Shown piece by piece: positions 1 to 64,000 of a stretch of 64,000 nucleotides of DNA (the first letter of the stretch is position 1; each line of letters starts with the position of its first letter). The notes beneath the pieces were generated by a model. It ran no database searches. It had not been told where the DNA came from and was given only the letters and a program-made list of their open reading frames with translations. Source of the DNA: Pandoraea pneumonica (GTDB taxonomy: Bacteria; Pseudomonadota; Gammaproteobacteria; Burkholderiales; Burkholderiaceae). Made by a program: the position numbers and the translations under genes. The stretch spans positions 162,660-226,659 of the forward strand of contig NZ_CABPSK010000007.1 of the NCBI RefSeq assembly GCF_902459645.1, in the 5' to 3' direction.

Positions 1-484
1 ACAGCTTCCATTCGCCGCTGTCCGTCTTGTACAGGCGGTAGTCCAGCTCGAACGGCTGGCCATTGTTGAGCACGCTGGTGGAGACCACGGTGTCGGTATC
101 GCCCGGCTGCATGCGGAACGGCTTGTACTGGACCTGTTGATCGCGAATCGATGCGATGGCGCCTGCGTACGTGTACAGCAGCAGCTTGCGGAATTCCGTC
201 GTGAGTTGCTCGCGCTGCTGCGGCGTGGCATTTGCCCATGCGCGGCCGGTGGCGAGTTGCGTGGTCTTGCCGAAGTCGGCATGCGGCATGATCTTCGTTT
301 CGATCAGCTTGGTAATGCTGTTCAGATCGCCGCGTTGAATATTCGGGTCGGCTTTGGCAGCGGCCATGACTTCGGTCACGGTTTGCTTGACCAGTACATC
401 CGGCGCCTGAGCCTGTGCCATTGCCGAGCCCGCAGCGGTAAACGTCATGAACGCCATGACGGGAATGAGCCAGAACTTCTTCAT
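1..484 (-). CDS. mlaC: MlaC, periplasmic phospholipid-binding protein (partial, C-terminus off the window)
   Basis: This is the Ttg2D/MlaC family protein that carries phospholipid across the periplasm between the MlaA outer-membrane lipoprotein and the MlaFEDB inner-membrane complex. The frame opens at an ATG at 484 preceded by a GAGGAAG ribosome site and has a Sec signal peptide cut after about residue 23 (AMA/Q). The mature part shows family features: an early DVLVKQTV helix, HADFGKTTQLA, and RKLLLYTYAGAIASIRD. The coding sequence runs off the left edge, so only the first roughly 161 codons are visible. It lies downstream of mlaA in the mlaFEDAC order usual for Burkholderiales; mlaB is expected beyond the edge. 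Confidence 0.93.
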   Translation of the reverse strand, partial: MKKFWLIPVMAFMTFTAAGSAMAQAQAPDVLVKQTVTEVMAAAKADPNIQRGDLNSITKLIETKIMPHADFGKTTQLATGRAWANATPQQREQLTTEFRKLLLYTYAGAIASIRDQQVQYKPFRMQPGDTDTVVSTSVLNNGQPFELDYRLYKTDSGEWKL

Positions 485-674
485 TGTGGACTTCCTCTTT
501 CGAGTGACGAGTGTTGCGGGTTTGGATACCCGCGTTACGTCTGGAGTTCGCGAATTATCGGCGGCGCGTTGTAACAAACTGTTGCCTGGCGGGCCTGCCG
601 ACGGCATCCCACATGGCGGGATGCTGCGCGTTTCGGATATACGCCGCACGGTTGAGCGTGCGGCGTGTCATTCA

Positions 675-1592
675 TCAGCGACGGAACGGCAGACCACCCG
701 GCACCATCGTGCCCGGCAGCGGCGAGCCTTGCGGGGCTTGCGGTTCAGCCGATGCGCCGGAGGCCGGTGCCTCTGCCGCCGGGGCAGAGGCCGAGGCCGG
801 CATCGGTTGCCCGCCTGCGCCCATGGCACCCGCGGCACCTGCGGCACCTGCGCCGGAACCGCCAGCCGCGCCGTCCTCATCTTCGTAATTCGGCAGCGGC
901 GTATTGCCCGATGCGCCACCGCTGATCAGGTACTTACGGCGCGCCAAATAAGCGTCACGCGTGAACGAATACGGATCGAGTGCAGCCGCTTCGAGCAGGT
1001 TCGACGCATCGAGCAGGTTCGCCCGCGTGTTGACCAGACGCACACCGTACAGCGAGTAGCTCACCCAATCCGGCTTGATATAGGACGTCGGGTCGAGGTA
1101 CAGATTCGCCGCCATCCCCGCCGTGTCGCGCACCGTGCTCGGGCCGAGCAGCGGCAGCACCAGATACGGGCCGTCGGGCACGCCCCACTTGCCGAGCGTC
1201 ACGCCGAAGTCCTGGCTGTGCTTGGGCAAGCCGGCCGGCGTTGCGAAGTCGAACAGACCGCCCACACCGAAGAAGGTGTTGATCGTCAGGCGCATCAAAT
1301 CCTGTACGGCGGCGGTCACTTGCAGCTGCAACAGGTTGTTGGCGAAGTTGTAGACGTCGCCGACGTTCGAGAAGAAGTTCGTAACCATGTCGCGCCCGGG
1401 CTGGGGCACCACGAAGCGGTAGCCCTTGGCCACCGGGGTCATGACAGCCTTATCGAGCTTGTCGTTGAACGTGTACATCGAACGGTTGAACCCTTCGATG
1501 GGGTCGGTCGGCGTGGGGTTCGTGACAGTGGCGCAACCAGCCAGCGTCAGGGCGCCGACGGCCAGCACTGCCGAAGTACGGAAGCGGGTCAT
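675..1592 (-). CDS. mlaA: MlaA/VacJ outer-membrane lipoprotein
   Basis: MlaA sits in the outer membrane and removes mislocalised phospholipids from the outer leaflet, passing them to MlaC. The 305-residue product begins with a lipoprotein signal whose lipobox LAGC places the lipidated cysteine at residue 20. The hallmark DPIEGFNRSMYTFND follows, then the VacJ core with FGVGGLFDFATPAGL and FGVTLGKWG. The last 70 residues or so are a Gly/Ala/Pro-rich tail longer than in enterobacterial MlaA, probably disordered. The gene starts five bases after mlaD ends, inside the mla operon. This differs from E. coli, where mlaA is unlinked. Confidence 0.95.
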   Translation of the reverse strand: MTRFRTSAVLAVGALTLAGCATVTNPTPTDPIEGFNRSMYTFNDKLDKAVMTPVAKGYRFVVPQPGRDMVTNFFSNVGDVYNFANNLLQLQVTAAVQDLMRLTINTFFGVGGLFDFATPAGLPKHSQDFGVTLGKWGVPDGPYLVLPLLGPSTVRDTAGMAANLYLDPTSYIKPDWVSYSLYGVRLVNTRANLLDASNLLEAAALDPYSFTRDAYLARRKYLISGGASGNTPLPNYEDEDGAAGGSGAGAAGAAGAMGAGGQPMPASASAPAAEAPASGASAEPQAPQGSPLPGTMVPGGLPFRR

Positions 1593-1597
1593 TTCTT

Positions 1598-2161
1598 TTA
1601 TTTTCCTTGGTTAGCCGTTGCCCCTTGCCCCGGCGCGGCAGCCGGTGCAGCTGGCGCCGCAGGCGCTGCCGGAGCCGCAGATGCGTTCCCCGGTTGCGCC
1701 CCGCCGGCATCCGCCGCCTTGTTATACAGGAACTGGCCGATCAGGTTTTCCAACACAATTGCAGACTGCGTGAGCGTGATCGTATCACCGGCTTTCAACA
1801 TTTGATCGTCACCCCCGGGTTCGAGCCCGATGTACTGCTCGCCGAGCAGGCCCGAGGTCAGAATCTTCGCCGATGAGTCTTTCGGAAACTTGTATTGCGA
1901 GTCGATATTGAGCGTGACGCTGGCCAGATAGCGCTTGTCGTCGAACTGAATCGACGCCACGCGCCCGACCACCACGCCTGCACTCTTGACCGCGGCGCGC
2001 GGCTTGAGCCCGCCGATGTTGTCGAAGCGCACGGTCACCGGGTAGGTACTCGAGAACGACAGCGAACTCATGTTCCCCGCCTTGAGTGCGAGAAACAGCA
2101 GGGCTGCGAAGCCGAGAACCACGAACAAGCCGACCCAGAAGTCGAGGGGGTGTTTTTTCAT
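1598..2161 (-). CDS. mlaD: MlaD, MCE-domain lipid-transport subunit
   Basis: MlaD is the membrane-anchored MCE protein that forms a hexameric ring on the periplasmic face of the MlaFE transporter. The 187-residue protein has a single N-terminal transmembrane segment (about 9-27) followed by an MCE domain (about 38-118) with YPVTVRFDNIGGLKPRAAVK and GLLGEQYIGLEPGG. The C-terminus is a low-complexity Ala-Pro tail (about residues 155-187). Spacing to mlaE is 55 bases and to mlaA five, consistent with one transcript. Confidence 0.96.
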   Translation of the reverse strand: MKKHPLDFWVGLFVVLGFAALLFLALKAGNMSSLSFSSTYPVTVRFDNIGGLKPRAAVKSAGVVVGRVASIQFDDKRYLASVTLNIDSQYKFPKDSSAKILTSGLLGEQYIGLEPGGDDQMLKAGDTITLTQSAIVLENLIGQFLYNKAADAGGAQPGNASAAPAAPAAPAAPAAAPGQGATANQGK

Positions 2162-2216
2162 TGTGTCAGTGTGCGCAATCAGTCTGTGTATGTCTTAGGC
2201 GATGTCGCCCGGCGGT

Positions 2217-2984
2217 TTAGCTGAACATCAGCGCCGTGAGCAGGAAGTCGAGCGCCAGCACGGCAAGCGACGCCTGCACCACCGTGCGTGTCGTCGCGCG
2301 CGAAACACCCTCCGGCGTCGGCTGGGCTTCAAACCCCTGATACAGCGCGATAAAAGTCACGGCAATGCCAAACACGATGCTCTTGATCACGCCGTTGGCG
2401 ACATCTGCCCAGACGTCGACGCCGCCTTGCATCTGCGACCAGAACGCACCGCTGTCGACGCCGATCATCTGCACGCCGACGAGATAGCCGCCGAAGATAC
2501 CGACCGCCGAGAAAATGGCCGCGAGAATCGGCATCGCGATCACACCCGCCCAGAAGCGCGGCGCCACAACCCGCGCAATCGGGTCGATCGCCATCATCTC
2601 CATCGCCGTCAACTGCTCACCGGCTTTCATCAAACCGATCTCGGCCGTGAGCGACGTGCCTGCACGTCCGGCAAACAAGAGTGCCGTGACCACCGGGCCG
2701 AGCTCGCGCACGAGCGAGAGGGCCACGAGCAGCCCGAGCGCCTGTTCCGAGCCGTACTTATTGAGCGTGTAATAGCCTTGCAGCCCCAGCACGAAGCCGA
2801 CGAACAAGCCCGAGACCGCAATGATCACGAACGAGTAGTTGCCGACGAAGTGAATCTGATCGGTCACCAGGCGCGGGCGGCGCAGCAACGCGGCGCTCGA
2901 CCGGAGCATGCGCAGGAACAACCGCGCACCATACCCGAGACGCTCGACGTGACCTCGGACGAAACTGCCGATCGCCGTAATCAT
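2217..2984 (-). CDS. mlaE: MlaE, ABC permease of lipid asymmetry transporter
   Basis: MlaE is the integral-membrane permease (DUF140/MlaE family) of the intermembrane phospholipid transporter. The 255-residue sequence has five or six hydrophobic helices and the family-specific segments [18 protein letters not shown] and [18 protein letters not shown], which face the ATPase. Its ATG overlaps the end of mlaF by four bases (ATGA), so the two subunits are probably translationally coupled. Confidence 0.96.
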
Positions 2985-3799
2985 GCGCGGCCTCCGATAC
3001 CGAAATCTTCAGCCAGCGGCAACGCAGGGTACTGAAACTTCACCGGGCCGTCCGGTTGTGCATCGATGAACTGACGCACCGTCGGGTCTTGCGACGCCCG
3101 CAACTCCTCGGGCGTGCCTTCCGCCCCGATACGGCCGTCGGTAATGAAATAGATGTAGTCGGCGATAGCGAAAGTCTCGGAGACATCGTGCGACACGATG
3201 ATCGACGTTGCGCCCAACGCATCGTTGAGCTTGCGAATCAGGTTCGCCGTAATCCCCATCGAGATCGGGTCGAGACCGGTGAACGGCTCGTCGTACATGA
3301 CGAGGTCCGGGTCGAGCGCAATCGTGCGCGCCAGTGCGACGCGCCGGGCCATACCGCCCGAAATCTCGGCCGGCTTCATGTCACGCGCGCCACGCAGGCC
3401 GACAGCGTTGAGCTTCATGAGTACCAGATCGCGGATCATCTCTTCGTCGAGACGCGTATGTTCGCGCAGCGGAAACGCCACATTGTCGAACACCGTCATG
3501 TCAGTGAAGAGCGCGCCAAACTGGAACAACATGCCCATGCGGCGGCGCAACTTATACCAGCCGTCGCGATCGAGCGACGACACGTCGGTGCCATCGAAAT
3601 CGACGGTGCCTCGACTGGCATGCACCAGCCCGCCGATCAGGCGCAGCACGGTGGTCTTGCCGCAGCCGGAGCCGCCCATGACCGCAATCACCTTGCCGCG
3701 CGGAAACCGCATATTCAGCCCGGAAAGGACGAGACGTTCGCCATAACCGAAGCTAACGTCGCGCAATTCGAGCAGATTTTCCGTATTCGGGATAGGCAC
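2981..3799 (-). CDS. mlaF: MlaF, ABC ATPase of lipid asymmetry transporter
   Basis: MlaF is the cytoplasmic ATPase driving MlaE. The 272-residue frame starts with GTG at 3799; no in-frame ATG lies before the first strand. Walker A GGSGCGKT is at residues 42-49, the Q-loop follows LFQFGALF, the signature ISGGM is at 146-150, and Walker B LVMYDEP is near 166-172. The ISGGM rather than LSGGQ signature is typical of MlaF/Mkl-type ATPases. It is the first gene of the minus-strand mla operon. Confidence 0.95.
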
Positions 3800-3832
3800 G
3801 TTTCGGGTCTTATAGTGCGGCGCAAAACGCCA

Positions 3833-3861
3833 ATTATAGGGGGGAATGCTGATCGATGCCG
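3833..3861 (-). promoter_or_regulatory. Possible mla operon promoter
   Basis: On the minus strand a perfect TATAAT lies at 3838-3833, about 35 bases before the mlaF GTG. The hexamer 17 bases upstream (CGGCAT) is a poor -35, so the assignment rests on the -10 and its position. The divergent gap 3800-4062 up to the GNAT gene shows nothing else recognisable. Confidence 0.4.
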
Positions 3862-4062
3862 TCCAAGGGGAGGCAGTGACAGGCAGTCCTGGCAGTTGCC
3901 CGCGGGATTTTACAGGCGGCTGGCTCGCCCCGCAGAATCTCGTTCCGATGCGTGTAACGAGGAAAAACGTAACCCTGCCAAGGACTTACGGATCGCCTGA
4001 GCGGCGCGGGTGTTGCGCCGTTGCTACAATATGCCGGTTTGGGCAATAAACCATTGATTGTT

Positions 4063-4617
4063 ATGAAGTCTGTCCCGTCAGACGGTGTGCCGCGCCCGCA
4101 GGCGTTGACCACGCAATTTCAGACGCGTCCGATGCGTCCTGCCGACCTTCCCCAAGTGTTGGCGGTGCAGGCGCAAGCCTATGGCGATGTGATGCTGGAA
4201 TCGGAAGCCACGCTCGGCTCCCGGCTGGCACTGTCACCGGCCACGTGCTGGGTGGCGATCGACGATGCGGCCGTCGTGGCCGGGTATCTGTTCACCCACC
4301 CGTGGCGGCTGGCCGCCCCGCCGCCGCTCGACTCGATACTTGACGCCCTGCCCGACGCCCCCGATTGCTGGTACGTGCATGACATGGCGCTAGCACCGCG
4401 CACACGAGGTGCGGGCGTTGCCGACCGGTTGTACGCCGCAGCGCTGGCGTCGGCACAGTCGCTAAGGCTCGGCGCATCCGCGCTCGTTGCAGTGCAGCAA
4501 TCGCAAGGCTTTTGGGCGCGATTCGGTTACATAGTGGCAACCGATGTGTCGCCGCTCATTGCGGCAAAGTTGGCCGGGTACGGCGACGGCGCGGTGTTCA
4601 TGACGCGCACGCTGTAA
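4063..4617 (+). CDS. GNAT-family N-acetyltransferase
   Basis: This is a predicted acetyl-CoA-dependent N-acetyltransferase of unknown substrate. From the ATG at 4063 it encodes 184 residues. The GNAT fold is visible as a RPADLPQVLAVQ N-terminal strand/helix, a central WYVHDMALAPRTRGAGVADRLY segment that supplies the acetyl-CoA pyrophosphate loop (RxxGxG/A), and a C-terminal FWARFGYI beta-bulge motif. A TTG start 14 codons upstream (4021) is possible. The gene stands alone, divergent from mlaF and convergent with thiE. Confidence 0.85.
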   Translation: MKSVPSDGVPRPQALTTQFQTRPMRPADLPQVLAVQAQAYGDVMLESEATLGSRLALSPATCWVAIDDAAVVAGYLFTHPWRLAAPPPLDSILDALPDAPDCWYVHDMALAPRTRGAGVADRLYAAALASAQSLRLGASALVAVQQSQGFWARFGYIVATDVSPLIAAKLAGYGDGAVFMTRTL

Positions 4618-4715
4618 AACTTCGTCAGCGCACTTCCTCGCCGTCTCATCGGCACCCGTCAGCCGCACAAGCCACATCGGCAGGTCATGGTTCTCATGCC
4701 CTGCCACGCGACTCG

Positions 4716-5939
4716 TCACCCCCGCTGCGCAAACGCCTCCTGCATCCCCTTCACCGCAGCGGCCACATCGTTGGCCTCGGTCACGGCGCGCACGACAGCC
4801 GTGCAGCCCACGCCAGTCTCGAGTACCTGCGGCAAGTTCTGCGCATCGATGCCGCCGATAGCGACGAGCGGATAGTGCGGCGCAATCAGCTTCACGTAGC
4901 GTGCGAGCTTGGCCAAGCCTTGCGGCGCCGTGGCGATCACCTTGGTCGTCGTCGGGAACACGGCCCCTACGGCCAGATAGCTCGGACGGAAGTGATGTGC
5001 CGCGAGAATCTCGTAATAGCCGTGCGTGCTGATCCCTAGGCGCATACCGCTCGCGTGCAGCGTCTGCACCTCGTCGGCCGAGAGCGCCGCCATATCTTCC
5101 TGCCCGAGATGCACGCCGTAAGCCTCGGCCTGCATCGCCTCGCGCCAATGGTCGTTAATGAACCACGCGCTGTCGTGCGTCACACGCTTGCCCGCCGCGA
5201 CCGTACGCGCAATCTCCGACTTGAGTGCCGGATGGGCAGGGTCTTTGAGGCGCAACTGCACGGTGCCGACCTGCAAATCGGCCATGCGCTCGCACCAGTC
5301 GGCGTTGGGCAGTACCGGATACAAACCCAGTCTTGCCGGGCACGAAGGAAACTCGCCGGGACTCGGCGCTTGCCCAACGACAGCCGGAAACGTCGCCAGC
5401 ACGGTCGGCCAGTCGCCCAACGTGGCGGCATCTTCCGCGCGCGCGTGGCTGCCGTCGGTGCGCCACGCGCGACCGAGTATGAGGGCATCGTGCGGGGCGA
5501 AACCGCAATCGAGAAAAGCGGCGAACGCGGGGAAAAACGCGGGGTCATCCACACCGGCCACGCGATAGATCTCGCCGTTGGCATACAGCGTGTCTTCTAC
5601 GCCACCGCGCGGCAGCGCACGCGTACACAGTACGACGGCGCCTGCGGCACGCCACACGTCGATCTGCACCGACGTGCCGGTATCCAATGCGCCTTGCGGC
5701 GTCAGTGGCCACCAAAACACGTCGCCTTTCGCGAACCCACCGGGCGGCACCTGCGCGTGCAGACGCCATTGCGCCGTGGCACTTCCGTCCGGCCACGGGG
5801 CGAGACGCGCACGAATGGCCGCAGCCGCCTGCTGCCACGCGAGCGCGAGTGGCGCGTCGGCGGGCAGGCACTGCACGTGAGACAACGCAGGGGCGTCGTA
5901 CGTGGGCTGAAGCGCCGCAGCGCGGGCGGGTTTCGTCAT
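4716..5939 (-). CDS. thiE: Thiamine phosphate synthase with N-terminal extension
   Basis: ThiE condenses HMP pyrophosphate with the thiazole phosphate to give thiamine monophosphate. The 407-residue product is almost twice the usual ThiE length. The catalytic TIM-barrel occupies about residues 204-404 with INDHWREA (261-268), GVHLGQED (275-282), PTTTK (330-333) and the phosphate-binding IGGID (361-365). Residues 1-200 are an extra region without clear active-site motifs. The stretch around 119-160 resembles the C-terminal end of ribokinase-like ThiD/ThiM kinases, which suggests a degenerate kinase remnant (inference). It overlaps thiG by four bases (ATGA) and closes the thiOSGE operon. Confidence 0.9.
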   Translation of the reverse strand: MTKPARAAALQPTYDAPALSHVQCLPADAPLALAWQQAAAAIRARLAPWPDGSATAQWRLHAQVPPGGFAKGDVFWWPLTPQGALDTGTSVQIDVWRAAGAVVLCTRALPRGGVEDTLYANGEIYRVAGVDDPAFFPAFAAFLDCGFAPHDALILGRAWRTDGSHARAEDAATLGDWPTVLATFPAVVGQAPSPGEFPSCPARLGLYPVLPNADWCERMADLQVGTVQLRLKDPAHPALKSEIARTVAAGKRVTHDSAWFINDHWREAMQAEAYGVHLGQEDMAALSADEVQTLHASGMRLGISTHGYYEILAAHHFRPSYLAVGAVFPTTTKVIATAPQGLAKLARYVKLIAPHYPLVAIGGIDAQNLPQVLETGVGCTAVVRAVTEANDVAAAVKGMQEAFAQRG

Positions 5940-6778
5940 GAATAGTCCTTGTCGTGCCAGAACGGCACACCGACCACCGGCGTGCTGGCTTCGGCGCTTT
6001 CACGCTCGGCCATCGGCCCGGCCAGCCAAGCGGCACGGCCAGCCTTAATCGCGGTCGCAAACGCCCCGGCCATCTCGACCGGCTGTGCGGCCAACGCCAC
6101 TGCCGTGTTGAGCAGCACGCCGTCGAAGCCCCACTCCATCACCTGACACGCGTGCGACGGCAGGCCGAGACCCGCATCGACGATGAGCGGCGTGTCGGGC
6201 AGACGATCGCGCAGCAAACGCAGACCGTAGGGGTTGATCACCCCCTTGCCGGTGCCGATCGGCGCGCCCCAAGGCATGAGCGCCTGACAGCCGACATCGA
6301 GCAAACGGCGGCACAGCACCAAATCTTCCGTGCAGTACGGCAACACCTTGAAGCCATCGCGAATCAATTGCTCGGCCGCAGTCACGAGACCGAACGGGTC
6401 GGGTTGCAGCGTGTAGTCGTCACCGATGAGTTCGAGCTTGATCCAGTCGGTCTCGAACACTTCGCGCGCCATTTGGGCGGTGGTGACGGCTTCCTGCACG
6501 GAATGGCAACCGGCCGTATTGGGCAGCACCGGCACCGCGAGGCGGCGCAGCGTTTCCCAGAAGTGACCTTCCGACGTTTGCGAGCCCGAGAGTTGGCGAC
6601 GCAGCGCCACGGTCACCATGCCGGGGCGTGCCGTATCGATGGAATCGTTGAGCACTTGCAACGACGGATAGCGCGAGGTGCCCAGCAAGAAACGGCTGCC
6701 GAAGCGGGTGTCGTAAAGCGTGAGCGCGTCGCGCGCGCTGCCTGCGGCCACGTTGGCCGATTCGGTAAGTGCGTTCAT
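5936..6778 (-). CDS. thiG: ThiG, thiazole synthase
   Basis: ThiG forms the thiazole phosphate ring from DXP, dehydroglycine and the ThiS thiocarboxylate. The 280-residue sequence shows FLLGTSRYPS, the Schiff-base lysine in DWIKLELIGDD (Lys114), a VLPYCTEDLVLCRRL strand and the GAPIGTGKGVINPYGL phosphate-binding loop. Translation is coupled at both ends: one base separates it from thiS, and its end overlaps thiE by four. An oxygen-dependent ThiO rather than ThiH upstream supplies dehydroglycine, as expected for an aerobe. Confidence 0.97.
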   Translation of the reverse strand: MNALTESANVAAGSARDALTLYDTRFGSRFLLGTSRYPSLQVLNDSIDTARPGMVTVALRRQLSGSQTSEGHFWETLRRLAVPVLPNTAGCHSVQEAVTTAQMAREVFETDWIKLELIGDDYTLQPDPFGLVTAAEQLIRDGFKVLPYCTEDLVLCRRLLDVGCQALMPWGAPIGTGKGVINPYGLRLLRDRLPDTPLIVDAGLGLPSHACQVMEWGFDGVLLNTAVALAAQPVEMAGAFATAIKAGRAAWLAGPMAERESAEASTPVVGVPFWHDKDYS

Positions 6779-6779
6779 T

Positions 6780-6977
6780 TCAGCCTCCGGCGACCGGTTG
6801 CACGACGTCGACTTTGTCGCCCTGCGCGAGTTGGCGCGCGGCGTATTGCGTCTTGGGGACGAACTGTCCGTTCACGGCGGCCGCAAAGGGCGGCTTGGCG
6901 CCGTAGGCGGCGAGCGCTTCGGCAAGCGTTGCCGCATCGGCCACGCTCAGCGTCTGTTGATTGATCTGAATATCCAT
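6780..6977 (-). CDS. thiS: ThiS, sulfur-carrier protein
   Basis: ThiS is a ubiquitin-like carrier whose C-terminal Gly-Gly is adenylated and thiocarboxylated to donate sulfur to ThiG. The ATG at 6977 gives 65 residues that start MDIQINQQ and end in VAGG, so the essential diglycine is present. The frame stays open to 7064, but the extra residues overlap thiO and are not family-like. It sits between thiO (16-base gap) and thiG (one-base gap). Confidence 0.94.
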   Translation of the reverse strand: MDIQINQQTLSVADAATLAEALAAYGAKPPFAAAVNGQFVPKTQYAARQLAQGDKVDVVQPVAGG

Positions 6978-6993
6978 TACGTTCTGTTCCTTC

Positions 6994-8124
6994 TCAAGCC
7001 CGGCGGAACAGGTCCGGCCACGGCCGGCTTGCTCGCCACGTCTCCCAATCGAGCGCGTTCTCAACGCCCGTTGGCGCGCTCTTCGTTTGCAACAAGGTTT
7101 GCGCGAGTGCGCAGGCTTCGCCAGTCACTGCCGGGGCCAACAAATAGCCGTGGCGGTAAAGACCGTTCACACGCAGCAGCCGGTCACCGTCCCACTGCAC
7201 GCGCGGCAGGTGATCGGGCAGCGCCGGTCGGCAATTGACGTTTAGCTCGACGATGCGCGCCTCACCAAACGCCGGATTGAGCGAATGCGCCGCCGAGAGC
7301 AGTTCGAGCGCGGAGCGCACGGTCATCGGCGACATGTCTTCCGATTCGAGTTCGGTCGCGCCGATCACGTAGAGATCGTTCTCTTTCGGCGCGATATAGA
7401 TCGGATAGCGCGGATGCAGCAACCGCACGGGGCGGCGCAGGCCGATACCCGGCGCGTGAATGCGCACCACTTCGCCGCGCACACCGCGCAGTTGGGTGAG
7501 CGCGCCGCGCGCGCCGAGGCCGCGGCAGTCGATGACGAGCCCCGCATCGGGGTACGCACCCTCGGCAATCTCGGTGTTCCAGTGAAGTTCGGCCCCGGCT
7601 TTCGCGAGTCCGGCAGCCAGCGCGCGCAGCAACTGGCGGTTATCGAGCTGGCCCTCGTTGGGCAGCAGCCAGCCTTCCTGAAAGCGGCCAGCGAGCGCAG
7701 GCTCGACATCGGCCAACTGCGGGCCAGCGATGCGCTCGACGCCACCGCGCAGCAACTCGGGCGGGGCATTGGCACGCATTCGACGGTCGAACATGACGGC
7801 TTCGGCGCGGTCGGGCTGATGCCACACGACGAGCGTGCCGTTGCGTTGGAAGAACACGTGCTCGGGCAGGCCGTCGATCAGCCCCGGCCAGCGCTCCAGC
7901 CCGACGGCACCCATTTCGACGATGCTCGGCTCCGCCACGGCGGCTTCGGCCAGCGGCGCGAGCATGGCGGCGGCCACCCAGCCAGCGGCGGACGAGCCGT
8001 CGGCGTCGCCGCGCTCGTACAGCGCGACGCGGGCACCCGCGCGAATCAGTTGCCATGCAACGAGACGGCCGGACAGCCCGCCGCCGAGGACGGCGACGTC
8101 AGGGCGCGTGGTCGCGGCGCTCAT
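6994..8124 (-). CDS. thiO: ThiO, glycine oxidase
   Basis: ThiO is the FAD-dependent oxidase converting glycine to dehydroglycine for thiazole synthesis. From the ATG at 8124 it is 376 residues, with the dinucleotide-binding VLGGGLSGRLVAWQL at about 12-26, an ELNVNCRPALPDHLP segment, and a C-terminal NGLYRHGYLLAPAVTGE FAD-contact motif typical of DadA-like oxidases. The frame remains open upstream to 8688, but that stretch covers the riboswitch, so it is not translated as ThiO. The ribosome site immediately before the ATG is weak. The ATG overlaps the stop of a 33-codon upstream ORF, so re-initiation is a likely entry route. Confidence 0.93.
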   Translation of the reverse strand: MSAATTRPDVAVLGGGLSGRLVAWQLIRAGARVALYERGDADGSSAAGWVAAAMLAPLAEAAVAEPSIVEMGAVGLERWPGLIDGLPEHVFFQRNGTLVVWHQPDRAEAVMFDRRMRANAPPELLRGGVERIAGPQLADVEPALAGRFQEGWLLPNEGQLDNRQLLRALAAGLAKAGAELHWNTEIAEGAYPDAGLVIDCRGLGARGALTQLRGVRGEVVRIHAPGIGLRRPVRLLHPRYPIYIAPKENDLYVIGATELESEDMSPMTVRSALELLSAAHSLNPAFGEARIVELNVNCRPALPDHLPRVQWDGDRLLRVNGLYRHGYLLAPAVTGEACALAQTLLQTKSAPTGVENALDWETWRASRPWPDLFRRA

Positions 8125-8222
8125 GCGCGCAGGGCTGCACACGCGGCGGCGGCGTGCAGGCACATGAGGACACTCGATGGAAACTGCGGTGGAATCTGTG
8201 GAAGGTAGTGCGCGGGGTGCAT
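8121..8222 (-). CDS. Putative 33-residue leader ORF overlapping thiO
   Basis: A short frame starts at ATG 8222 and ends at TGA 8123-8121, which overlaps the thiO ATG (ATGA). The ATG has a far better ribosome site (AGGAAAGGA, four bases before the start) than thiO has. The peptide begins MHPAHYLPQIPPQF and ends in an Ala/Cys-rich run. I recognise no family. Its position between the TPP riboswitch and thiO, plus the coupling, suggests a translated leader that hands ribosomes to thiO. It could also be chance; conservation was not tested. Confidence 0.5.
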   Translation of the reverse strand: MHPAHYLPQIPPQFPSSVLMCLHAAAACAALRA

Positions 8223-8279
8223 GGGGTCCTTTCCTCATGAAAGCAAAAGGACGAAACGGTGCTAGGCACCTTACCCCAC
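8221..8279 (-). promoter_or_regulatory. Predicted expression platform masking the ribosome site
   Basis: On the minus strand, GTGGGGT (8279-8273) can pair with ACCCCAT (8227-8221), which covers the AT of the leader-ORF start codon. GTCCTTT (8252-8246) can pair with AAAGGAC (8232-8226), which covers the Shine-Dalgarno. A small GGTGC-CTA-GCACC hairpin (8270-8258) lies between. Together these would hide the start region, as expected for a translational OFF state downstream of a TPP riboswitch. The pairing was read by eye, not folded. Confidence 0.6.
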
Positions 8280-8290
8280 TGGAGGAGTCG

Positions 8291-8400
8291 GAAACTTCCC
8301 ACGCCGGTATTACCCGGGTCGGGTGCAAAGGGTCTCTCTCAGCCCCGCATTTCGTCACGCATGGTACACACCCGCGTTCGATACGGAGCACCCCTGTTTC
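8291..8400 (-). ncRNA. TPP riboswitch (thi box) upstream of thiO
   Basis: The minus strand carries the conserved TPP aptamer: GGGGTGCT near its start, GGGGCTGAGAGAGACCC, then ACCCGACCCGGGTAATACCG, and GGCGTGGGAAG at the end. P1 can close with GAAAC (8400-8396) against GTTTC (8295-8291). CTGAGA and the ACCTGATC-like/GGTAAT.CCGGCG blocks are the diagnostic thi-box parts. It precedes thiOSGE on the coding strand, so excess TPP should repress the operon. Confidence 0.95.
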
Positions 8401-8410
8401 GCCCGGAGCC

Positions 8411-8440
8411 ATTACAACATAGATGCCGACGCCCGTGCAA
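8411..8440 (-). promoter_or_regulatory. Predicted thiOSGE promoter
   Basis: Minus-strand TTGCAC (8440-8435) and TGTAAT (8416-8411) are separated by 18 bases. This puts a start near 8404, a few bases before P1 of the riboswitch, which fits a riboswitch leader. The remaining gap to the divergent ABC gene (8441-8679) shows no other clear feature. Confidence 0.55.
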
Positions 8441-8679
8441 GCAGGCTTCCCCGGCGGGTGGACGCTCGCGGCGTCTCGTTTTTTGACGTTTTTTCCGGGC
8501 GTTGTAACAGCGCGTAAACTGAAATTCGGCGTGACATGCGCCCCGGGCCAGGATTCGTGCAACACACTGATAACGACGGCGGTCAAACGAACCGTTGAGC
8601 ACTGGTGAAGCGCCGCCACGGCGTCACCGGGCACTCCCCATAACACGTTGCACCACCGCGGCAACGCCGCCAGACGATC

Positions 8680-10488
8680 ATGGCCCACACGCCGACGCCA
8701 CCTGTGCCGCCCTCCCCACCGGAGGATCTGCCGCCTTCGCGCGCTGCCGCAACGGCAACGCCTGCTCCCACCCCACCGAAATCGCCTACCGCATGGCAGT
8801 TGATCCGCCCGTATTGGGTATCGGAGAAACGCTGGGAAGGGCGGCGTCTGCTGCTATTGGTGTTGGCGTTGAATCTGGCGGTGGTGTTCATCAACGTGCG
8901 ATTGAACGCTTGGAACCAGCGGTTTTACGACGCACTCGACAAGCGCAACTGGCCGGTGTTCACGTCCTCGCTGATGGAGTTCGCGGTGCTCGCGTTCAGC
9001 TTCATCATCATCGCGACGTTTCGCACGTACTTCCGGCAGATGCTCGAAATCAAGTGGCGGCAATGGGTCACCGATACGAATCTGACCAAGTGGTTCACGC
9101 GCCAGGCGTACTACCGCATCGAGCGCGATCATCTGGCGGACAACCCCGACCAGCGTATTTCGGAGGACATCCGCACGCTGGTGAGTTCGTCGCTGGCGCT
9201 CTCGCTCGATTTGCTCACGACGCTGGTCTCGCTGTTCTCGTTCGTGACGATTCTCTGGACGCTCTCGGGTGCGGTGTCGTTCGCGCTCGGCACGATGAAT
9301 GTGACGATTCCGGGCTATATGGTCTGGGTTGCGGCGCTGTACGCGGTGGTCGGCTCGTTCTTTATCTTCAAAGTCGGCCGCCCATTGGTCGGGCTGAGTT
9401 ATCGGCAACAGCAAGTGGAAGCCGACTTCCGTTTTCTGCTGGTGCGTCTGCGCGAAAGCGCGGAGCAAGTCGCGCTGTATCGTGGCGAAGGTGCGGAACT
9501 CTCGCGTCTGAAATCGGCGTTCGGTGCGGTGCGCGATAACTGGTGGCAGATCATGGTGGTCACGAAGCGGCTGATTTTCGCGAACTCGATTTACGGTCAG
9601 ATTGCGATCGTGTTTCCGATCATGGCCGCCTCGCCACGGTACTTTGCTGGGGCCTTCACGCTCGGCGTGTTGATGCGAATCATCGACACGTTCGGGCAAG
9701 TGAGCGACGGATTCTCGTGGTTCGTGAACAGCTTCACGACGTTGGCCGATTGGAAAGCGACGATCAACCGGTTGCGTGAATTTACGCGCGTGATCGATGA
9801 ACCGCCGCGTGCTGGCGGCATTGCGGTGGTCCCCGCCAATGACGGTGCCGCCCCCGCCTACACCGCCACCGATCTGCAACTCGCACTCCCCAATGGAACG
9901 CCGCTCGCCGATGTCGGCTCGTTCGCCTTCGCACGCGGTTCGCGCTGGCTGGTGCGCGGACGCTCAGGCTGCGGCAAGAGCACGATGCTGCGCGCGTTGG
10001 CAGGCCTCTGGCCCTTTGGCAGCGGACGCATCGACATTCCCGCCGACGCCCGCGTCCTGTTTCTCTCGCAACAAAGCTATCTGCCGATCGATACGCTCAA
10101 AGCCGCGCTCGCGTTCCCATCGCCTCCAGAGACTTTCTCCGACGAGCAATGCCGCGACGCACTCGCCGCCGTCAATCTCGGGCAGTACAGCGACGATTTG
10201 CAAACGGTCGCGCATTGGGCACGACGCCTCTCTGGCGGCGAACAACAACGCCTCGCTGCCGCACGCGCGCTCCTGCAAAAGCCCGACTTCCTCTTCCTCG
10301 ACGAAGCCACAAGCGCGCTCGATGTCGAAACGGAAGAAGCCGTGTACGACGCGCTTCACGCCAACCTCCCCGACACCACCATGGTTAGCGTCGCTCACCG
10401 CGAGACGCTCAGCCGCTTCCATCAACACACCATGACGCTGCATCCCGTCGAGGAGATTTCGCCGCCGCGTGCCGTTGGTGCGGCTTAG
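8680..10488 (+). CDS. SbmA/BacA-like ABC transporter, fused permease-ATPase
   Basis: This is a half-transporter with a membrane domain of the SbmA/BacA/YddA type (ABC_membrane_2) and a C-terminal ATPase. Members import peptides or, in eukaryotic relatives, very-long-chain acyl groups; the substrate here is unknown. The 602-residue protein has a Pro-rich N-terminus (1-35), about six membrane helices, the diagnostic NARFYDALDKRNW-like segment (here AWNQRFYDALDKRNWPVF), Walker A GRSGCGKS at about 427-434, signature LSGGEQQR near 517, and Walker B FLFLDEA near 537. A strong intrinsic terminator follows, so it is monocistronic. Confidence 0.92.
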   Translation: MAHTPTPPVPPSPPEDLPPSRAAATATPAPTPPKSPTAWQLIRPYWVSEKRWEGRRLLLLVLALNLAVVFINVRLNAWNQRFYDALDKRNWPVFTSSLMEFAVLAFSFIIIATFRTYFRQMLEIKWRQWVTDTNLTKWFTRQAYYRIERDHLADNPDQRISEDIRTLVSSSLALSLDLLTTLVSLFSFVTILWTLSGAVSFALGTMNVTIPGYMVWVAALYAVVGSFFIFKVGRPLVGLSYRQQQVEADFRFLLVRLRESAEQVALYRGEGAELSRLKSAFGAVRDNWWQIMVVTKRLIFANSIYGQIAIVFPIMAASPRYFAGAFTLGVLMRIIDTFGQVSDGFSWFVNSFTTLADWKATINRLREFTRVIDEPPRAGGIAVVPANDGAAPAYTATDLQLALPNGTPLADVGSFAFARGSRWLVRGRSGCGKSTMLRALAGLWPFGSGRIDIPADARVLFLSQQSYLPIDTLKAALAFPSPPETFSDEQCRDALAAVNLGQYSDDLQTVAHWARRLSGGEQQRLAAARALLQKPDFLFLDEATSALDVETEEAVYDALHANLPDTTMVSVAHRETLSRFHQHTMTLHPVEEISPPRAVGAA

Positions 10489-10519
10489 GGTGTCGATCAA
10501 AGGCAGCTTAAGGGCTGCT

Positions 10520-10545
10520 AAGGGTGCCACCCGGCACCCTTTTTT
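10520..10545 (+). terminator. Intrinsic terminator of the ABC gene
   Basis: AAGGGTGCC (10520-10528) and GGCACCCTT (10533-10541) form a nine-pair stem with a four-base loop, followed by a T run to 10545. Confidence 0.9.
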
Positions 10546-10669
10546 CAACATCCCTACAACGGTATTGACCGCGACTTTGTTCACTTCCTAATTAATATTG
10601 ACGCGGCTATTCCACCCCTTTCCTCGTTTGGCATAATCACACGCACCCTCCGCTCTACCCGGGTCCATT

Positions 10670-11461
10670 GTGATTACCCCAACTTCTCCCTCTGACGCCC
10701 CCGTCAGACGCACGGTCGTCGTGACCGGTGCCGCTTCAGGTATCGGGGCCGCCATCGCCCGACACATCGCCTCACCCGAAACGCAACTCCTGCTGCACAC
10801 GCGAGGCGCCTCCGCCGAGAGCCAACAACGACTCGCCGACGTTCGCACCACATGCGAATCGCTCGGCGCTCGCTGCGCGGTCTGGCTCGGAGACCTCTCC
10901 GACGTATCCGCCGCCGCGCGACTGATCGACGCTGCACATGATGCCTTCGGCCCCGTCGATCAGATCGTCAGCAACGCAGGCTTTGCGACGCGACAGTCCT
11001 TCGCCGATATCGACGACGACGCCCTCGCCCGCACCCTCGCCGCGATGCCCGGCACCTTCGCAGCGCTCCTGCGCAGCGCCCTGCCCGACTTGCAACGCTC
11101 GTCGCGCGCGAGCATCGTCGCCGTCAGTTCGTTCGTCGCCCATCGTTTTGCCCCGAACGCCGCCGGGTTTCCCGCAACCGCTGCCGCGAAGGCCGCCATC
11201 GAAGCGCTCGCGAAAAGTGCGGCTGCCGAATACGCGCGCGCAGGCATCACCATCAACTGCGTCGCGCCCGGCTACACCCGCAAAGACGGCGGACACTCGG
11301 CCATGGACCCCGCAGCATGGCAGCGCGCCGCCGACGCCACGCCCACCGGCCGCCTCTGCGAACCCGACGATGTCGCCGCACTCGCCGCCTTCCTGCTCGG
11401 CCCCCACGCACGCCAAATCACGGGACAAGTGATTCACGTCGACGGTGGCCTCACGATCTAG
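10670..11461 (+). CDS. SDR-family oxidoreductase lacking the catalytic tyrosine
   Basis: This is a short-chain dehydrogenase/reductase of 263 residues with a GTG start. The cofactor motif TGAASGIG is at 19-26, a SNAG motif (canonical NNAG) follows, and the active-site serine strand reads VAVSS. At the position of the canonical YxxxK the sequence reads TAAAK (Thr170, Lys174), so the catalytic Tyr is replaced by Thr. The C-terminal DDVAALAAFLL and ITGQVIHVDGG are standard for classical SDRs. The substrate cannot be inferred. It lies 114 bases before an MFS gene on the same strand and could be co-transcribed with it. A true GTG start without a clear ribosome site is a weakness of the model. Confidence 0.85.
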   Translation: MITPTSPSDAPVRRTVVVTGAASGIGAAIARHIASPETQLLLHTRGASAESQQRLADVRTTCESLGARCAVWLGDLSDVSAAARLIDAAHDAFGPVDQIVSNAGFATRQSFADIDDDALARTLAAMPGTFAALLRSALPDLQRSSRASIVAVSSFVAHRFAPNAAGFPATAAAKAAIEALAKSAAAEYARAGITINCVAPGYTRKDGGHSAMDPAAWQRAADATPTGRLCEPDDVAALAAFLLGPHARQITGQVIHVDGGLTI

Positions 11462-11575
11462 CAAACACGACATTCCCACCATGCGACGGCATAGGTGAGC
11501 GCTTCACGTAGCACATGCAGTACATGCAGCACACGCATACATAACGACAAGTACACGATTCACCGAGGAGTCTTC

Positions 11576-12835
11576 ATGGCATTCTTTTCCTGGTTCAAGG
11601 AACTCAACACGAAGGAACGCAAAGCCCTATATGCGGGCTTTGGCGGCTACGCCGTCGACGCGTTCGACTTCATGATCTATTCGTTTCTCATCCCCACACT
11701 CATCGCTGCATGGGGCATGACGAAGGGCGAGGCTGGCATGATCGCGACCAGTTCGCTGATCTCCTCCGCCGTCGGCGGCTGGCTCGCTGGCATTCTCGCG
11801 GACCGCTATGGGCGCGTGCGCGTTCTGCAATGGACGATCGCCACGTTCTGCCTCTTCACGTTCCTCTCGGGCTTCACGAACTCGTTCTGGCAACTGCTCA
11901 TCACGCGCACGTTGCAAGGCATCGGCTTCGGCGGGGAATGGACGGTGGTCACGATGATGATGGGCGAAATGATTCGCTCACCTCAACACCGCGCAAAAGC
12001 GGTTGGCACAGTGCAAAGCAGTTGGTCGGTCGGCTGGGCTGCGGCCGCTCTGCTTTACTGGTTCTTCTTCGCTGTGCTCGATGAAGGCACGGCATGGCGT
12101 GCCTGCTTCTGGATCGGCATTCTGCCCGCCGTGTGGATCACGTATGTGCGCCGCAATGTGTCGGATCCCGAAATCTTTACGCAAACGCGCAAGAAGATCG
12201 CCGAGGGCAAGCTGCAAGGGAATTTCACGCAGATCTTCTCCCCCGAACACTTGAAGACGACGATTCTCGGCAGCCTGCTTTGCTCGGGCATGCTCGGTGG
12301 CTATTACGCCATCACGACGTGGCTGCCTACGTATCTGAAAACGGTGCGCGGTCTGTCGGTGTTCAATACGAGCGCTTATCTGATCGTGCTGATCGTCGGC
12401 TCGTTCGTGGGATATATCGTCGGCGCGATTCTCTCGGACAAACTCGGCCGCCGCGGTGCGTTCATCTTCTTCGCCATCGCCTCGTTCGTTCTCGGCATGG
12501 TCTACACGATGCTGCCGATTACCGACAGCGCGATGCTGTGGCTGGGCTTCCCGCTCGGCATTGTGGTGCAAGGCATTTTCGCGGGCATCGGCGCGTATCT
12601 CACGGAGTTGTATCCGAACCATATTCGCGGTTCGGGCCAAGGCTTTTGCTACAACCTCGGACGCGGCATCGGCTCGTTCTTCCCCATCGCCGTGGGCACG
12701 CTCGCCCAAACCGGCTCGCTCGTGAAGGCGATCGGTCTGGTGGCGGGTGGCGGCTATCTGCTGGTCGTGGTTTGCGCGCTGCTGCTGCCCGAGACGCGCG
12801 GCAAAGCCCTCACGACGCCTGACTTCACGCACTGA
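11576..12835 (+). CDS. MFS transporter (NanT/aromatic-acid-type)
   Basis: This is a 12-helix major facilitator protein of 419 residues, started at the ATG at 11576 behind a GAGGAG ribosome site. The opening GFGGYAVDAFDFMIYSFLIP with an Asp pair in helix 1 and the loop motif GGWLAGILADRYGRVRV place it with the sialate (NanT) and aromatic-acid:H+ symporters. The precise substrate is unknown. The preceding SDR and the uronate genes beyond the convergent gap suggest a sugar-acid or organic-acid role (inference). Confidence 0.88.
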   Translation: MAFFSWFKELNTKERKALYAGFGGYAVDAFDFMIYSFLIPTLIAAWGMTKGEAGMIATSSLISSAVGGWLAGILADRYGRVRVLQWTIATFCLFTFLSGFTNSFWQLLITRTLQGIGFGGEWTVVTMMMGEMIRSPQHRAKAVGTVQSSWSVGWAAAALLYWFFFAVLDEGTAWRACFWIGILPAVWITYVRRNVSDPEIFTQTRKKIAEGKLQGNFTQIFSPEHLKTTILGSLLCSGMLGGYYAITTWLPTYLKTVRGLSVFNTSAYLIVLIVGSFVGYIVGAILSDKLGRRGAFIFFAIASFVLGMVYTMLPITDSAMLWLGFPLGIVVQGIFAGIGAYLTELYPNHIRGSGQGFCYNLGRGIGSFFPIAVGTLAQTGSLVKAIGLVAGGGYLLVVVCALLLPETRGKALTTPDFTH

Positions 12836-12848
12836 CGCATCACGCGCC

Positions 12849-12943
12849 GCCCGGCAACACACGTGCCGGGCGCGACGCTCTGTGCCCTGAATGGCAAAAC
12901 GGGATGCCGAAAGCGCTAACCACCGCGCCGCCGACATCCCGTT
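12849..12943. terminator. Two hairpins in the convergent MFS / lactonase gap
   Basis: GCCCGGCA (12849-12856) pairs with TGCCGGGC (12864-12871), and AACGGGATG (12898-12906) pairs with CATCCCGTT (12935-12943). Neither has a long T run, so intrinsic termination in either direction is plausible but not certain. The rest of 12836-13040 shows nothing else. Confidence 0.45.
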
Positions 12944-13040
12944 GCCTCACCGTGCCACCGCCTGAACCACGACGGCGGCGCCGGAACACTACCGCGGTGC
13001 GCGCCGCTTTTGCGCGGCGTCGCGACCGTTGGACCCCCGC

Positions 13041-14000
13041 CTACACACTCGCTACCGGCCCCGCCTGCAATACCCCTGCATAAGGCGTTTCCGGCAATCC
13101 TTGCACGCCGCATCGCACGGCAAGCACATGACCATCATGCTCGTTCGCATTCGTCCCAGGGCGGATCGACGTGACGAAAAGCGTATCGTACTCCCGTCCG
13201 CCAAACGCGCACATCGACGGCTTGGACACCGGCAAAACGATCTCCCGATCGAGCACGCCCGCCGGTGTGAAACGCAACAACCGGCTGCCGTCGTTCGCAC
13301 ACGTCCAATAGCACCCATCCGCATCGACCGCTGCGCCATCGGGCCGCCCCGGATGCTGATTCATGTCGACGAACAAGCGCCGCCCGCTGATCGCGCCACT
13401 GTCGATATCGAAGTCGAACGCCCACACGAGACGCCGCGTCGGATGCGAATCGCTCAAATACATCGTGCGGCCATCGGGCGAAAAACCCAGACCGTTCTGC
13501 GTCACCAACCGATCGACCAGCGGCGCAGAGAGTTGCCCCTTCGCATCGAACCGGAACAGCGCACCGGCATCGCTCGCTAACGACATATCCTGCACCATCG
13601 TGCCCGCCCAGAAGCGGCCCTGCCGATCGCTTCGTCCATCGTTGAAACGCATGCCCGATGCCGGGAAAGCCGGGGCCGCAAGGCGATGAAACTCGCTGGC
13701 ATCGACGATTTCGGATGCCCCAAGACGCGCCGTGAACACGCCCGTCTCAGCACCAGCGAGCAACGCGCCCGAGGCGTCGAACGTGAAGCACGCGACCTGC
13801 TCGGGGAAGGTCCACTGTCGATGCGCGCCATCGCCCGGCGTCATCCGATGCAACTGTTTCGCCGGGATATCCACCCAGTAAAGCGCCTGCTCGTCATCGC
13901 GCCACAGCGGACTCTCGCCAACGGCATACGGCGCAGCGCGCGAAGGCTCAAGCCGCTCGACGTGCTGGCTGGGCTCGATGCGTTCGATCGACACTGTCAT
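13041..14000 (-). CDS. SMP-30/gluconolactonase-family lactonase
   Basis: This is a six-bladed beta-propeller metal-dependent lactonase of 319 residues. The ATG at 14000 overlaps the end of the uronate dehydrogenase by four bases (ATGA), which decides the start over longer upstream frames. The metal-ligand glutamate lies in GESPLW (Glu29). FNDGRSDRQGRFWAGTM, NGLGFSPDGRTMYLSDS and GRPDGAAVDADGCYW are the characteristic blade motifs. Given its coupling to uronate dehydrogenase, the natural substrate is most likely galactaro- or glucarolactone rather than gluconolactone (inference). Confidence 0.9.
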   Translation of the reverse strand: MTVSIERIEPSQHVERLEPSRAAPYAVGESPLWRDDEQALYWVDIPAKQLHRMTPGDGAHRQWTFPEQVACFTFDASGALLAGAETGVFTARLGASEIVDASEFHRLAAPAFPASGMRFNDGRSDRQGRFWAGTMVQDMSLASDAGALFRFDAKGQLSAPLVDRLVTQNGLGFSPDGRTMYLSDSHPTRRLVWAFDFDIDSGAISGRRLFVDMNQHPGRPDGAAVDADGCYWTCANDGSRLLRFTPAGVLDREIVLPVSKPSMCAFGGREYDTLFVTSIRPGTNANEHDGHVLAVRCGVQGLPETPYAGVLQAGPVASV

Positions 14001-14821
14001 GCCTTTGGCTCCATCGGCCCCATCAGCACGAACGGACCGCCTTGATAACGCTGCGTCCAATCGTCCATTTGCGGGTCTGGCGCTTTCGCCGGGAACAGGC
14101 CCGCGAACTCGGCAGAACTGTCTTGCGGACGGTAGCCCAAGAACGAGGCTTTCGTGTTGTCGACCCACAGCGTCGGGTTATCCGACACGCCGTAGACGAT
14201 GGCGTGCCCCACGCGGTTGGTGAACAACGAGCAACGCACCAATTCGGCCAGATCGCGAAAGCTCAGGTACGTGATCATCATGCGCGGGTTCTTCGGCTGC
14301 TCGAACGACGAGCCGATACGCAGACACACCGTCTCGAGACCGAAGCGGTCGTAGTAGTAGCGCGACAGATCTTCACCGAAACATTTCGACAACCCATACA
14401 TGCCGTCAGGACGATGAGGCGCATCGGTGTCGAGCACTTCGGTGACTTCGTGAAAGCCCACCGCATGATTGGAACTCGCGTACACGATGCGCTTCACGCC
14501 CTGCTTTTGCGCCGCGCTATACACGTTGTACAGGCCCAGAATATTGGCTTGCAGAATGTCGTCGAACGGCGCTTCGACGGAAATGCCGCCCAGATGCACG
14601 AGCGCATCCACGCCTTCGAGCAGCGCATGCACCGCCGCGCGATCTGCGAGATCGACTTGCATGGCTTCTTCATGCGGCGCGTCGGCGCTCACCGGCACGA
14701 TGTCGCTCACGCGAACGATGTCGGCCCACTCGGCGAGCTTGCCGCGCAATTGTTTGCCGAGATTGCCCGCCGCGCCGGTCAGCAACAGACGGCGGAAGGG
14801 TTTGCCGGAAGTCTGGCTCAT
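13997..14821 (-). CDS. udh: NAD-dependent uronate dehydrogenase
   Basis: This enzyme oxidises D-galacturonate or D-glucuronate to the aldarolactone. The 274-residue extended-SDR protein has GAAGNLG at 16-22, the active-site YGLSK with Tyr142 and Lys146, and the family-specific VYASSNHAVGFH and RIGSSFEQPKNPRM segments known from Pseudomonas and Agrobacterium Udh. The lactonase gene overlaps its stop and a hexuronate-type transporter lies upstream, a complete uptake-oxidation-hydrolysis cassette. Confidence 0.92.
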   Translation of the reverse strand: MSQTSGKPFRRLLLTGAAGNLGKQLRGKLAEWADIVRVSDIVPVSADAPHEEAMQVDLADRAAVHALLEGVDALVHLGGISVEAPFDDILQANILGLYNVYSAAQKQGVKRIVYASSNHAVGFHEVTEVLDTDAPHRPDGMYGLSKCFGEDLSRYYYDRFGLETVCLRIGSSFEQPKNPRMMITYLSFRDLAELVRCSLFTNRVGHAIVYGVSDNPTLWVDNTKASFLGYRPQDSSAEFAGLFPAKAPDPQMDDWTQRYQGGPFVLMGPMEPKA

Positions 14822-14896
14822 GTCACTCCTTGTTCATCGGTAGATCGCAATGCCTTCGTCGACTCACTCGTCGGCGCATCGCTACAACGAAATCGA

Positions 14897-14934
14897 CACT
14901 GCGCCGCACCCCCGTCAAGGCGTGCGGCGCAGTG
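14897..14934. terminator. 13-bp inverted repeat between transporter and udh
   Basis: CACTGCGCCGCAC (14897-14909) is exactly repeated in inverted form at 14922-14934. With no T run it may act as a processing or stability hairpin that lowers udh expression relative to the transporter, rather than as a full terminator. Confidence 0.5.
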
Positions 14935-14956
14935 CCCATCAAACTATCGGTGCCGC

Positions 14957-16267
14957 TCACGCATTTGCCGTGCGCCCCACCTCCATACGCTGCGCCGGTG
15001 CCGGTGTGGCCGTGCCGGTGATGTGCGGCTTGACCACGGTCCACAGAATGACTGCACCAATCAAGTCGCCCAGCCCCAATGCCACGAAGAACGGCGCATA
15101 ACCGACCGCGGTCACGAACGCGCCGATCACCAGCGTGAACAGCAGGTTGCCGATACCGGCGGACAGCCCTGCCAAGCCGGTCACTGTCGCCACTTCGTTA
15201 CGCGGGAACAGGTCGGCCGACATGGAAATCACGCTGATGGACAGCGTCTGGTGCGCAAAGCCGCCCAAGCACAGCAGGAAGATCGCCATCATCGGATCTT
15301 TGACGAAACCCACGCCGCACATCGCCGTCATGATGAACGCGCCGATGGTGAACACCACGCGCTTGCCGTTGAAGATGGTGATCTTGAAATGCTTGTTGAG
15401 CCACACGGAGATGGTGCCGCCCATCAAACAGCCGACGTCGGCCGCCACGAACGGCAACCACGCCGTCGCCGCAATCGTCTTCAAATCGAAACCACGCGCC
15501 TGACTCAGATACAGCGGCATCCAGAACACGATGGTGCCCCACACCGGATCAGCGAAGAAACGCGGCAGTGCGATGCCCCAGAAATTGCGTTGGCTCAGGA
15601 TCGAGCGCAGATTCGGCTTGCGCGAATCGGCGGCGGCATCGACGGCATTGCCTTCGTTGATGTAATCCGATTCGGCTTGCGTGAGCGCCGGATGGTCGGT
15701 CGGGTGACGATAGAACGCGAACCACAACACGCCCCACACCAAGCCCATCGCGCCAGCGATGACGAACGCGGTTTCCCAGTTGTAACGCAGGATGGACCAG
15801 GCGATCAGCGGCGGCGCGAGAATCGCGCCGATGGACGTGCCGATGTTGAAGATGCCCGCTGCGAACGCGCGCTCTTTCGACGGGAACCAGAACGCCGCCG
15901 CACGCATGCCCGCCGGAATGAACGAGGCTTCGGCCAACCCCAGCAAACCGCGCAGCACGAACAGACCGACCCAGCCATCTGCCAGACCGTGCAACATGCA
16001 CACGATCGACCACGCCACACCGCACAACAAGAAGCCCAGACGCAGGCCGATGCGGTCCATCAGATAGCCCGTCAACGGGGCGCCAATCGGGTACAGCACA
16101 AGGAATGCGCCGGTAATCCAGCCGTACTGCTGGGTGGTAATGTGGAGATCCTTCATTACCGTGGGGGCGGCAACGGCAAGCGAGCTGCGCGCGAGGTAGT
16201 TCATGACCGTGCCGAGTGTCAGCAGTCCGATCATCCACCAGCGCAGGCCTTTGATCTTCAGTGCCAT
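14957..16267 (-). CDS. MFS hexuronate/aldarate transporter (ExuT/GudP-like)
   Basis: This is a 436-residue 12-helix MFS protein of the anion:cation symporter group. The N-terminus WWMIGLLTLGTVMNYLARSS is the signature of the GudP/GarP/ExuT branch, and YGWITGAFLVLYPIGAPLTG and EASFIPAGMRAAAFWFP follow. Placed 135 bases upstream of uronate dehydrogenase on the same strand, it is the likely uptake system for galacturonate/glucuronate or the corresponding aldarates. Confidence 0.9.
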   Translation of the reverse strand: MALKIKGLRWWMIGLLTLGTVMNYLARSSLAVAAPTVMKDLHITTQQYGWITGAFLVLYPIGAPLTGYLMDRIGLRLGFLLCGVAWSIVCMLHGLADGWVGLFVLRGLLGLAEASFIPAGMRAAAFWFPSKERAFAAGIFNIGTSIGAILAPPLIAWSILRYNWETAFVIAGAMGLVWGVLWFAFYRHPTDHPALTQAESDYINEGNAVDAAADSRKPNLRSILSQRNFWGIALPRFFADPVWGTIVFWMPLYLSQARGFDLKTIAATAWLPFVAADVGCLMGGTISVWLNKHFKITIFNGKRVVFTIGAFIMTAMCGVGFVKDPMMAIFLLCLGGFAHQTLSISVISMSADLFPRNEVATVTGLAGLSAGIGNLLFTLVIGAFVTAVGYAPFFVALGLGDLIGAVILWTVVKPHITGTATPAPAQRMEVGRTANA

Positions 16268-16584
16268 GATGGTTGTCTCTCTGTTGTGGATTTTTTTGTT
16301 GCGAGTGCATGGCTCGCATGGAGAGGCATCCTACGTGAGACGATGTACGATGACAATGCCTCTTTAGGGCGTTTACGGATAATCCCTAGTGTTTTGACAG
16401 CGCAGGCATCGGCCAGCCATATGCCTTACCAGTATTGAAGTTTGCACATATTGGGAAGGATTTCCCACATGTTGCAGCGTCGCAAAGATGTCTTGTTGTA
16501 TGACATCTTATATTTAGAGATTTACTGAATTTTCACGCGCCGCGGGCGTTGCACCCGACAGCTTCGACGCAAGACGAACAGGCA
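16268..16584 (-). promoter_or_regulatory. Control region of the uronate cassette, with two palindromes
   Basis: No gene is seen here. AAGATGTC (16485-16492) and GACATCTT (16502-16509) form an eight-base-arm palindrome around a 9-base centre. TGGGAA (16452-16457) and TTCCCA (16462-16467) form a second one. Such imperfectly AT-rich dyads suit GntR- or LysR-type regulators, which commonly control sugar-acid operons. No regulator gene is adjacent, so the assignment is inference. Confidence 0.4.
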
Positions 16585-16585
16585 A

Positions 16586-16620
16586 GAAAAAACCGCCCGG
16601 ACGTTGCCGTCCGGACGGTT
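16586..16620 (-). terminator. Intrinsic terminator of gltBD
   Basis: Read on the minus strand, AACCG-T-CCGGACG (16620-16608) pairs with CGTCCGG-G-CGGTT (16603-16591), with one mismatch, followed by a run of six Ts. It lies about 90 bases after the gltD stop. Confidence 0.85.
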
Positions 16621-16710
16621 TCTCCACAGCGACGCAGCTGCCTACGGCTGCGCCCCCTCCTCTCAAACTCAACTACACCCCGTATTTGTGGTTTTGGCAG
16701 GCAAAAACGC

Positions 16711-18177
16711 TTAGCGCGGCAGTTCCGAATGTCCCATCAGGAACTCGTCGACTGCACGGGCGCACTGACGGCCTTCGCGAATTGCCCAGACCACCAGCGA
16801 CTGACCGCGACGCACGTCACCTGCCGCGAACACCTTCGGCAGATTCGTCGTGTAAGCACGCTCGCCTTCGGTCGAGGCACGCACGTTGCCGCGCGCATCC
16901 TTGTCCACGCCGAACGCGTCGAGCACGGTCTGCACCGGCGAGACGAAGCCCATCGCCAACAACACCAGATCGGCCTTCAACTCGAACTCGGAACCGGCGA
17001 TTTCCTGCATCTTGCCGTCCTTCCATTCGAGGCGCACGGCGATCAGCTTTTCGACCTTACCGTTCTTGCCTTCGAAGCGCTTCGTCGCCACCGACCAGTC
17101 ACGCTCGCAACCTTCGTCATGGCTCGACGACGTGCGCAGCTTGGTCGGCCAGTACGGCCACACCATCGGCTTGTTTTCTTGCTCAGGCGGCTGCGGCAGC
17201 AGCTCGAACTGCATCACGCTCTTCGCGCCATGACGGTTCGACGTGCCCACGCAATCCGAACCCGTGTCGCCACCACCGATCACGATCACGTTCTTGCCCG
17301 TAGCCAGCATCTGGTTCGCCAGCTTGTCGCCCGCGTTGACCTTGTTCTGCTGCGGCAGGAACTCCATCGCGTAATGCACGCCTTCGAGCTCACGGCCCGG
17401 CACCGGCAAATCGCGCGGCTGCTCCGCACCACCGGCGATGACCACGGCGTCGAACTGCGCTTGCAGTTGATCCGGCGAAATCGTCTCTTTCGAGAAGTTG
17501 TTGATCGTTGCGTCCGGGGCATCCTTGCCGATGTACACACCGGTGCGGAAAGTCACGCCCTCGGCTTCCATCTGACGCATGCGGCGATCGATCAGCCACT
17601 TCTCCAGCTTGAAGTCGGGAATGCCATAACGCAGCAGACCACCGACGCGATCGTTCTTTTCGAACACGGTCACGTCGTGACCGGCGCGCGCCAGTTGTTG
17701 CGCCACAGCCAAACCTGCGGGGCCCGAACCGACCACGGCGACCGTCTTACCGGTCTTGTGCTTCGCCGGTTGCGGCTCGACCCAGCCTTCGCTCCATGCC
17801 TTGTCGATGATCGCGTGCTCGATCGACTTGATGCCCACGGCGTCGCTGTTGATGTTCAGCGTGCACGCCGCTTCACACGGCGCCGGGCAAATACGACCCG
17901 TGAATTCCGGGAAGTTGTTCGTCGAGTGCAACACAGCAATCGCCGACTTCCAATCCTGGCGATACACCAGATCGTTGAAGTCAGGAATGATGTTGTTGAC
18001 CGGGCAACCGTTGTTGCAGAACGGGATGCCGCAATCCATGCAGCGTGCGCCCTGAACTTTTGCCTGATCGTCGGAGAGCGCGAGCACGAACTCCTTGTAA
18101 TGCTTAACCCGTGCCAGCGGTGCTTCGTACGACTCGCTCTGGCGCTCGAATTCGAGAAAACCTGTGACCTTGCCCAT
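16711..18177 (-). CDS. gltD: Glutamate synthase (NADPH) small subunit
   Basis: GltD transfers electrons from NADPH through FAD and Fe-S clusters to GltB in the GOGAT reaction. The 488-residue protein has the N-terminal cysteine cluster [14 protein letters not shown] (Cys46, 49, 54, 58), a second CPAPCEAAC set (97, 101, 105), the FAD-binding GSGPAG near 150-155, and the NADPH-binding [13 protein letters not shown]. It lies 96 bases downstream of gltB, and the pair is closed by an intrinsic terminator. Confidence 0.97.
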
Positions 18178-18273
18178 GTTTCTTCAGTCGGAAAGTTTTG
18201 TGGTTACCGTGCCTCACCCGCGCGCGGCACGCCGACAGGGCCCTCACCCTGTGACGTGACCGCGCAAACGGCT

Positions 18274-21200
18274 TCAGGCCGCCAGTGCTTGTTTGTCGTT
18301 TGCCTTGGCCATCTCGCCAAGGGCACGCTTGTATTCGCTCGGGAACACCTTCACGAACTTGCGGCGGGCGCTGTCCCAGTCTTCGAGCAACGCCTTCGCG
18401 CGCGTCGAACCGGTGTACTGGAAGTGACGCTCGATCAGCTCACGCAACAACGCTTCGTCGGTCTGGCCGCGATGCCACAGGCCCTGACTCACCGTGCGCT
18501 CCTGCTCACCGTGCGGCAGCACCGGATCGAGTGCGACCATCGCCGTGTTGCACTTGGCGGCGAAGGTGTTGTCGGCGTCATAGATGTACGCCACGCCACC
18601 CGACATCCCTGCCGCGAAGTTGCGGCCGGTCTCGCCCAGCACGACTACCGTGCCGCCGGTCATGTATTCGCAACCGTGATCGCCCGTGCCTTCGACAACC
18701 GCCGTCGCGCCCGAGTTACGCACGCAGAAACGCTCGCCGGCCACGCCGTTGAAGAACGCTTCACCTTCGATCGCGCCGATCATCACGGTGTTACCCACGA
18801 TGATGTTGTCCTCGGCATCGCCGCGGAAGTCGTTGGTCGGACGCACGATGATGCGGCCGCCCGACAAGCCCTTGCCCACGTAGTCGTTACCGTCGCCCAC
18901 GAGGTCGAGCGTGATACCGCGTGCGAGGAACGCACCGAAGCTCTGACCTGCCGTGCCCTTCAATTGCACGTGGATCGTGTCGTCCGGCAACCCGTCGTGA
19001 CCGTAGCGCTTGGCGACTTCACCCGAGAGCATCGCGCCGACCGTGCGGTTACGGTTGCGCACCGGCTGGATGAACGAGACGTGCTCGCCCTTGTCCAGCG
19101 CCGGCAGTGCTTTTTCGATCAGTGCGTGATCGAGGGCGTGTGCCAAGCCGTGATCTTGCGACTCGACGTGCAGACGCGACACCGTGTCTTCGACTTCCGG
19201 CAGGTAGAAGATGCGCGAGAAATCGAGCCCCTTCGCCTTCCAGTGCTCCACGCCAGCCTTGGTGTTGAGCAGATCGGCGCGGCCAATCAGGTCGTCGAAC
19301 TTCGAGATGCCCAGTTGCGCCATGATTTCGCGCACTTCCTCGGCCACGAAGAAGAAGTAATTGACGACGTGTTCCGGCTTGCCTTGGAATTTCTTGCGCA
19401 GCACCGGATCTTGCGTTGCCACACCGACCGGGCACGTATTCAGATGGCACTTGCGCATCATGATGCAGCCCTCGACGACGAGCGGAGCCGTCGCGAAGCC
19501 GAATTCATCGGCACCGAGCAGCGCACCGATCACCACGTCGCGGCCGGTCTTCATCTGACCGTCGGCCTGCACGCGGATACGGCCGCGCAGACGGTTGAGC
19601 ACCAGCGTTTGCTGCGTCTCGGCCAAGCCCAGTTCCCACGGCGAGCCAGCGTACTTCACCGACGACAGCGGCGAAGCGCCCGTGCCGCCATCATGACCGG
19701 CGATCACCACGTGATCGGCCTTGGCCTTGGCAACACCGGCAGCCACCGTGCCCACACCCACTTCGGACACGAGCTTCACCGAGATCGACGACGAGGCGTT
19801 CACGTTCTTCAAATCGTGAATGAGCTGCGCCAGATCTTCAATCGAGTAAATGTCATGGTGCGGCGGCGGCGAAATCAGACCCACGCCCGGCACCGAGTAA
19901 CGCAGCTTGCCGATGTACTCGGTCACCTTGTGACCCGGCAATTGACCGCCTTCACCCGGCTTTGCGCCCTGCGCCATCTTGATCTGAATCTGATCGGCCG
20001 AGACGAGGTAGTCGGCCGTCACACCGAAGCGGCCCGAGGCCACTTGTTTGATGCGCGAGCGCAGCGAATCGCCGTCTTGCAGTTCGATGTCGGCTTCGAT
20101 GACGTCGTGACCGACGATCGATGCGAGCGACTCGCCCTTCTTGATCGGAATGCCCTTGAGCTCGTTGCGATAACGGCGCGGATCTTCACCGCCCTCACCC
20201 GTGTTCGACTTGCCGCCGATACGGTTCATCGCGACGGCCAGCGTGGCGTGCGCTTCGGTCGAAATCGAACCGAGCGACATTGCGCCCGTGGCGAAACGCT
20301 TCACGATGTCCTTGGCCGATTCCACTTGATCGAGCGGAATGGCGCGCTGCGGATCGACGCGGAACTCGAACAGACCGCGCAGCGTCATGTGGCGCTTGCT
20401 CTGGTCGTTGATGAGGTTCGCGTATTCCTTGTACGTCTGGTACGAGTTCGAACGGGTCGAGTGCTGGAGCTTGGCGATCGCGTCCGGCGTCCACATGTGG
20501 TCTTCGCCACGAATGCGGAACGCGTACTCGCCACCGGCGTCGAGCATGTTTGAGAGCACCGGGTTGTCGCCGAACGCCTCACGGTGCAGACGCACCGCTT
20601 CCTCGGCCACTTCGAAGATGCCGATACCGCCGACGTTCGACGCCGTGCCTTGGAAGTACTTCTTGACCAGTTCTTGCGACAGGCCGATCGCTTCGAAGAT
20701 CTGCGCACCCGTGTACGACATGTACGTCGAGATGCCCATCTTCGACATGACCTTGTGCAGGCCCTTGCCCACAGCCTTGACGAAGTGCTTGACGGCCTTC
20801 TCGGGCGTCAGGTCGCCGCCTTGCTTGCGGGCGATCTGCGCGAGGGTTTCCATCGCGAGGTACGGGTGCACGGCTTCGGCACCGTAACCGGCGAGCAGCG
20901 CGAAGTGATGCACTTCACGCGCGGAGCCGGTTTCCACGACCAGACCCGTGCTCGTGCGCAGGCCTTGTGCGACCAGATGCTGATGCACGGCCGACGTAGC
21001 GAGCAGCGCAGGCATAGCGACTTGCTCGCGGTTCGTCAGACGGTCGGAGACGATCAGGATGTTGTAGCCCGACTTCACCGCATCGACGGCTTCGGCGCAC
21101 AGCGAGGCGAGGCGAGCTTCGATGCCTTCCTTGCCCCAGGCGACCGGGTAGCAAATGTTCAACTCGTACGAGCGGAATTTGCCGCCGGTGTACTTGTCGA

Positions 21201-23007
21201 TGTGGCGGATCTTCGAGATTTCCTTGAAGTCCAGCACCGGCTGCGACACTTCGAGACGCATCGGCGGGTTGATGTTGTTCGTGTCGAGCAGGTTCGGCTT
21301 CGGACCGATGAACGACACCAGCGACATCACCATGTTTTCACGGATCGGGTCGATCGGCGGGTTCGTCACCTGCGCGAACAGCTGGCGGAAGTAGTGATAG
21401 AGCGTCTTGTTCTTGTTGCTCATGACCGCGAGCGGGCTGTCGTTGCCCATCGAGCCCACGGCTTCTTCACCGTTGATCGCCATCGGCGTCATCAACAGCT
21501 TCACTTCTTCCTGCGTGTAACCGAAGGCCTGCTGCAAATCGATGAGCGGCGTGGCGGTGTCGTGATGCACACCGGCCTCTTCCACCTTCGGCTCGATCTC
21601 GTCGAGCTTGATGCGCACGGCATCGATCCAGCTCTTGTACGGCTTCGCGTTGGCGAGGTTGTCCTTGAGTTCCTTGTCGTCGATGATGCGGCCTTGTTCC
21701 ATGTCGATCAGGAACATCTTGCCCGGTTGCAGGCGCCACTTCTTGACGATCTTCGACTCGGGAATCGGCAGCACGCCCGACTCGGAAGCCAGAATGACCA
21801 TGTCGTCGTCGGTGATGACATAGCGCGCCGGACGCAGACCGTTACGGTCGAGCGTCGCGCCGATCTGACGGCCGTCGGTGAACGCGATGGCGGCGGGGCC
21901 GTCCCACGGCTCCATCATTGCGGCGTGGTATTCGTAGAACGCGCGGCGGTTCTCGTCCATCAGCGTGTGCTGTTCCCAGGCTTCCGGGATCATCATCATC
22001 ATCGCGTGGGCGAGCGGGTAGCCGGCCATCGTGAGCATTTCGAGGCAGTTGTCGAACGATGCGGTGTCCGACTGGCCCGGATAGATCAGCGGCCACAGCT
22101 TTTGCAGATCGCTGCCGAGCACGGCCGACGAAATGGCGCCGGTGCGGGCGTTGATCCAGTTCACGTTGCCCTTCACGGTGTTGATTTCACCGTTGTGCGC
22201 CACCATGCGGTACGGGTGCGCCAGTTCCCAGGCCGGGAACGTGTTGGTCGAGAAACGTTGGTGGACGAGCGCGAGGGCGGACACGGTGCGCGGATCGGCC
22301 AGGTCGCGGTAGTAGCGGCCGACCTGATCGCACAGCAGCAGGCCCTTGTAGACGATGGTGCGCGCCGACATCGACGGCACGAAGTATTCCTTGCCGTGCT
22401 TGAGCTTGAGCGCTTGAATGCGGTGGCTCGCGGTCTTGCGAATGACGTACAGCTTACGTTCGAGGGCGTCGGTCACCATGATGTCCTGACCGCGCCCGAT
22501 GAAGATCTGGCGGATCACCGGCTCGGTGGCCTTCACGTTCGGCGACATCGGCATGTCGCGGTCGATCGCGACATCGCGCCAGCCCAGCACGACCTGGCCT
22601 TCGGCCTTCACGGTGCGCTCGAGCTCTTGTTCGCATGCGAGACGCGACGCGTGTTCCTTCGGCAGGAAGATCATGCCCACGCCGTACTCGCCAGCCGGCG
22701 GCAGCGTGACGCCCTGACGGGCCATCTCTTCGCGGTAGAACTGATCGGGAATCTGGAGCAGGATGCCGGCACCGTCGCCCATCAGCGGGTCGGCACCCAC
22801 GGCGCCCCGGTGGTCGAGGTTCTCGAGGATCTTCAGACCCTGCTCGACGATAGCGTGGCTCTTCACGCCCTTGATATGGGCCACGAAGCCGACGCCGCAA
22901 GCATCGTGCTCATTGGCCGGGTCGTACATGCCCTGTGCGGCCGGCGCCACGTACGCCTCACCCGGCAGCGCTGCTGCCGTCGCAATCGGTTGCTGTTTCT
23001 TTTCCAC
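18274..23007 (-). CDS. gltB: Glutamate synthase large subunit
   Basis: GltB uses glutamine amide nitrogen to aminate 2-oxoglutarate. The 1577-residue protein has a propeptide ending before Cys37 (HDACGVGF), the N-terminal nucleophile of the type-2 glutaminase domain. A central domain, an FMN-binding synthase barrel with [12 protein letters not shown], the 3Fe-4S ligands in [12 protein letters not shown] (about 1181-1192), and a C-terminal beta-helix domain follow. Length and domain order match the alphabeta bacterial enzyme. The leader is about 180 bases from the predicted promoter. Confidence 0.98.
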
Positions 23008-23193
23008 GAGTTACACCGTCTCTTGGCGAGGCCGCCGCGCGCATGCTCGTCACGGTCGGCCGGGTTAAGTGGGGGTTGGCCGGGCAGGCCAGGGCTGCGG
23101 TCTCGCACTCGTCGAAGGTCATTCTCGGGTGTCGCCACAGATACCGACTCAGTGCGCACGGTTTTGCGCATCGCACCAATCGGCCGAAGTTGG

Positions 23194-23222
23194 AATATAC
23201 GCTATGGAATTCACATTGACAA
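23194..23222 (-). promoter_or_regulatory. Predicted gltB promoter
   Basis: Minus-strand TTGTCA (23222-23217) and TATATT (23199-23194) are 17 bases apart, a good sigma-70 match, with a start near 23187. The element lies between the gltB leader and the GGGTCAGATT repeats left of the RAYT gene. Confidence 0.6.
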
Positions 23223-23230
23223 AATATTTT

Positions 23231-23294
23231 AATAGGGTCAGATTCCATTTAAAAACCGCACCAAAAGCAGGCTTGTTTTTATTGGGGTCAGATT
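23231..23294. repeat. Two GGGTCAGATT direct repeats, 50 bp apart
   Basis: AATAGGGTCAGATT (23231-23244) and ATTGGGGTCAGATT (23281-23294) share GGGTCAGATT at an exact 50-base offset. Copies of GGGGTCAGATT commonly accompany IS200-like/RAYT transposase genes in proteobacteria. These lie about 100-170 bases beyond the 3' end of the transposase gene. The remaining bases of 23008-23398 hold the gltB promoter and leader and one hairpin. Confidence 0.6.
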
Positions 23295-23354
23295 AATTTC
23301 ACTGAAATACCGGGCGGCGTAATTTTGTTGAATTTCAAGCAGTTGGGGAAGTTT

Positions 23355-23376
23355 GACGGACCCGAGCGGGTCCGTC
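23355..23376. repeat. Perfect hairpin beyond the RAYT 3' end
   Basis: GACGGACCCG (23355-23364) and CGGGTCCGTC (23367-23376) are exact inverted copies around two bases. It begins 23 bases past the transposase stop, so it may be its terminator-like stem or the REP-type palindrome recognised by the enzyme. Confidence 0.55.
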
Positions 23377-23398
23377 GTGCGGTGGGTTTAGCAGGACT

Positions 23399-24100
23399 TC
23401 ACAGGGTGTCGGATGCCGATTTACGTGGACGGCCACGCGTGAGTGGACTCACTCGGCGATTCGCGGCGAGCGACATACGCGCCTGATATTCAGGGCCACC
23501 CAAGAGCCAGCCCTTCTGTGTCGCTGTACGCAATGCGTCCACTTCATAAGGCGGCAGCGGGATCGAGAACCCCTCCGCGTAGGCGCGCTGCCGCTCGAAC
23601 GGCGTATTGCCCAGTGCCCAGTACAACGCATGATCGGTCACCAGGCTGTCGACGGTCAGGCCCACGTGATGGTTGTAACTCGACCACACATAGTTGCCCG
23701 GGGCGTCGACCAGCCCGGCGCGTACCGGGTTGAGCTCGACGTAGCGGCTCGCGAGCAGCAGGTAGTGCTCGGCTTCGATCACCGTGGCACGGTAGCGACC
23801 CTCCCAGAGGGTGCCGGTGCGCTGGTGCCGCCGATTGAAATACAACACGTAGTAGCGACCCACCGCCTGAAGCGTGGCGGGCAGGCTTCGCTCGTCCGTG
23901 GGCGTGGCGACCAGATGCAGGTGGTTCGGCATCATGCACCACGCATGAATCGCCAACCCATGCGCTCGTGCGGCGTCGCGCAGACGGTCGTGAAATACGC
24001 GCCGATCTTCGTCGTCCACGAAGATGGCTTGTCGGTTGTTGCCGCGCAGAATCACATGCTGCGGCTGACGGGGAATAAAGAGTCTTGGTAATCGGGCCAT
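23399..24100 (-). CDS. REP-associated tyrosine transposase (RAYT, Y1/IS200-like)
   Basis: This is a single-domain HUH endonuclease of 233 residues. The metal-binding HxH is His60/His62 in NHLHLVATP. The family segments QHVILRGNNRQAIF, NRRHQRTGTLWEGRYRATVIE and ASRYVELNPVRAGLV are all present, with candidate nucleophile tyrosines around 120 and in WSSY. RAYTs are single-copy, domesticated relatives of IS200 transposases that mobilise or maintain REP palindromes. The frame is intact. No terminal inverted repeats or target duplication are evident, as expected for this class. It sits between gltB and the ompW pair. Confidence 0.9.
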   Translation of the reverse strand: MARLPRLFIPRQPQHVILRGNNRQAIFVDDEDRRVFHDRLRDAARAHGLAIHAWCMMPNHLHLVATPTDERSLPATLQAVGRYYVLYFNRRHQRTGTLWEGRYRATVIEAEHYLLLASRYVELNPVRAGLVDAPGNYVWSSYNHHVGLTVDSLVTDHALYWALGNTPFERQRAYAEGFSIPLPPYEVDALRTATQKGWLLGGPEYQARMSLAANRRVSPLTRGRPRKSASDTL

Positions 24101-24298
24101 GCGAATTCAAATGTAATGCTTTAAAGCTCGATATCACGATTCGCGAGGAAGTTTCGACACCGAAAACCTCTTTAAATACTGATATCTAGCCAATTCCCTT
24201 TGATTCGTACAAAAACTCTAGATTCGACGATTGCGCCGAGAGACCGCTAGCGCATAATGCATCGAAAAATAAATAAATAATCTTGGGAGGATAGACAA

Positions 24299-25147
24299 AT
24301 GACAACTCGGACCTACCGGTCCGCAGCGTGCTTATGCGCGCTCGGTATCGGCATATCTCTGGCGTCCACCAGCGCCACAGCACAACAAGCCGGCGACAAC
24401 GTCGTCAACCTCGGGTGGTTCCACATCGCGCCGCAAGACTCTAGCAAGCCGATGACCACCAGCACCAATCAAGAGGGCATCACCCCAACCCTCGTACCGG
24501 CAAGCTTCACTTCGCCCGGCTCAGGCGCGAAGGTCAGCAATGCCGACACGCTCGGGCTGGTGTTCACCCACTTCGTCACCGACAACATCGCGGTGCAAAC
24601 CGTTGCCGGCGTCCCTGCCAAATTTAAGCTCACCGGCGAGGGCGTGATTGCACCCCCGGGTCTTGCTGGCGCGCTCACGAGTATCGACCTCGGCGCGGCG
24701 CAAAACAACCCGATTGTGCAAAGCGTTCGACAATGGAGTCCGGCGCTGGTGTTTCAGTATTACTTCGGTCAGGCCAATTCGACCTGGCGCCCTTTTCTCG
24801 GAGTCGGCGTGAGCTATACATTCTTTACGAATGTCAGCCTCAATCCGAATTTCGAATCGGCGCTGAATCAAAACTTCGGCAGCGTGCTCGCTTTTACTTC
24901 CGGACATAACGGTCCGACGAGTGTAGAAGCCAAATCGTCGGCGTCGTGGCAGCCGGTACTCAACGCCGGCTTCTCATACGCTTTCACCAAGCACTGGGTC
25001 GCCAGCGCATCGGTTTCCTACATTCCGCTCAAGACAACCGCCAACATCAAAATCAAGGCACAAGACGGCACGGTGCTCGCGTCGTCCGATGCGGAAATCA
25101 AACTGAATCCGATTGTGACCTTCGTCTCGCTCGGCTACAAGTTCTAA
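24299..25147 (+). CDS. OmpW-family outer-membrane protein (copy 1)
   Basis: This is a predicted eight-stranded beta-barrel of the OmpW/AlkL family, proteins that form narrow hydrophobic channels. The 282-residue precursor has a signal peptide cut after about residue 28 (ATA/QQ), then AGDNVVNLGWFHIAPQ. The barrel repeats alternate aromatic strands such as WSPALVFQYYFGQANSTWRPFLGVGVSYTFF (30 residues, abbreviated here to its two ends WSPALVF and VSYTFF) and ends in VSLGYKF, the C-terminal Phe needed for BAM insertion. A GGGAGG ribosome site precedes the ATG. It has a closely related second copy downstream. Confidence 0.92.
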   Translation: MTTRTYRSAACLCALGIGISLASTSATAQQAGDNVVNLGWFHIAPQDSSKPMTTSTNQEGITPTLVPASFTSPGSGAKVSNADTLGLVFTHFVTDNIAVQTVAGVPAKFKLTGEGVIAPPGLAGALTSIDLGAAQNNPIVQSVRQWSPALVFQYYFGQANSTWRPFLGVGVSYTFFTNVSLNPNFESALNQNFGSVLAFTSGHNGPTSVEAKSSASWQPVLNAGFSYAFTKHWVASASVSYIPLKTTANIKIKAQDGTVLASSDAEIKLNPIVTFVSLGYKF

Positions 25148-25203
25148 ACCCAACCTGCGGGACGCTAATTGCGTCGGTAATATCGGACTCCACAGGTTTT
25201 TTC

Positions 25204-25240
25204 CTAAAGCGTGCCTGACGTATAAAGGCACGCTTTTCTT
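25204..25240 (+). terminator. Intrinsic terminator of ompW copy 1
   Basis: AAAGCGTGCC (25206-25215) and GGCACGCTTT (25227-25236) form a ten-pair stem followed by T-rich sequence. It makes the two ompW genes separate transcription units. Confidence 0.85.
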
Positions 25241-25415
25241 TCGTCCAGCGCTTTTTTCTAAGGGCATTCCATGAGTCGATGCGTGGAAACAACACCTTTA
25301 GAGCGACACCTCCAGTCTCCTGCTACCCGTGAATTTCCACGGTCGGCATAATGGCCCTGAATTTCATTTACCGAAATTCTCGACAATAAAGAATCTTGAG
25401 CAGGAGACGAATCAA

Positions 25416-26168
25416 ATGAAGTTGAAGCATTTGACCATTGCTGCCGTGGCCATGCTGACGGCGTCGGGGGCCGCATTCGCACAGAAGGCGGGTGATAACG
25501 TTGTCAGCCTTGGCTGGTTCCATCTCTCGCCGCAAGTCTCAAGCGATCCGTTGAATGTGACGGGTTCGAGCGTGCCGGGATTGGCCGCGGGCCTTAACGC
25601 CGCGCTGGGCGGCAACACGGGTGCGCAGGTGTCCGACGCCGATACGCTCGGCATCACGTTCGCGCATTTCTTCACGGATAACATCGCAGTCGAAGGTGTG
25701 TTCGGCGTTCCGCCGAAATTCCATCTCTACGGCACCGGCCGTCTGCAACTGCCCGGCAACGGCGCACTGGCCTCGGCCAAGCAGTGGAGCCCGGCGCTGT
25801 TGCTGAAGTACTACTTCGGTCAAGCCGACGACAAGTGGCGTCCGTTCCTGGGTATCGGTGCGAGCTACTTCTGGTACTCGAACATCGATCTGACGGACGG
25901 CTTCCAGGCACTGGCCAGCAACTCGCTGGCACTCGGCCCGGGCGGCACGACCACGGCCAAGCTGACCAACTCGTGGGCGCCGGTGTTCAACGCGGGTATC
26001 AACTACAACATGGATCAGCACTGGACCCTGTCCTTCTCCGTGTCGTACATCCCGGTGAGCACGACGGCCAAGCTGACGACGACGCGCGGCCCGATCACCA
26101 CGACCAGCGAAGCCAAGGTCAAGCTGAATCCGGTGGTCACGTTCCTGTCGCTGGCCTATCGCTTCTAA
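25416..26168 (+). CDS. OmpW-family outer-membrane protein (copy 2)
   Basis: This second OmpW/AlkL-type barrel has 250 residues from the ATG at 25416 (ribosome site AGGAGA). The signal peptide is cut after about residue 22 (AFA/Q), and the mature start AGDNVVSLGWFHLSPQ nearly matches copy 1. FFTDNIAVEGVFGVPPKF and WSPALLLKYYFGQADDKWRP are also shared, and the protein ends in LSLAYRF. Copy 1 has an additional roughly 30 residues, mostly in loops. The two are tandem duplicates that have diverged. Confidence 0.93.
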   Translation: MKLKHLTIAAVAMLTASGAAFAQKAGDNVVSLGWFHLSPQVSSDPLNVTGSSVPGLAAGLNAALGGNTGAQVSDADTLGITFAHFFTDNIAVEGVFGVPPKFHLYGTGRLQLPGNGALASAKQWSPALLLKYYFGQADDKWRPFLGIGASYFWYSNIDLTDGFQALASNSLALGPGGTTTAKLTNSWAPVFNAGINYNMDQHWTLSFSVSYIPVSTTAKLTTTRGPITTTSEAKVKLNPVVTFLSLAYRF

Positions 26169-26228
26169 GTCACATCGATTTGCCCGCGAGGCGCTTCAGC
26201 GCATCGCAACATGCTTTAGATGTTCAAG

Positions 26229-26253
26229 AAAACGCCGCTTTATGCGGCGTTTT
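26229..26253 (+). terminator. Intrinsic terminator of ompW copy 2
   Basis: AAAACGCCGC (26229-26238), a five-base loop, then GCGGCGTTTT (26244-26253). The rest of the gap to 26462 holds nothing else recognisable. Confidence 0.9.
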
Positions 26254-26462
26254 CGCATTTTCAGCCTGGTAATCGTGACCACAATTCATCGCCGGGAAAT
26301 TACTGCAACTTTCCCTTTTCCCCTGCTGTCTCTCATGGTGTACGCCCGCGAACGGCCACGCCATAATGGCCGCTCGCACAAGGTTTCCATCGGCGTGAAG
26401 TTAGCCGTCCCCGAGGGACATGGCACACGTCGCATTTCAATACCACCATCAGGGAGTCAGAA

Positions 26463-26840
26463 ATGGGAATTGCCTCGAAAGCGGAATCTGCACTGAACAA
26501 CGGCCTGGACGATGCCCGCTATGCGGGACGCCGCACGGCCCGAGCAGCACGTCTGGCCAGCGGTGACGTCTCGGCGCGCGTGCGCGACTTGCTCGACGAT
26601 CTCGATCACGCCCTCTCCAACGCGAAATCAGCCTCCGACATTGAAGCGCTGCGCGCGGAAATTGGCGACAAGCTCCGTGAAGCCCGCAGCGACTTCGGTG
26701 ACGCCCGTGCCCATCTGCGTCGCCGAGCCAATGAAGTCTGGGAAGAAGCGGACGGCTATGTTCACGAACGCCCTTGGCAAACGCTTGGGACCGTCGCCGC
26801 CGTGGCCCTCGTGCTCGGCTTTATCGCTGGCCGTAGTTAA
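26463..26840 (+). CDS. DUF883 (ElaB/YqjD-like) membrane-anchored protein
   Basis: This is a 125-residue protein of the ElaB/YqjD/DUF883 family. E. coli members are stationary-phase tail-anchored proteins that bind ribosomes. Residues 25-100 are charged and helical (heptad-like LLDDLDHALSNAKSASDIEAL), and the C-terminus is one membrane helix (about 107-122) ending IAGRS, preceded by the family motif VHERPWQTLG. It begins at an ATG with GGGAG upstream. It is a single gene with no obvious operon partners. Confidence 0.9.
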   Translation: MGIASKAESALNNGLDDARYAGRRTARAARLASGDVSARVRDLLDDLDHALSNAKSASDIEALRAEIGDKLREARSDFGDARAHLRRRANEVWEEADGYVHERPWQTLGTVAAVALVLGFIAGRS

Positions 26841-26894
26841 GGCCGTAGCAAATTAAAACCAGCACGGCGGGTCGACATACGACTCACCAAAAGC

Positions 26895-26958
26895 AACAGC
26901 CGGTTAAGCGAACTGACCCCATGGCTTCATGGGTTTCAGTCTTGCGTAACCGGCTGTG
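26895..26958. terminator. Long nested inverted repeat between DUF883 and dgt
   Basis: CAGCCGGTTA (26897-26906) pairs with TAACCGGCTG (26947-26956). Inside it ACTGA-CCCCATG and CATGGG-TTTCAGT form a second stem, giving an almost continuous roughly 60-base cruciform. It lies between convergent genes and ends in TTGTTTT on the plus strand, so bidirectional termination is likely. The centre contains GGGGTCAG on the minus strand, as in the repeats beside the RAYT gene. Confidence 0.6.
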
Positions 26959-26984
26959 TTGTTTTGTGCTGCGGAAACGGGGAG

Positions 26985-28121
26985 TTACAGCGTCGGCTCG
27001 ATGGTGAAGAGCCGACGGTATTCCTTGATCGCGTAGCGGTCTGTCATGCCCGCCACATAGTGTGCGATCCAGCGAGGCTGGTCGGCCTCGTTCTCCGGGC
27101 GATAGTTCGGCGGCAGAAGCCGTGGATCGGCGAGGAACGCCTCGAACAACTCCTGCACGATGCGCTGCGCCTTGGCGGCCATTCGCATCACCAGGTAGTG
27201 CCGATACAAGTTCTCGAACAGAAAACGCTTGAGCTGGCCGGCCTGCTCTCGCATGTCGTCGCTGAAAGCAACCAGCGGCCCGGCCCCGCGCACATCGTCC
27301 ATCGACGCGGGAGAGGCGTCCGCTACGCGGCGGCGCGTGGTGCCGATCAAATCGACGATCAGCGCATTGATAATTCGCCGCGTGGTCTCATGCACAAGCC
27401 GGCGCCCTGTGATCTCGGGCCATTCGCGTAACGCCTCGGCACAGTAGCGCTTCCAGAGCGGCACGGCGTCGAGTTGCTCAAGCGATAGCAGCCCCGAGCG
27501 CACGCCATCGTCGATGTCGTGATTGTTGTACGCGATTTCGTCGGCCAGATTCGCAATCTGCGCCTCGATGCCCGGCTGACGCCCTTTAAGAAACCGCTCA
27601 CCGAGTTCGCCAAGATCTCGTGCGTTGGCGCGGGAGCAATGCTTGAGGATGCCTTCGCGCGTCTCGAAGCACAGGTTCAGGCCATTAAATCCGCCGTAGT
27701 GCTCTTCGAGTTCGTCAACGACGATCAGGCTTTGCAGGTTGTGCTCGAAGCCACCGTAGTCGCGCATGCAAGCGTTAAGCGCATCCTGCCCAGCGTGACC
27801 AAACGGCGTATGCCCGAGGTCATGGGCGAGCGCAATGGCTTCGACCAGGTCTTCATTGACGCGGAGGTTGCGAGCGATCGAGCGCCCGATCTGGGCGACT
27901 TCGAGGCTGTGTGTGAGGCGGGTGCGGAACAGGTCGCCTTCGTGGTTCACGAAGACCTGTGTCTTGTACTCGAGCCGGCGAAACGCCGTTGAGTGAATGA
28001 TGCGGTCACGATCGCGCTGAAATTCGCTGCGCGTCGTCGATGCCGTTTCGGCAAACCGACGTCCGCGCGAATTCGACGAACGGGCCGCGTATGGGGCAAG
28101 CGACGCTTCGTAATCGATCAT
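26985..28121 (-). CDS. dgt: dGTP triphosphohydrolase-like HD protein
   Basis: This HD-domain dNTP triphosphohydrolase (dGTPase family) splits dNTPs to nucleoside plus triphosphate. The 378-residue protein has the metal ligands His71 ([13 protein letters not shown]), His100-Asp101 (ALAHDLGH) and a later Asp in [39 protein letters not shown] is a standard family block. The length fits the shorter Dgt type-2 group rather than E. coli Dgt (505 aa). It follows aroB by 14 bases and is the last gene of the pil-aro operon. Confidence 0.93.
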
Positions 28122-28135
28122 CGCCAGCCCCTCGC

Positions 28136-29212
28136 TTAGACGTTGGCGCGCAACGTCGCGCGCAGTTCAGCTTCGGGCACACGCGTCATAAACGCTTCGC
28201 CCAACCGGTTGAGCAGCACGAAGCGGATATCGCCGCCTTCTGCCTTCTTATCGACGCGCATCAGGTCGATATAACGATCGTCGCCGAGATCCGGGCCAAC
28301 GACGGGCAGCTTGGCCGCCGCCACGAGCGCCTTGATGCGGGGCACCAGCGCTGCGTCGATGAAGCCCAACCGCGCGGAAAGATCGGCACCCATGACCATG
28401 CCGCAACCTACGGCCTCGCCGTGCAGCCACTCGCCATAGCCCAATCCGGCTTCGATGGCATGCCCGAAGGTATGTCCGAAGTTCAGCGTGGCGCGCAGCC
28501 CTTGCTCGCGCTCGTCACTCGCCACGACGGCAGCCTTGATCTCGCACGAGCGTTGCACTGCGTACGTCAGCGCCGCCGTATCCCGGGCATTGAGTGCGTC
28601 GATATTGGCTTCGATCCAGTCGAAGTAGGCTTCGTCCGCAATGGCGCCGTGTTTGATGACTTCGGCCATGCCCGCCGCGAGTTCGCGTTCCGGCAGCGTC
28701 GACAAGGTGTCGATATCGGCCAGCACGGCGCTCGGCTGCCAGAAGGCGCCGATCATGTTCTTGCCCAACGGGTGATTGATGCCCGTCTTGCCGCCGACCG
28801 ACGAATCGACTTGCGCGAGCAGCGTCGTCGGCACTTGCACAAACGGCACACCTCGCATGTAGCAGGCAGCGGCAAACCCCGTCATGTCACCCACGACACC
28901 ACCGCCCAGCGCGATAAGCGTTGCCTTGCGGTCGGCTTGCGCACCCAGCAGGCCGTCGAAAATCAGGTTCAACGTCTGCCAGTTTTTGTAGACCTCACCA
29001 TCCGGCAGCACCACCGTCACCACCTTCTTACCCAGGCGCTGAAGCGTCGCAGTGACCTTCTCCGCGTACAAGGGCCCCACAGTCGTGTTCGTCACGATGA
29101 CCGCGTGCGTGCCGCGCACGTGCGGCGCGAACAGGGCGTCCTGCGAGAGCAGATCGGTGCCGATGTGGATGGGGTAGGCGCGTTCGCCCAGTTCGAGTTT
29201 GAGGGTAATCAT
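28136..29212 (-). CDS. aroB: 3-dehydroquinate synthase
   Basis: AroB converts DAHP to 3-dehydroquinate, the second step of the shikimate pathway. The 358-residue protein has the NAD-binding [10 protein letters not shown] and [19 protein letters not shown], the substrate site [11 protein letters not shown], and zinc ligands in [18 protein letters not shown] and HGEAVGCGM. It lies 36 bases after aroK, the widely conserved aroK-aroB order. Confidence 0.98.
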
Positions 29213-29248
29213 GCCGCGGATTGGCTCGTTATCGTGTATTCGGCAACA

Positions 29249-30043
29249 TCAGCGTGTCACCGCGTCACGTGTCTGTGACATGGCTGAGTCCGCAGCATCG
29301 CCGGGTAAAGATTCGTTGGATTCGTTGGATTCGTTGGATTCGATGGATTCGCTGGGTTCGCTGGCTTGCATCGCACCCATTGGGCCGTGTTCGGCATCGC
29401 CCTCTGGGTGACCGGACGCATCACCGTCCTCGCCAACAGTGCCCACCGCGCCGAACTCACCAGCGCCGCCATCGTGCGCATGAGCGTCCTCGTCGTTGGT
29501 CGGCTCGTGGGGCGGTCCGCTCGGCACAATGCCGGCGACTTCCAGTTGCATGAGCACCATGTTGACCAACGCGTTGACGCTCGGCCGACCGGTTTCGATG
29601 ACAAATGTCGCGCACTCTCGATACAACGCGTCGCGCTCCTGAAACAACTGCTCCAGACGAGCACGCGGGTCTGCGGTTTGCAGCAACGGCCGGTTCTTGT
29701 CGCGACGGGTACGCAGCCATAAGTCGTGCGGCGTGGCGCGCAGATAAACGACCGTGCCGCGCGACTTGATGCGCTCGCGGTTTTCCGCGCGCAGCACCGC
29801 GCCCCCGCCGGTGGCGAGAACGATACCGCTGCGTTGTGTGAGTTCGTCGATGGTATGCGCTTCGCGCTGGCGAAAGCCATCTTCGCCTTCGTGCTCGAAG
29901 ATAACCGGGATGCGCACGCCCGTACGCGCTTCGATCTCATGGTCGGAGTCATAGAACTGCCGTCCGAGACGTCGCGCGACAGCGCGTCCGACCGTGGTCT
30001 TGCCCGCCCCCATCAATCCGACAAGTATTACGTTTTCCAGCAT
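29249..30043 (-). CDS. aroK: Shikimate kinase with long acidic C-terminal tail
   Basis: AroK phosphorylates shikimate at the 3-hydroxyl. From the ATG at 30043 the protein has 264 residues against about 175-185 for typical AroK. The kinase core (1-172) shows the P-loop GLMGAGKTT (9-17), the substrate [11 protein letters not shown], the GGGAVLR loop and the lid RRDKNRPLL. Residues 173-264 form an acidic, low-complexity tail rich in Gly, Asp, Glu and His. It contains [14 protein letters not shown] encoded by 9-bp tandem repeats. A TTG start eight codons upstream is possible. The 5' end lies inside the 3' end of the upstream secretin frame (95-base same-strand overlap). Confidence 0.93.
29311..29364 (-). 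repeat. Six 9-bp tandem repeats in the aroK tail
   Basis: Plus-strand units ATTCGTTGG x3, ATTCGATGG, ATTCGCTGG, GTTCGCTGG run back to back from 29311 to 29364. The unit is a multiple of three, so copy-number change would alter tail length without breaking the frame. On the coding strand they specify SNE/SIE-type triplets. Confidence 0.9.
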
Positions 30044-32537
30044 GAATCGCTGATATTTGGGTTCCAATCCCTGATGATACCGGGATATGCGTCGGGCGTG
30101 CGGAACGCGTCGCCTCCAAAGACGCCGCCGTCAGCCTCGGATGGCCTGCCGGCAGGTCGTTGACCGGCACGTCAGGATTAGCCTCCGGGGGCACCGAATG
30201 CCGCCGAAACCCCTCGCCGATGGGCGTCGCGTCTGCGCTTCCCTTTGCTGGCGCAGGGTTGGCGGGTGTCATCTCGGCGTCCACACCGCCGGTCTCCGGT
30301 ACCACGCTCGGGGTGATGAACACCAGCAACTCGGTCCGCCGGTCTTCTCCCGACCGATTTCGGAAAAGCGTCCCGAGCAACGGCACGTCGCCTAGCCAAG
30401 GCACCTGAGCGCGCGAATTACGCCGCTCCTCCTGGTAGATCCCCCCAATCGCCACGGTCCCGCCGTTTTCGACCTGCACCTGTGTCTTAACGTGCCGGGT
30501 GTCCACGGCAAAGCCATCCGCCACGGCATGTCCCACACTGTCCTTGCGCACATCTACGTCGAGAATGACCTGACCGTCGGGGGTAATCAGCGGCGTCACC
30601 TCCAGACGCAGCGTCGCCTTACGAAATTGCACCGTCGATGCGTTACGGCGGTTGCTACGCGCCTGATAGGGCAACTCGGTCCCCTGCTCGATCACCGCCT
30701 CGACCTTGTCCGCCGTCACGATCCTCGGCCGCGACACCACTCGCCCTCGGCCGCTAGTTTCCAGCGCCGACAATTCCAGTTGCAGAAAGCGCGTTGCCGA
30801 GCGCCCAAACAACGTGATGGCCAGACTCGGCGGCGCCACGCCGGCCAGGACTGCGGCGGGTAAAGCGCTCTCGATCACGTCGGCGGCACCGCGTCCCACC
30901 GCATTGGCAGGGGCTGGCGGCTCGCCTCCCGCGGCGTTGCCGCCGCGCCGGGGTGTCGCACCGCCCTCATGCGCATTCGCGCCAGTTGCCGCCTTGCTTC
31001 CTTTGGCGCGCGCGTAGTAGCCCGCGAGACTCACCCCCAGCGATTCGCTGAACCTGTCATCCGCTTCGACGATACGTGCCTCGATCAAGACCTGTCGAAC
31101 CGGCACATCGATGCGTGCAATAAACGCGCTCAGCGCCTCAAGCCGCTCCGGCAAGTCAGTGACGAACAGTTGATTCGTGCGGGGATCGGCGATTAGGCTG
31201 CCGCGCGATGACAACAGCCGTTGTGTTTTTCTGTCCTTTTCGCCGATGATGATCTCGCGCAATTCGAGCGCACGCGGATAATTCAGCGTGAAACGCCGGC
31301 TGACCAGCGGCAGCAGGGTCTCGCGCTTGGACGCCGCTTCCAGTTGGGTCTGCTCGTCGGCAAGCAACTCGGCTCTCGGTGCCACCCAATCCACGCCCCC
31401 TACGGAGCGCACGCCCAACCCGGCTGCCCGTATTAGTACGTCGAATGCCGTCGCTGGCGAGACGTTGGCCATTTCGACCTCAAGCGCGCCGCCAACATGT
31501 TCTCCCACCACCAGATTTCGCCCAGTCAGACGGGCGAAAGCCCGAAGGGCCACGGCCGCTTCTACGCCATGAAGTGCCACGCTAACGGGCGTTTGCGCGA
31601 GCGCCTCGGGAGGGTTTGCCGGGCCATCCCAATCCATCGACGAGGCATTGGCCGTTCGCCTGAACGTGACCCGCCGGCGTCCGGCGCGCATCGTGCCGAT
31701 AGGCTCCGCCGGATCGACGGCCAACGGTTGCTGACCTGCCGCTGCCATCGCGACGGCCGGTGGCCCAGGACGGCCCGACAGCGATGCCCGAAACACATCG
31801 ATCGTAGTCGCGGGCATTTGCCACGGCGGCGCAGCCTCAGGCAAACGAGGCAATGACATCGAATCACTTACCACTGTTGGAACGGCTGCGGGCTGCCAGC
31901 GATGCGCGGTCACCGTCGTCTTTAGCGTTGCTTGCACGCCGCTTGGCACTGGCGCCCCCATTTCCGGCGCCTGCAAGTGCATCCGCTCGATTGTCAGATG
32001 ACGCGGCGCACGATCAATCTCCGCGAGCAGGCCGATCAGATCGGCCACAGCCCCCTTCACTTGGATTTCTGCACGCTCGGTCTCAATACCGGATTTCGAA
32101 CTCGTCTCGCCGGGGCGTGCCGTCTCCAACGCCATGCCACCTCGGGCCACGAGCGATTCCAAGTCGGACCGCCACTTGTCCTCTGGTCCACCCCCGGCAG
32201 CCATTGGCAGAAGGCGCTCCCACGCGACCGTCTCAGCCTCGGCGCTTTGTAGCGTTGCACTCAACTGCGGCAAGCGGCTGGCTTGCACCACTGCACGGTC
32301 CAACGCCGCTTGCGCCGTCTCAGTATCGTGTTTTAGCGACATGCGGACCGGCAGCCCAACAAGCCACCATATCGACCAAGCCAACGTAAAGCCGATCAGC
32401 ACTGCAACTGCGCCGAGCGCTGCGCGCACAGAACTAGGCCACTCCAGCGGTGACACCGAAGTCCATCGATGCCAACGCTCGACCAGATCGGCCAACAGGT
32501 CGCGGACATCGGCTGACGAATGACGCTCATTGGTCAT
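29949..32537 (-). CDS. pilQ: PilO-PilQ fusion: inner-membrane pilus subunit joined to secretin
   Basis: One 862-codon frame combines two pilus-machine parts. Residues 1-30 are cytoplasmic, about 41-62 is a transmembrane helix after the PilO-like LEWPSSVR, 66-115 are helical, and about 120-215 match the PilO ferredoxin-like region. Residues 220-310 are Pro-rich linker with no intact PilP domain. From about 313 the secretin begins: an STN/N0 domain ([20 protein letters not shown]), N1 ([16 protein letters not shown]), a Gly/Ala linker, the secretin barrel (about 569-742) with [14 protein letters not shown], then a 120-residue tail. No secretin signal peptide exists. It overlaps pilN by 11 bases and aroK by 95. 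The locus order pilM-N-O/Q-aroK-aroB is the standard one. Confidence 0.85.
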
Positions 32538-33186
32538 CGAGTGGCTCCTCCTGATCCCACATCTCGTCGGCCGTCAGCGCAGAGGCTGCGGCGGGCCGAT
32601 CCTCGACGCGTAGGGCGAACCGTCGGATGGCTGGCAGTGACGATGGCGGATTGGCCCCCACGAGTTGGTGAGCGACGCCCTCGGGTATCAGGCTTGATTC
32701 GACCTCCGAGACCTTCTTTACCCACGGCAAACTGCGCAATCGCTTCTGCAATTCCCGCACGCGTGATTGCGTTGTCGCGTAACCGTCGACATGCCACTGA
32801 TGGCCATCGAGTTTGACGTCCGCCAGACGTACGCCATCCGCACATGCGCGGATCACGTCGAGTAGATGGCCAGCGACATCTTGCCGTCGGGCCACCAGCG
32901 CAAGCGCCGCCTGACGGTGAGCCCTCATACGCGCCAACGCCCGTTGTGCGACGTCGAACGACACAACCTTCGCATCCAAACGTTGGCGCGCCTCGCGCAG
33001 GGTCAACAACTGCGTTTTCGCGCCACGACGCAGATGCAAATCCCAAACGATCGGGACCAGCGTCAACGACACACCGGCTAGCGCGAGTCCCGCCCACACC
33101 CGCCACTGGCGGCGAAAATCCCGCTGACGGCGCTGCGCGAGCGTAGGCAGCAAATCGACGAGGGGAAGCTTGGGCATCACTGCCAT
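32527..33186 (-). CDS. pilN: PilN-like pilus assembly protein
   Basis: PilN is a bitopic inner-membrane protein that links cytoplasmic PilM to periplasmic PilO. The 219-residue product begins with MPKLPLVDLLP within its first residues, the equivalent of the INLLP motif by which PilN binds PilM. A membrane helix follows (about 30-48) and then a helical periplasmic part with RVRELQKRLRSLPWVKKVSEVESS. Starts at 33186 or 33177 both overlap the pilM stop; the second gives the classic TGATG arrangement. The C-terminal residues 170-219 are extended and acidic. Confidence 0.8.
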   Translation of the reverse strand: MAVMPKLPLVDLLPTLAQRRQRDFRRQWRVWAGLALAGVSLTLVPIVWDLHLRRGAKTQLLTLREARQRLDAKVVSFDVAQRALARMRAHRQAALALVARRQDVAGHLLDVIRACADGVRLADVKLDGHQWHVDGYATTQSRVRELQKRLRSLPWVKKVSEVESSLIPEGVAHQLVGANPPSSLPAIRRFALRVEDRPAAASALTADEMWDQEEPLDDQ

Positions 33187-34256
33187 GAGACCCCCTGCAT
33201 CGACATGGCGCGCAACGCCAAACCGCAAGCCACGGCAAGTGACGTGCGCTCAGCGAAGCGCACTTGTTGATTGGCTGGTCCCTCGGCGGCATCGAATCGT
33301 CTGAGCGGATCAAACGGCTGCGCAGGAATACTGCAAGCCAACGCGAGCGCATCGCATATCGCAGCCAACACCCCCGGCGTTGCCCCTTGCGTCGCCACAT
33401 GCAACGAGCCTGCCACGACCGGCAGTCGGCCAAGCCATTCGCGCACCACACTCGCCAAGGCGTCGGGACTACCGTTCACGCCATCGAAACGCTCGCGCAC
33501 GTCGGCCACGCAGCGATGCGCGTCAAATACCGCCAGATCGAGATCGTGGTCGCTGACCTGGAGCAACGCGATCGGTGACGCGCCCCTCTTGTCCCTCGCC
33601 TCAGATGGATCGCATGAATTTCGCAGACCGGAGTCGCCCGCTGCGGGCCACGCCCACTGAAAGGCTCGACGCCCGGCGGCATGCGCCACGTCGACGGCGT
33701 GCACACGCAGGCCCGCCATTTCCAGCGCGGCAAGGCGGTCGTCCACGAGTTCGGCCTCGCAGGCATATAACCGCAAACGATGGCTCCCCGGCTCAGCCCA
33801 CGTCACGCCGACGCGGGTGCGTGGGCCCGGCCCGCCGTCCCCCGGCAATAGGCGTGCTGCGTGCCGCTCACACCAGGCGTGCAAGGCGCGCACCGGCATA
33901 TCCGGCGGGTAGTCGATCACGTGGGTTTTCAGCAGATGCGCTGGCAAGGCCAGCACCACCGTATCGTCGCGCAGCCCCACCGCACTCGTGCCGACCCGAT
34001 CCAGCAGTTCCCCGAGCCGCCGTGCCGCGGCTTCCGGCCTTGCCAGCAGCCCGCCGCGCAGTACATCGTCCTCAAGCGCCGCCGCACCGTATGCGTCGAG
34101 ACGCAGCTTTGCCGGGCCCGCGACGCGGGTCAGGCGAACAAACTGCAGGGTTCCCCCGTCAAAGTGAATACCGCATCCGCCACCATTCAGGCGCGGAAGA
34201 ACGGCGGCCAAGGGGTGAGACATGTGGCGCAAGCTGCGCAGAACCGCTTCGATCAT
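33177..34256 (-). CDS. pilM: PilM-like actin-fold pilus assembly protein
   Basis: PilM is a cytoplasmic actin-like ATPase that docks on the PilN N-terminus. The ATG at 34256 has a GGGAGG ribosome site seven bases upstream, giving 359 residues. CGIHFDGGTLQFVRL is the PilM phosphate-1-like opening, VVLALPAHLLKTHVIDYPP is the conserved second block, and LQVSDHDLDLAVFD follows. The sequence is more divergent and Arg/Ala-rich than in piliated model species. It is the first gene of the operon, divergent from mrcA. Confidence 0.82.
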   Translation of the reverse strand: MIEAVLRSLRHMSHPLAAVLPRLNGGGCGIHFDGGTLQFVRLTRVAGPAKLRLDAYGAAALEDDVLRGGLLARPEAAARRLGELLDRVGTSAVGLRDDTVVLALPAHLLKTHVIDYPPDMPVRALHAWCERHAARLLPGDGGPGPRTRVGVTWAEPGSHRLRLYACEAELVDDRLAALEMAGLRVHAVDVAHAAGRRAFQWAWPAAGDSGLRNSCDPSEARDKRGASPIALLQVSDHDLDLAVFDAHRCVADVRERFDGVNGSPDALASVVREWLGRLPVVAGSLHVATQGATPGVLAAICDALALACSIPAQPFDPLRRFDAAEGPANQQVRFAERTSLAVACGLALRAMSMQGVSWQ

Positions 34257-34489
34257 GACGTGCCTCCCATGTGGGTCGATGTCGATGCGATCGATCCTAG
34301 CCATCGCTGGCGCGGCGTCCAATCGGACCAATCCGAATCAGGAGGCGATGGCGGCGGTTCGTTTTGCTTTCGGAATCTCTGCCGCTTTTTTCTCGGCTTT
34401 GTCCGAACGCGCATGTTCCCGAAATCCCATTTCGATCATTCCCGGCAAAGGGTTGCGGGACGTTCGGGGGGACATCGCTAACCGTTCGT

Positions 34490-34495
34490 TATAAT
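34490..34495 (+). promoter_or_regulatory. Likely mrcA -10 element
   Basis: A perfect TATAAT lies 28 bases before the mrcA ATG on the plus strand. The region 17 bases upstream is G-rich and gives no good -35, so the promoter may need an activator. The divergent gap 34257-34522 otherwise shows nothing. Confidence 0.45.
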
Positions 34496-34522
34496 CGGCC
34501 CATTGTTTTTTTCGGTTCCCCC

Positions 34523-36925
34523 ATGGCAAGCACACCCCAAACAGAGACCCCACGCGAAAAGCGCCCACCCAAGCCGCGCCGCTCCATCTGGCTGCGCATC
34601 GTTTTGTGGTTCGTCGGCCTGATCGCCGCGATGCTCGTGTGTGGCGCGTTGCTGGCGGGGTACATCCTGGTGGTGATGACGCCGCAATTGCCGTCGCTCG
34701 ACACGATCGTCGACTACCGGCCGAAGATTCCGCTGCGCATCTATACCGCCGACGAAATTCAGATCGGCGAGTTCGGCGAAGAACGCCGCAACCTCGTGCG
34801 CTTTGCCGATATTCCGGACGTGATGAAAAAAGCCGTCCTCGCGATCGAGGACGACCGCTTCTATCAGCACGGCGGCGTCGATTTCATCGGGATCTTCCGC
34901 GCAGGTGTGGCGAACTTCGCACGAGGCGGGTCGTCGCAGGGCGCCAGCACGATCACGATGCAGGTCGCGCGTAACTTCTTCCTGTCGAGCGAAAAGACCT
35001 ATACGCGCAAGATCTACGAAGCGCTGCTGGCTTGTAAGATCGAATCACGCCTGACGAAGGATCAGATTCTCGAGCTGTACATGAATCAGATCTACCTCGG
35101 CGAGCGCGCGTACGGCTTCGCGAGCGCCGCGCGGGTGTATTTCGGCAAGGACATCAAGGACGTCACGCTCGCCGAAGCGGCGATGCTGGCCGGGTTGCCC
35201 AAGGCGCCCTCGGCTTACAACCCGATCGTCAACTACAAGCGTGCTCGCGTGCGTCAGGAGTACATCCTCAAGCGGATGTACGACCTCGGCTACATCTCGA
35301 AGACGGAATACGATCAGGCAATTGCGCAAGAGCTGGTCGTGCGCGGCCTTGGCAGCGAGTTCAGCGTACATGCGGGCTACGTGGCGGAAATGGTGCGTCA
35401 GTTGCTCTACGCGCAGTTCAAGGACGAGATCTACACGCGCGGCTTTAACGTCTACACCACGATCAATTCGGCCGATCAGGAGGCCGCCTACGAAGCCCTG
35501 CGCGCGGGCGTGATGGCTTACGAACTGCGGCACGGCTATCGCGGCCCGGAGGCCAATATCGACTTGCCGAGCGATCAGGACGAGCGCGAGCAGTTGATCG
35601 ACGACACACTGGTCGAGCATCCGGACAGCGGCGATATGGTGGCGGCCGTTGTGCTCGCCGCGTCGCCGCAGCAAGTGAAGGCAGTGCTGCTCAACGGCGA
35701 CGACGTGAATGTGACCGGCGACGGACTGCGTTTTGCCGCAGCCGGGTTGAGCGCCAAAGCGCAGCCTAAGCAGAAGATTCGCCCCGGCTCGGTCATCCGC
35801 GTGACGAAGGACGCGAAGGACAATTGGCGCATCGTGCAGATGCCCGATATCGAAGCGGCGTTCGTTTCACTCGATCCGCAGAACGGTGCGATCCGCTCGC
35901 TGGTCGGCGGCTTCGACTTCAACCGAAATAAGTTCAATCACGTCACGCAGGCGTGGCGTCAGCCGGGGTCGAGCTTCAAGCCGTTCATCTACTCGGCGGC
36001 CCTGGAAAAGGGCTTCGCCCCGGCAACGATCATCAACGACGGGCCGCTCTACTTCACTGCTGCGCAAACGGGCGGTCAGCCGTGGGAGCCGAAGAATTAT
36101 GGCGGCGGCTTCGAAGGACCGATGCCCATGCGCGTTGCGCTGATGCGCTCGCGCAACCTCGTGTCCATTCGGATCTTGCAGAGCATCACCCCGGGCTACG
36201 CGCAGAAGTACATCGCACGCTTCGGGTTCGAAGCCGACAAGCATCCCGCCTATTTGCCGATGGCACTGGGTGCGGGCATGGTCACGCCGCTGCAAATGGC
36301 TAGCGCCTACTCCGTGTTTGCCAATGGCGGCTTCCGTGTGAACCCGTTCATCGTGGCGCGCATTACCGACTCGAAGGGCAACGTCATCATGGAAGAGAAG
36401 CCGGCCATGGCTGGCGACGAAGCCATTCGTGCCATTCCGGCCCGCAATGCCTTCATCATGAATTCGATGTTGCACGATGTGGCGACGCGCGGTACGGCAG
36501 CGAAAACGAACGTGCTCAAGCGCAACGATCTGGCCGGCAAGACCGGCACGACCAACGATTCGCACGATGCGTGGTTCGCGGGTTATCAATCGCAATTGGT
36601 CGGCGTGGCGTGGATCGGGTTCGATCAACCTCGGAACTTGGGCGATCGGGAAACGGGGGGCGGCCTCGCGTTGCCGATCTGGATCGACTACATGACCAAG
36701 GCGCTGCGAGGTGTACCGGAATCGACTCGCCCTGTGCCGCCAGGGATCATTCAAGCGAATGGCGACTACTTCTACGACGACTATCCGCCGGGCAAAGCCG
36801 TCAGTACGGTGGGTCTGAGCGCCGAGACCGCGCCGGACGGCTCGACGACCAGCGCGCCGACGCCCGGGCCGGTCGATACGCAGGAACGGCAGCGCATTCT
36901 GGATATGTTCAACAACAAGCCCTGA
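34523..36925 (+). CDS. mrcA: Penicillin-binding protein 1A
   Basis: This is a bifunctional peptidoglycan glycosyltransferase/transpeptidase. The 800-residue protein has a basic cytoplasmic N-terminus and a signal anchor (about 24-50). The GT51 domain carries the catalytic glutamate in EDDRFYQHGG (about 109). An OB-like insert and the transpeptidase domain follow, with Ser483-Ser-Phe-Lys486, an SRN motif and KTGT starting at Lys673. The C-terminal tail is Thr/Pro-rich. Its divergence from pilMNOPQ is a conserved proteobacterial arrangement. Confidence 0.97.
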   Translation: MASTPQTETPREKRPPKPRRSIWLRIVLWFVGLIAAMLVCGALLAGYILVVMTPQLPSLDTIVDYRPKIPLRIYTADEIQIGEFGEERRNLVRFADIPDVMKKAVLAIEDDRFYQHGGVDFIGIFRAGVANFARGGSSQGASTITMQVARNFFLSSEKTYTRKIYEALLACKIESRLTKDQILELYMNQIYLGERAYGFASAARVYFGKDIKDVTLAEAAMLAGLPKAPSAYNPIVNYKRARVRQEYILKRMYDLGYISKTEYDQAIAQELVVRGLGSEFSVHAGYVAEMVRQLLYAQFKDEIYTRGFNVYTTINSADQEAAYEALRAGVMAYELRHGYRGPEANIDLPSDQDEREQLIDDTLVEHPDSGDMVAAVVLAASPQQVKAVLLNGDDVNVTGDGLRFAAAGLSAKAQPKQKIRPGSVIRVTKDAKDNWRIVQMPDIEAAFVSLDPQNGAIRSLVGGFDFNRNKFNHVTQAWRQPGSSFKPFIYSAALEKGFAPATIINDGPLYFTAAQTGGQPWEPKNYGGGFEGPMPMRVALMRSRNLVSIRILQSITPGYAQKYIARFGFEADKHPAYLPMALGAGMVTPLQMASAYSVFANGGFRVNPFIVARITDSKGNVIMEEKPAMAGDEAIRAIPARNAFIMNSMLHDVATRGTAAKTNVLKRNDLAGKTGTTNDSHDAWFAGYQSQLVGVAWIGFDQPRNLGDRETGGGLALPIWIDYMTKALRGVPESTRPVPPGIIQANGDYFYDDYPPGKAVSTVGLSAETAPDGSTTSAPTPGPVDTQERQRILDMFNNKP

Positions 36926-37014
36926 CGGCGGCCGCCAAGACATCGGCGGCCACGTGCAAGGGGTGCAGCGGGCGCGTGTTTAACGCCGCGCACCGATGCT
37001 AACGAAGGCAAACG

Positions 37015-37058
37015 AAAACGGCGCAGGTATCTCTCACGAGATCCTGCGCCGTTTTTTT
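37015..37058 (+). terminator. Strong intrinsic terminator after mrcA
   Basis: AAAACGGCGCAGG (37015-37027) pairs with CCTGCGCCGTTTT (37043-37055). The loop itself can pair ATCTC with GAGAT, and a T run follows. It stands about 90 bases after the mrcA stop and can also serve the convergent cyaY transcript. Confidence 0.95.
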
Positions 37059-37140
37059 GACCGGCAGCGGAACATGCAGCACCCGGTGATCTCCCGACGA
37101 AGCGGGCCATCGCCGGAAGCACACGTCGCGTGCGACTTCG

Positions 37141-37461
37141 TCAGTTCGCCTGGAGCGTCACCGTCTCATTGGCCTGTTGCGACGCGAAACGCGAGAGCGC
37201 CTCGAACAGTTCGGAATCGTCGCGGGTGTCGCGCCATTCGTCGCCCTTCAGACGGAAGTGATAGCCGCCCGAGCGCGCCGCCACCCAGATTTCGCTCATC
37301 GGCGTTTGCAGATTGACGATAATTTTGCTGCCATCGTCAAACTCGAGCGTCAGCACATTGCCGGTACGCTCGCAATCGATGTCCACGTCGCTGTCTTCGA
37401 CAGCTGCCTCGACCCGCGCCAGTACGGCCTCGGCGAGCGCCAGGAATTCACTTTCCGTCAT
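37141..37461 (-). CDS. cyaY: CyaY, frataxin homologue
   Basis: CyaY binds iron and modulates IscS-dependent Fe-S cluster assembly. I chose the ATG at 37461 because GGAG lies six bases upstream and the resulting 106 residues match the length and opening of E. coli CyaY (MTESEFLALAEAVL against MNDSEFHRLADQLW). ATGs at 37485 and 37494 would add 8-11 residues. The acidic helix-1 ridge (EDSDVDIDCE), the conserved LTLEFDDGSKIIVN, and W in EIWVAARSGGYHF are present. It is divergent from lptM. Confidence 0.93.
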   Translation of the reverse strand: MTESEFLALAEAVLARVEAAVEDSDVDIDCERTGNVLTLEFDDGSKIIVNLQTPMSEIWVAARSGGYHFRLKGDEWRDTRDDSELFEALSRFASQQANETVTLQAN

Positions 37462-37518
37462 GCTAAACTCCACGGTTTGCGTCATCGATTGCATGCCGCA
37501 CCACGCGGCGATACCCCC

Positions 37519-37746
37519 ATGACAGCACCTATTCGAACCTGCGCGATTGTAGCCTCGATTGCCCTGCTAAGCGTATTAGCCGGTTGCGGTCAGGCTGGCC
37601 CCCTTTACTTCCCCGCGAAGCCGGTCAAACCGACCCCGCCGCCGGGTGCCCCGGTACCGCCGCCGCCGCTCGTTCCCGAGCCGCAGCGTGGCCCGTCGGT
37701 CGAAGTGCCGCCGGCAGCCTCGTTGCCCGCCGCCAAACCGGAGTAA
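37519..37746 (+). CDS. lptM: LptM-like small lipoprotein (YifL family)
   Basis: This 75-residue lipoprotein has lipobox LAGC (Cys23) followed by GQAGPLYFP, the hallmark of the LptM/YifL family. LptM assists disulfide maturation of the LptDE LPS translocon. The mature part is a Pro-rich tail. As in E. coli (yifL near cyaY and dapF) it lies between cyaY and a diaminopimelate-pathway gene, here lysA. Confidence 0.9.
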   Translation: MTAPIRTCAIVASIALLSVLAGCGQAGPLYFPAKPVKPTPPPGAPVPPPPLVPEPQRGPSVEVPPAASLPAAKPE

Positions 37747-37867
37747 GCTTGTCGGCACTGGTATCAGAAGCCCCTGGGTTTCCGATGGCGTGCCCGAGCA
37801 CCCTCTTCCGCTTGTAGTTTGTTGTGCGCCGCCGTGCGCGCCCTTGCCGATCACCCGAGTTTCCGCG

Positions 37868-39130
37868 ATGTCCAACGCCTTCTTCTCTTACCGCGACGAC
37901 GTACTCCATGCCGAAGGCGTGGCCCTGCCCGCACTCGCCGAACGCTTCGGCACGCCTTTGTACGTGTATTCGAAGGCAGCGCTGACAACGGCTTATCAGG
38001 CTTACGCCAAAGCGTGCGAGGGTCGCAACGCGGCAGTCCATTACGCGGCCAAGGCCAACTCGAATCTGGCGGTGCTCGGCGTGTTCGCCAAGCTTGGCGC
38101 TGGGTTCGACATCGTTTCGGCCGGTGAACTCGCACGCGTGATCGCCGCAGGCGGCGATGCGCGCCGCGTGGTCTTCTCCGGTGTGGGCAAGCATGCCGAC
38201 GAGATGCGCTATGCGCTCGAAAAGGACGTGTTCTGCTTCAACGTCGAATCGCGCCCCGAACTCGACCGATTGAACGAAGTGGCAGGGCAGGTCGGCAAGC
38301 GCGCTCGCGTATCGCTGCGCGTGAATCCGAACGTCGATGCCAAGACGCACCCGTATATCTCTACCGGTCTGCGCGGCAACAAGTTCGGTGTCGCGTATGA
38401 AGAGGCGTTCGATGCCTACCGCGCCGCCGCGTCGATGCCGAACCTCGAAGTCGTCGGTATCGATTGCCACATCGGCTCGCAGATCACCGAAATCTCGCCG
38501 TACCTCGACGCGATCGACAAGCTTCTCGATCTGGTCGAAAAGCTCGATGACGCAGGCATTTCGCTGCACCACATCGATGTGGGCGGTGGCCTCGGCATTC
38601 AGTACACGGACGAAGCGCCGCCGGACATCACCGCCTTTGCCACCACGGTCATCGACCATATCGCCAAGCGTGGACACTCGCATCGCCAGGTGTTGTTCGA
38701 ACCGGGCCGCTCGCTGGTGGGTAACGCCGGCGTGCTGCTCACGCGCGTGGAATTCCTCAAGCCCGGTGAAACCAAGAACTTTGCGATCGTCGACGCGGCC
38801 ATGAACGATCTGGCCCGCCCGGCAATGTACGAGGCCTATCACGCCATCGACCCGGTGGTGCGCCGCGCCAGCGACGTGGCGACCTACGATGTCGTCGGCC
38901 CCGTGTGCGAAAGCGGCGACTGGCTCGGCCGCGATCGCGCCCTGGCGATTGCCGCTGACGACCTGCTGGCCATCCGCTCGGCCGGTGCGTATGGGTTCAC
39001 GATGAGCTCGAACTACAATACGCGCCCGCGTGCGGCCGAAGTCATGGTCGACGGCGTCGACGCCTTCCTCGTGCGCGAACGCGAGACAGTCGAATCGCTG
39101 TTTGCTGGCGAACGTCTGCTGCCGGCTTAA
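37868..39130 (+). CDS. lysA: Diaminopimelate decarboxylase
   Basis: LysA performs the last step of lysine biosynthesis. From the ATG at 37868 it is 420 residues with the PLP lysine in VHYAAKANSN (Lys62), HIGSQI, the GGGLGIQY phosphate loop, EPGRSLV, and the catalytic cysteine in VCESGDWLG. It follows lptM by 121 bases on the same strand. Confidence 0.97.
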   Translation: MSNAFFSYRDDVLHAEGVALPALAERFGTPLYVYSKAALTTAYQAYAKACEGRNAAVHYAAKANSNLAVLGVFAKLGAGFDIVSAGELARVIAAGGDARRVVFSGVGKHADEMRYALEKDVFCFNVESRPELDRLNEVAGQVGKRARVSLRVNPNVDAKTHPYISTGLRGNKFGVAYEEAFDAYRAAASMPNLEVVGIDCHIGSQITEISPYLDAIDKLLDLVEKLDDAGISLHHIDVGGGLGIQYTDEAPPDITAFATTVIDHIAKRGHSHRQVLFEPGRSLVGNAGVLLTRVEFLKPGETKNFAIVDAAMNDLARPAMYEAYHAIDPVVRRASDVATYDVVGPVCESGDWLGRDRALAIAADDLLAIRSAGAYGFTMSSNYNTRPRAAEVMVDGVDAFLVRERETVESLFAGERLLPA

Positions 39131-39193
39131 ACGTCCGGCCGCTGGTTTTGCCGTCGCCCGCACCCACGGGCTGCAAATCGGGCGTCACCCAAT

Positions 39194-39231
39194 AAAAAAG
39201 CCGCCTGCGCATATCGCGCGGCGGCTTTTTT
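39194..39231. terminator. Bidirectional terminator between lysA and ccsB
   Basis: AAAAAAGCCGCC (39194-39205) and GGCGGCTTTTTT (39220-39231) give a GC stem with A/T tracts on both sides, suiting the convergent lysA and ccsB. Confidence 0.95.
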
Positions 39232-39294
39232 ACGTCTTTTGCATCGCCTCGACCGGCCGTCAACGCTCGGCCGTATCGAAGCTTTCACTACGCG

Positions 39295-40479
39295 TCAGAG
39301 CTGCCCGTAGCTATGCAGCCCCGACAGGAACATGTTCACGCCAAGGAACGCGAACGTGGTAATCAGCAGACCCGTCAGCGACCACCACGCTGCCACGACA
39401 CCACGCAGTCCCTTCATCAGACGCATGTGCAGCCACGCGGCGTAGTTCAGCCAGACGATCAGCGCCCACGTTTCCTTCGGGTCCCAACTCCAGTAGCCGC
39501 CCCAAGCGTCGGCAGCCCAGAGCGCACCGAGAATCGTGGCAATCGTGAAGAACGCAAAACCGACGGCGATCGCCTTGTACATCACGTCGTCGAGCAGTTC
39601 GAGCGACGGCAGACGCGACGAGAAGAAGCCGCTGTCGATGGCCCGGCCTGCGGCGACGTTACGCTTTTGCTCGCCCGATTTGAGCAGGTACGCCACCGCC
39701 ACCATCGCGGCCAGTGCAAACGTGCCGTAGCCGATGAAGTTCGCCGGCACGTGAATCTTCATCCACCAGCTTTGCAGCGCGGGCACCAACGGCTGAATTT
39801 CGTAGGCACTGCGCGCCACGCTATACCAGAGGTTGAAGCCGACTGCGGCGCTGATCACCAGCAGCACGAACGGGCCAAGCGCGCGGGTCTCGTAGTGTTG
39901 CTCGTAATACAAGTAGAACAGCGACGTGATCAGGCAGAACAGCACGAAGACTTCGTACAGGTTCGAGATGGGGATGTGCCCGACATCGGCCCCGACCAGA
40001 TACGACTCGTACCAGCGCACCATCATGCCGGTGAACCCGAGCAGCACGGCGGCCCAGCACAGCGCCGACCCGACACTCGCGCCAAACGGCGAGCGAGCAA
40101 GCAAGCCGCCCCAGTAGAACAGGGTCGCCAGGAAGAACAGCGCGCTCATCCAGAGGATGGCCGACTGACTCGATAGGAAGTACTTCAGGAAGAACGCTTG
40201 ATCGGCACGCGCTAAATCATGGTGATACAGCCCGATACCCGAGAGCGCGAGGATCGCGATGCCCGCCATCAGCCAGCGCACCGAGCGCCAGTGCCAGCCG
40301 AGCACAGCAAAGGTCGGCACCGAGAGCACCAGAATCGTGTGCTCGTAGTAATCCATAAAGTGGCCGTAGCGGTTGAGCGCGAAACCCGCGCCAATCGCCA
40401 GCGCCAGTGCGAACAGCCAGTCGCCGATACTGCGACGGCGCAGCCACGAGACGTCTGAATAGCCTTGCGATAACTCCAT
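39295..40479 (-). CDS. ccsB: CcsB/ResC-type cytochrome c synthetase subunit
   Basis: This is the haem-handling subunit of the system II cytochrome c maturation machine. The 394-residue polytopic protein has the tryptophan-rich WWD-like signature GGYWSWDPKETWALIVWL, flanking membrane histidines (HVPANFIGYG, HMRL), and eight or so helices. Start at ATG 40479. It lies 11 bases downstream of resB, its functional partner. Confidence 0.95.
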   Translation of the reverse strand: MELSQGYSDVSWLRRRSIGDWLFALALAIGAGFALNRYGHFMDYYEHTILVLSVPTFAVLGWHWRSVRWLMAGIAILALSGIGLYHHDLARADQAFFLKYFLSSQSAILWMSALFFLATLFYWGGLLARSPFGASVGSALCWAAVLLGFTGMMVRWYESYLVGADVGHIPISNLYEVFVLFCLITSLFYLYYEQHYETRALGPFVLLVISAAVGFNLWYSVARSAYEIQPLVPALQSWWMKIHVPANFIGYGTFALAAMVAVAYLLKSGEQKRNVAAGRAIDSGFFSSRLPSLELLDDVMYKAIAVGFAFFTIATILGALWAADAWGGYWSWDPKETWALIVWLNYAAWLHMRLMKGLRGVVAAWWSLTGLLITTFAFLGVNMFLSGLHSYGQL

Positions 40480-40490
40480 GTCTCTCACCT

Positions 40491-42626
40491 TCAACGTTTT
40501 GTGACGATCGCGTCGATCTCCGCCTTCGTGCGGGCGAATTCTTTGTCGAAATCCAGCGTACGACGCGTGGTCGACGCTGCCATCAGTACCGAGCTGCCGC
40601 CGTCCGGGGTGTCTTTCACCCACAGCCAGAGACGCCGCTCGCGCACATAGAACATCGAGAAGATGCCGAGTACCAGCAGCAGACTGCCAAGATACACGAT
40701 CTTCTTACCCGGCGAGCGCGTGAGCTGGAAGACGCTCGCCTGAATCTGATCGAACGAGTCGAGTTGCAGGAACACCGGCGCGTCGTACAGGAAGTTGTCC
40801 GACAGCGCGTTGGTCGCAGTATGCACAAAGCGCTCGTTCTCCGGCGTGGACGCGACCGCCGGCTGGCCCGCCTGTTCACGCGCGACCTGCCAAAGTTGCC
40901 AGATCGTGCCGTCGAGAATACGCCGGAACATGTCGGCCGCGCTCGATTGCTGCTCTTGCGGCACCTTCTCGCTCACGAATTCGGCAATGGCTTGCAGCCC
41001 GCCAGTCGCATGACCGTTTGCGCTTGCCGGGATCGCGCCGGCGAAGAGATCCATTTCGCGCTTGGCGCTTTCCTGCAATTGAGCACGCAACTCGGCGGAG
41101 GTTTGGGCCGGCAAGGATTGCGCAGCGAAACGGCGCGCGGCTTCGGCGCGGGCGCCATCGTCCTGAAGCGCGGCGCGCAGCAGCATCCACTGCTTGACCG
41201 AGCCGTCCTCGTCGGCAGGGATGCGCAGGTATTGGAACGGGCCGTCCGGAGTGTCGCGCACACCCGTCATGAACACGCGCTGACCGTCTTCCACGAGAAT
41301 CGGCAGCATGTAGTTGCGGTATTCCTTCGCCTGCCCGCTGCGATCACGCACCTTGTATTGCACCGAGGGGCCGACGTTGCGCAAGTCTTTGCTCAGATCG
41401 GTTTTGGCACCCGAACCCAGTTGTGCGCTCAGGTCGTCGCGAAACGACTTGCGAGCCACGCCGCGCACGTCCTGCTGCCCGCTGCCATTGCTGATGTTCT
41501 CGACGTTGATCGCGCGGAAGTCGCTGAACTCGACCGTGTATTGGTCTTTGGCAGCGCCGCCGCCCTTCAGTTGGGTCGACCCGCCGATATCGCCGGAGAA
41601 CGCAAACGTCTTATCGGAAGCGCCCCGCATCGGGTAACCGGTGAGTTTCAGTTTGCTGCCGCCGTCTTCGAAGCTCGATTGATAAATCGCCACGCCCTTG
41701 AAGATAAACGGCTCGTTGACCTTCACCGTCGCATCCATCGACTTGCCGGTGTCCGGATCGGTGACCACGATGTCGCTGGCAAAGAGCTTCGGCATCCCCG
41801 TCGAGTAGTAGTCGACGTGGAATTTCTTCAACTCGATGGAGAACGGCAGATCTTGCACGACCGAGCCGTCTTGGAAATTGAGAATGGCCGTCGTCGACTT
41901 GCCGCCCTCGGGCACAAACGCATAGCCGCGGAATGCGGGGTTGCTCGACGAGAGGCGGTGCTGCTCGGGAATTTGTGCGATCACGGCGTTGCCTTGCAGC
42001 GGCGACTTGCCGAACAAGGCCATTTGCACGCGAATGAGCAGGTCGCTATCGACCAGACCGCCCAAGCAGATGATGACGATGGCACTGTGCGCGAAGATGT
42101 AGCCGATCTTATTGATCGCCCCGGCCTTAGCAGCGACGAGCGTCGCGCCGTCGCGATCGCGCACGACGAAACGGTAGCCGCGACGGCCGAGAAAGCCAGT
42201 GAGTCGCGGGAGCAGTTCAGCGCGCGGTGCCGGGCCGGTAAATTCGCCCCGGTGACCGAAGGCGCGCAGGCTGCCCTCACGAACGTGGTCGCGCCAACTG
42301 CGAATGTCCGCGATCATCTTCGGCGCATTGCGCACGATGCACAGCGTCGTCGACGCCATGAGGAAGAAGAGAATCAGCAGAAACCACCACGAGCTATAGA
42401 CCGTATAAAGGCCGAGCGAGCGGAAAACGTCGGCCCAGAACGGGCCGAACTGATTGACGTAGTTGGGGTAGGGGTCGCCTTGCTTGAGCACAGTGCCGAC
42501 GATGCTGGCGATCGCGAGCACGGTGAGCAGGCTGATGGCAAAACGCATCGAACTGACTAGCTCGACACCGTCGCGCACCCATCGCTGCGCGCCTTTGATC
42601 TGCATTCCCGAGGTACTGATGCTCAT
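40491..42626 (-). CDS. resB: ResB/Ccs1-like cytochrome c biogenesis protein
   Basis: ResB is the second subunit of system II synthetase, with three N-terminal membrane helices, a large periplasmic domain and a final helix near the C-terminus (about residues 650-672, KIVYLGSLLLVLGIF). The 711-residue product starts MSISTSGMQIKG at 42626. SSMRFAISLLTVLAIASIVG and YTVYSSWWFLLILFFL are diagnostic. It is transcribed with ccsB. Confidence 0.95.
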   Translation of the reverse strand: MSISTSGMQIKGAQRWVRDGVELVSSMRFAISLLTVLAIASIVGTVLKQGDPYPNYVNQFGPFWADVFRSLGLYTVYSSWWFLLILFFLMASTTLCIVRNAPKMIADIRSWRDHVREGSLRAFGHRGEFTGPAPRAELLPRLTGFLGRRGYRFVVRDRDGATLVAAKAGAINKIGYIFAHSAIVIICLGGLVDSDLLIRVQMALFGKSPLQGNAVIAQIPEQHRLSSSNPAFRGYAFVPEGGKSTTAILNFQDGSVVQDLPFSIELKKFHVDYYSTGMPKLFASDIVVTDPDTGKSMDATVKVNEPFIFKGVAIYQSSFEDGGSKLKLTGYPMRGASDKTFAFSGDIGGSTQLKGGGAAKDQYTVEFSDFRAINVENISNGSGQQDVRGVARKSFRDDLSAQLGSGAKTDLSKDLRNVGPSVQYKVRDRSGQAKEYRNYMLPILVEDGQRVFMTGVRDTPDGPFQYLRIPADEDGSVKQWMLLRAALQDDGARAEAARRFAAQSLPAQTSAELRAQLQESAKREMDLFAGAIPASANGHATGGLQAIAEFVSEKVPQEQQSSAADMFRRILDGTIWQLWQVAREQAGQPAVASTPENERFVHTATNALSDNFLYDAPVFLQLDSFDQIQASVFQLTRSPGKKIVYLGSLLLVLGIFSMFYVRERRLWLWVKDTPDGGSSVLMAASTTRRTLDFDKEFARTKAEIDAIVTKR

Positions 42627-42755
42627 CCTGTTTCCGGCAACAAAAAAGGGCGGGAGCGCGTTTTTCACGCGCCCGCCACCCTGTGTATGCTAAACCAGTT
42701 CGATCGCGCCACTCTGCGGTGACGGCGCTGGTTTCGTTATAAGTCAGCGAATATA

Positions 42756-42780
42756 CCCTGACGTTCACACGATGTCAGGG
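42756..42780 (-). terminator. Hairpin downstream of the cytochrome gene
   Basis: CCCTGAC (42756-42762) and GTCAGGG (42774-42780) are inverted copies. A T run is lacking, so it may attenuate rather than stop read-through from the cytochrome gene into resB. Confidence 0.45.
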
Positions 42781-42793
42781 CAAACGTTACCGA

Positions 42794-43450
42794 TCATCGC
42801 AAACCGGCGATGTAATCCGCGACTGCCTTGATTTCCTTGTCCGACAGTCGCGACGCAACAGCGTGCATCGGCGCGTTGTTCTGACGCGTTTCGTCGCGGA
42901 AGGCCACGAGTTGTGCAGCGGTGTAATCGGCCCACTGGCCGCCGAGGCGCGGGTATTGCGACGGCATGCCGGCACCGGCCGGTCCGTGACAAGCGGCGCA
43001 GGCGGGCACGCCCTTCTCTGCGATACCGCCACGGAAAATCTTTTCACCCAACGGAACGGTGGCTTTGTTACGCGCCGCACCCGGTTTCTCGGTCTGCGAT
43101 GCGAAATAAGCGGACACGTTGCGCATATCCTGATCGGACAGCGCCGCGACCATGCCGGCCATGATGGCATTGTTGCGCGCGGGCGTCTTGCCCGGCTGCG
43201 CCTTGAAATCGGTCAGCTGCTTGTAGAGGTATTCAGCGTGCTGCCCGGCGATTTTCGGATACGCACCACCGGTGCTGTTACCGTCCGCCGCGTGGCAGGA
43301 AGCGCAGACCTGACTGGCAATCGCCTGTCCCCGGTTCAGGTCTGGTTTGGCAGGCGCTTGCGGCTCGGCGGCTTGTCCTGCGCCGCTCAGAAGGAAGCAT
43401 GCCAGCGCCAATGGTGTTGCAGCGAGAGACTTCCACACTCCTCGGTTCAT
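42794..43450 (-). CDS. Cytochrome c4-type dihaem protein
   Basis: This is a periplasmic dihaem cytochrome that shuttles electrons to terminal oxidases. The 218-residue precursor has a signal peptide (about 1-28), haem sites CASCH (Cys49, Cys52, His53) and CAACH (Cys151, Cys154, His155), and the axial-ligand methionine regions NNAIMAGMVAALS and NNAPMHAVASRLS. Two homologous halves are evident. Start at ATG 43450; a GTG lies two codons earlier. It precedes the genes that mature it. Confidence 0.95.
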   Translation of the reverse strand: MNRGVWKSLAATPLALACFLLSGAGQAAEPQAPAKPDLNRGQAIASQVCASCHAADGNSTGGAYPKIAGQHAEYLYKQLTDFKAQPGKTPARNNAIMAGMVAALSDQDMRNVSAYFASQTEKPGAARNKATVPLGEKIFRGGIAEKGVPACAACHGPAGAGMPSQYPRLGGQWADYTAAQLVAFRDETRQNNAPMHAVASRLSDKEIKAVADYIAGLR

Positions 43451-43748
43451 TCGCACACCTTATATCTGTTTTGTCGGGAAATCGGTCGTTCGAACTCACC
43501 GTCCGGCGCCGTGTTTCTCCTCCAACCTCACGGCGTGCGAGACGTTCGGACAAGCCTCGGCAAGGCCAAGGTTAACTTTCGTATTGTACAATAAAGTCTT
43601 TCCCCGACTTTAGGGGATTTCCATGTAGAAGGCCGCAGAGCGGGGCTTCCCGGGCTTTCACCGGCAACATCCCAACTCACCGTTCTGCGCCCCTGCGCCC
43701 GCGTTGCCAGCCCGCCTGCCGAGGCTGCGGCGCTCCCCGGTTCCTGTC
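43451..43748. other. Divergent intergenic region, cytochrome c4 / engB
   Basis: I find no gene. TTGTACAA (a palindrome, near 43584) lies in an AT-rich patch that is the most promoter-like part for either direction, and AAAGTC-GACTTT forms a short stem just beyond it. No clear -35/-10 pair could be fixed. Confidence 0.4.
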
Positions 43749-44417
43749 ATGTCCCTACTTCATCAAGCCCGCTTCTTTACGACCGTCAATCATCTGCGCG
43801 ATCTGCCGCCCACGGCAGTGCCCGAGGTCGCCTTCGCGGGTCGCTCGAACGCGGGCAAATCCAGCGCGCTGAACATCCTGTGCAACCAGAAGCGCCTGGC
43901 CTTCTCCAGTAAAACGCCGGGCCGCACGCAGCACATCAATTATTTCGAGATCGCTCACCTCGAGCATCTCTACGGTTACCTCGTCGACCTGCCCGGCTAT
44001 GGCTATGCCGAAGTCGGCGGCGGCGTGAAGGTGCACTGGCAGCAGTTGCTCGGCGACTATCTGGTGCAACGCCCGCAACTGCGCGGGCTGGTGCTCGTGA
44101 TGGACTCGCGTCGCCCGTTCACGGATCTCGATTGCGAACTGATCGACTGGTTCCTGCCGACCGGGCGCCCGATCCATGTCCTGCTGACGAAAGCCGACAA
44201 ACTCACGCGTCAGGAAGCCACGGTGGTGCTGCGCGATACCCAGAAGCGGCTGAATGCCATTCCACGGACTGACGGACTCCCTTCGGACGATCCGAATACC
44301 CCTGCGCAGTTCACGGCACAACTGTTCTCGTCGCTCAAACGCACCGGCGTCGAAGCCGCGCAGCGCGTGCTCGAAGACTGGCTCGCTATTCCGCCACGCG
44401 AATCGGCGAAGAAATGA
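43749..44417 (+). CDS. engB: EngB/YihA ribosome-biogenesis GTPase
   Basis: EngB is an essential GTPase needed for 50S subunit assembly. From ATG 43749 it is 222 residues with G1 GRSNAGKSS (31-39), the switch-[13 protein letters not shown]3 LPGYGYAEV, and G4 TKADKL, all in the spacing of the TrmE-Era-EngA family. It is divergent from the cytochrome gene and upstream of hemB, as in many Burkholderiales. Confidence 0.96.
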
Positions 44418-44742
44418 GCGCGCCTCAGAAATGTCTCAGTAACGCCTCAGTAAAGCCCCAGTAACGTCTTAGTAATCGCTGTCGCCGCCGTGGGGACTAG
44501 CCAACGCGCGGCCACGGCATGGCACATCCGCCACAACGCCAAAGGTAGTTGACTCAGCATCTCGCCGGGCGCGACATATCGTCGCGGCCCAAGACTCGAG
44601 ACGGCATGTGGGTTCAGATGAAATTGCGGTGGTGTGGCGTCGCCTCAACCGAACGGATGAGGGGCATGATGATTTGTCGAAACGGGCCGCAATGCCCGCG
44701 CACACCGGAGTTACCGAGACGCAGCTGCGATAAATCGAGCGC
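44418..44742. other. Intergenic stretch after engB, no gene seen
   Basis: Three near-identical short GTCTCAGTAA/GCCTCAGTAA/GTCTTAGTAA segments occur just after the engB stop (44430-44475). Apart from these I see no coding or RNA feature. Frames here are short and lack ribosome sites. Confidence 0.5.
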
Positions 44743-44773
44743 ACATAAAAAAACCGCCGTGTAGGCACGGCGG
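44743..44773 (-). terminator. Orphan minus-strand intrinsic terminator
   Basis: Read on the minus strand, CCGCCGTG (44773-44766), CCTA, CACGGCGG (44761-44754) is followed by seven Ts. No minus-strand coding gene lies upstream before hemB, so it must end a non-coding transcript. The plus-strand T run is only three bases, so it is a weaker stop for engB. Confidence 0.85.
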
Positions 44774-44861
44774 GTTTAAATGAGCCTTATCGTAGAACGA
44801 CAGGCGCCCGCTCAGGGAGGAGAAGCGGGGGACGCCACACACAGTGCGAACATCCGGTTGG
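44744..44861 (-). ncRNA. Candidate small RNA with anti-Shine-Dalgarno loop
   Basis: A roughly 118-nt minus-strand transcript is framed by a promoter (44896-44868) and an intrinsic terminator (44773-44743), with no ORF of substance between. A stem GGCG-(TCC)-CCCGCT (44836-44824) against AGCGGGCGCC (44812-44803) presents an 11-base loop, TCTCCTCCCTG. This contains CTCCTCCC (44822-44815), complementary to a strong Shine-Dalgarno. A C/U-rich seed in a loop followed by a GC hairpin with poly-U is the usual layout of trans-acting sRNAs. This is a prediction from sequence only. The same bases read on the plus strand (GGGAGGAG) could instead be a ribosome site, but no fitting ORF follows. Confidence 0.5.
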
Positions 44862-44866
44862 TATGA

Positions 44867-46030
<1,164 letters not shown>

Positions 46031-46080
46031 TCGGCCACAGCACGCCCCATCAGGTTTCGGCGGCGTGTGTGTATCGCTAT

Positions 46081-46120
46081 AAACAAACAGCCAGTCCGGT
46101 GCCGGACTGGCTGTTTGTTT
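46081..46120. terminator. Perfect 19-bp-arm bidirectional terminator, hemB/dsbD
   Basis: AAACAAACAGCCAGTCCGG (46081-46099) is exactly inverted at 46102-46120 around TG. GC-rich inner stem and A/T-rich outer arms terminate both converging transcripts. Confidence 0.97.
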
Positions 46121-46178
46121 ATGACGCGCCGATAGCTGGGGAGTCTACGAGGCACCCTTCATGTGGCACCTTTCCGCC

Positions 46179-48155
46179 TCACGCTGCCGGACCGTAAGCC
46201 TTATCGAGACTGCGCAGAAACTGGTCTGCCGATTGCGCACCGATGACGCGTGACCCCGGCACCTCGGCGCCCTTGGCGTCAAAGAAAATGATTCCGGGCG
46301 GACCGAACAGCGCAAACCGTTTGAGCAGTGCTTGATCGTCCGCATTGTTCTTCGTCACGTCAGCCTGCACGAGTAGCACCTGGTCCAGACGTGCCCTCAC
46401 CCGCGGGTCGGTGAAGACAAACCGCTCCATCTCTTTGCAGCTGATGCACCAGTCGGCGTAGAAGTCGAACATGACAGGACGACCCGCCGTGGCAACCACC
46501 TGATCGAGTTCCGCGACGCTTCGCACGCGCTGGAATTTCACCTCCTCAGCGACGTGTGCCCCCGCGCTGGCACTGCCAGACGCCGCCGTCGACAAGCCAG
46601 CCAGCGGCGCGAGCGGATCGCGAGCGCCTGCGGCAGCCCCGACCAACGCCACAGCGCCCAGCAACGCAACGGCAACACCCAGCCCTTTCAACAACCGCCG
46701 CGTGCCGCTCACGCCATCCGGCAGGCTGTCGAACACGCGCATGAACGTCGCCGCCACCAGCAGCAACACGCCCCAGCCGAGCAGCAACACCTGCGTGGAC
46801 AACAGCGGCCGCACAATCCAGAGCGCCACACCCAGCAGCAGAAAGCCGAAGAACCGCTTCACGCCGTCCATCCATGCGCCAGCGCGTGGCAGCAATGCCC
46901 CGCCGCCGCCCGCGAGAATGACCAGCGGCAATCCCATCCCCAGCGACAGCGCGAAGAGCGTGGCACCGCCGAAAACGGCATCCCCCGTTTTGGCGATAAA
47001 CGCCAGTGCAGCGGCAAGCGGTGCCGTGACACACGGGCTGACGATCAACCCAGACAGGACGCCCATCATGGCCGCCCCCATCCATTGACCCGACTTTTGT
47101 TTGCGCGCCGCATCGTCGATCCGGTTACGGAGCGCCGACGGCAATTGAATCTCGTACATGCCGAACATCGACAGCGACAGGATCACCATCAGTAGCGCAA
47201 ACGAGGCGAGCACCCAAGGGGCTTGGAGAAACGCGATCAGCCCTTGGCCAAGCAGCCCTGCTGCGACGCCGATGGCCGTGTTCACGATGGCCATGCCGAG
47301 TACGTAGGCGATGGCGAGACGCACCGCCTTGCCCCGGCTTGCCTCTTGCCCTGCGACGATCGACAGCAAGATAGGCACCATCGGCAAGACGCACGGTGTG
47401 AACGCCAGTGCTACCCCCAGTGCGAAGAAGATACCGAGAGCCAACAGGAAGCTGCCGCTGGAAAGAATGCGCTCGGCTTCGCTGTAATCGTCACGTGCCG
47501 AGAGCCAGCCTCCGCCCGTCGTCGCTGGCGCCGTCTGATTGGCATCGGGAGAATTCGCTGCGGCGGGTTTCGTCCCCAGCAACGCCTGCGTCGCAGGTCC
47601 TGCCACGGACTGCGATGACATCGACGACGCTCCCGCACCGCCACTGGCACCACTTCCAGCTGCCACCGCCGCCGAAATCCTGAACGGCTTATCCATCGGC
47701 GGGTAGCACAGCCCTTTGTCCGCACAGCCCTGCATCGTGACGGTCAGCGTGAAGGGGCCCGCTGCGTCGGCGACGGGAATACGCACGTCGATAGGCTCGT
47801 GATACACCTCCATATCCTTAGCGAAGGTCTCATCGTGCTTCACTTCACCTTTCGGAAACTCGGGGGTACCCAGCTTGATGGAGGCGTTATCGGCGGCGAA
47901 CGCGAAGCGCTCCCGATAGAGGTAATAGCCCTTGGCGACCTCGAAGTGCAGCAGCACTGCGCCGGGCTGTTCCGATTTCGACACCTTGAACGCGACGTCC
48001 GGGTCCAGGAAGTCGTCCGCAGCGTGTGCGCGCGCGGTGCCGAACATCATCACCAGCGCGAAGACGCAAAACCACACGAGCGCCCAAATCCCGCTGCGCT
48101 CATTCAAATCTTTCCGATCCATCGCCAGTCCAGTCGCGACCACTGTTTCAGACAT
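46179..48155 (-). CDS. dsbD: DsbD, thiol:disulfide interchange protein
   Basis: DsbD carries electrons from cytoplasmic thioredoxin across the inner membrane to periplasmic DsbC/CcmG-type partners. The 658-residue protein has a signal segment ending near residue 45, the alpha domain with CADKGLCYPP, eight beta-domain helices with Cys in TPCVLPMVP and SPCVTAPL, and a C-terminal thioredoxin-like gamma domain with CISCKE. Start at ATG 48155 (GGGGAG upstream) overlaps the cutA stop by eight bases. The cutA-dsbD order matches E. coli. Confidence 0.96.
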   Translation of the reverse strand: MSETVVATGLAMDRKDLNERSGIWALVWFCVFALVMMFGTARAHAADDFLDPDVAFKVSKSEQPGAVLLHFEVAKGYYLYRERFAFAADNASIKLGTPEFPKGEVKHDETFAKDMEVYHEPIDVRIPVADAAGPFTLTVTMQGCADKGLCYPPMDKPFRISAAVAAGSGASGGAGASSMSSQSVAGPATQALLGTKPAAANSPDANQTAPATTGGGWLSARDDYSEAERILSSGSFLLALGIFFALGVALAFTPCVLPMVPILLSIVAGQEASRGKAVRLAIAYVLGMAIVNTAIGVAAGLLGQGLIAFLQAPWVLASFALLMVILSLSMFGMYEIQLPSALRNRIDDAARKQKSGQWMGAAMMGVLSGLIVSPCVTAPLAAALAFIAKTGDAVFGGATLFALSLGMGLPLVILAGGGGALLPRAGAWMDGVKRFFGFLLLGVALWIVRPLLSTQVLLLGWGVLLLVAATFMRVFDSLPDGVSGTRRLLKGLGVAVALLGAVALVGAAAGARDPLAPLAGLSTAASGSASAGAHVAEEVKFQRVRSVAELDQVVATAGRPVMFDFYADWCISCKEMERFVFTDPRVRARLDQVLLVQADVTKNNADDQALLKRFALFGPPGIIFFDAKGAEVPGSRVIGAQSADQFLRSLDKAYGPAA

Positions 48156-48480
48156 GCAACTCCCCCCGAGTCTCATCCTCAATCCAACGCGCATAAGCGG
48201 GCAACGCAGCCGTTGCTGGCCACGCCACGATTTCCGGCACGTCGTAGGGATGGTGTTCCTTAATGAACTGCTCGAGCGCCGTATAACGTGCAGCGCTCGT
48301 CTTGATCATGAGTGGCACTTCAACACTCGTCTCACGTTTGCCCTGCCAGCGATAACTGGACCGCACGGGGGCCATTTGCTGCACGCAGGCTGCTAGCCGA
48401 GCAGCCAGCATGCCGTCGATGGCAGCTTCGGCGCTGGCCTCGTCGGGAAACGTCGTCATGACGATGAGAAGGGCATCCAT
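48148..48480 (-). CDS. cutA: CutA divalent-cation tolerance protein
   Basis: CutA1 is a small trimeric protein with a ferredoxin-like fold, implicated in copper tolerance in E. coli though its role is not settled. The ATG at 48480 gives 110 residues; AARLAACVQQMAPVRSSYRW, EVPLMIKT and HPYDVPEIVA are the family blocks. It is translationally coupled to dsbD. Confidence 0.94.
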   Translation of the reverse strand: MDALLIVMTTFPDEASAEAAIDGMLAARLAACVQQMAPVRSSYRWQGKRETSVEVPLMIKTSAARYTALEQFIKEHHPYDVPEIVAWPATAALPAYARWIEDETRGELHV

Positions 48481-48599
48481 AGTGTGCAGTAGACCGGTCA
48501 AACGTAGCGATTGTTCACTGTACACCGGCCGTCTGCAAGTTGCGCGGGCAGCCCGTTATTCCAGAGATATCTGTGCGGCGCTTCGGACAGCACCGCAAA

Positions 48600-48630
48600 T
48601 AAAAAAAGCCAGGTCGATGACCTGGCTTTT
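48600..48630 (-). terminator. Terminator of the alpha (rpsM-rplQ) operon
   Basis: Minus-strand AAAAGCCAGGTC (48630-48619) and GACCTGGCTTTT (48615-48604) flank a three-base loop and are followed by more Ts. It lies about 45 bases after rplQ. The gap 48481-48673 shows nothing else. Confidence 0.95.
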
Positions 48631-48673
48631 CTTTTACGGCTGACAGGCCTCAAAGGCCTGCTGCGCGAGTCGC

Positions 48674-49066
48674 TTACTCAGCAACTTCCGGCGCTTCCGT
48701 GTCGACTTCCGGACGGTCCAGCAGTTCGACGAACGCCATCGGGGCGTTATCGCCAACGCGGAAACCCATCTTCAGAATACGCAGGTAGCCACCCGGACGG
48801 TTGGCAAAGCGCGGGCCGAGCACGTTGAACAGCTTCGAGACCGAATCACGATCACGCAGGCGGTTGAAAGCCAGGCGGCGGTTAGCCAGCGAGTCCTTCT
48901 TGCCCAGGGTGATGAGGGGCTCGACAACCTTACGCAGTTCCTTAGCCTTCGGCAGCGTGGTCTTGATCGCTTCGTGTTCGATCAGCGAGTTCGACATGTT
49001 ACGCAGCATTGCCAGACGGTGGCTGCTGGTACGGTTCAGTTTACGCAAACCATGACGGTGACGCAT
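48674..49066 (-). CDS. rplQ: 50S ribosomal protein L17
   Basis: L17 lies at the peptide-exit side of the large subunit. The 130 residues begin [17 protein letters not shown] and contain [17 protein letters not shown], both family-diagnostic. The C-terminal tail ends in EAPEVAE. It is the last gene of the alpha operon, 155 bases after rpoA. Confidence 0.98.
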
Positions 49067-49221
49067 TTCAACTTTCCTTTAAACAAAGTTTTCGACCAAG
49101 CTCTTCTATCGGTGTCCATCACCGCGGGCCGGTGTCGTTACAAACGGCCGTATCGGATCGCTCCGACGCACCGCACTTTTGTTGCAACACGGCCGCCCGA
49201 AGGCGGCCATGTCTTCACAAC

Positions 49222-50199
49222 TTACTTCTCGAGACCAGCCGGCGGCCAGTTTTCGAGCTTCATACCCAGCGTGAGACCACGCGAGGCCAGCACTTCCTTG
49301 ATTTCGTTGAGCGACTTGCGACCCAGATTCGGGGTCTTGAGCAATTCGTTCTCGGTACGTTGAATCAGGTCGCCGATGTAGTAGATGTTTTCGGCCTTCA
49401 AGCAGTTGGCCGAACGCACCGTCAACTCGAGATCGTCCACCGGACGCAGCAGGATCGGATCGATCTGCGGCGCACGCGACGGCGCTTCGCTGGCGGCTTC
49501 CGTGCCTTCCAACGCAGCGAACACCGACAGTTGGTCGACGAGGATGCGAGCCGATTGACGGATCGCTTCTTCCGGCGACACCACACCGTTGGTCTCGATG
49601 TTCATCACGAGCTTGTCCAGGTCGGTACGCTGTTCCACACGGGCCGATTCGACCGCATAGCTCACACGCTTGACCGGCGAGAACGACGCGTCGAGGACGA
49701 TACGACCAATAACCTTGGCCGAATCATCGCCATAACGGCGCACGTTACCCGGGACATAACCACGACCCTTTTCAATCTTGATCTGGACGTCGAGCTTACC
49801 GCCCTTGGCCAGATGTGCAATCACGTGATCGGGGTTGATCAGTTCGACGTCGTGCGGCAGTTCGATATCCGAAGCACGCACCACACCTTCACCATCCTTG
49901 CGCAGCGTAACCGTGACTTCATCACGGTTATGCAGCTTGAACACCACACCCTTGAGGTTCAGCAGGAAGTTAACAACGTCTTCCTGAACACCGTCGATGG
50001 TGGAGTATTCATGCACTACGCCGGCGATCGTCACTTCGGTCGGCGCGTAGCCAACCATCGACGACAACAGCACGCGGCGCAGCGCATTGCCCAAGGTGTG
50101 GCCGTAACCACGTTCGAACGGCTCCATCACAACTTTGGCGTGATGCTCACCGACTTCTTCAACCTCGATGATCTTGGGCTTCAATAAACTGTTTTGCAT
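49222..50199 (-). CDS. rpoA: RNA polymerase alpha subunit
   Basis: RpoA nucleates core polymerase assembly and its C-terminal domain contacts UP elements and activators. The ATG at 50199 gives 325 residues, the usual length for Burkholderia relatives. N-terminal [17 protein letters not shown] and the CTD motif [31 protein letters not shown] (here given by its ends LKAENI and LGRKSL) are intact. Gap to rpsD is 102 bases. Confidence 0.98.
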
Positions 50200-50301
50200 A
50201 GGTTTCCTTTTCAATACCCTCGGCTCGTTACACCGATAAGGCTGATGGATGACAAACCTGCACGGAACGAAAACGCGCCGTGAGGCGCGTCAGCGTTTGG
50301 A

Positions 50302-50925
50302 TTAACGCGAATACAATTCGACGATCAGGCTTTCGTTGATGTCGCCTGCGATGTCGCTGCGTTCCGGCAGTGCCTTGAAAGTGCCTTCCATCTTCTTGGC
50401 GTCAACCGAAACCCAGATCGGGAAACCGACTTGTTCTGCCAGCGTCAGCGATTCTTGAATACGCACTTGCTTCTTGGCCTTTTCGCGCACGGTGATCACA
50501 TCACCGGCCTTGACCTTGATCGACGGGATGTTGGCGACAACACCGTTCAGCACGATGGCCTTGTGGCCAACCAGCTGGCGCGCTTCAGCGCGCGTCGAAC
50601 CAAAACCCATGCGGTACACGACGTTGTCCAGACGCGACTCGAGGACTTGCAGCAGGTTTTCACCCGTGTTGCCCTTCAGACGGTCGGCTTCCGCGAAATA
50701 ACGGCGGAACTGACGCTCGAGCACGCCGTAAATACGCTTAACCTTCTGCTTTTCGCGCAGTTGGTTGCCGTAGTCCGACGTACGAGCACCCGAGGTGCGG
50801 CCATGCTGACCCGGCTTGCTATCCAGCTTGCACTTGTCGGCGAGCGAGCGACGTGCGCTCTTCAGGAAGAGGTCAGTACCTTCACGGCGGGAGAGTTTGG
50901 CCTTCGGGCCGATATAACGTGCCAC
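50302..50925 (-). CDS. rpsD: 30S ribosomal protein S4
   Basis: S4 is a primary 16S-binding protein and, in E. coli, the translational repressor of the alpha operon. The 207 residues include [20 protein letters not shown] and the S4 RNA-binding domain near 97-160 ([13 protein letters not shown]). It is preceded by its own predicted promoter and a two-hairpin leader. Confidence 0.98.
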
Positions 50926-50978
50926 GGTTGTTCCTTTATCTCAAAATTTGACGCAGCGGCGCCTTGTCCACTACGCAA

Positions 50979-51061
50979 GTCCGGTACCGATGTACCGGAC
51001 GGTGGTCTTAGAAATTGCTTCGCGCACGGCCGAGACCGTGCGCGAACCCGCGATTATAGCA
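50979..51061 (-). promoter_or_regulatory. rpsD promoter and two-hairpin leader
   Basis: An extended -10, TGCTATAAT, reads on the minus strand at 51061-51053 with a poor -35. Within a few bases of the predicted start is a stem of CGCGCACGG (51044-51036) with CCGTGCGCG (51029-51021), then GTCCGGTAC (51000-50992) with GTACCGGAC (50987-50979). The leader sits in front of rpsD, whose product is an autoregulator in other bacteria; S4 binding here is inference. Confidence 0.5.
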
Positions 51062-51078
51062 GGATTTCCTAAAGCGTC

Positions 51079-51483
51079 TTAGATACGACGACGCTTCGGC
51101 GGGCGGCAACCGTTGTGCGGGACCGGCGTCACGTCCGAGATGGCCGTGATCTTGATACCCAGCGCATTCAGTGCGCGAACCGCGGATTCGCGACCCGGGC
51201 CGGGGCCCTTGATGCGAACTTCCAGGTTCTTCACGCCGTATTCCAGCGCCACGCGGCCAGCCGACTCAGCAGCAACCTGGGCAGCAAACGGGGTCGACTT
51301 ACGCGAACCCTTGAAGCCCTGGCCACCCGAGGTCGCCCATGCCAGCGCATTGCCCTGACGATCGGTGATCGTGATGATGGTGTTGTTGAACGAAGCGTGG
51401 ACGTGCACGACGCCTTCAGCAACGCTCTTCTTGACCTTCTTGCGAACGCGCTGCGAAGCGGCGTTGTTCTGTTGCTTAGCCAT
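51079..51483 (-). CDS. rpsK: 30S ribosomal protein S11
   Basis: S11 forms part of the platform near the mRNA exit. The 134 residues carry [22 protein letters not shown] and end in [13 protein letters not shown], the universally conserved tail. It lies 18 bases after rpsM. Confidence 0.98.
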
Positions 51484-51501
51484 GAGTTTCCTATCCTCTG
51501 G

Positions 51502-51867
51502 TTACTTCTTCAGCGAGACGCCGGCCTTACGCGGGCCCTTGCGGGTACGCGCATTGGTACGGGTGCGCTGGCCGCGGACCGGCAGGCCCTTGCGGTGACG
51601 CAGACCACGATAGCAGCCCAAGTCCATCAGGCGCTTGATGCTCATGGTCACTTCACGACGCAGGTCGCCTTCGACCGTCAGCTGACCGACTTGGTCACGC
51701 AGCTTTTCGAGATCGTTGTCGTCGAGGTCCTTGACCTTCTTCGAGAACGGCACACCAGCGGCTTCGCAAATCTGGCGAGCGCGCGTGCGGCCGACACCGT
51801 AAATAGCCGTCAGGCCGATTTCGGTGTGCTGGTGGTTCGGGATGTTAACCCCTGCAATACGAGCCAT
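51502..51867 (-). CDS. rpsM: 30S ribosomal protein S13
   Basis: S13 contacts the P-site tRNA and the B1 intersubunit bridges. The 121 residues start [20 protein letters not shown] and contain [20 protein letters not shown]. First gene of the rpsM-rpsK-rpsD-rpoA-rplQ set. Confidence 0.98.
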
Positions 51868-51902
51868 TCGTAATTCCCCAACTAAATAGCGTTAAAGGCC
51901 GA

Positions 51903-52019
51903 TTAGCCCTGACGTTGCTTGTGGCGCGGATCCGAGCTGCAGATCACGCGCAGCACGCCTTTGCGCTTCACAAACTTGCAATTGCGGCAGATGCACTTAA
52001 CAGATGCCAAAACTTTCAT
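51903..52019 (-). CDS. rpmJ: 50S ribosomal protein L36
   Basis: This 38-residue protein starts [20 protein letters not shown] and ends KQRQG. The zinc-ribbon ligands CxxC, Cys and His ([12 protein letters not shown]) are all present, so this is the zinc-containing L36 form. It is too short for most ORF callers. It follows infA by 19 bases. Confidence 0.97.
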
Positions 52020-52038
52020 GACAATTCCCTCTCTCTAA

Positions 52039-52257
52039 TCACTTCGCCCGGAAGACGATCCGCGCACGCGACAGATCGTAGGGCGTCAACTCTACCGTCA
52101 CCTTATCTCCGGGAAGAATGCGGATGTAATGCATCCGCATCTTGCCGGAAATATGTCCGAGTACCACATGGCCATTTTCCAGCTTTACCCGGAAGGTGGC
52201 ATTGGGGAGGTTTTCAAGGACCTCACCCTGCATTTGAATAACGTCGTCTTTCGACAT
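52039..52257 (-). CDS. infA: Translation initiation factor IF-1
   Basis: IF-1 occupies the A site during initiation. The 72 residues form the S1-like OB fold with [19 protein letters not shown] and [18 protein letters not shown]. The position between secY and rpmJ is typical of betaproteobacteria; E. coli has infA elsewhere. Confidence 0.98.
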
Positions 52258-52266
52258 GATCCCGGA

Positions 52267-53604
52267 TCAGCGAAGCGTCATGTTATTGCCGCCCTTGAAA
52301 TTCGCCTTGCGGAGCAGCGACTCATACTGTTGCGACATCACATACGACTGCACTTGCGCCATGAAATCCATGGTGACCACGACAATGATCAGCAGGGACG
52401 TTCCGCCAAAGTAGAACGGGACGTTCCAGCGCAACACCAGGAACTCGGGCAGCAGACACACGAGGGTGACATAAGCTGCACCAGCCAGCGTCAGACGCGT
52501 CAAGATCTTGTCGATGTACCGCGCCGTCTGGTCGCCCGGACGGATACCCGGTACAAACGCACCGCTCTTCTTCAGGTTCTCGGCCGTTTCTTTGCTGTTA
52601 AACACCAGTGCGGTGTAGAAGAAGCAGAAAAACACGATCGCCAAAGCGTAGAGCATCACGTAGATCGGCTGACCCGGCGACAACTTAGCCGCGATGTCCT
52701 TGAGCCACCGCGTATTGTCACCAGCACCGAACCAGTTCGCGATCGTTGCCGGGAACAGGATGATCGACGACGCAAAGATCGGCGGAATCACGCCTGCCAT
52801 GTTCAGCTTGAGCGGCAGGTGCGAAGCCTGACCACCGTACACCTTGTTGCCGACCTGGCGTTTGGCGTAGTTCACGAGGATCTTGCGTTGACCCCGTTCC
52901 ACGAAAACGACGAAGAACGTCACGAGCACCACGAGCGCACAGATCACGATCGCCGAGAACGGACCGATCGAACCGGTGCTGACAAGCTCGAACAAGCCAC
53001 CCACAGCATTCGGCAAACCGGCTGCGATACCACCAAAGATGATGATCGAAATACCGTTACCGAGACCGCGTTCAGTGATTTGCTCACCGAGCCACATCAG
53101 GAACATCGTGCCGGTTACGAGCGTGATCACCGTCGTCAGGCGGAACATCATGCCCGGATCGACGACGAGCCCCGGCTCGCTCTCCAACGTCACCGCAATT
53201 GCAGCTGCCTGGAAGAGCGCAAGCACCACCGTGAAATACCGGGTGTACTGCGTAATCTTGCGTTGGCCGGCTTGGCCTTCCTTACGCAAGGCTTCCAATT
53301 GTGGCGAAACCATCGCCAGCAACTGCATGATGATCGATGCCGAGATATACGGCATGATCCCCAGTGCGAAGATCGTGAAACGCGACAACGCACCGCCCGA
53401 GAACATGTTGAACATGCCCAGGATCCCGCCCGACTGGCGCTGGAACAGCTGCGCCAGCTGATCGGGGTCGATGCCCGGCACCGGGATATGCGCACCAATA
53501 CGGTAGACGATCAACGCCAGCAGCAGGAAAACCAGCCGCCGGCGCAGATCCGCATACTTCGGGCCCTGCGTACCAGGCTTAGCGAGATTAGGAGACTTGG
53601 CCAA
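52267..53604 (-). CDS. secY: SecY, protein translocase channel subunit
   Basis: SecY forms the Sec translocation pore. The 445-residue protein has ten membrane helices and the conserved [36 protein letters not shown] and [13 protein letters not shown] segments. It follows rplO within the spc operon. Confidence 0.98.
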
Positions 53605-53627
53605 TGATGGCTCCGGGGTGTCCTAAC

Positions 53628-54062
53628 TTACTCTGCGACCGAACCGCCAGCCGCCTGAATTGCCGTGAGCGCACCCTTGGTGACGCCCAGACCCTTCACA
53701 ACGACCTTGCGGGTGATCTCGCCAGCGGCGATGATCTTGGCCGACAGCGACAGCTCGCTCACCAGACCGGCCTGCTTCAGAACCAACAGATCGATCTCGT
53801 CGACCGGCAGGTTGTTCAGGTCCGACAGGCGAACTTCGCCCACGAAACGACGCGTCAGCGACTTGAAACCACGCTTCGGCAGACGACGTTGCAGCGGCAT
53901 TTGACCGCCTTCGAAGCCCACCTTGTGGAAGCCGCCCGAACGCGACTTCTGACCCTTGTGACCACGGCCGGCGGTTTTACCCAGACCCGAACCGATGCCA
54001 CGGCCAACGCGGCGCTTGGCGTGCTTAGCGCCTTCTGCCGGCTTAATCGAATTCAATTCCAT
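53628..54062 (-). CDS. rplO: 50S ribosomal protein L15
   Basis: L15 is an early 23S assembly protein. The 144 residues begin [20 protein letters not shown] and carry the Gly-rich [20 protein letters not shown] arm. It lies 23 bases upstream of secY in the spc operon. Confidence 0.98.
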
Positions 54063-54073
54063 TTTGCCCTCGC

Positions 54074-54259
54074 TCAGTCGACGATCTTCACAAGGTACGA
54101 GACCTTGTTGATCATGCCCCGCACAGCGGGCGTATCCTGCAACTCGCTGACCGAATTGAGGCGACGCAGGCCCAGGCCCTTCACGGTCGCGCGATGTTCT
54201 TCACGCGTGCCGATCAGGCTCTTGACCAGCTTGACTTTCACAGTTTGTTGCTGCGACAT
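54074..54259 (-). CDS. rpmD: 50S ribosomal protein L30
   Basis: This is a 61-residue protein from the ATG at 54259 ([17 protein letters not shown]); an ATG three codons upstream is less likely. [22 protein letters not shown] is the family core. It lies between rpsE and rplO as usual. Confidence 0.97.
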
Positions 54260-54270
54260 ATTGATCACCC

Positions 54271-54789
54271 TTAGCCGAGGATCTCTTCCACCGACTTGCC
54301 ACGCTTAGCGGCGATGTCAGCAGGAGTCGATTGTTTCTTCAGGCCGTCGAGCGTGGCGCGGACCAGGTTGTACGGGTTCGTCGAGCCAAGGCTCTTCGTC
54401 ACCACGTTGGTCACGCCCATCACCTCGAACACCGCGCGCATCGGGCCACCGGCGATAACGCCAGTACCGTCCTTCGCCGGCGACATCAGGACGCGCGAGG
54501 CGCCATGCTGGCCGAGAACGTTATGTTGCAGGGTGCCGTTCTTCAGGGCGACCTTGAACATATTGCGGCGGGCTTGTTCCATTGCTTTTTGAACAGCAAC
54601 CGGCACTTCCTTCGCCTTGCCCTTGCCCATGCCGATGCGGCCATCGCCGTCACCAACCACGGTCAACGCGGCAAAACCGAGAATACGACCACCCTTCACC
54701 ACTTTCGTGACGCGGTTGACCGCAATCATCTTCTCGCGAAGGCCGTCGTCGCGTTCGTCAGCCTGAACTTTCGCTTGCATCTTTGCCAT
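54271..54789 (-). CDS. rpsE: 30S ribosomal protein S5
   Basis: S5 helps maintain decoding fidelity and mRNA unwinding. The 172 residues include [23 protein letters not shown], shown here by its ends [10 protein letters not shown] and LTVVGD, and the [15 protein letters not shown] second domain. Standard spc-operon position. Confidence 0.98.
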
Positions 54790-54803
54790 GACGGATCCTT
54801 ACC

Positions 54804-55169
54804 TTAGAACTTGAGGCCGGCTTCACGGGCAGCGTCGGCCAAAGCCTTGACGCGACCGTGATAGCGGAAGCCCGAGCGGTCGAAAGAGACGCTTTCGATG
54901 CCGGCAGCCTTCGCCTTTTCGGCGATACGACGGCCGATCAGCGCAGCTGCAGCAGCGTTGCCGCCCTTGCCTTCCTTGTCGCCCAGTTCCTTGCGCACTT
55001 CGGCTTCCAGCGTCGAAGCGCTGGCCAGCACTTGCGTGCCGTCTTCCGAGAAAACTTGCGCGTAAATGTGCACGTTGGTGCGATGCACGGAAAGGCGATG
55101 CACCTTTTGAGCTGCCAGCTTGATACGAGTCTGGCGAGCGCGGCGCACACGTGATTGTTTCTTGTCCAT
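54804..55169 (-). CDS. rplR: 50S ribosomal protein L18
   Basis: L18 binds 5S rRNA. The ATG at 55169 gives 121 residues starting [15 protein letters not shown] and ending [15 protein letters not shown], both canonical. It lies between rplF and rpsE. Confidence 0.98.
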
Positions 55170-55180
55170 GTTTCGCACCC

Positions 55181-55714
55181 TTACTTCTTCTTGGTTTCCT
55201 TGAGGATCACCACTTCGTCCGCATAGCGGACACCCTTACCCTTGTAGGGCTCGGGCGGACGGTAACCGCGAACTTCCGCAGCCACTTGTCCGATGCGTTG
55301 TTTATCAACGCCTTTGATGATGATCTCCGTTTGCGTCGGGGTTTCGGCCTTCACGCCTTCCGGCATGGGGTGCACAACATCGTGCGAGAAACCCAGCTCG
55401 AGCTTCAGGTTGTTACCTTCAGCCTTGGCACGGTAACCCACGCCAACGAGTTGCAGCTTCTTTTCGAAACCCTTGCTCACACCAGCAACCATATTGTTGA
55501 CCAGTGCACGTTCCGTACCATACAGCGCGTTCGCTTCGCGGCTTTCGTCGGCCGGGGCGAAGGTGATGGTGCCGTCTTCAATCTTGACGTTCACGAGGGA
55601 ATTGATGCCGCGGGTCAACGAACCCAGGGCGCCCTTGACCGTCAGCACATTACCGGCCAGCGTTGCTTCAACGCCCTTCGGCAGTGCAATAGGACTCTTA
55701 CCTACACGAGACAT
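55181..55714 (-). CDS. rplF: 50S ribosomal protein L6
   Basis: L6 is a two-domain protein near the sarcin-ricin loop. The 177 residues start [19 protein letters not shown] and contain the C-terminal signature [16 protein letters not shown]. Confidence 0.98.
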
Positions 55715-55729
55715 TTCAACTCTCCTCGG

Positions 55730-56125
55730 TTAGGCGACGTAGCAGATGACTTCGCCGCCCACGCCAGTGGCGCGTGCTTTGCGATCGGTCATCACGCCCT
55801 TCGGGGTCGAGACGATTGCAACGCCCAGGCCATTCATGACCTGCGGGATGTCGTTGCGGCTCTTGTACACACGCAGACCCGGACGCGACACGCGCTCGAG
55901 GCGCTCAATCACAGGACGGCCAGCGTAGTACTTCAGTGCAATGTTCAGCACCGGCTTGGTTTCTTCTGCCTCAACCGCGAAGTCTTCGATGTAGCCTTCG
56001 TCCTTCAGGACTTTGGCGATCGAGACCTTCAGCTTGGACGAGGGCATCTTCACGGATGCCTTCTCAACCATCTGAGCGTTGCGGATGCGGGTCAGCATAT
56101 CGGCGATAGGATCGCTCATGCTCAT
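55730..56125 (-). CDS. rpsH: 30S ribosomal protein S8
   Basis: S8 is a 16S-binding assembly protein and the spc-operon repressor in E. coli. The 131 residues include [15 protein letters not shown] and the end [20 protein letters not shown]. Confidence 0.98.
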
Positions 56126-56138
56126 GGTGCTTCTCCTA

Positions 56139-56444
56139 TTACCAGCTTGCTTTGGTCACGCCCGGGATTTCGCCACGGAAGGCGATTTCACGGATCTTGT
56201 TACGGGCCAGGCCGAATTTGCGGAAGGTACCGCGCGGACGGCCAGTCAGTTCGCAACGATTGCGTTGACGCGTCGGGTTGGCGTTACGCGGCAGCTGTTG
56301 CAGCGCCAGACGTGCTTCATAACGCTCGTCTTCCGACTTGCTGGTGTCTTCGATGATCGCTTTGAGGTCAGCACGCTTGGTAGCGTACTTCGCCGCCAGA
56401 CGGGCGCGCTTCTTTTCGCGTTCGATAAGTGCCAGTTTAGCCAC
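56139..56444 (-). CDS. rpsN: 30S ribosomal protein S14, zinc-free form
   Basis: The 101 residues start [17 protein letters not shown] and contain [20 protein letters not shown]. The CxxC pairs of the zinc form are absent and the length is about 101, so this is the C-minus S14 type usual in proteobacteria. Confidence 0.98.
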
Positions 56445-56451
56445 GATTACC

Positions 56452-56991
56452 TCAGTTACGGAACGGGAATTTGAACGCCGACAGAAGAGCCTTGGCTTCT
56501 TCGTCAGTCTTCGCGGTGGTGGTGATGCTGATGTTCAGCCCACGCAGCGCGTCGATTTTGTCGTACTCGATTTCGGGGAAGATGATCTGTTCCTTCACAC
56601 CGATGTTGTAGTTGCCACGACCGTCGAACGCACGACCCGAAATCCCGCGGAAGTCACGCACGCGCGGCAGAGCCACGGTGATGAAACGATCCAGGAATTC
56701 GAACATACGCTCGCCGCGCAGCGTCACCATCGTACCGATCGGGTAACCTTCGCGGATCTTGAAACCGGCGATAGCCTTGCGAGCCTTCGTCACCACCGGC
56801 TTTTGGCCGGCGATCTTCGTCAGGTCGCCAACGGCGTGTTCAATGATCTTCTTGTCAGCAACCGCTTGGCCAAGACCCATGTTCAGGGTGATCTTGGTGA
56901 TACGCGGCACTTCCATGACAGACTTGTAACCGAACTGAGTCGTCAGCGCGGCAACAACTTTGTCTTTGTAGAACTCTTGCAAACGGGCCAT
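56452..56991 (-). CDS. rplE: 50S ribosomal protein L5
   Basis: L5 binds 5S rRNA and contacts P-site tRNA. The 179 residues include [20 protein letters not shown] and [20 protein letters not shown]. In E. coli the S8 repressor acts near the start of this gene. Confidence 0.98.
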
Positions 56992-57010
56992 TTTCTATAC
57001 TCCCTGCGAC

Positions 57011-57322
57011 TTAGGCACCGACGACCGTAGCACCGGTCGTCTTGAGGAAGCGGACCTTCTTGCCGTCTTCGACCTTGATGCCCACGCGCGACGGCTTGCC
57101 ATTGGCATCCACCAGCGCCACGTTCGAAACGTGGATCGGCATCGTCTTGTCGACCACGCCACCTTGCGTGCCCTTCATCGGGTTCGGCTTGACGTGCTTC
57201 TTAGCAACGTTCACGCCCTCGACGACCAACTTGTCGCCATCAACGGCCAGGACCGTGCCACGCTTGGCCTTGTCCTTACCCGTCAGCACGATGACCTGGT
57301 CACCCTTGCGAATCTTGTTCAT
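57011..57322 (-). CDS. rplX: 50S ribosomal protein L24
   Basis: L24 initiates 50S assembly. The 103 residues start with the KOW motif [20 protein letters not shown] and contain [21 protein letters not shown], shown here by its ends. It follows rplN by 11 bases. Confidence 0.98.
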
Positions 57323-57333
57323 GTGTCGGCTCC

Positions 57334-57702
57334 TTACAGCACTTCCGGGGCCAGCGACACGATCTTCATGAAACGTTCGGTACGCAGTTCACGCGTAACC
57401 GGTCCGAAGATACGGGTGCCGATCGGCTCGAGCTTGGTGTTAAGCAGCACGGCGGCGTTGCCGTCGAATTTGACCAGCGAGCCGTCCTGGCGACGCACGC
57501 CCTTGGCGGTGCGCACGACCACTGCGTTGTAGATTTCGCCCTTCTTGACGCGACCACGCGGGGCAGCATCTTTCACGCTGACCTTGATGATGTCGCCAAT
57601 GCCGGCGTAGCGACGCTTGGAGCCGCCCAGCACCTTGATGCACATCACTTCACGCGCACCGGTGTTGTCGGCTACTTCGAGCCGGGTTTCAGTTTGAATC
57701 AT
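57334..57702 (-). CDS. rplN: 50S ribosomal protein L14
   Basis: First gene of the spc operon. From ATG 57702 it is 122 residues starting [19 protein letters not shown], the universal L14 opening; the frame upstream is leader. It contains [15 protein letters not shown]. The near-consensus spc promoter lies about 215 bases upstream. Confidence 0.98.
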
Positions 57703-57905
57703 GGTGTTATCTTCCCAACTTAATCCGACACATACGCGTCGGTCAGTCTTGGTCCCCGTCAGCACCAAAGGGTGCCGTTTGGGTTGAGTCGTTCAAAAGT
57801 GGACAACCTTGCTACCTCAACACGACCCGTAGAGGATACGAATCAGTCTCGGAAGCCATCCACTCCCTTGCGAAACCAAAGACCGGTTTTGGCGAAAGAA
57901 GCGGA
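57703..57905 (-). other. spc operon leader
   Basis: This is an untranslated stretch of about 200 bases between the spc promoter and rplN. It contains small stems (GCACC/GGTGC at 57762-57775; CCGAC/GTCGG at 57725-57742). I see no ORF of interest. Confidence 0.6.
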
Positions 57906-57943
57906 AAGTCCGGAATTATACATCGATAATTCCGGACTTGCAA
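57906..57943 (-). promoter_or_regulatory. spc operon promoter inside a 14-bp-arm palindrome
   Basis: Minus-strand TTGCAA (57943-57938), a 17-base spacer, then a perfect TATAAT (57920-57915). The same bases form an inverted repeat, AAGTCCGGAATTAT (57906-57919) with ATAATTCCGGACTT (57926-57939), around six bases. The -35 also lies in GACTTGCAAGTC (57935-57946). The stem could terminate upstream S10-operon read-through while the DNA serves as promoter. Confidence 0.8.
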
Positions 57944-57966
57944 GTCAGCCTTCGCTTCGGCGCGCC

Positions 57967-58239
57967 TTAGATGATGCGGGCGGCTTCCACGAGACGGGAA
58001 ACCGTCCAGGCCTTGGTCTTCGACAGCGGACGAGTTTCTTGAATCTCGACCGTATCGCCTTCCTTGATCTGGTTGGTTTCATCGTGCGCGTGGTACTTCT
58101 TCGAACGCACGATGTACTTGCCGTAGAGCGGGTGCTTCATTTGACGCTCGACCAGCACGGTAACCGTCTTGTCCATCTTGTCGCTGACAACTTTACCCAC
58201 GAGGGTACGCTTCAGCGAGGTCTTAGCGGTATCGTTCAT
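57967..58239 (-). CDS. rpsQ: 30S ribosomal protein S17
   Basis: Last gene of the S10 operon. The 90 residues contain [20 protein letters not shown] and [20 protein letters not shown]. It overlaps rpmC by four bases and is followed by the palindrome holding the spc promoter. Confidence 0.98.
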
Positions 58240-58430
58240 TTCTGGCTCGCCTTCTCAGTCAACACGGTACGCACGCGCGCGATGTCCTTGCGCACCTTCT
58301 TCAGCTGGCTGGTGTTGCTCAGCTGTTGGGTGCCCGCTTGCATGCGAAGACCGAATTGGGCCTTCAGCAGATCCGACAGTTCTTTGTTCAAACCGTCGAC
58401 ATCCTTGGCACGAAGTTCGGATGCTTTCAT
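58236..58430 (-). CDS. rpmC: 50S ribosomal protein L29
   Basis: This 64-residue protein lies by the polypeptide exit. The ATG at 58430 gives [18 protein letters not shown], the family opening; [20 protein letters not shown] follows. Coupled to rpsQ through a four-base overlap. Confidence 0.98.
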
Positions 58431-58444
58431 TTCAATCTCTCCAA

Positions 58445-58861
58445 TCAAGCGCCAAGGCGACGGACGAAGAACGTCGTCTGAATCGGCAGCTTAGCGGCGG
58501 CCAGGCGGAACGCCTCGCGAGCCAGCGCTTCATCAACACCGTCCATCTCGTACAGCATCTTGCCCGGTTGAATCTCGGCGACGTAGTACTCAGGGTTACC
58601 CTTACCGTTACCCATACGCACTTCGGCCGGCTTTTGCGAGATCGGCTTATCCGGGAAAATACGAATCCAGATACGGCCGCCGCGCTTGATGTGGCGGGTC
58701 ATGGCACGACGAGCAGCTTCGATTTGACGAGCCGTCAGGCGACCACGACCGACCGCCTTCAGGCCGAATTCGCCGAACGACACTTCGTTGCCACGGGTGG
58801 CGACGCCAGTGTTACGGCCTTTCTGCTCTTTGCGATACTTTCTGCGTTTCGGTTGCAGCAT
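58445..58861 (-). CDS. rplP: 50S ribosomal protein L16
   Basis: L16 lies near the A site and helps organise it. The 138 residues start [17 protein letters not shown] and contain [20 protein letters not shown] and [15 protein letters not shown]. Confidence 0.98.
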
Positions 58862-58863
58862 GA

Positions 58864-59667
58864 TTATTCTCCAGTCTTGGCGTCGCCTTCAGGCTTGCCA
58901 GCCGGACGGCGTGCACCACCGCGCTTCGCGCCGGCCTTATCGCCAGCATCGTCACGACGGGGGCGACGGTCGCCCGGACGCGCGTTGCGGCGCGGACGCT
59001 TTTCTTCGGCCGGCTCTTCAGCCACCGGAGCGTCGTTGCGGCCCAGCGTGTCACCCTTGTACACCCACACCTTGATACCGATGATGCCGTACGTCGTCTT
59101 CGCTTCCGAGGTTGCGTAGTCGATGTCAGCGCGCAGCGTGTGCAGGGGCACACGGCCTTCGCGGTACCACTCGGTACGGGCGATTTCGATACCGTTCAGG
59201 CGGCCAGCGCTCATGATCTTGATGCCTTGGGCACCCAGACGCATCGCGTTCTGCATCGCGCGCTTCATTGCGCGACGGAACATGATACGGCGCTCGAGCT
59301 GTTGAGCGATCGAGTCAGCGATAAGCTGCGCATCCGTTTCCGGCTTGCGAATTTCCTCGATGTTCACGTGCACGGGCACGCCCATGCGCTTTTGCAGCTC
59401 GGCCTTGAGGATTTCGATGTCCTCGCCCTTCTTACCGATCACAACACCCGGACGCGAGCTAAAAATCGTGATGCGGGCGTTACGTGCCGGACGCTCGATG
59501 ACCACGCGGCCAACCGAAGCGTTCTTCAGCTTCTTCTTCAGATAATCGCGAACGCCGATGTCTTCTTGCAACATCTGTGCGAAATTCTGATTGTTGGCGT
59601 ACCAACGCGAAGCCCAGTTACGGCTGACAGCCAAGCGGAAGCCAGTCGGATGAATTTTCTGTCCCAT
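58864..59667 (-). CDS. rpsC: 30S ribosomal protein S3
   Basis: S3 forms the mRNA entry site. The 267 residues start [20 protein letters not shown] and contain the KH domain motif [17 protein letters not shown]. The C-terminal roughly 50 residues are a basic Arg/Gly/Ala tail longer than in E. coli (233 aa), as in other Burkholderiales. Confidence 0.98.
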
Positions 59668-59676
59668 CGTGACCCC

Positions 59677-60006
59677 TTAGTTGCCCAGCGTCACAGTGAT
59701 GTGACAGGTTTGCTTCTCGATGCGATTACCACGGCCCTTAGCGCGCGCGGTGAAACGCTTGAGCGAGGTCGCCTTGTCAACGAAGATGCCCTTAACGCGC
59801 AGTTCGTCAATGTCAGCACCTTCATTGTGCTCGGCGTTGGCGATTGCCGACTCGAGCACCTTCTTGATGATGACCGCGGCCTTCTTCGGCGAGAAGGTCA
59901 GAACATTCAGTGCACGCTCGAGCGGCAGGCCACGAATCTGGTCAGCGACCAGACGCGTCTTCTGCGCCGAGATACGAGCACCTTTATGAATTGCTTTCAC
60001 TTCCAT
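59677..60006 (-). CDS. rplV: 50S ribosomal protein L22
   Basis: L22 lines the exit tunnel and is a site of macrolide effects. From ATG 60006 the 109 residues start [20 protein letters not shown]; the frame upstream overlaps rpsS and is not L22. It contains [19 protein letters not shown]. Confidence 0.98.
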
Positions 60007-60016
60007 GATCGGCCCC

Positions 60017-60292
60017 TTATTTCTTCGCCTTCTTGTCGGCCGCATGGCCCTTGAAGGTACGGGTAAGTGCGAACTCACCCAGCTTGTGGCCGACCATGTT
60101 TTCCGTCACGTACACAGGCACGTGTTGACGGCCGTTGTGCACGGCGATCGTCAAACCGATGAAATCGGGCAGAACGGTCGAACGACGCGACCAGGTCTTG
60201 ATCGGCTTCTTGTCACGCGATGCAGCAGCCGCTTCCACTTTCTTCAGCAGATGAGCGTCGCAAAACGGACCTTTTTTAACAGAACGAGTCAT
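60017..60292 (-). CDS. rpsS: 30S ribosomal protein S19
   Basis: The 91 residues start [20 protein letters not shown] and contain [20 protein letters not shown] and [16 protein letters not shown], all canonical. Confidence 0.98.
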
Positions 60293-60303
60293 TTGCTAGC
60301 TCC

Positions 60304-61131
60304 TTAACGCTTCTTGCGACGCTGAACAATCATGCTGTCGGTGCGCTTGGTCGAGCGGGTACGCTTACCCTTGGTATGCTGACCCCACGGGCTGACCGGA
60401 TGACGACCAGCAGCCGTACGACCTTCACCACCACCGTGCGGGTGATCCACCGGGTTCATCGCCACACCGCGAACGGTCGGGCGAATACCGCGCCAACGCT
60501 TCGCACCGGCCTTGCCCAATTGGCGCAGGCTGTGCTCTTCGTTACCGACTTCACCGATGGTGGCACGGCACTCGATGTGGATGCGACGGATTTCACCCGA
60601 ACGCAGACGCACCTGAGCGTAGACACCTTCACGTGCCAGCAGCATTGCCGAAGTACCAGCAGCACGAGCGATTTGCGCGCCCTTGCCCGGCAGAATTTCG
60701 ATGCCGTGGATCGTGGTACCGACCGGAATGTTGCGGATCGGCAGCGTGTTGCCAGCCTTGATCGGCGCTTCCGAGCCGCTCACCACTTGCTGGCCGACGG
60801 TCAGACCGCGCGGAGCAATGATGTAACGACGCTCGCCGTCGGCGTAGCACAGCAGTGCGATGTTCGCGCTGCGGTTCGGGTCATATTCCAGACGCTCAAC
60901 CTTCGCCGGAATGCCGTCCTTGTTACGACGGAAATCGACGATACGGTAATGTTGCTTATGACCGCCACCCATGTGACGGGTGGTGATGTGACCGTTGTTG
61001 TTACGGCCAGCGGTCTTGCTCTTGGTATCCAGCAGCGGGGCAAACGGCTTGCCCTTATGCAGATCCTTGTTGACGACCTTAACCAGGGCACGACGGCCCG
61101 GCGATGTCGGTTTCGTTTTGACGAGTGCCAT
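60304..61131 (-). CDS. rplB: 50S ribosomal protein L2
   Basis: L2 supports peptidyl transferase and subunit joining. The 275 residues contain [20 protein letters not shown] and the near-universal [15 protein letters not shown], with the conserved His of the peptidyl-transferase region. Confidence 0.99.
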
Positions 61132-61133
61132 GA

Positions 61134-61448
61134 TTACTTGGCCTCCGCTTCAAAATTGATTTCCTGACCCGGCTTCAGGCTAACGTAGGCCTTCTTCTCG
61201 TGGTCGCGACGACCCATGAAGCGGCCAAAGCGCTTTTGCTTGCCCTTGCGGTTCAGGATTTGCACCGACTCGACTTCCACTTTGAAGAGAAGCTCAACAG
61301 CAGCCTTCACTTCTTGCTTGTTCGCGTCACGTGCAACTTGGAACACCACTTGCTCGTTCTTGTCGGCCACCAGCGTCGCCTTTTCGGAGATCACCGGGGC
61401 GAGCAGGACCTGCATCAGACGATGGTCGTTTTTACGCACGTCGCTCAT
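61134..61448 (-). CDS. rplW: 50S ribosomal protein L23
   Basis: L23 is the exit-site docking protein for SRP and trigger factor. The 104 residues contain [20 protein letters not shown] and [20 protein letters not shown]. It overlaps rplD by four bases (ATGA). Confidence 0.98.
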
Positions 61449-62065
61449 GACAGCATCTCCTCAATCTTGGCGATCGCGCCCTTCGTCAGCAGCACCTTCT
61501 TGAAGTAGATGAGCGACAGCGGGTCGGCGAAACGCGGCTCGGTGACGGCAACGTGAGCCAGATTGCGCGAGGCCAAGAACAGGTTCTCGTCCACGGTATC
61601 CGTGATCAGCAGCACCGACTCAAGACCCATGGCCTTGATCTTTTCAGCGAGCAGTTTGGTCTTCGGAGCATCGAGCTTGATGTCTTCGACCACCAACAGA
61701 CGACCTTCACGGGCGAGCTGCGACAGAATCGAGCACACACCGGCGCGGTACATCTTCTTGTTAACTTTGTGGGTGAAGTTCTCTTCCGGCGAATTCGGGA
61801 AGATACGGCCACCGCCGCGCCACAACGGGCTCGACGACATACCGGCACGAGCGCGGCCCGTACCCTTCTGACGCCACGGCTTCTTGGTCGTGTGCTTGAC
61901 CTGTTCACGGTCTTTTTGCGCACGATTGCCGCTGCGGGCGTTGGCTTGATAAGCCACAACCACTTGGTGGATCAGCGCTTCGTTGTAGTCACGACCGAAC
62001 ACGACGTCCGACGCGTTGACCGCAGCGCCTTCCTGACCTTGCTCATTCAGGAGCTTCAGTTCCAT
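61445..62065 (-). CDS. rplD: 50S ribosomal protein L4
   Basis: L4 lines the exit tunnel and in E. coli represses the S10 operon through the leader mRNA. The 206 residues contain [20 protein letters not shown] and [16 protein letters not shown]. Confidence 0.98.
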
Positions 62066-62067
62066 TG

Positions 62068-62724
62068 TTACGCTCCCTTCGCGAGTTTGGCCTTGACTGC
62101 CGAGGTCACGAAAACCTTGCCTTCGTTGGCGCCAGGAACAGCACCCTTCACGAAGATCAGGTTACGCTCAGCGTCAATGCGCGCGATTTCGAGATTCTGC
62201 ACCGTCGTCGTGACGTCACCCAGGTGACCCGTCATGCGCTTACCCGGGAAAACACGACCCGGATCCTGCGCCATACCGATCGAACCCGGAACGTTGTGCG
62301 AACGCGAGTTACCGTGCGAGGCACGGCCCGAAGCGAAGTTGTAACGCTTGATCGTACCGGCGTAGCCCTTACCGATCGACACGCCTTGCACGTCGACCTT
62401 CTGGCCTACTTGGAACAGATCAACGCCAACGACTGCGCCCGGCTGCAATTCAGCAGCTTTAGCAGCATCGACGCGGAATTCCTTGAGGATTTCACCGGCT
62501 TCGACACCCGCTTTCGCGAAGTGACCGGCGGCGGCTTTGACCACGCGCGTGGCGCGGCGCTTACCGAAAGTGACTTGAACGGCGGTGTAGCCGTCCGTTT
62601 CATCCGTCTTGATTTGCGTCACACGGTTGTTAGACACGTCGAGCACGGTAACGGGAATCGAATCGCCGTCGTCCGTGAAAATACGCGTCATGCCAACCTT
62701 GCGACCGACAAGGCCAAGGCTCAT
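62068..62724 (-). CDS. rplC: 50S ribosomal protein L3
   Basis: The 218 residues from ATG 62724 start [24 protein letters not shown] six bases upstream decides this start over one four codons earlier. The conserved [24 protein letters not shown] and the Gln/Gly-rich loop are present. It is the first gene of the second S10 transcription unit. Confidence 0.98.
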
Positions 62725-62772
62725 GATTTTCTCCATTCCCGACTGCGATTGGCCGGGGCTAAATGACAAAAG

Positions 62773-62796
62773 GATGGTCCACGGATGTGGGCCATC
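62773..62796 (-). promoter_or_regulatory. Hairpin in the rplC leader
   Basis: GATGG-CCAC with GTGG-CCATC forms a two-part stem in the roughly 90-base leader between the rplC promoter and its start. It is a candidate site for L4-type feedback, which in E. coli works on the S10 leader. Inference only. Confidence 0.4.
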
Positions 62797-62822
62797 TTTT
62801 CAAAACTACACTTGAGCCCGCC

Positions 62823-62851
62823 ATTATAGACGAGCTTTTATCGCTTGACAA
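62823..62851 (-). promoter_or_regulatory. rplC promoter (second S10 unit)
   Basis: Minus-strand TTGTCA (62851-62846), exactly 17 bases, then a perfect TATAAT (62828-62823). It lies just downstream of a terminator that follows rpsJ. Confidence 0.85.
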
Positions 62852-62870
62852 GTGTTGCTAAATCGCATAA

Positions 62871-62907
62871 CAAAAGCCCCGCCGGATCCAGCATTGGCGG
62901 GGCTTTC
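62871..62907 (-). terminator. Intrinsic terminator after rpsJ
   Basis: AAAGCCCCGCC and GGCGGGGCTTT (62906-62896 and 62883-62873 on the minus strand) form an 11-pair stem with a 12-base loop, followed by TTGTT. It separates tuf-rpsJ from rplC onwards. Confidence 0.9.
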
Positions 62908-62930
62908 AAGAGCAAAGTCGCCCGTAAGCC

Positions 62931-63242
62931 TTACTGCAGCTTGATCTCGACGTCGACACCAGCCGGCAGATCGAGCTTCATCAGCGCGTCAACCGTCTTG
63001 TCCGTCGGATCGACGATGTCCATCAGGCGTTGGTGCGTGCGGATTTCGAGCTGGTCGCGCGACGTCTTGTTGACGTGCGGCGAGCGCAGGATGTCGAAAC
63101 GCTCGATGCGCGTCGGCAGGGGCACCGGGCCCTTGACGATTGCGCCGGTACGCTTGGCGGTTTCAACGATTTCGGCTGCCGATTGATCGATCAGGCGGTA
63201 GTCGAAAGCCTTCAGGCGGATACGGATTTTTTGGTTCTGCAT
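62931..63242 (-). CDS. rpsJ: 30S ribosomal protein S10
   Basis: S10 is a head protein and the NusE antitermination factor. The 103 residues contain [20 protein letters not shown] and [20 protein letters not shown]. It ends the tuf transcript rather than opening the S10 operon. Confidence 0.98.
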
Positions 63243-63313
63243 GGAAATTCTCCAAAGAGCGTGGCAGCCCTCGTTCGGGTGCCGGGTACTTCACAAAGAG
63301 CAAACAGACGTTC

Positions 63314-63348
63314 GGTGGCAGGCGCCGGACCTGCCGGCACTTGCCACC
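63314..63348 (-). promoter_or_regulatory. Stem-loop between tuf and rpsJ
   Basis: GGTGGCA (63314-63320) pairs with TGCCACC (63342-63348) around an inner GCCGG/CCGGC stem. It lacks a T run, so an mRNA processing or stabilising role is more likely than termination. Confidence 0.4.
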
Positions 63349-63361
63349 TCAAAATCCGCTA

Positions 63362-64000
63362 TTAGGCAATGATCGTAGCGACCACGCCGGCGCCGACGGT
63401 ACGGCCGCCTTCGCGAATTGCGAAGCGCAGACCTTCGGTCATGGCGATCGGGGCGATCAGCTTAACGGTGATCGACACGTTGTCGCCCGGCATGACCATT
63501 TCCTTACCTTCCGGCAGGCTGATCGAACCGGTCACGTCCGTCGTACGGAAGTAGAACTGCGGACGGTAGTTGTTGAAGAACGGCGTGTGACGACCGCCTT
63601 CGTCCTTCGACAAGATGTACACCTCACCCGTGAAGTCCGTGTGCGGCTTGATCGAAGCCGGCTTGGCCAGAACTTGACCACGCTGAACGTCTTCACGCTT
63701 CGTGCCGCGCAGCAGAATACCCACGTTGTCGCCAGCTTGACCTTGGTCGAGCAGCTTGCGGAACATTTCAACGCCCGTGCAAATCGTCTTGACCGTCGGC
63801 ACGATACCAACGATTTCGATTTCTTCGCCGACCTTGATCACGCCCGACTCAACACGACCCGTCACAACCGTACCGCGGCCCGAGATCGAGAACACGTCTT
63901 CCACCGGCATCAGGAATGCCTTGTCGATGGCGCGCTCCGGCGTCGGGATGTACGTGTCCAGCGCTTCGGCCAGAGCCATGATCGCGGCTTCACCCAGTTC
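63362..64000 (-). CDS. tuf: Elongation factor Tu (partial, N-terminus off the window)
   Basis: EF-Tu delivers aminoacyl-tRNA to the ribosome. The visible C-terminal 212 codons cover the end of the G domain ([15 protein letters not shown]), domain II ([36 protein letters not shown]) and domain III ([20 protein letters not shown]) through the stop. The G-domain motifs lie beyond 64000. A second tuf copy is usual in betaproteobacteria but cannot be checked here. Confidence 0.98.

What the first reader, a model, noticed from the sequence alone, without database searches (positions are those of the whole stretch)
29949..32537. PilO and PilQ fused in one frame, with no PilP and no secretin signal peptide
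Seen: a single uninterrupted 862-codon frame with a PilO-like N-terminus (membrane helix about 41-62, periplasmic domain to about 215) and a full secretin from about 313. Between them is a Pro-rich linker with no recognisable PilP. Known: PilO is an inner-membrane protein, PilP is a lipoprotein clamp, and PilQ is an outer-membrane secretin exported with its own signal peptide. Inference: the fused chain would tether the secretin covalently to the inner membrane, replacing the PilP bridge, or would have to be cleaved in the linker. Either is a new assembly topology if the pilus works; otherwise the locus may be decaying.
Basis: partly seen in the sequence, partly recalled or inferred. Interest (0 to 1): 0.72.

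Follow-up and report, generated by a model that had tools for sequence, protein, structure and literature searches.

The report
One-chain PilO-PilP-PilQ pilus protein in Pandoraea
In most Pandoraea bacteria, three pilus proteins that normally bridge the two cell membranes as separate parts are encoded as one long chain whose middle part has shrunk to a stub, so the outer-membrane pilus pore appears to be made already tied to the inner membrane.

Summary
In detail: one uninterrupted 862-codon frame, on the minus strand, encodes a PilO-type membrane protein and a PilQ secretin without a signal peptide of its own. The host is a Pandoraea. It is no read error: 27 of 32 held Pandoraea genomes (the window's included) have the single frame, one has it interrupted by an insertion, three early branches have a separate secretin, one lacks it. 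The linker is under purifying selection like PilO. 'No PilP' needs correcting: the linker sits where pilP lies in relatives and keeps its DPF-type motif and first strands, so I read it as truncated PilP (likely, not proven). PilO-PilP fusions with separate PilQ occur in other Burkholderiaceae and Janthinobacterium. Of 103 Burkholderiaceae loci read, all 59 fused lie in genomes without PilT over cut-off; 33 of 35 scored separate have PilT, the other two being broken frames; 9 stayed unresolved. My prediction that this extends to Janthinobacterium failed (9 of 9 fused genomes keep PilT). Most likely PilO's helix inserts the chain and the secretin reaches the outer membrane still tethered, a covalent bond replacing the PilP clamp; cleavage in the linker is untested. 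New variant of a known kind.

The parts
29949..32537 (-). fused pilO-pilP'-pilQ gene, 862 codons plus stop
32352..32417 (-). single membrane helix, residues 41-62 (signal anchor of the PilO part)
   Evidence: hydropathy maximum 2.01 at residue 43; helix in model
31896..32183 (-). PilO periplasmic ferredoxin-like domain, residues 119-214
31806..31895 (-). Pro-rich LPxLP..WQMP segment, residues 215-244, like the N-terminal arm of PilP
   Evidence: alignment; pN/pS 0.42
31626..31805 (-). truncated PilP, residues 245-304: DVFR (PilP DPF) motif and predicted strands 279-285, 288-294, 299-304
   Evidence: hhalign and controls; AlphaFold2 block means 77-87 over model residues 71-100; pN/pS 0.26
31338..31586 (-). 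secretin N0 domain, residues 318-400
31092..31286 (-). Secretin_N domain, residues 418-482
   Evidence: PF03958 E 6.4e-10
30300..30767 (-). secretin C-domain, residues 591-746
   Evidence: PF00263 E 9.4e-49
29949..30128 (-). 3' end of the frame (residues 804-862 and stop), running into aroK; DNA nearly invariant in the genus
   Evidence: pS 0.035 pooled, column conservation; the frame ends earlier in 2 of 8 named loci
32527..33228 (-). pilN
   Evidence: PF05137 E 4.6e-6
33177..34331 (-). pilM
   Evidence: PF11104 E 6.5e-10
29249..30043 (-). aroK (shikimate kinase) from the ATG at 30043
   Evidence: PF01202 E 3.9e-52 on the longer frame to 30067

Best explanation
The gene encodes a working, single-chain form of the type IVa pilus alignment-and-gate module. 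Shown: PilO with its membrane helix, a short conserved segment that is probably truncated PilP, and a PilQ secretin are one frame, conserved in most of the genus. Inferred: the PilO helix inserts the chain in the inner membrane with everything after it in the periplasm, so the secretin needs no signal peptide. The PilP arm stays next to PilO/PilN as in other pili. The part of PilP that normally clamps N0 is reduced to a three-strand remnant because a covalent bond now holds PilP to PilQ. The secretin ring then forms in the outer membrane at a fixed one-to-one ratio with PilO, tethered through about 100 residues. I think the uncut tether more likely than cleavage in the linker. The change arose inside Pandoraea after the split from the branch of G077, G101 and G243, in a pilus that has also lost PilT.
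For: Single open frame in 27 of 32 Pandoraea genomes; 8 of 8 named loci have it, among them P. capi, anapnoica, anhela, nosoerga, terrigena, communis (some are the same genomes). Two early branches read in full (G077, G101) keep pilO, a lipobox pilP and pilQ as separate genes in the same place; G077's pilQ opens with a signal-peptide-like stretch by eye. Linker against PilP profiles: E 0.022, 0.0017, 0.0099, 0.00018; six other segments of the same proteins gave 0.051 or worse in 24 comparisons; 0 of 200 column shuffles as high for each of 3 targets. Motifs run in PilP order. Stub pN/pS 0.26; stub modelled as three strands ahead of N0. Background seen as passages: PilP's unstructured N-terminus binds PilNO and its beta-domain binds PilQ (PMC5805733; PMC4471445).
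Against: No protein, pilus or localisation data. The PilP identity rests on position plus a weak profile match: probabilities 2-48%, one target (canonical PilP only) beats the highest shuffle by little (19.2 against 18.8), and without the divergent G014 row scores fall to 19.7, 13.9 and 26.7, the first two within the range that shuffles reached. Structure comparison listed no PilP. The fast-evolving junction 305-317 (pN/pS 0.58) would also suit a cleaved spacer. PilT loss is not required for O-P fusion.
Confidence: 0.62

Rival explanations
1. The chain is made as one precursor and cut in the linker after export, giving ordinary PilO plus a free PilQ; the fusion then only sets expression ratio and exports the secretin without its own signal peptide.
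For: The junction 305-317 and the 215-244 segment evolve faster (pN/pS 0.58 and 0.42); residues 215-312 are under pLDDT 50 in the 490-residue model.
Against: The stub 245-304 is as constrained as PilO and is modelled as partly folded in the shorter model. No cleavage motif stands out in the alignment by eye, but none was searched for with a tool.
Confidence: 0.22
2. A decaying pilus locus in which stop codons were lost; the product has no function.
For: One genome, G007, has the frame interrupted by about 1.2 kb; PilT over cut-off is missing in 28 of 31 Pandoraea with the secretin, PF04351 PilP in the fused genomes tried (G000, G014, G010 silent; G005 only E 0.7 elsewhere), PilY1 in 5 of 5 fused genomes tried.
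Against: Open in 27 genomes, with pN/pS 0.05-0.27 over the domains; pilM, pilN, pilB-, pilC-, pilD-type genes, a pilin, GspH- and PilW-type minor pilins present.
Confidence: 0.08
3. The linker is an unrelated spacer and PilP was lost entirely; similarity to PilP is convergence of biased sequence.
For: Standard profiles find no PilP; profile probabilities are low and lean partly on one row.
Against: 0 of 200 shuffles and a far lower score for the reversed alignment, co-linear DPF and VGxMxxGxRxVxL motifs, same position as pilP in close relatives.
Confidence: 0.2
4. PilT loss opened the way to the fusion: without retraction force a separate PilP clamp is no longer needed, so PilP could be truncated and joined.
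For: Of 103 Burkholderiaceae loci, all 59 fused are in genomes without PilT over cut-off and 33 of 35 scored separate are in genomes with it. On the 92 rows in the tree the two traits coincide and each needs four changes. In P. aeruginosa pilP/pilT double mutants are piliated at low level (Takhar 2013, as reported in a passage of PMC4471445).
Against: My prediction for Janthinobacterium failed: 9 of 9 genomes with O-P in one frame have PilT. Only 2 independent pairs on supported branches; sign test p 0.5. In N. meningitidis PilP stays necessary without PilT (PMC4471445, PMC10191384, passages). A paper reports a PilT gene in Burkholderia terrae (PMC5462819, passage), which sits badly with the pattern unless it is one of the sub-cut-off paralogues.
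Confidence: 0.3

Closest known systems
PilO, PilP and PilQ of type IVa pili (P. aeruginosa, N. meningitidis, M. xanthus)
   Same: Gene order M-N-O-P-Q (usual order as stated in a passage of PMC3724824); aroK-aroB follow here and in most relatives read; PilO fold and PilQ N0 match solved structures.
   Different: Three genes are one; PilP has no lipobox and only its first strands; PilQ has no signal peptide and starts at N0.
PilO-PilP fusions with separate PilQ in genus codes g23, g32, g37, g25, g15 and in Janthinobacterium
   Same: PilP made as the C-terminal part of PilO, no lipoprotein anchor.
   Different: There the frame ends after PilP and PilQ is a separate gene; among the 103 Burkholderiaceae and 72 other loci read only Pandoraea was seen to join it.
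GspC of type II secretion
   Same: An inner-membrane bitopic protein whose HR domain, counterpart of PilP, contacts secretin N0 (passages of PMC4471445).
   Different: GspC and GspD are separate chains (recalled).
GspAB fusions of type II secretion (PMC9239104, passage)
   Same: Fusion of two envelope-assembly parts that arose repeatedly.
   Different: The secretin itself is not in the fusion.

Membership tests
PilQ type IV pilus secretin | TIGR02515 profile over its cut-off | tested here: met
   388.9 bits against 284.35
PilQ type IV pilus secretin | own cleavable signal peptide | tested here: not met
   by hydropathy, no segment ahead of N0 as hydrophobic as the PilO helix; a signal-peptide-like start is seen in the separate relative; no predictor was run
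PilO | single N-terminal membrane helix, coiled coil, ferredoxin-like domain | tested here: met
   Pfam PilO itself is below cut-off in the window protein (12.2 of 22 bits), over it in the divergent homologue L017
PilP | lipoprotein signal with lipobox | tested here: not met
   no Cys-bearing signal in the linker rows printed; a permissive lipobox pattern is met in 32 of 33 separate PilP frames of PilT-bearing genomes, not in L218
PilP | PF04351 profile over cut-off | tested here: not met
   no match in the protein or in G000; the search rings over cut-off in 4 of 14 genomes
PilP | DPF motif followed by first HR strands, between PilO and PilQ | tested here: met
   weak, above the controls, weaker without row L017
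PilP | complete HR beta-domain that binds N0 | tested here: not met
   only about three strands fit before N0 begins
type IVa pilus system | assembly ATPase, platform protein, prepilin peptidase, pilins | tested here: met
   own genome: T2SSE E 2e-120, T2SSF E 9e-48, Pilin PF00114 E 1.6e-10, PilW and GspH; pilD-type frame 46% identical to the one of G077 (itself named by eye); PilB model TIGR02538 under its cut-off
type IVa pilus system | retraction ATPase PilT | tested here: not met
   no match over cut-off in 28 of the 31 Pandoraea genomes with the secretin, G000 included
type IVa pilus system | surface pili observed | not testable with these tools
   needs microscopy

The most novel reading that the evidence does not exclude
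A natural pilus machine in which one uncut polypeptide runs from the inner membrane to the outer-membrane secretin ring, fixing PilO to PilQ at one to one and replacing the PilP-N0 clamp by a covalent bond.
Probability: 0.5. Interest if true: 0.8.

Novelty: new variant of a known kind. Interest (0 to 1): 0.62.

Why it matters
How the inner-membrane PilNO ring is linked to the secretin, and in what ratio, is hard to settle by experiment. A fusion fixed by nature in most of a genus forces one-to-one symmetry if uncut, and shows that the PilP lipid anchor and most of its N0-binding domain can be dispensed with. It gives a natural test of whether PilP is only a clamp, and of how a pilus without PilT is organised.

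Tried and rejected
Rejected: read error (27 genomes of different species share the frame). Rejected: a separate pilP elsewhere in the own genome by PF04351; this profile also stays silent in G228 and G047, so a very diverged copy is not excluded. Rejected: an internal secretin start with a signal peptide. In-frame ATG/GTG columns are shared, one by 27 of 27 (Shine-Dalgarno-like stretch in 2), one by 24 (in 14), one by 15 (in 10), but no linker is as hydrophobic as its helix. Failed prediction: O-P fusion without PilT in Janthinobacterium (22 of 72 loci were searched for PilT). Structure comparison listed no PilP; the lists were filled by PilO-like and N0 folds. Rfam found nothing at 29800-34500. 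The 490-residue model was poor (mean pLDDT 54) and only its two better domains are used.

Rows left out and limits; 9 of 103 loci unresolved (4 of g20, one each of g28, g29, g30, g19, all in PilT-lacking genomes; G243 at a contig edge, PilT-bearing, counted as separate in the tree). Two g32 loci scored separate without PilT (G256, G261) were left out of the tree count as broken frames without a lipobox match; this favours the association. One further row (L061) had no AroK/AroB and is not in the tree. PilT absence in genomes that one search does not print is inferred from their not being among its 90 printed matches, taking its 299 genomes to be those; Pandoraea rows are printed. Sub-cut-off PilT-like matches exist in several g23, g32, g37 genomes. 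G202 has a PilT over cut-off, on another contig among conjugation-type pilus genes named by eye, and its own pil locus is fused. G063 has one at 324.7 bits; its pil locus was not read. The pN/pS pairs were chosen by hand, are not independent and leave out the window's copy.

Full report

Who has it. The genus is Pandoraea (named loci L071-L078; taxonomy). Of 32 held genomes of the genus, 27, the window's own included, have one uninterrupted frame. One (G007) has it interrupted by about 1.2 kb carrying a transposase-like frame (judged by eye). Three (G077, G101, G243; 3.6-4.5 Mb) have a separate secretin of 474-477 aa, and one 1.2 Mb genome has no match. In G077 and G101, read in full, pilO (220 and 218 aa) and a 181-aa pilP with a lipobox are separate genes ahead of pilQ; G077's pilQ opens with a signal-peptide-like stretch. 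In G014, sister of the other fused genomes in the tree, the frame runs on into aroK: PilO, N0, secretin and shikimate kinase profiles fall in one 1043-aa frame.

What the linker is. Across homologues it keeps LPxLP..WQMP, DVFR, and VGSMRAGSRxVxL..ATW (16 of 27 rows printed, consensus over all 27). In the separate relatives PilP reads LPALAELP..DPFF..LIGTLRRGARSVALL. Profile comparison with PilP gives E 0.022, 0.0017, 0.0099 and 0.00018 for four target sets, against 0.051 or worse in 24 comparisons of six other segments. 0 of 200 column shuffles reached the observed score for each of three targets; for the set of canonical PilP alone the margin is small (19.2 against 18.8). Without the divergent G014 row the scores drop, for two of three targets into the shuffle range. 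The 60-residue stub has pN/pS 0.26, the PilO domain 0.27, N0 0.09, the secretin 0.05, the C-tail 0.63, the junction 0.58 (15 hand-picked pairs, pooled, window copy not among them). Modelled with N0 alone, the stub forms three strands with block confidence 77-87. I read it as PilP that lost its lipid anchor and most of the domain that binds N0. PilO as N-terminal anchor then exports the secretin.

Wider pattern. In other Burkholderiaceae, PilO and PilP share one frame in 31 of the 103 loci classified: genus codes g23 (10), g32 (8), g37 (7), g15 (5), g25 (1). The PilP match lies near the end of the frame, so PilQ is separate. L057 (g15) carries both PilO and PilP over Pfam cut-offs in one 377-aa frame. 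All 31, and the 27 Pandoraea frames plus the interrupted one, are in genomes without a PilT-family match over cut-off. Of 35 loci scored separate, 33 are in genomes that have one; the other two (G256, G261) look like broken frames. Nine loci stayed unresolved, eight of them PilT-lacking. Within g15 the five fused loci are the five PilT-lacking genomes among 25 read. On an AroK/AroB tree of 102 rows, 92 with both traits, each trait needs four changes; the two independent pairs on supported branches agree, too few for significance (p 0.5). I then wrote down a prediction for Janthinobacterium, where 9 of 72 further named loci have PilO-PilP in one frame. It failed: all 22 genomes searched, those 9 included, have PilT over cut-off. 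So in this sample no PilT-lacking genome with a readable, intact separate pilP was seen, but fusion does not need PilT loss.

Is the pilus there? The own genome holds a PilB-type ATPase (T2SSE E 2e-120), a PilC-type platform protein (T2SSF E 9e-48) and, after it, a pilD-type frame 46% identical to that of G077; a pilin (PF00114 E 1.6e-10) beside a Wzy/PglL-type protein; and GspH- and PilW-type minor pilins. Its third prepilin match lies in a separate PilS/secretin cluster. PilB starts late in its model in the best matches of most genomes, PilT-bearing G077 included. PilY1 was not found in 5 of 5 fused Pandoraea tried, nor in G077 or G101; it was found in G106 and G267. Burkholderia rhizoxinica is already reported to have pil genes without PilT (PMC3102044, passage), and PilT-lacking type IVa systems are discussed in PMC6668835 (passage), so PilT absence itself is not new; a paper on Burkholderia terrae reports PilT present (PMC5462819, passage).

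Literature. Four text searches aimed at such a fusion listed 20 of 53, 20 of 29, 12 of 81 and 10 of 524 papers; no title or abstract start shown describes a PilO-PilQ or PilO-PilP fusion. Passages were read in PMC3102044, PMC5462819, PMC13170266, PMC5734746, PMC5805733, PMC3724824, PMC10191384, PMC6668835, PMC4471445 and PMC9239104; none was read whole. Subscription journals are mostly not held, so absence from print is not shown.

Verdict. A real, selected fusion carried by most of a genus, which gives the pilus gate a new chain topology. The identity of the linker as PilP is likely, not proven; the uncut tether is my best guess and needs one blot.

Noticed in passing
29949-30128 (minus strand), L001-L040: About 180 bases spanning the 3' end of the fused frame and the start of aroK are nearly invariant across the genus: pooled synonymous differences 0.035 against about 0.3 elsewhere, with high identity also ahead of the aroK ATG. 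No Rfam match. Overlapping coding explains part; a conserved regulatory element is possible.
   Followed up: partly
L017 / L046 (G014): The PilO-PilP'-PilQ frame continues through aroK (1043 aa), so a secretin and shikimate kinase share one reading frame. aroK may start internally.
   Followed up: partly
L053 (G047, 1.9 Mb genome), 3359-3898: A 179-aa frame looks by eye like the start of PilN joined to the C-terminal part of PilP, with no PilO or PilP profile hit in the locus; Pfam finds nothing in it.
   Followed up: no
Pandoraea genomes: Best PilB matches, in frames of about 400-460 aa, mostly begin at about profile position 170-185, so the N-terminal domain of PilB seems missing, PilT-bearing members included.
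   Followed up: no
L018 / L048 (G007): The fused frame is split by about 1.2 kb with a transposase-like frame.
   Followed up: no
L083, L092, L097, L106, L111, L113, L119, L120, L128: Nine Janthinobacterium genomes carry PilO-PilP in one frame with PilQ separate and PilT kept.
   Followed up: yes
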